From contig JAUPVA010000051.1 in assembly GCA_030917245.1 (NCBI GenBank), positions 1 to 13,300 of the forward strand: a DNA stretch of 13,300 nucleotides, written 5' to 3'. The notes beneath the pieces are model-generated. The model saw only the letters and a program-made list of their open reading frames with translations. It did no database searches and was not told where the DNA came from. Shown piece by piece: positions 1 through 13,300 of this stretch. The translations under genes were made by a program, and so were the position numbers. The first letter of the stretch is position 1. Every line of letters starts with the position of its first letter. The DNA is from Patescibacteria group bacterium (GTDB taxonomy: Bacteria > Patescibacteriota > Saccharimonadia > Saccharimonadales > Saccharimonadaceae).

Positions 1-1504
1 CCTTCGCTTCGACAAATTCGACAAGCCTGCCGTCAGGGCTAGTGCCACTAATACTTAGTCCACCCTTTTCAATATCTTTCTTAAACTTCTGATTAACCTC
101 ATAGCGATGACGATGACGCTCTGTTACGTCGGTTGCACCATAGGTCTGAGCCGCTAACGAGCCTTCTACTAGCTTGGCGGCGTAGTCTCCCAGTCGCAAG
201 GTGCCGCCCGTCGATTCTTTGCCGGCCTGCCCTTTCATGATATACACCACGTCGTGGTCGGTGGTCGGATTGAATTCGGTACTATTAGCGTCTTTTAGGC
301 CCGCTCGTCGAGCCGCAGCAATCACCGCTACTTGCAAGCCTAGGCATAGGCCTAAATACGGCTTTTTGTGTTCGAGCGCGTAGTTCGCAGCGGCAATCTT
401 TCCTTCAATCCCGCGTTCACCAAATCCGCCTGGTACCAAAATTGCGTCCACCGAATCGAGTGCCGCGTGATTAATTTTTTCGGCGTCTATCCAGGCTATG
501 TCGAGGTTCACCGCCTCTTGCCACGCGGCCGCTTTTAAAGCTTCGATGACCGAGATATAGGTATCTTCGTTGTCGAGATATTTTGCGACCATGCCGACTT
601 TGACGGTTCGAGTCTTTGGTGATGTCTGTCGCGTGATTAGTTCAGTCCATTTTGTTAAGTCAGCCGGAGCGCTGTTGCCAGTAAAGTACTCAAGGTGTTT
701 CATTAATGGGCTCTTGGCAATTACCTCAGGAATTCGGAACACGCTATCGACGTTCGGCATCATTAGAACTGCTGATTCATGAATACCCCCGAATAATGCG
801 ATTTTTCGGGCAATAGATTCTGGCGCAGGGTTATCGCTGCGCACGATTACGGCATCCGGCACAATACCAAACCCGCGCAGGTCATTCAGTGCGTTCTGAG
901 CCGGTTTACTTTTAAATTCCTTACTCGTCCCAATAAATGGCACATACACCACGTGGACATACATGCAGTTTTCGCGCCCAACTTTCATGGCAAACTCGCG
1001 AATCGCCTCAATAAAGCTCAGCCCTTCGTAATCACCTACCGTTCCCCCAATTTCAACAATATGCACGTCGCTGCCATGTCCGGCAGTCAAAATTGCTTTT
1101 TGAATTTCTCGAGTAAGATGTGGCACCAGCTGAACCGTTTGCCCGCCAAACTTGCCAGCTCTTTCATTAGCAATAAGATTACTGAGTAGCCGGCCAGCCA
1201 AAGTAGCGTTCTTTTGAGTCAGTTCAATGTCTAAAAAGCGCTCGTAATGACCGAGGTCGAGGTCAGTTTCAGCACCGTCCTTGGTGACATAACATTCGCC
1301 ATGTTCTTTTGGATTCAAAAGACCCGCATCTACATTGAGATACGGGTCACATTTTTGAATAGAAACGTATGAACCTTTGGCTTGCAGGACTGCTCCAATG
1401 CTTGCCGCAGTAATACCTTTCCCTACCCCCGACAGGACACCGCCTGTCACAAATATGTATTTCTGTTTCGACTGTTTGCTCCCATGGTTATTTGGTTCTT
1501 CCAT
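1..1504 (-). CDS. pyrG: CTP synthase, 3' end outside window
   Basis: Makes CTP from UTP, ATP and glutamine, the last step of de novo pyrimidine nucleotide synthesis, in the cytosol. 501 codons are visible, so roughly 40 C-terminal residues of the usual 535-545 are beyond the left edge. The N-terminal synthetase domain has the P-loop GGVLSGVGKG (residues 21-30), a KCDPYLNVDAG segment where E. coli has KLDPYINVDPG, and DGAETDLDLGHYERF. The C-terminal class I glutamine amidotransferase domain has PGGFGERG and the nucleophile Cys387 in LCLGLQ. The His and Glu of the triad would lie in the missing part. The start at 1504 follows an extended -10 by 8 nt with no Shine-Dalgarno sequence; a nearer ATG at 1514 is in another frame. 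Divergent from the plus-strand gene at 1633. Identification is secure. Confidence 0.97.
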   Translation of the reverse strand, partial: MEEPNNHGSKQSKQKYIFVTGGVLSGVGKGITAASIGAVLQAKGSYVSIQKCDPYLNVDAGLLNPKEHGECYVTKDGAETDLDLGHYERFLDIELTQKNATLAGRLLSNLIANERAGKFGGQTVQLVPHLTREIQKAILTAGHGSDVHIVEIGGTVGDYEGLSFIEAIREFAMKVGRENCMYVHVVYVPFIGTSKEFKSKPAQNALNDLRGFGIVPDAVIVRSDNPAPESIARKIALFGGIHESAVLMMPNVDSVFRIPEVIAKSPLMKHLEYFTGNSAPADLTKWTELITRQTSPKTRTVKVGMVAKYLDNEDTYISVIEALKAAAWQEAVNLDIAWIDAEKINHAALDSVDAILVPGGFGERGIEGKIAAANYALEHKKPYLGLCLGLQVAVIAAARRAGLKDANSTEFNPTTDHDVVYIMKGQAGKESTGGTLRLGDYAAKLVEGSLAAQTYGATDVTERHRHRYEVNQKFKKDIEKGGLSISGTSPDGRLVEFVEAK

Positions 1505-1512
1505 GGGATTTC

Positions 1513-1521
1513 ATTATAGCA
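1513..1521 (-). promoter_or_regulatory. pyrG extended -10 promoter, near-leaderless
   Basis: On the minus strand this reads TGC-TATAAT, a perfect -10 with the extended TGn motif, which removes the need for a -35; none is evident. Only 8 nt separate it from the pyrG ATG, so transcription would start within about two bases of the start codon. The inference is from sequence spacing alone. Confidence 0.6.
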
Positions 1522-1559
1522 ATATTTTTGAAACTTACGCTATGGGTGGAGTGTTGTTA

Positions 1560-1576
1560 TTTAGTCCTACACTAAA
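1560..1576. repeat. Small inverted repeat between pyrG and the DUF3592-like gene
   Basis: TTTAGT and ACTAAA flank a 5-nt spacer in the 128-nt divergent intergenic region. It could be an operator for either promoter. A perfect 6-bp arm in AT-rich DNA is not rare, so confidence is low. Nothing else recognisable lies in this gap apart from the two promoters. Confidence 0.25.
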
Positions 1577-1615
1577 CACGCACTATGTTGTACATAATGC
1601 ATCGCTACTAAGACA

Positions 1616-1624
1616 TGCTACTAT
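1616..1624 (+). promoter_or_regulatory. Candidate extended -10 for the 1633-2753 pair
   Basis: TGC-TACTAT (4/6 to TATAAT, with the TGn extension) ends 8 nt before the ATG at 1633. There is no Shine-Dalgarno sequence in the interval. The geometry is the same as at the divergent pyrG promoter, which supports a near-leaderless start, but the hexamer itself is weak and TATTTA at 1622-1627 is an alternative. Confidence 0.4.
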
Positions 1625-1632
1625 TTATACAT

Positions 1633-2295
1633 ATGGATCAAACACCAAAACCTATTAATCCCACCTTGCATACAGCCACTCGATCGGGTGCAAAGGTAAT
1701 CCGCCTTATTCTTACAATTGTCGGAACTGTTAATGCAGGCTTCTTCTTACTCATCGGACTGGCATTTGCTGGATTTTCTTATGGCTCATTAGCTTATTCC
1801 GCAGAAACGCAGGCCACCGTGACGTCAATCACGGAGTCTACGACAGACGAGGATGGAACCCGTTACTGTACGGTTAATTACACGTTTTCAGCGACAGGCA
1901 AACAATATACTGGCCATACCACCGTAGGCACTACCGATGCCTGTTCTCAGCAAATTGGTAGCATCATAGGAATCAAGTACGACCCTAAAAACCCAACAAA
2001 AAATTCCGATGATAATTCCGGCACATTCCTTTTCGGCATTACTATGGCGGGTATTGGAGCAGTAATCGCTGTTGCGGTGATTCTAGGTAACGTCCTGGCT
2101 TCGATGGCCGCAAAGCGTGACGACATTAATAACGATGGCCTGTTTAACGACAGGATGCCTGCTACTGAGGCCCAGCTAAATGTGATTCAGAGTGGCATGC
2201 GGGACCTTGGTGAATTTTGGGTACCGCGTAAAATGACCCAACAAGAAGCTCGCGATGTGATTCGTGACATTACTAATCGATTAGCAAACAAATAA
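1633..2295 (+). CDS. Two-TM DUF3592-like membrane protein
   Basis: 220 aa, function unknown. A hydrophobic segment at about residues 19-45 is followed by an extracytoplasmic beta-rich domain of DUF3592 type: QATVTSITES, then YCTVNYTFSATGKQY, then IGIKYDPKNPTKNS, the Y-D-x-x-NP ending being typical. A second membrane segment lies at about 135-165. Two cysteines, in RYCTV and DACSQ, could form a disulphide outside the cell. The cytosolic C-terminal tail (MPATEAQLNVIQSGM through ITNRLANK) resembles the short DUF3072 helical module, which is tentative. The start at 1633 is preferred over the in-frame ATG at 1615, because 1615 would place the candidate -10 inside the coding sequence. rnhA follows after 23 nt, probably on the same transcript. 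Confidence 0.72.
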   Translation: MDQTPKPINPTLHTATRSGAKVIRLILTIVGTVNAGFFLLIGLAFAGFSYGSLAYSAETQATVTSITESTTDEDGTRYCTVNYTFSATGKQYTGHTTVGTTDACSQQIGSIIGIKYDPKNPTKNSDDNSGTFLFGITMAGIGAVIAVAVILGNVLASMAAKRDDINNDGLFNDRMPATEAQLNVIQSGMRDLGEFWVPRKMTQQEARDVIRDITNRLANK

Positions 2296-2318
2296 CAATA
2301 GAATCAGTAAGGATACGT

Positions 2319-2753
2319 ATGTCTAATTCCCCTATTTATTACACCGATGGTTCAGCTAGCCCTAACCCTGGTCCAGGTGGCTATGCCGTCATTTTGAATG
2401 GCAAACCCGTTGCCTTAGGAACAGAGCCGAGTGGCGAACACACAACCAATATTCGCATGGAAGGCTTCGCTATCGTGGCTGCGCTTAAACATGCCAAAGG
2501 TGGTGAATGCGCCATTCATACAGACAGTGAGTTTTGGATTAACGTCATTACAAAATGGTCGCTTGCCTGGGAAGCTAATGGCTGGAAAAAGAAAGGTGGC
2601 GAGATTAAAAACCTCGACATCGTACAAGAAGTCTGCCCCCTCTATCGCTCATCAAAAGCCATGCTTGTGTGGGTGCGTGGACACAACGGCGATGAAGGCA
2701 ATGAACTCGCCGACGTTTGGGCCAACAAGGCCCGTGAAGGCGCACGGATTTAA
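2319..2753 (+). CDS. rnhA: Ribonuclease HI
   Basis: Degrades the RNA strand of RNA-DNA hybrids (R-loops, primers) in the cytosol. 144 aa, normal for the family. The four carboxylates are visible: Asp10 in YTDGSASPNPGPGG, Glu48 in RMEGFAIVAAL, Asp69 in HTDSEF and Asp132 in NELADVWAN. His122 in VRGHNG matches the flexible catalytic loop, and the basic helix around WEANGWKKKG fits the substrate handle. AAGGA lies 5 nt before the ATG, so this second gene of the pair uses a normal ribosome binding site. Its TAA overlaps the stop of the convergent CHASE gene (shared bases 2750-2753), leaving no room for a terminator. Confidence 0.96.
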   Translation: MSNSPIYYTDGSASPNPGPGGYAVILNGKPVALGTEPSGEHTTNIRMEGFAIVAALKHAKGGECAIHTDSEFWINVITKWSLAWEANGWKKKGGEIKNLDIVQEVCPLYRSSKAMLVWVRGHNGDEGNELADVWANKAREGARI

Positions 2754-3745
2754 CGACCCCGCTTGAAGTCGCGCGCTTCGCGCATCGCAGTTCGTAATAA
2801 TGCCATGGCCAAAATTACGCCGGCCGATAAAATAATGACAGGAGCAACGTAACTGTTGTCGCTTCGCGGCTCCGTATCGGCCACTTCAAGTAGCCAGGAA
2901 CGGTCGCCGATTCGAAGCTGCTTGTTATGCACGTTCGCAACCTCCGGCCATTGCTCTACCGAACTCCAGACTGGGTCTTTTAAGCCATCGGTAACATCGG
3001 TCACCCGGTAAATCATGCCTTCGTCCGAACCAGCCAGCACGGCTGGCATCATTTCTTCAATTCGGAACGATAACAAAATATAGCTTTTCGTTACCCCATT
3101 AACGGAGTTTGGTAACAACACAAAGAACCCCCTATGCCCCGTAGCTAGTTCTAGCGACGAACTGGCTACTGCACTCCCCGCTCGTACGGCTCGTTCGTAG
3201 AGCTCACGCCGGTCTGGATTAGCTAATAAGTCGCTACCTATTACCGCGCTAATGTCGTTCTGAGCGGCATACGAACTAATAAATCCATGATCCTTGCCAT
3301 TTCGCTCTACTTTAAGACGGAATGAAGGTCCAAAAAAATCGGATGTACGCATGCGTTGCTCAAAAGCATCAAGCTCGGAATCAGAGACCAGCTCCACGTA
3401 CGATACCGAACTTAATCCTGGGTATCGCCGAAATGTATCTTGGGCAGCAAAATAATTACGCCAATCCGCCTGAGTTACTGTGTCGCTGCTTACTTGGTAG
3501 GCTTTTGCTGCATACAATAAATTAGTGTAGTTGTTCAATACCTCTGTTGCACGGTCAGCCGACCCGTGTGCTCTATCGTTAAACGATTGCACGACGACCT
3601 GAGATGATTGCCGATAAACATCGTAACTAATCGCTCCTGCGGTTGCCAGCACCGCAATCGGCACTATAATTTCGGCAACACCAAGTTTCAAACGCCCAAA
3701 GGCAGATTGCTTCTTAGGTTTTTTTGTCGTACGTTTTGCGCTCAT
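2750..3745 (-). CDS. Membrane-anchored CHASE-domain protein, no output domain
   Basis: 331 aa from ATG 3745; an upstream ATG at 3784 would lie over the -35 element, so the inner start is preferred. A basic N-terminus (AKRTTKKPKK) leads into a TM helix at about 22-42. The extracellular part carries a CHASE sensor: AHGSADRATEVLNNYTNLLYA, then FRRYPGLSSVSYVELV (105-120), then a region with GHRGFFVLLPNS. A second TM at about 298-318 is followed by a 13-residue basic tail. CHASE normally senses small ligands for histidine kinases or cyclases, but here the chain stops after the second TM. It may signal through a partner, bind a ligand, or be a degraded receptor. The downstream neighbour rnhA is convergent and unrelated. 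Confidence 0.82.
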   Translation of the reverse strand: MSAKRTTKKPKKQSAFGRLKLGVAEIIVPIAVLATAGAISYDVYRQSSQVVVQSFNDRAHGSADRATEVLNNYTNLLYAAKAYQVSSDTVTQADWRNYFAAQDTFRRYPGLSSVSYVELVSDSELDAFEQRMRTSDFFGPSFRLKVERNGKDHGFISSYAAQNDISAVIGSDLLANPDRRELYERAVRAGSAVASSSLELATGHRGFFVLLPNSVNGVTKSYILLSFRIEEMMPAVLAGSDEGMIYRVTDVTDGLKDPVWSSVEQWPEVANVHNKQLRIGDRSWLLEVADTEPRSDNSYVAPVIILSAGVILAMALLRTAMREARDFKRGR

Positions 3746-3755
3746 GCTTAGCTGT

Positions 3756-3784
3756 ACTATAAGGCATCCGATATGGCTCAGCAA
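3756..3784 (-). promoter_or_regulatory. Promoter of the CHASE gene
   Basis: On the minus strand TTGCTG (3784-3779), 17 nt, then TATAGT (3761-3756). The -10 ends 10 nt before the ATG at 3745, giving a leader of about 4 nt with no Shine-Dalgarno sequence. The rest of the 80-nt gap to zupT holds only a weak 5-bp hairpin (TTACT/AGTAA) without a T run. Confidence 0.5.
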
Positions 3785-3825
3785 CTTTACCCCTTGTTAC
3801 TTATACGAGTAAAGCATTAAGCAAA

Positions 3826-4626
3826 CTACTGCAGCATCGATATACTGCCAGCAAGAACTGCCATGCCAGCGATAAATCCATAGGTCGTTTGCCGTTGCTT
3901 TGTTTCAAAGCGATGCGCAGCAGGCAAAATTTCGTTTACGCAAATGAACACCATCATACCTGCCACTACGCCAAACACCCAACCGAACAAGGTTTCGTTT
4001 AAAAACTCTCGAAGTAGCAAGAATCCCATTACCGCACCCACTGGTTCGGCAATGCCCGTGGCGGTTGCGATAGCAATGGACCTATATCTTTGCTTGGTAG
4101 CAGCATAAAGCGGTCCGGCAATAGCAATGCCTTCAGGAATGTTATGGATTGCCAGTGCTACAGCGATGGCAATACCCACACTTGGATCGTCATATGCCGT
4201 CATAAAAACCAAAAAACCTTCAGGGAAATTATGCAGACATAACGCGAGACCAATAAATAATCCGCCACGCATCAACTTGCGCTTCAAGTCGGCGTTAGAG
4301 TCGCTCGTTCCCTCTTGGTCATCGAGGTTAATTTCAGATGGAATTAGTCGATCAGCGATTACCATTAGACCCACGCCCAGAAAAAATGCTAATGCCATCA
4401 TGCCGTAACTTAACCTGGGATCACTATATAGTTCAGCGAATGAGTCTTCGCTCTTGTTAAGAATGTCCGTTAGCGATACATATAATATTGCGCCTGCAGA
4501 AAAGCCTAACGAAATCGCCATAGCCGAACGTGACGTGAATCGCTTGAGCGTTGCAAACACTGCCCCAATCATTGTGGCGATACCGGCCAAAAATGTTAGC
4601 GACAATGCAAACCAAAATGCGTCCAT
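3826..4626 (-). CDS. zupT: ZIP-family metal transporter, ZupT-like
   Basis: Imports divalent metals (zinc, with iron or manganese likely by family) across the cytoplasmic membrane. 266 aa, the usual size, with about eight hydrophobic segments. The two signature helices are intact: HNFPEG (132-137) and HNIPEG (161-166), whose His, Asn and Glu line the metal site. A cytosolic loop at about 97-117, rich in Asp and Glu, lies between TM3 and TM4, where ZIP proteins often carry a metal-sensing loop. Its ATG shares one base with the stop of the upstream CYTH gene (TAATG), implying translational coupling. No Zur- or Fur-like operator was seen. The metal could matter to the Mn/Fe-type reductase encoded upstream, but that is inference. 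Confidence 0.92.
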   Translation of the reverse strand: MDAFWFALSLTFLAGIATMIGAVFATLKRFTSRSAMAISLGFSAGAILYVSLTDILNKSEDSFAELYSDPRLSYGMMALAFFLGVGLMVIADRLIPSEINLDDQEGTSDSNADLKRKLMRGGLFIGLALCLHNFPEGFLVFMTAYDDPSVGIAIAVALAIHNIPEGIAIAGPLYAATKQRYRSIAIATATGIAEPVGAVMGFLLLREFLNETLFGWVFGVVAGMMVFICVNEILPAAHRFETKQRQTTYGFIAGMAVLAGSISMLQ

Positions 4627-5213
4627 TACACCTGGGCTCCAAACTCGGCGGGTAACGGAGCATCGAATCGAACTTCTTTGACATCAATTACGCCACGTAC
4701 TGTCATATTGGGGTATTTCTCTTTATAGAAGTTATCCACCGAACCTAAGTTTGTCGTGCTCCACTCAACATCGAGTTTGTCGGCGACTGCGCGCAAGGTT
4801 ACCTCGTCGTCTGCCTCGATTTCAATATAAGGGTTTATCCACGGCCACTCGTCAATGACAACTTCAGCGTCGTCTAACGTCCAGGTCTCACGACGAGATT
4901 CTTGGAACGTGGTGTAGTGCCAGCCAGCTGCAGAGAACAGCTCGACTGTCTTGTCGAAATCGCTGACCACGACCTCTACCTCTTTCTGGCCATGAATCGT
5001 CTCTGCTTCGCGTCGTTTATAGGTTAGCGTTACCTTATCACCTTCGTCGCGTATTCGTACGAATGAATTCTCATTTGCGTGATGAGGCTCTTCAATGAGC
5101 GCACGCTTCATCAAGCGCATTGGATGGATACATGTCGCATCAACGGCGATTAGCTTGGCGCGTATTTCTTCGATACTTGCGATACGAAACTTTGCTTCGA
5201 TTTCTGTCTGCAT
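4626..5213 (-). CDS. CYTH-domain protein (triphosphate-tunnel enzyme)
   Basis: 195 aa, cytosolic. The N-terminal signature ExExK is at residues 4-8 (TEIEAKF), followed by the tunnel strands of a CYTH fold: FVRIRDEGDKVTLTYKRRE, QKEVEVVVSD, and later VVIDEWPWINPYIEIE, all rich in charged residues pointing inward. CYTH enzymes bind triphosphates with a divalent metal; members include class IV adenylate cyclase, thiamine triphosphatase and inorganic triphosphatase. Which activity applies cannot be read here. The first-gene ATG is only 3 nt after the stop of the 30-aa microprotein, and it is coupled to the ZIP transporter downstream, so the three are very likely one transcript. Confidence 0.88.
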   Translation of the reverse strand: MQTEIEAKFRIASIEEIRAKLIAVDATCIHPMRLMKRALIEEPHHANENSFVRIRDEGDKVTLTYKRREAETIHGQKEVEVVVSDFDKTVELFSAAGWHYTTFQESRRETWTLDDAEVVIDEWPWINPYIEIEADDEVTLRAVADKLDVEWSTTNLGSVDNFYKEKYPNMTVRGVIDVKEVRFDAPLPAEFGAQV

Positions 5214-5216
5214 CTT

Positions 5217-5309
5217 TTAGCGTCCGGCCTCGATTGAGAAGATGAGTGAATAGATAATTGCGAGTCCGATGATGAATGAAGAGGTTTGAATCGTTGTCTT
5301 TACGTCCAT
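5217..5309 (-). CDS. 30-aa single-TM microprotein
   Basis: Too short for most gene callers. It begins MDVKTTIQTS, has one hydrophobic helix (SFIIGLAIIYSLIFSI, residues 11-26) and ends EAGR. TAAAGGA lies 5 nt before the ATG, a good ribosome binding site. The stop is 3 nt before the CYTH start, so the frame, the Shine-Dalgarno sequence and the spacing all support translation. Function unknown. Position suggests a small partner of the ZIP transporter or a coupling leader for the CYTH gene. Confidence 0.62.
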   Translation of the reverse strand: MDVKTTIQTSSFIIGLAIIYSLIFSIEAGR

Positions 5310-5333
5310 GAAAATCCTTTAATTTTTGAGCCG

Positions 5334-5370
5334 AAAAAGGTGCGGGTTAGCTTTGAACCATTCCCGCACC
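5334..5370 (-). terminator. Intrinsic terminator after nrdB
   Basis: On the minus strand GGTGCGGG (5370-5363) pairs with CCCGCACC (5346-5339) around a 16-nt loop, followed at once by TTTTT. It lies 32 nt past the nrdB stop. The next ribosome binding site begins only 13 nt beyond, with no clear promoter between, so the microprotein-CYTH-zupT cluster probably depends on read-through or on a promoter inside the end of nrdB. Confidence 0.8.
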
Positions 5371-5401
5371 CTAATCGTTTTAAATTACTTATGCGCGCGT
5401 G

Positions 5402-6490
5402 TTACTTGTCGCCGTTTTCAGCGGCTTCTTGTACATGCGGATCTTCTGGTACGTTCTCGCCACGATCTGCGCTCGGACTTTGTCCGACTTCAGGACCCAT
5501 GCCAGTACTAGACTTACCGGAGTTCACTTCGTAGCTCGTGTTCGTACTTTCAAAGAAGTTCACCAACTCAAGCGTATCATTGGCAGCCGCCATCCACTTC
5601 GCAGGGTTTGACACTTTGTAGTGTGGCTCGAAACCAAGCTCTTCTAGACGGCGGTCTGTCAGGTACTTAACGTACTGATTTACGTACTCAGCATTCAAGC
5701 CAAGAATACCCTTTGGAAGCAGGTCACGGTTGTACTGCTCTTCCATTTCTACGGCATCGAGAATCATTTGTTTGATTTCTTCAGCGAATTCTTCCGTCTG
5801 AAGGTCTTCGTTCTCCTCAAGTGTGGTGAGAATCAGATTGATTCCAAATTTGAGGTGCAGACTTTCGTCGCGAATAATCCAATCCATAAGTGAACCAAAG
5901 TTACGCATAAGGTTTCGCTGACGGAACGACAACGCAACCATGAATCCAGAGTAGAACCAAATCCCTTCAAGAATAATGTTGTAGGCAATCAGGTTCTTAA
6001 CAAAGTCTTTTTTACCCTCAGTTGTCGTAATATCGAGCGTGTCTTCAGTCATCCGCTTGATGTACTTCGTTTCGAATTCTTCCTTAGCTTTCATGCTCGG
6101 GACTTCAACGTGGTTGTTGTATGCCGCGTCACGATCTATTGGGAACGTTTCGAGCACATATTCAAAGCTCATGCAGTGATTAGCCTCTTCCCACATTTGC
6201 TTTGCGAGGTACAAGTGACACTCAGCAGCATTCACATATGGATATACACCAAACGCCAATGCCTTATTGACCAATAACTCATTCGGGTTGAAATAACTCA
6301 TGAGGTACGTCAGCGCATGCTTCTCCTCATCGGTCATTTTCTTCCAGTCGCTTAGGTCCTGACCCAGTTGAATTTCATTTGGGAACCAAGTATTCGCAAC
6401 GGCCTGGTCATATAGGTCCATCGCCCATTGATAATGCACTGGCTTCAGAAGCAAACCATCCTGAATGCCGGTGCCTAAAATTCCTGCCAT
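5402..6490 (-). CDS. nrdB: Ribonucleotide reductase beta subunit, class Ic (Phe in place of radical Tyr)
   Basis: Generates the oxidant that NrdA uses to reduce ribonucleotides to deoxyribonucleotides. 362 aa, ferritin-like helical fold. Metal ligands are Glu71, Glu102, His105, Glu175, Glu209 and His212. The residue at the usual radical tyrosine is Phe109 (HCMSF). From memory of the C. trachomatis enzyme (E89, E120, H123, F127, E193, E227, H230, Y338), every position here is shifted by exactly 18, including Tyr320 of the transfer route. An Mn/Fe cofactor is therefore the best inference. The C. trachomatis Tyr222 position is Trp204. After Tyr320 comes a 42-residue tail rich in Asp, Glu, Gly and Ser, longer than in that enzyme. 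AAGGAGGT lies 6 nt before the ATG. Confidence 0.96.
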   Translation of the reverse strand: MAGILGTGIQDGLLLKPVHYQWAMDLYDQAVANTWFPNEIQLGQDLSDWKKMTDEEKHALTYLMSYFNPNELLVNKALAFGVYPYVNAAECHLYLAKQMWEEANHCMSFEYVLETFPIDRDAAYNNHVEVPSMKAKEEFETKYIKRMTEDTLDITTTEGKKDFVKNLIAYNIILEGIWFYSGFMVALSFRQRNLMRNFGSLMDWIIRDESLHLKFGINLILTTLEENEDLQTEEFAEEIKQMILDAVEMEEQYNRDLLPKGILGLNAEYVNQYVKYLTDRRLEELGFEPHYKVSNPAKWMAAANDTLELVNFFESTNTSYEVNSGKSSTGMGPEVGQSPSADRGENVPEDPHVQEAAENGDK

Positions 6491-6496
6491 AGCTTT

Positions 6497-6522
6497 ACCT
6501 CCTTATTCTCTTATCTATTATA
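6497..6522 (-). promoter_or_regulatory. Internal promoter (-10) and strong RBS for nrdB
   Basis: TATAAT at 6522-6517 is a perfect -10; the -35 about 17 nt upstream is poor (GAGACG). AAGGAGGT at 6504-6497 is a full Shine-Dalgarno sequence. A promoter here would let beta be made independently of nrdA and the tiny ORFs, with a leader of about 20 nt. Confidence 0.45.
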
Positions 6523-6527
6523 CGCGC

Positions 6528-6629
6528 TTAGACGTCGACCGTCTCACCCAGAGCAACGATAGCTAAGGGGAGATCGAGATGATGCATGACTGCTTCATCG
6601 ACTTCTGGGATGCTCAGTTGTTCGCCCAC
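6528..6629 (-). CDS. 33-aa ORF with GTG start, between the CEGCQ ORF and nrdB
   Basis: Function unknown. The GTG shares its first base with the TAG of the 57-aa ORF (TAGTG), and the frame stays open for 33 codons, filling most of the gap to nrdB. The peptide begins MGEQLSIPEVDEAVMHHLD and ends LPLAIVALGETVDV; it is acidic with a hydrophobic C-terminal half and could form a short helix and strand. Support is the stop-start overlap, an AAGG about 9 nt before the GTG, and coding-like composition. Against it are the rare start codon, small size, and the -10 of the next promoter just beyond. It may be a real subunit, a coupling ORF or chance. Confidence 0.4.
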   Translation of the reverse strand: MGEQLSIPEVDEAVMHHLDLPLAIVALGETVDV

Positions 6630-6802
6630 TATTGGCAGCCTTCACACATCGTCAGGTCACCTGGGTCGAGTGGTGCAGCAACTTGTCCGCGCGATGCGGC
6701 TTCGTCGTTAGCGACGGCTTGTGCGTTTGCCATTGCCTGGTCAATTGCAGCCAGTTTTTCTTCGAGAGACATTTCGTCGTTAATGATTTGTGATGCGTTC
6801 AT
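6629..6802 (-). CDS. 57-aa protein ending CEGCQ, resembling a detached NrdA redox tail
   Basis: Start chosen at 6802: AAGGGGAA lies 5 nt upstream, close to the AGGGGAA of nrdA itself; the longer frame from 6859 has none and overlaps the 13-aa ORF. Residues 10-35 form an alanine-rich helix (MSLEEKLAAIDQAMANAQAV); a flexible Gly/Pro stretch follows, and the chain ends DLTMCEGCQ with Cys53 and Cys56. Many class I NrdA proteins end in a very similar CEACQ-type sequence whose cysteines re-reduce the active site. NrdA here lacks such a tail, so this may be the tail as a separate protein, docking through the helix. That role is inferred; the coding call is good. Confidence 0.75.
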   Translation of the reverse strand: MNASQIINDEMSLEEKLAAIDQAMANAQAVANDEAASRGQVAAPLDPGDLTMCEGCQ

Positions 6803-6849
6803 GATAGTTCCCCTTATACCCTTTTTTCGATTGATGTTACGTGTTCGTG

Positions 6850-6891
6850 TTAGCAGCAAGCGCAGCTACAAGTGCATGTCGTGTCTGTCAT
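6850..6891 (-). CDS. 13-aa cysteine-rich peptide coupled to nrdA
   Basis: Encodes MTDTTCTCSCACC, five cysteines in the last eight residues. Its ATG overlaps the nrdA stop (ATGA), and GGAGGA inside the last nrdA codons sits 5 nt upstream, so reinitiation should be efficient. Alternatively the same frame, which is -1 relative to nrdA and open back through AAA-AAG 8 codons before the stop, could be entered by frameshifting, giving NrdA a cysteine-rich tail. Possible roles are thiol donor for NrdA, metal binding, or a coupling leader. No homologue is recalled. Confidence 0.6.
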   Translation of the reverse strand: MTDTTCTCSCACC

Positions 6892-9311
6892 ACGCTTCCT
6901 CCTACTGATTGCTTTTTGGCGAATCCGAAGCCTGTCTTACGAGCGCCACCGCTTGATTTAGCCAGTTCTTCAGTTTTATTCACACGGGTAGTTGATTGTT
7001 CGGCTTGGTGACGTGGTTTTACGTGCAGGTAGTACGTCGTCTTAAGCCCGCGTTTCCACGCTTCGGTGTAGATTTCGACGTAGTCGTCGATGTTGCGTGT
7101 TTCAAGGTACATATTTCGGCTAATAGCTTGGTCTACCCATTTTTGTGCGCGAGCCGCCACTTCAATGAAGGCATAAGGGCTAAGCTGGAAGCTTGTCTTA
7201 TACACATCCTTAAGGTGTTGCGGTACAGCATCGATTGTCTGAATGTCACCTTGCTTGGCAAGCAGTTCGTCTTTGACTTCGTCCCAGATACCCAGGTTCT
7301 TTAAGTCGCGAACAAGGTTAGTGTTCACTTCGAGAAACTTACCATTAAGCGTGCTTCGAGAGAAAATCTGTGCAAACTGCGGGTCAAGACCAGGGGTGGT
7401 GCCGGCAATGTGAGCAATGTTTGCCGTTGGGGCAATTGCCATCAGCGTAGCATTTCGCATACCCTTCTTAACTTTTTTGCGAAGTTTGTCCCAGTCTAGC
7501 TTGTGCTTTCGATTAACTTTAACTTTAACCTTGCGGTCGGCTTCGAGTTCTTCAATCGTGTCGATTGGCAACACACCTTTGCTCCAGCCGCTACCCTTAA
7601 AGGTATCGTATGCACCACGAGTCTGCGCCATATCAGCCGACTCATCAATCGCGTGATAGCTTACAAATTCAACCAGCTGGTCAATGAGTGCGTACGCCTC
7701 CTCGCTTTCATAGCTATGGCTGAGCTTTTCGATTACATCGGTAAAGCCCATAACTCCTAACCCTAAGGCGCGGTTCTTCAAGTTCGAGTTCATCGCTTCG
7801 GGAATCGGAGTATTTGTAATGTCACACAAGTTGTCAAGCTGACGCACCGCGCTGCGGGTTGAAGCAGCTAGGCGGTCCCAATCCCAAGTTTTATCTTCTT
7901 TGAGGTGAGCCGACAAGTTAATTGAAACGAGATTACAAACTGCAGTGTTATCAGCATCTTGCGGCAGCGTAATTTCAGTGCACAGGTTACTGAGGTGAAT
8001 CGTGCTGGTGTTGTTATTCAGGGCGCGGACATTAATAGTGTCCTTCCATGTCAGCCAAGGGTGACTCGTTGCCTGCAAGACGGTAAGAATCTGGCGGAAT
8101 TGCTGCAGGGCAGGAATTTTTGTAAAGTCGCGCATCTTACCGGCTTCAGCCATTTTGACGTATTCAGCATAGCGAGCTGAGAACTCTGCACCGTAGAGTT
8201 CCGGTAGGTCTTCTACCTCAGCTGGGTCAAAAAGATACCAGTCTTGGTTCTTTTGTACCCGCTTCATAAATTCATCTGAAATAAAGACGGCAGTGTTAGC
8301 TAAACGCGTCCGAAGGTATGGGTCGCCTGAATTCTGCTTAAGATCAAGGAACTGTGGGAAGTTAAGGTGCCAGTTTTCCATGTAAATGGCTGCTGCACCT
8401 GCCTTCTTGCCTTTTCGTGAAACAGCAAACAATGCTGTATCAATCATCTTCATGAACGGAATAGGACCAGTCGACTCAGTATTCGTCGTCTTAACAGGAG
8501 AACCAGCTGCACGAAGCTTGTTTAGTGAGATTCCAATGCCGCCCGTACCTTTCGCAATCCACATAACGTCACGTATACCTTTAGCGATCGACTCCATGTC
8601 ATCCTGGACTTCCAATAGAAAGCAGTTCGAAAGCTGAGGAAAAGAGCCGCCGGCGTTTACACGAGTTGAGCCGCCCGGTACGTAATCAAGGTTACTCATG
8701 TGTTTATAGAAGTCGATTGCTGCTTCGGTTGGGTTTTCTTCGTTAAAGCTCAGGCCCATTGCAATACGCATGTGGGTAAACTGTGGAACCTCGATTGGAG
8801 CACCAGATTGCTTGCGAAGTGCATAACGGTTCTTGTTTGTCACAACTCCCAGATACTTACTCAATCCGTCACGCGATGGATCCAGCGCCTTGGCAAGTTT
8901 TTTAATATCAAATATGTTCGAGTCAGCCATGCGAGTATCAAGCAGACCCTCTTTTACGCCAAACTTAATGTATTCGGCAAACTTCTTTTCGTGGAGAGTT
9001 TTTAACTCCGCATCGCTTTCGTAGTCACCTAAAATATTCTTATAAATATTCTTTAGGAGTAACCGAGCGGCAATCGTGTCGAAATCCGGGTCGTCCTTAA
9101 CGTTCTGAAGTGCTGTATGAATTACCGCTTCATCTAGTTGCTCACTAGTGATGCCGTCAAATAATGTCAGTTGAAGTTCGGTTGCAACCTGAACTACTTT
9201 TGAAATCTGGTCTGGCAGACCTTCAGTTGCCTTCACTAAGGCGAGGTTGATCTTGTTGGCGTCGAATGGTTCGCGGGTGCCATCACGCTTTACCACATGG
9301 ATTCCGTTCAC
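6888..9311 (-). CDS. nrdA: Ribonucleotide reductase alpha subunit, class I, lacking C-terminal cysteines
   Basis: Reduces ribonucleoside diphosphates to deoxy forms with NrdB. 807 aa, usual length. An ATP-cone (about 3-95, VVKRDGTREPFDANKINLAL) gives dATP control. The ten-stranded barrel has Cys230 (LSNCFL), Asn442-Cys444-Glu446 (NLCTE) and Cys459 (VCNLVSINLS), matching E. coli C225, N437, C439, E441 and C462. Tyr760-Tyr761 (TTYYL) complete the radical route. The 46 residues after that tyrosine pair, rich in Lys, Gly and Ser, hold no cysteine, unlike normal class I tails. The GTG start has AGGGGAA about 5 nt upstream; the in-frame ATG-like positions inside would cut the ATP-cone. Heads the operon with three tiny ORFs and nrdB. 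Confidence 0.97.
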   Translation of the reverse strand: MNGIHVVKRDGTREPFDANKINLALVKATEGLPDQISKVVQVATELQLTLFDGITSEQLDEAVIHTALQNVKDDPDFDTIAARLLLKNIYKNILGDYESDAELKTLHEKKFAEYIKFGVKEGLLDTRMADSNIFDIKKLAKALDPSRDGLSKYLGVVTNKNRYALRKQSGAPIEVPQFTHMRIAMGLSFNEENPTEAAIDFYKHMSNLDYVPGGSTRVNAGGSFPQLSNCFLLEVQDDMESIAKGIRDVMWIAKGTGGIGISLNKLRAAGSPVKTTNTESTGPIPFMKMIDTALFAVSRKGKKAGAAAIYMENWHLNFPQFLDLKQNSGDPYLRTRLANTAVFISDEFMKRVQKNQDWYLFDPAEVEDLPELYGAEFSARYAEYVKMAEAGKMRDFTKIPALQQFRQILTVLQATSHPWLTWKDTINVRALNNNTSTIHLSNLCTEITLPQDADNTAVCNLVSINLSAHLKEDKTWDWDRLAASTRSAVRQLDNLCDITNTPIPEAMNSNLKNRALGLGVMGFTDVIEKLSHSYESEEAYALIDQLVEFVSYHAIDESADMAQTRGAYDTFKGSGWSKGVLPIDTIEELEADRKVKVKVNRKHKLDWDKLRKKVKKGMRNATLMAIAPTANIAHIAGTTPGLDPQFAQIFSRSTLNGKFLEVNTNLVRDLKNLGIWDEVKDELLAKQGDIQTIDAVPQHLKDVYKTSFQLSPYAFIEVAARAQKWVDQAISRNMYLETRNIDDYVEIYTEAWKRGLKTTYYLHVKPRHQAEQSTTRVNKTEELAKSSGGARKTGFGFAKKQSVGGSV

Positions 9312-9351
9312 GTTGTTCCCCTATTAGGTTTGGTTTATGTTCGTTACACAG

Positions 9352-9367
9352 CTCGCCTCCCTGCGAG
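9352..9367 (-). promoter_or_regulatory. Hairpin in the nrdA leader
   Basis: On the minus strand CTCGC-AGGGAG-GCGAG, a 5-bp GC-rich stem with a 6-nt loop, about 40 nt upstream of the nrdA GTG. It lies in a leader of about 160 nt if transcription starts near 9472. It could affect translation or RNA stability; no known riboswitch is recognised. The 9312-9626 interval holds no gene, only this, the promoter and three palindromes. Confidence 0.35.
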
Positions 9368-9452
9368 AAGAATACGCAAAAAGCAACCCAACCCTATTGA
9401 GGGCTATTCATGCAGTAGTGGTGCCTTGCGTTACTGTGTATTTTATTGAACG

Positions 9453-9466
9453 ACTACATATGTAGT
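9453..9466. promoter_or_regulatory. Palindrome just downstream of the nrdA transcription start
   Basis: ACTACATATGTAGT is a perfect 14-bp palindrome, centred 34 bp from the NrdR-like box in the promoter spacer and located at about +6 to +19. Its ACTA..TAGT arms resemble an NrdR box but are 2 bp too far apart. It may be a second operator half-site cluster. Confidence 0.4.
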
Positions 9467-9478
9467 GGTCTGCGAACA

Positions 9479-9528
9479 ACTATAGACCCTATATATGGCC
9501 TACGCAAGCGTTTTTTTACCGTTTTTTT
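9479..9528 (-). promoter_or_regulatory. nrdA operon promoter with A-tract UP-like element
   Basis: On the minus strand TTGCGT (9507-9502), 17-nt spacer, TATAGT (9484-9479). Two runs of seven A (9528-9522 and 9517-9511), in phase 11 bp apart, lie directly upstream of the -35, like an UP element or a bent-DNA activator. Start of transcription would be near 9472. Confidence 0.6.
9486..9501. promoter_or_regulatory. NrdR-box-like site in the nrdA promoter spacer
   Basis: ACCCTATATATGGCCT matches 12 of 16 positions of an ACACTATATATAGTGT-type NrdR box and fills the 17-nt spacer of the nrdA promoter, an ideal place for repression when dATP/ATP levels are high. No nrdR gene is in the window. Confidence 0.5.
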
Positions 9529-9591
9529 AACCACAAGCCTTATCGGTTGAATTCACCTCTAGTACTTGATACCTAGTGTAGTGTTTGTTAT

Positions 9592-9617
9592 TTACAACGC
9601 TATATATAGCGTTGTAA
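9592..9617. promoter_or_regulatory. 26-bp perfect palindrome with NrdR-box core
   Basis: Each arm is TTACAACGCTATA. The central 16 bp (ACGCTATATATAGCGT) match an ACACTATATATAGTGT-type NrdR box at 14 of 16 positions. It lies 9 nt beyond the stop of the 133-aa gene, upstream of nrdA. There is no T run on either side, so it is not an intrinsic terminator. TTACAA and TAAATA flank its core at 17 bp on the minus strand, possibly a weak upstream promoter. Confidence 0.55.
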
Positions 9618-9626
9618 CGGCTACTT

Positions 9627-10028
9627 TTATTTAGCAGCCGGAGTAGCGGCTTTTTCAATAATTTCAGGGGTGGTAGTGCCAGGTCGCTTGGAAAGCTTAT
9701 CCCCAATTGACACTAACTCGTAGAATCCGCTCGATACTGACCAATTAAAAGTCTCGCCGCCTTCTGGCCGTACCGTAATTGAGTACGAATGAGTTACCGC
9801 CACATCGGAACGATTATTTCCGAATGAGATTAACGAAACCCCACCGCCGTCGTTTGATTGTCGGTTGTTCAAGTCTCTATCGACATGTTCTTGCATAGCC
9901 TTATCTATAACTACCCCAGTCCAGCTCGCGTCTTTTCGTTTTTTGTTCTGGTACAAACTAAGGCCAATTATCACTATAAAAACCGCAGCTATTCCACCAA
10001 TGATTAATATGTCTTGAATGTTATTCAT
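9627..10028 (-). CDS. 133-aa single-TM anchored protein, unknown function
   Basis: Starts MNNIQDILIIGG, with a TM helix at about 6-26, then a basic stop (QNKKRKD) and a beta-rich domain: WTGVVIDKAMQEHVD, then THSYSITVRPEGGETFNWSVSSGFYELVSIGDKLSKRPGTT split over 90-125. The W-x-G-V-V-x-D-K opening and the GD-K-x-PGT close suggest a compact all-beta domain of a family I cannot name with certainty. A longer frame reaching 10247 would overlap the upstream gene by 180 nt; the short start is chosen because a -10 (TATACT) lies exactly 6 nt before it. Behind the spermidine-synthase-like gene by 37 nt; may be cotranscribed and also have its own promoter. Confidence 0.72.
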   Translation of the reverse strand: MNNIQDILIIGGIAAVFIVIIGLSLYQNKKRKDASWTGVVIDKAMQEHVDRDLNNRQSNDGGGVSLISFGNNRSDVAVTHSYSITVRPEGGETFNWSVSSGFYELVSIGDKLSKRPGTTTPEIIEKAATPAAK

Positions 10029-10034
10029 ACAAGC

Positions 10035-10040
10035 AGTATA
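10035..10040 (-). promoter_or_regulatory. -10 of a leaderless promoter for the 133-aa gene
   Basis: TATACT (10040-10035) is followed by 6 nt and then the ATG, placing the start codon at +1. There is no Shine-Dalgarno sequence and no good -35. Supported by the same exact geometry at two other genes in this window. Confidence 0.5.
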
Positions 10041-10065
10041 CCGTACATGCTTCTTGCGTTCCCTA

Positions 10066-11511
10066 TTAAGCAGTCTGCTGACACGCGTGGTACAAACGTT
10101 CCGATGGAGCGAAGTTATCGGTATACGGTGCGACTCCAAATGATGGCAAAAATTGCAATCCTGACAATTTAATCGGCTGCTTACTATAAACAACGACTTG
10201 ATTAGCTCGTTGCTCACGCCTGCCCGACTCGTTTGAGTACTGCACATATGGTAAAGATGATCGGTATGCGGTATCTACGGCCGCAAAAGCCTCACGACAT
10301 GGGCCCGTGAAGCCACCAATCACATTTGCAATCACTACACCGTCAGGATTAAGAATCTTATTAAGAGCCTCCCCATACTCCTTAGTTATGAACGAAAATG
10401 GGATGGCAGTGTCTCCATACACGTCTACAATAATGGCGTCATACCGCCGATCAGTCGAATTGACATAGGCGCGGGCATCGGTAAATATCTCCTGAACATT
10501 TGAGGGATTTCGATACCCAAAATATTTCTCCGAAATTGGTTTAAGACTAGGGTCAATCTCCACGGCGTCAATCTGGGCATCAGGAAGCTGAGTGCTGAGA
10601 TACTGCGGAAGCGTAAAGGCGCCACCCCCTAAAATCAAGACGGTACCTGGCTGACGTATGCCTGTAAGGCGACTAATTTCGTTGGTATACCAAAATACTA
10701 AATCTGTCCGCCCGTTCGTATACACAGCAGACTGCGTTCCGTTAGGCCCTGTAACTAAGCCGGTCACTGGTTGGTTATTAATGTACCCACTTATAACACG
10801 ATAGTGCGAGCTGGCAGTGTCGATTCGCACCAACCCTTCCACGGCTGAAGGCGGCGTTAGTGCAAATAGCAATACGGCGAGTGACAAGATAAGTCGTCGG
10901 GGCCACTGCCAGGATGGCAGTATCAGCCAGCTTGCGAGTAGCAGCAACACAGCTACCAGTCCGATAGCTTGGTGCGCACCGATATATCCAAAAAGGATAA
11001 AGCCCGTCACGAAAGTACCGCTAATCCCCCCGACCGCGTTGAACATATCTAACGAAGCAATACTTTGTCCTGTTGAACGAAGCGATATAACATTCAGCTT
11101 AGCTAAATACGGGCTTGTCATGCCGATAAAAAAGCTCGCAGGTGCAAAAAGTGTGAGCGCGGCCGCAATGGCCTGCACCCTACTATCAGCAAAAGCATCC
11201 ACGATTGTGTCGAGCATACTCTCATATATAAGGAGTGTTCCTATTGTCGTCATTGCTGCTATAACAAGAAGCAACACAAGGTCACTTATAGCGTTTCGTG
11301 AATCGGCAACCTTACCGCCAACAAAAAATCCTAGGCTTAAAGCGGCAATAATAACCCCAATAACTCCTGTCCAAACATAGGTAGAGCTACCGATACTAGG
11401 AGCTAACACTCGGGCAGCCGCCAGCTCGTACGTCAATAGCGAAAAACCGGTGATGAACGAAATAATCTCCAAACGGTGCCGTCGAGCAAACGTACTGAAG
11501 CGACTTTGCAT
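10066..11511 (-). CDS. Membrane-fused spermidine-synthase-like protein
   Basis: 481 aa. Residues 12-220 hold about seven hydrophobic segments of the type fused to spermidine synthases, including SFITGFSLLTYELAAARVLAP and GMTSPYLAKL. Residues 230-470 form a SAM-fold aminopropyltransferase/methyltransferase-like domain: LILGGGAF (293-299), AVEIDP (316-321), TDARAYV (344-350) and DAIIVDVYGD (358-367). The acidic Asp of motif DAIIVDVYGD matches the catalytic region, but activity on putrescine is not established and such fusions are often of unknown function. The ATG directly follows the TAG of the nucleotidyltransferase gene with no gap, so translation is probably coupled. The 3' end is followed 37 nt later by the 133-aa gene. 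Confidence 0.85.
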   Translation of the reverse strand: MQSRFSTFARRHRLEIISFITGFSLLTYELAAARVLAPSIGSSTYVWTGVIGVIIAALSLGFFVGGKVADSRNAISDLVLLLVIAAMTTIGTLLIYESMLDTIVDAFADSRVQAIAAALTLFAPASFFIGMTSPYLAKLNVISLRSTGQSIASLDMFNAVGGISGTFVTGFILFGYIGAHQAIGLVAVLLLLASWLILPSWQWPRRLILSLAVLLFALTPPSAVEGLVRIDTASSHYRVISGYINNQPVTGLVTGPNGTQSAVYTNGRTDLVFWYTNEISRLTGIRQPGTVLILGGGAFTLPQYLSTQLPDAQIDAVEIDPSLKPISEKYFGYRNPSNVQEIFTDARAYVNSTDRRYDAIIVDVYGDTAIPFSFITKEYGEALNKILNPDGVVIANVIGGFTGPCREAFAAVDTAYRSSLPYVQYSNESGRREQRANQVVVYSKQPIKLSGLQFLPSFGVAPYTDNFAPSERLYHACQQTA

Positions 11512-11961
11512 CTAGCCCTCGTGGCCGAGCGCTTCGTTGATACGGGTAGAAGAGTCAGGTTTCACCAACCCTCTTACCCCTGTACCGACGCCGAATATCA
11601 GCTCTATGCCATACTTTTTGCACACCTCAGTTTCAGGAATCTCTCGTTCGCCGTGGCGGTCGCCCCCGTTCGCGAATATTAATTCCTCGCCGTGGTACTG
11701 CTTTGCAAGGAACTCGAGCGTTTGAATCACTGGAGGATCATTATCAATCGACAAAACGACCTCATCGACATCCCTCAGCGCTCGGATTAGTCGGACTCGA
11801 TTGTCCTCGTCTAAGATAATTTTTCCTTTTTTCAAAATCTGTTGCTGGTCATTGTTCACTATCACCACTAGGCGGTCGCCCAACTTTGACGCAGCTTCAA
11901 TCATATCTAAGTGCCCACCATGGAGTGGATTAAAGTATCCGCTGATAATTACGACTTTCAT
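11512..11961 (-). CDS. Cytidylyltransferase-like nucleotidyltransferase
   Basis: 149 aa, cytosolic. The nucleotide-binding HxGH motif is at His14-His17 (GYFNPLHGGHLDMI), and the ribose/metal end motif SSTRIN lies near the C-terminus. A FANGGDR segment matches the family's GGDR. These enzymes transfer NMP to a phosphorylated small molecule: glycerol-3-phosphate cytidylyltransferase, RfaE2-like, FMN or pantetheine adenylyltransferases. CoaD itself has a different terminal motif, so I do not assign a substrate. AAGGA lies 5 nt before the ATG. It follows a 10-aa leader ORF that overlaps its start and is directly joined to the spermidine-synthase-like gene. Confidence 0.86.
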   Translation of the reverse strand: MKVVIISGYFNPLHGGHLDMIEAASKLGDRLVVIVNNDQQQILKKGKIILDEDNRVRLIRALRDVDEVVLSIDNDPPVIQTLEFLAKQYHGEELIFANGGDRHGEREIPETEVCKKYGIELIFGVGTGVRGLVKPDSSTRINEALGHEG

Positions 11962-11990
11962 ATGTTTCCTTTTTTACATTCAATACTCAT
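11958..11990 (-). CDS. Leader peptide MSIECKKGNI
   Basis: A 10-codon ORF whose stop overlaps the nucleotidyltransferase ATG (ATGA). Its own ATG lies exactly 6 nt after a -10 (TAGAAT), so it would be the leaderless first ORF of the transcript. The AAGGA used by the next gene is inside it. It could deliver ribosomes to the downstream start. Very short, so coding is unproven. Confidence 0.45.
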   Translation of the reverse strand: MSIECKKGNI

Positions 11991-11996
11991 GGCACG

Positions 11997-12026
11997 ATTC
12001 TACGCCCGCGCTCGAACCCATTTTAA
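11997..12026 (-). promoter_or_regulatory. Promoter of the leader-nucleotidyltransferase operon
   Basis: On the minus strand TTAAAA (12026-12021), 18-nt spacer, TAGAAT (12002-11997). The -10 ends 6 nt before the leader ATG. The GC-rich spacer (12003-12020) is unusual in this genome but does not disrupt the match. Confidence 0.45.
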
Positions 12027-12057
12027 CGCAAAAGTCTGACCTGTGCGCCCGCGCCTG

Positions 12058-12144
12058 CCCGAAACACCCCCACCTTCCCATTTTTTTAAATTTCCCTCGC
12101 CGAGATCTCCCAAAGAAGTTGCAAGAGGCGTGGGGGCTTTCGGG
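12058..12144. ncRNA. Candidate structured RNA element in the fic-nucleotidyltransferase gap
   Basis: CCCGAAA-CA-CCCCCAC (12058-12073) is complementary to GTGGGGG-C-TTTCGGG (12130-12144), 14 bp with a small internal loop, enclosing 56 nt. Inside, CCTCGC (about 12095-12100) can pair with GCAAGAGG (12121-12128), and GAGATCTC is self-complementary. It is not a match to tRNA, SRP RNA (no tetraloop motif) or tmRNA. It may be a small RNA, a 6S-like RNA or a cis element. The strand is not determined; on the minus strand a weak promoter-like TTGTTT/TACAAC lies upstream. No T run follows either side, so it is not a simple terminator. Confidence 0.4.
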
Positions 12145-12188
12145 ACGAAATTTTGTTGTATGCTTCAGAATTCTATCGAAACAAACAT

Positions 12189-12740
12189 CTAACCTTTATA
12201 GTCATCGGGCTCTTCGTAGTAATACGATTGCTTAATGCCTTTCATAAACACTTCGCGGTCACTGATTTTGTCAGTGAGTGCACCGCGTAGAAGTTCGCGA
12301 AGTTCAAGATCATTTACCGGACTACGCTCCATGGCGTTAAAATAATCATTCTTGTCAATTTTCTGCCAATCTACACATTGCTTGAGACTCTTTTTTAAGA
12401 TTAAATCTAGCCAGATTCGGGTGCTACGACCGTTGCCCTCCATAAACGGGTGCGCGATATTCATCTCGACATATTTCCTGACAATTTCTTCAAAGGTTGT
12501 TTCGGGTAGTTTTTCTACTTCAGATAATGCGCCTTCGAGATAAATAGCTGAAGCAAACGTAAATCCGCCCTTACTTATGTTTTTTGAACGAATCTTCCCA
12601 GCAAAGTCATAGAGCCCGCCAAACAAATATTCATGAATCTGTTGCAAACCCTTAGTTGTACCAACTTCAAATGATGAAAGTTCAATACTATCGAACAGCT
12701 TTACGGCTCGTTGTTTACTGATTTCATCGATGTTTTGCAT
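12189..12740 (-). CDS. fic: Fic AMP-transferase, class III-like
   Basis: 183 aa from ATG 12740; the longer frame from 12800 is rejected because the N-terminus [18 protein letters not shown] aligns with the start of Neisseria meningitidis Fic and the -10 would otherwise be coding. The catalytic motif [12 protein letters not shown] (97-108) is canonical (HxFx(D/E)GNGRxxR), so it should transfer AMP from ATP to target hydroxyls. The N-terminal [24 protein letters not shown] region covers the flap. The C-terminal SYYYEE (172-177) matches the class III inhibitory helix (S/T)xxxE(G/N) except that the last residue is Glu, not Gly/Asn. NmFic targets gyrase/topoisomerase IV; the target here is unknown. 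No antitoxin partner is adjacent. The C-terminal region is not truncated. Confidence 0.9.
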
Positions 12741-12746
12741 GTACTT

Positions 12747-12775
12747 ATTATATCTTTTATCTCTTGAAAGTTCCA
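12747..12775 (-). promoter_or_regulatory. Leaderless promoter of fic
   Basis: TATAAT (12752-12747) is followed by exactly 6 nt and the ATG at 12740, so the start codon would be the first base of the mRNA. The -35 position reads TGGAAC (12775-12770), a partial match. No Shine-Dalgarno sequence. The 12801-12929 stretch upstream holds no recognised gene and is T/C-rich near its right end. Confidence 0.6.
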
Positions 12776-12929
12776 CGAATAGAGGGGTATTTATCAGCAT
12801 GTTTTATTTTAACTAAACTTATACACCGACACCCAAGCTATCACTATTTATTAGTTCTCGCTATGTGCATTTTCTAGCCCCTGTTATTTCATTTTCTCGT
12901 TTTATCTTTTTTCTGTCTTTTCTCCTCTC

Positions 12930-13112
12930 TTTTTATATAAATATAGAGAAGAAGATATGATGTGAGTGATGAGTAGTTATGGATAAGTTTGTAAGTGTAG
13001 ATGTAGTGAGTAGTAGAGTTGGTTATGCTGGTGATGTTTTGAGTGATTTGGTTTGTAGATTGAGTGTTGGTGTAGTGAATATTGGTAATGAGATATGAGT
13101 GAAGTGAGGTAT
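12930..13112 (+). other. C-depleted, G/T-rich strand-biased tract
   Basis: 183 nt contain a single C (13028) on the plus strand, while G is about 36% in the core. It is preceded by a T/C-rich tract at about 12886-12935. Such composition precludes G-C pairing in a transcript of this strand. It includes the 39-aa ORF and the start of the replication-relaxation-like gene. Function unknown; see findings. Confidence 0.85.
12979..13098 (+). CDS. 39-aa ORF inside the C-depleted tract
   Basis: Begins MDKFVSVDVVSSRVGYAGD and ends LSVGVVNIGNEI; rich in Val, Ser and Gly, with a single Cys. Codons avoid C almost wholly (GTA, AGT, GGT, TTG). It ends in ATGA, sharing bases with the next gene's ATG (13095). 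In DNA of this composition stop codons should occur about once in ten codons, so 39 open codons are suggestive but not decisive. No convincing Shine-Dalgarno sequence. May be real, coupled to the downstream gene, or an artefact of composition. Confidence 0.4.
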   Translation: MDKFVSVDVVSSRVGYAGDVLSDLVCRLSVGVVNIGNEI

Positions 13113-13300
13113 CGGAGACCATTAAATAAACAGCAGTTAGGTGTGATGTACCGACTGTATTGGTTTCGCTTCTGTACGAGAAAACTGCTAGCTCGCTCGT
13201 TAGAGCGATCTAGTCCGAAAGCAATTCAAAACAAGCTCCAGATTCTTGAAGAAGAACAGTTCATAGGTAAACGATACGAAAAAAGTTTCGAATTGGCGGA
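13095..13300 (+). CDS. Replication-relaxation-like winged-helix protein, N-terminal part
   Basis: 68 codons visible, cut by the right edge. The sequence begins MSEVRYRRPLNKQQLGVMYR, followed by RFCTRKLLARSLERSSPKAIQNKL, then QILEEEQFIGKRYEKSFELA. The pattern of a helix, a turn, a long basic helix and a strand with an L-E-x-x-x-F-I-x-K-R motif is that of the winged-helix N-terminus in the replication-relaxation family (PF13814), which is frequent in mobile and conjugative elements of Saccharibacteria. The frame is bounded upstream by TGA at 13089-13091. The ribosome binding site is weak, so coupling to the 39-aa ORF (ATGA) is likely. The domain call rests on recollection of the pattern. Confidence 0.6.
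   Translation, partial: MSEVRYRRPLNKQQLGVMYRLYWFRFCTRKLLARSLERSSPKAIQNKLQILEEEQFIGKRYEKSFELA

Follow-up and report, generated by a model that had tools for sequence, protein, structure and literature searches.

The window, by which is meant the whole 13,300-nucleotide stretch of Patescibacteria DNA analysed here, very probably encodes a class I ribonucleotide reductase made from three genes, in which the thiol-exchange tail would be a separate subunit acting in trans (Table 1). The first-pass annotation had proposed that the tail was detached from NrdA and supplied as a separate protein, and comparative genomics lends this strong support. All class I reductases carry a C-terminal redox cysteine pair on NrdA according to the accessible part of a 2018 paper (PMC6187632), and no description of a detached redox tail of a class I reductase was found in the literature searched.

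Table 1. Genes and small open reading frames of the nrd locus in the window
Feature	Position	Strand	Basis or remark
nrdA (class I ribonucleotide reductase catalytic subunit, 807 aa, GTG start)	6888..9311	-	PF02867, ATP-cone, NF005101
Cys-rich micro-ORF, 13 aa, MTDTTCTCSCACC	6850..6891	-	start overlaps nrdA stop (ATGA)
Putative detached redox tail gene, 57 aa, ends CEGCQ	6629..6802	-	homologues, conservation, fused-tail likeness
33-aa ORF, GTG start, without Cys	6528..6629	-	overlaps stop of tail gene
nrdB (class I radical-generating subunit, 362 aa)	5402..6490	-	PF00268 5.2e-76 (Pfam)

The catalytic subunit matches PF02867 (1.1e-162) and the ATP-cone (9e-19) in Pfam, and NF005101 in NCBIfam with 1331.5 bits against a cut-off of 988 over model positions 3-791 of 822; the product of nrdB matches NF007186 (401.4 bits, cut-off 237). 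The cysteines of NrdA are C230, C444, C459 and C496, the first three of which fall in columns common to all four NrdA sequences aligned and are the catalytic ones. The barrel of a class I reductase with its three catalytic cysteines is thus present, as is an NrdB encoded beside it, and what is absent is the redox pair on NrdA's own C-terminus. The tyrosine pair, at 760/761, is followed by 46 residues without a cysteine, ending ...RKTGFGFAKKQSVGGSV; the alignment thereby bears out the first-pass annotation, which had described C230, C444 and C459 as present and the 46 residues past Tyr761 as free of cysteine. In the class sample, none of the 61 genomes with NrdA of the window's type showed a terminal pair on it: 60 have no cysteine past the tyrosine pair and one (G006) has a single cysteine immediately after it. 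A terminal pair is likewise absent from all 76 nrdA-bearing loci in a second collection, which overlaps the first in genomes. One locus (L016), missed by the pattern search of NrdA ends and gene order, was read directly instead. An assembly artefact was rejected, because the layout recurs across many genomes, among them the one-contig G006 and the complete genome CP011211.1 (L245).

The 57-aa protein consists of a helix-like motif, MSLEEKLAAIDQAM, then a linker and a terminal APLDPGDLTMCEGCQ. A search for homologues returned 560 proteins at E<=10; among the best 120, down to 1.4e-20, all 120 terminate in CxxC plus one residue, and any name given by the source is "hypothetical protein". The protein is conserved: among the 63 tail copies with 57 codons, out of 81, pN>=pS holds in 0 of 1953 pairs, and because of these two results the ORF is not considered a chance one. 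Over its last ~15 residues the protein is similar to the fused tails that related NrdA carry: unsplit relatives finish ACPIDPQERLQCDSCQ and similar, and the detached f38 tail finishes ACPIDPAERALCDSCQ. The ordinary fused tail, as in NF005101-type NrdA from other Patescibacteria (L153-L156), has the same end motif, (C/A)P(I/V)DPxxxxxC(D/E)xCQ, and presumably the same job, but it is a covalent part of NrdA and bears neither the LEEKLxxI-type nor the acidic-W motif. These patterns, which were composed after the tails had been inspected, occur in 80/80 window-type tails and 0/17 fused tails (L152, interrupted by TGA, was left out), and in 116 of 120 further proteins, a biased count given that these were picked by a profile containing such motifs. 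By eye they were not seen in the three viral split-NrdA tails described below, and a universal docking motif was rejected in that form. Ten NrdA hits came without loci, and the ends of only two of these (G061 and G065) were examined.

The class sample comprised 294 genomes; 61 have the window's NrdA type, and in 219 no class I NrdA was hit at 1e-40. The small gene occurs in all 61 of the former (60 by profile, G241 by motif) and in one of the latter (Fisher p 2e-61, relatedness of genomes not corrected for). That one copy (G250) is a truncated relic, of which only ...MTLEEKLSAINQAIASLS* is left with the Cys end lost, and in its genome no NrdA was hit at 1e-40, while the sole class II hit, of 35 bits, stays below the family cut-off. 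The comparison of NrdA C-termini with the small gene, suggested by the first-pass annotation, therefore puts a Cys-free end and the gene together in 61/61; as regards adjacency, the gene is always present but its place varies, the order being nrdA-tail-nrdB in 44 genomes and nrdA-nrdB-tail in 16. The gene is mobile.

It is improbable that the small protein is some other partner of NrdA or NrdB, such as a metal chaperone, a redoxin adaptor or an inhibitor, with a CxxC end that arose by convergence. Such a role would accommodate the lack of any Pfam or NCBIfam model at cut-off, and an N-terminal motif without counterpart in the 17 fused tails, but the fused-tail likeness of the last residues, the pairing of a Cys-free end with the gene in 61/61 genomes with the window's NrdA type and the fact that the Cys end is the part lost in the G250 relic all argue against it. 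Still less probable is a conventional working enzyme in which frameshifting, stop read-through or ligation after translation connects the tail to NrdA. Short in-frame gaps between nrdA and tail do exist (3 nt in L203, 15 in L173, 18 in L169); against this, nrdB intervenes in 16/61 genomes, the tail gene is upstream of nrdA in three viral contigs, and it has its own start codon with purine-rich stretches before it at the loci inspected. In a second NrdA lineage, f35, the tails are on other contigs than nrdA or 66 kb away (G061), and a frameshift or read-through product is therefore ruled out there; ribosomal frameshifting and read-through were rejected on this and on gene order. It is scarcely credible that thioredoxin, glutaredoxin or the 13-aa peptide reduces the NrdA active site directly with the 57-aa protein as an accessory, a reading in whose favour DTT is able to reduce active sites directly in other reductases (the accessible part of PMC4520616), three f35 genomes have a Cys-free NrdA with no tail found, and a comparable Cys-rich micro-ORF occurs in 13 of 56 nrdA-tail gaps, window included, but which has to contend with the 43 gaps where no micro-ORF was found and the 61/61 genomes that have the 57-aa gene.

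In the window the micro-ORF is preceded by GGAGG, and controls returned it in 0/2800 shuffled gaps and 2/56 reverse strands. Its presence in just 13/56 gaps led to its rejection as the redox tail; both of the tiny cysteine-bearing ORFs that had been noticed downstream of nrdA are thus confirmed, but only the 57-aa one appears to be the tail and the other is something else. The 33-aa ORF, absent from the first-pass annotation, has full-length relatives with 55-58% identity in two other genomes (L188/L025 and L011/L147), which likewise begin on the stop of the tail gene; a Pfam search with it gave no match, and neither did an Rfam scan across the window.

The preferred reading, a detached tail working in trans, may be set out as follows. 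NrdA retains the catalytic barrel and ends after a conserved GFGFAK stretch. The tail's N-terminal segment (helix-like LEEKLAAI here, acidic-Trp in the second lineage) would probably dock on the reductase, with a variable linker leading to the terminal CxxC, whose cysteines may act as a pair; after every turnover they would move into the active site and reduce the C230-C459 disulfide. Glutaredoxin or thioredoxin would then recharge the CxxC; a match to one or other was found in each of six near-complete split-NrdA genomes; counting against the reading, the window's own genome (77.8% complete) gave none. An AlphaFold2 model of NrdA with the tail was poor (mean pLDDT 53.2, pTM 0.50).

The free tail of f35 has an acidic-Trp motif in its N-terminal segment; its WDKP segment is similar to the f35 NrdB end GTLDWE, although this is a weak idea. 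Against the preferred reading stand the three f35 genomes in which a Cys-free NrdA is present and a tail was not found (G074, G076 and G095; 93, 93 and 86% complete), and another (G084) that has a fused tail together with two standalone tails. A fused Cys tail and the small ORF in one genome had been named beforehand as a case that would count against detachment: it is found in 0/61 genomes of the window's lineage and once, in G084, in the distant f35 lineage, there with f35's own kind of free tail. G084 may be an intermediate. A tree of 41 of the NrdA seen, with viral ones left out and three rows dropped (L001, in whose place the NrdA of the window itself was used; L026, a class II sequence; L292, which is cut off at a contig end), requires at least three detachments by parsimony and suggests that the redox tail was detached at least three times.

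The tail is also found on viral contigs. It is present on 24 of them with no nrdA or nrdB within the stretches examined, and a glutaredoxin gene adjoins the viral tail in four contigs (Pfam confirmation on one). Counted against the preferred reading are extra tail copies without nrdA on phage-like stretches, and a tail at one locus (L243) with no nrd gene on its stretch. Viral NrdA has a Cys pair near its end in 75/79 closed ORFs; of the four others one is truncated, and upstream of nrdA in each of the remaining three (L305, L306 and L311) there is a small ORF whose end is CESCQ or CDSCQ, a strict motif type found in 1/77 other loci (a looser one in 17/77). This conclusion excludes L352, with a truncated NrdA, and one unclosed ORF. 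The viral copies may serve the host enzyme. We consider the chances even that the tail is an exchangeable third subunit with which a class I reductase can run, that viruses of Saccharibacteria exploit this by bringing no more than the ~6-kDa tail, in some cases together with a glutaredoxin, as a recharging module of their own for the host NrdA/NrdB, and that in f35 a standalone tail arose before the covalent one was repeatedly lost, G084 being a surviving intermediate.

The first-pass annotation knew of no described example. Within the literature searched this stands for class I, but in class II there is a precedent in the split NrdJa/NrdJb of Pseudomonas aeruginosa, where, in the accessible parts of the papers, NrdJb is assigned thiol-disulfide exchange and is needed in vivo (PMC4520616, PMC5704485). 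There too, one gene product is the catalytic subunit and another the cysteine-bearing redox part; however, as far as those parts describe it, NrdJab is a B12-dependent class II enzyme and NrdJb, encoded in the same operon, has 229 aa and is equated with the cysteine-rich (zinc finger) domain, whereas here a class I enzyme with NrdB has free tails of ~30-80 aa ending in one CxxC, sometimes encoded apart from nrdA or on viral contigs. No B12-dependent NrdJ-type catalytic subunit was recognised in the window's NrdA (NrdJ_Z 366.3 bits, below the cut-off of 399.95; best family NF005101), and the 57-aa protein with its two cysteines is no ~229-aa zinc-finger NrdJb. In phage Aeh1 the class I NrdA is likewise two polypeptides, nrdA-a/nrdA-b, reported functional in the accessible text (PMC2988022, PMC3653736), which ascribes the split to a homing endonuclease inserted into one phage gene at a functionally critical region; in the present case, by contrast, detachment affects the redox tail alone and is seen more than once, in cells as well as on viral contigs. 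The tail resembles free redoxins (NrdH, glutaredoxin, thioredoxin) as a small separate CxxC protein that would serve the reductase, but is shorter, with its CxxC at the extreme C-terminus, and gave no redoxin match in Pfam (16 members) or NCBIfam (the window's protein and nine further members); a thioredoxin-fold domain was not recognised by family search.

A large bacterial group, the Saccharibacteria, thus appears to break the class I rule, with the redox pair placed on an unannotated microprotein. If true, nature would offer a two-part system whose tail could be titrated, mutated or swapped with the catalytic subunit untouched, and how a tail finds its active site would become directly testable. 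It would also suggest viral manipulation of the host dNTP supply by means of a protein of ~57 residues.

The product of the 57-aa ORF strongly resembles a redox tail that has been detached from NrdA. The cysteines of the window NrdA are at 230, 444, 459 and 496, and the 46 residues that follow Tyr761 have none, as the first-pass annotation had read it (C230, C444 and C459 present, the end Cys-free), and coverage of its top NCBIfam model, NF005101 (822 positions), stops at 791. Most class I reductases show a CXXC consensus end (PMC9669993, in excerpt). In the nearest unsplit relatives examined, L153-L156 from other Patescibacteria, the NF005101-type NrdA extends beyond the window protein's end region to C-termini ACPIDPQERLQCDSCQ, VCPVDPQLRLQCDSCQ, ACPVDPQERLNCESCQ and ACPVDPQERAQCDSCQ; the 57-aa protein ends APLDPGDLTMCEGCQ, and in family f38 the detached protein has the C-terminus ACPIDPAERALCDSCQ, which reads as an intermediate form. 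The earlier proposal that the tail had been split into separate small proteins is strongly supported for the 57-aa protein, by this likeness to fused tails and by co-occurrence, and fails for the 13-aa ORF. The window corresponds to contig C82 in a genome of 679,689 bases (97 contigs, 77.8% complete), and many of the related records that carry names are called Candidatus Saccharibacteria.

Features of the window and of the compared loci
Locus	Feature	Coordinates	Strand	Remark
Window	nrdA	6888-9311	minus	no Cys past Tyr761
Window	Cys-rich 13-aa ORF	6850-6891	minus	overlaps nrdA stop (ATGA)
Window	57-aa ORF (tail)	6629-6802	minus	C-terminus CEGCQ
Window	33-aa ORF	6528-6629	minus	overlaps stop of 57-aa ORF
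Window	nrdB	5402-6490	minus	product contains WEEANHCMSF
L215	chaperonin GroEL homologue	5246-6919		immediately precedes tail gene
L257	glutaredoxin gene	10364-10591		after tail
L305	intein-like protein	2018-2983		directly 5' of nrdA
L306	intein-like protein	2035-2982		directly 5' of nrdA

The 57-aa ORF is a real protein. A search of 5.8 billion proteins returned 560 at E<=10, and in the best 120 of these the C-terminus was CxxC plus one residue without exception (120/120), no Pfam domain was found and every name given was "hypothetical protein". Of 81 gene copies, 63 have a length of 57 codons; among these pN equalled or exceeded pS in 0 of 1953 pairs, with a median dN/dS of 0.20 (169 pairs with pS 0.05-0.6). 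The positions invariant in 16 members include K16, L17, A43, P44, D46, P47, C53 and C56. In the window, L188 and L011 a conserved ORF of 33-34 aa, MGEQLSIxEIDE..., begins on the tail gene's stop. The window NrdB carries Phe at what we take, from the E-x2-H-x3-Y pattern, to be the radical-Tyr site, and so perhaps has a class Ic-like metal cofactor.

Across the class, 294 genomes were each searched with the tail profile and with NrdA (E<=1e-40). NrdA was present in 75, of window type in 61 and of the distant f35/f39 type (40-43% identity) in 14. No window-type NrdA (0/61) had a terminal Cys pair and 60/61 were Cys-free after the Tyr pair, the other, G006, having a single Cys in place of the Leu immediately following it; the tail gene was found in all 61 (60 by profile, G241 by motif). 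Only one of the 219 genomes without an NrdA match had a tail match, G250, a relic (MGQIISNTMTLEEKLSAINQAIASLS and then a stop) from which the cysteine end has gone. It immediately precedes a CTP synthase-like gene, presumably pyrG, a spot at which some clusters of the order nrdA-nrdB-tail carry the tail; no class II reductase was found above cut-off in G250, the single match scoring 35 bits. The association of NrdA and tail has a Fisher p of 2e-61, relatedness ignored. The pairing of an NrdA that lacks a terminal Cys pair with a tail gene held in 61/61; direct adjacency did not, nrdB intervening in 16.

The order nrdA-tail-nrdB was seen in 44/61 and nrdA-nrdB-tail in 16/61, G122 being cut by contig ends. 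In 10 of 15 mapped loci of the second order a gene of 131-140 aa separates nrdB from the tail, with a PNPOx_N match in all three tested; this PNPOx-like gene (PF01243; 135 aa in L172, L192, L196 and other such clusters) might connect the redox chain to flavin. A tail-profile scan of a second contig collection, its genomes partly the same as the 294, kept 80 loci, 76 with nrdA upstream on the same strand and Cys-free past YYL (76/76), at 3 to 2722 nt (<200 nt in 55, >200 in 21). The others comprise L237 (contig edge, then nrdB), L243 (an oral TM7 single-cell genome, the stretch without any nrd gene), and L178 and L215, phage-like stretches from assemblies which also have a linked nrdA-tail (L188, L206). 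L178 has terminase and portal matches (PHROGs); L215 was judged phage-like visually, its GroEL homologue being confirmed by test. At +2721 of L089 (G292) an additional, shorter free-tail-like ORF includes MEQTLTGGDMTLEQKLQAITEALRRLDGDNTNDLICEGCE.

Cys-rich micro-ORFs of 11-26 aa lie in 13 of 56 short nrdA-tail gaps (window, L171, L174, L175, L188, L189, L200, L210, L224, L228, L235, L239, L247), compared with 0/2800 shuffles and 2/56 reverse strands, and 10 of the 13 overlap the nrdA stop by ATGA. Such an ORF could encode a peptide that binds metal or act as a leader that senses cysteine.

Class I enzymes rely on a C-terminal Cys pair to reduce the disulfide of the active site, and this pair is regenerated in turn by thioredoxin, glutaredoxin or NrdH (PMC6187632, in excerpt). 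We infer that the small protein would perform this reduction, by thiol exchange, in trans. Its N-terminal segment, with a motif that occurs in 80/80 window-type free tails and 0/17 fused tails (the patterns having been composed after the free tails had been inspected), is the likeliest dock on the reductase. An AlphaFold2 model of NrdA with the tail was of too low a quality to interpret. Of eight genomes searched for redoxins, the six near-complete ones with split NrdA each had a glutaredoxin and/or thioredoxin match, G092 (f35) had a thioredoxin match, and the window's genome, 77.8% complete, gave neither.

That no example had been described stands for class I, as far as searches for a class I detached tail or for Saccharibacteria reductases reached: among the open-licence PMC papers listed, none described such a tail. 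It does not stand for class II: in the excerpts seen, the redox cysteines of Pseudomonas aeruginosa NrdJa/NrdJb are carried by a second polypeptide of 229 aa, and the enzyme is termed a unique split reductase of a free-living organism (PMC4520616); NrdJb is taken to correspond to the cysteine-rich domain of class II enzymes (PMC5704485). The window enzyme is class I and would likewise have its redox cysteines on a separate subunit. The class I NrdA of Aeh1 is split by a homing endonuclease and still functional (PMC2988022, PMC3653736, in excerpt).

Tails also occur in viruses, with 23 window-type and one f35-type contig in IMG/VR at the sensitivity used. By tblastn (E<=1, about 5-20 kb of each) these 24 gave no nrdA and a single poor nrdB alignment (E 0.40); the closely similar L257, L259, L260 and L261 have a glutaredoxin gene about 170-190 nt after the tail. 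We infer that the hosts are Saccharibacteria, because the tails are alike and because of L178 and L215. As a control, the best 80 of 513 viral class I NrdA loci gave 79 closed ORFs, 75 with a Cys pair near the C-terminus. The other four are L352 (truncated) and a set of three, L305, L306 and L311, whose NrdA is 62-63% identical to that of the window and ends Cys-free, and each of which has a small ORF ending CESCQ or CDSCQ about 90 nt to 1 kb upstream. The strict tail-end motif matched 1/77 remaining loci, not tail-like, and a looser CxxC-end motif 17/77. BLASTP (1e-45) shows homology between the free-standing intein-like protein of L305 and an insert of L311 NrdA, at about 448-761, that lies immediately N-terminal to the CTEI cysteine.

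In the 14 f35/f39 genomes NrdA is fused in three (G084, G065, G101) and Cys-free in 11. The free tail here is of a different type, 32-37 aa, (D/E)(D/E)WDKPMxCPIDPxELxECEACQ or a close variant, on contigs other than that of nrdA or, in G061, 66 kb off; it was found in 8/11 Cys-free genomes (not in G074, G076 or G095) and 1/3 fused ones. A fused and a free tail in one genome, the case which the first-pass annotation held against its reading, is absent from all 61 window-type genomes and present in G084, which has a fused-tail NrdA plus two free tails, f35-type. Elsewhere in the phylum G436 has a Cys-free NrdA and, about 1 kb past its stop, a short ORF whose product has the C-terminus GDPNLNVCESCQ, which matches the NrdA ends of four fused f54 relatives (GDPNLNICESCQ). 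In a midpoint-rooted tree of 41 NrdA with the tail region removed, all 16 window-type split proteins form one clade (100/100) adjoining fused L153/L154/L156; G436 groups with three fused f54 rows as their sister (100/97), fused rows lying around them; and f35 (94/84, not starred) adjoins fused f39, fused G084 being nested deep within it. By parsimony on this tree the tail would have been detached at least three times, and within f35 the fused tail would either have been lost several times or regained once.
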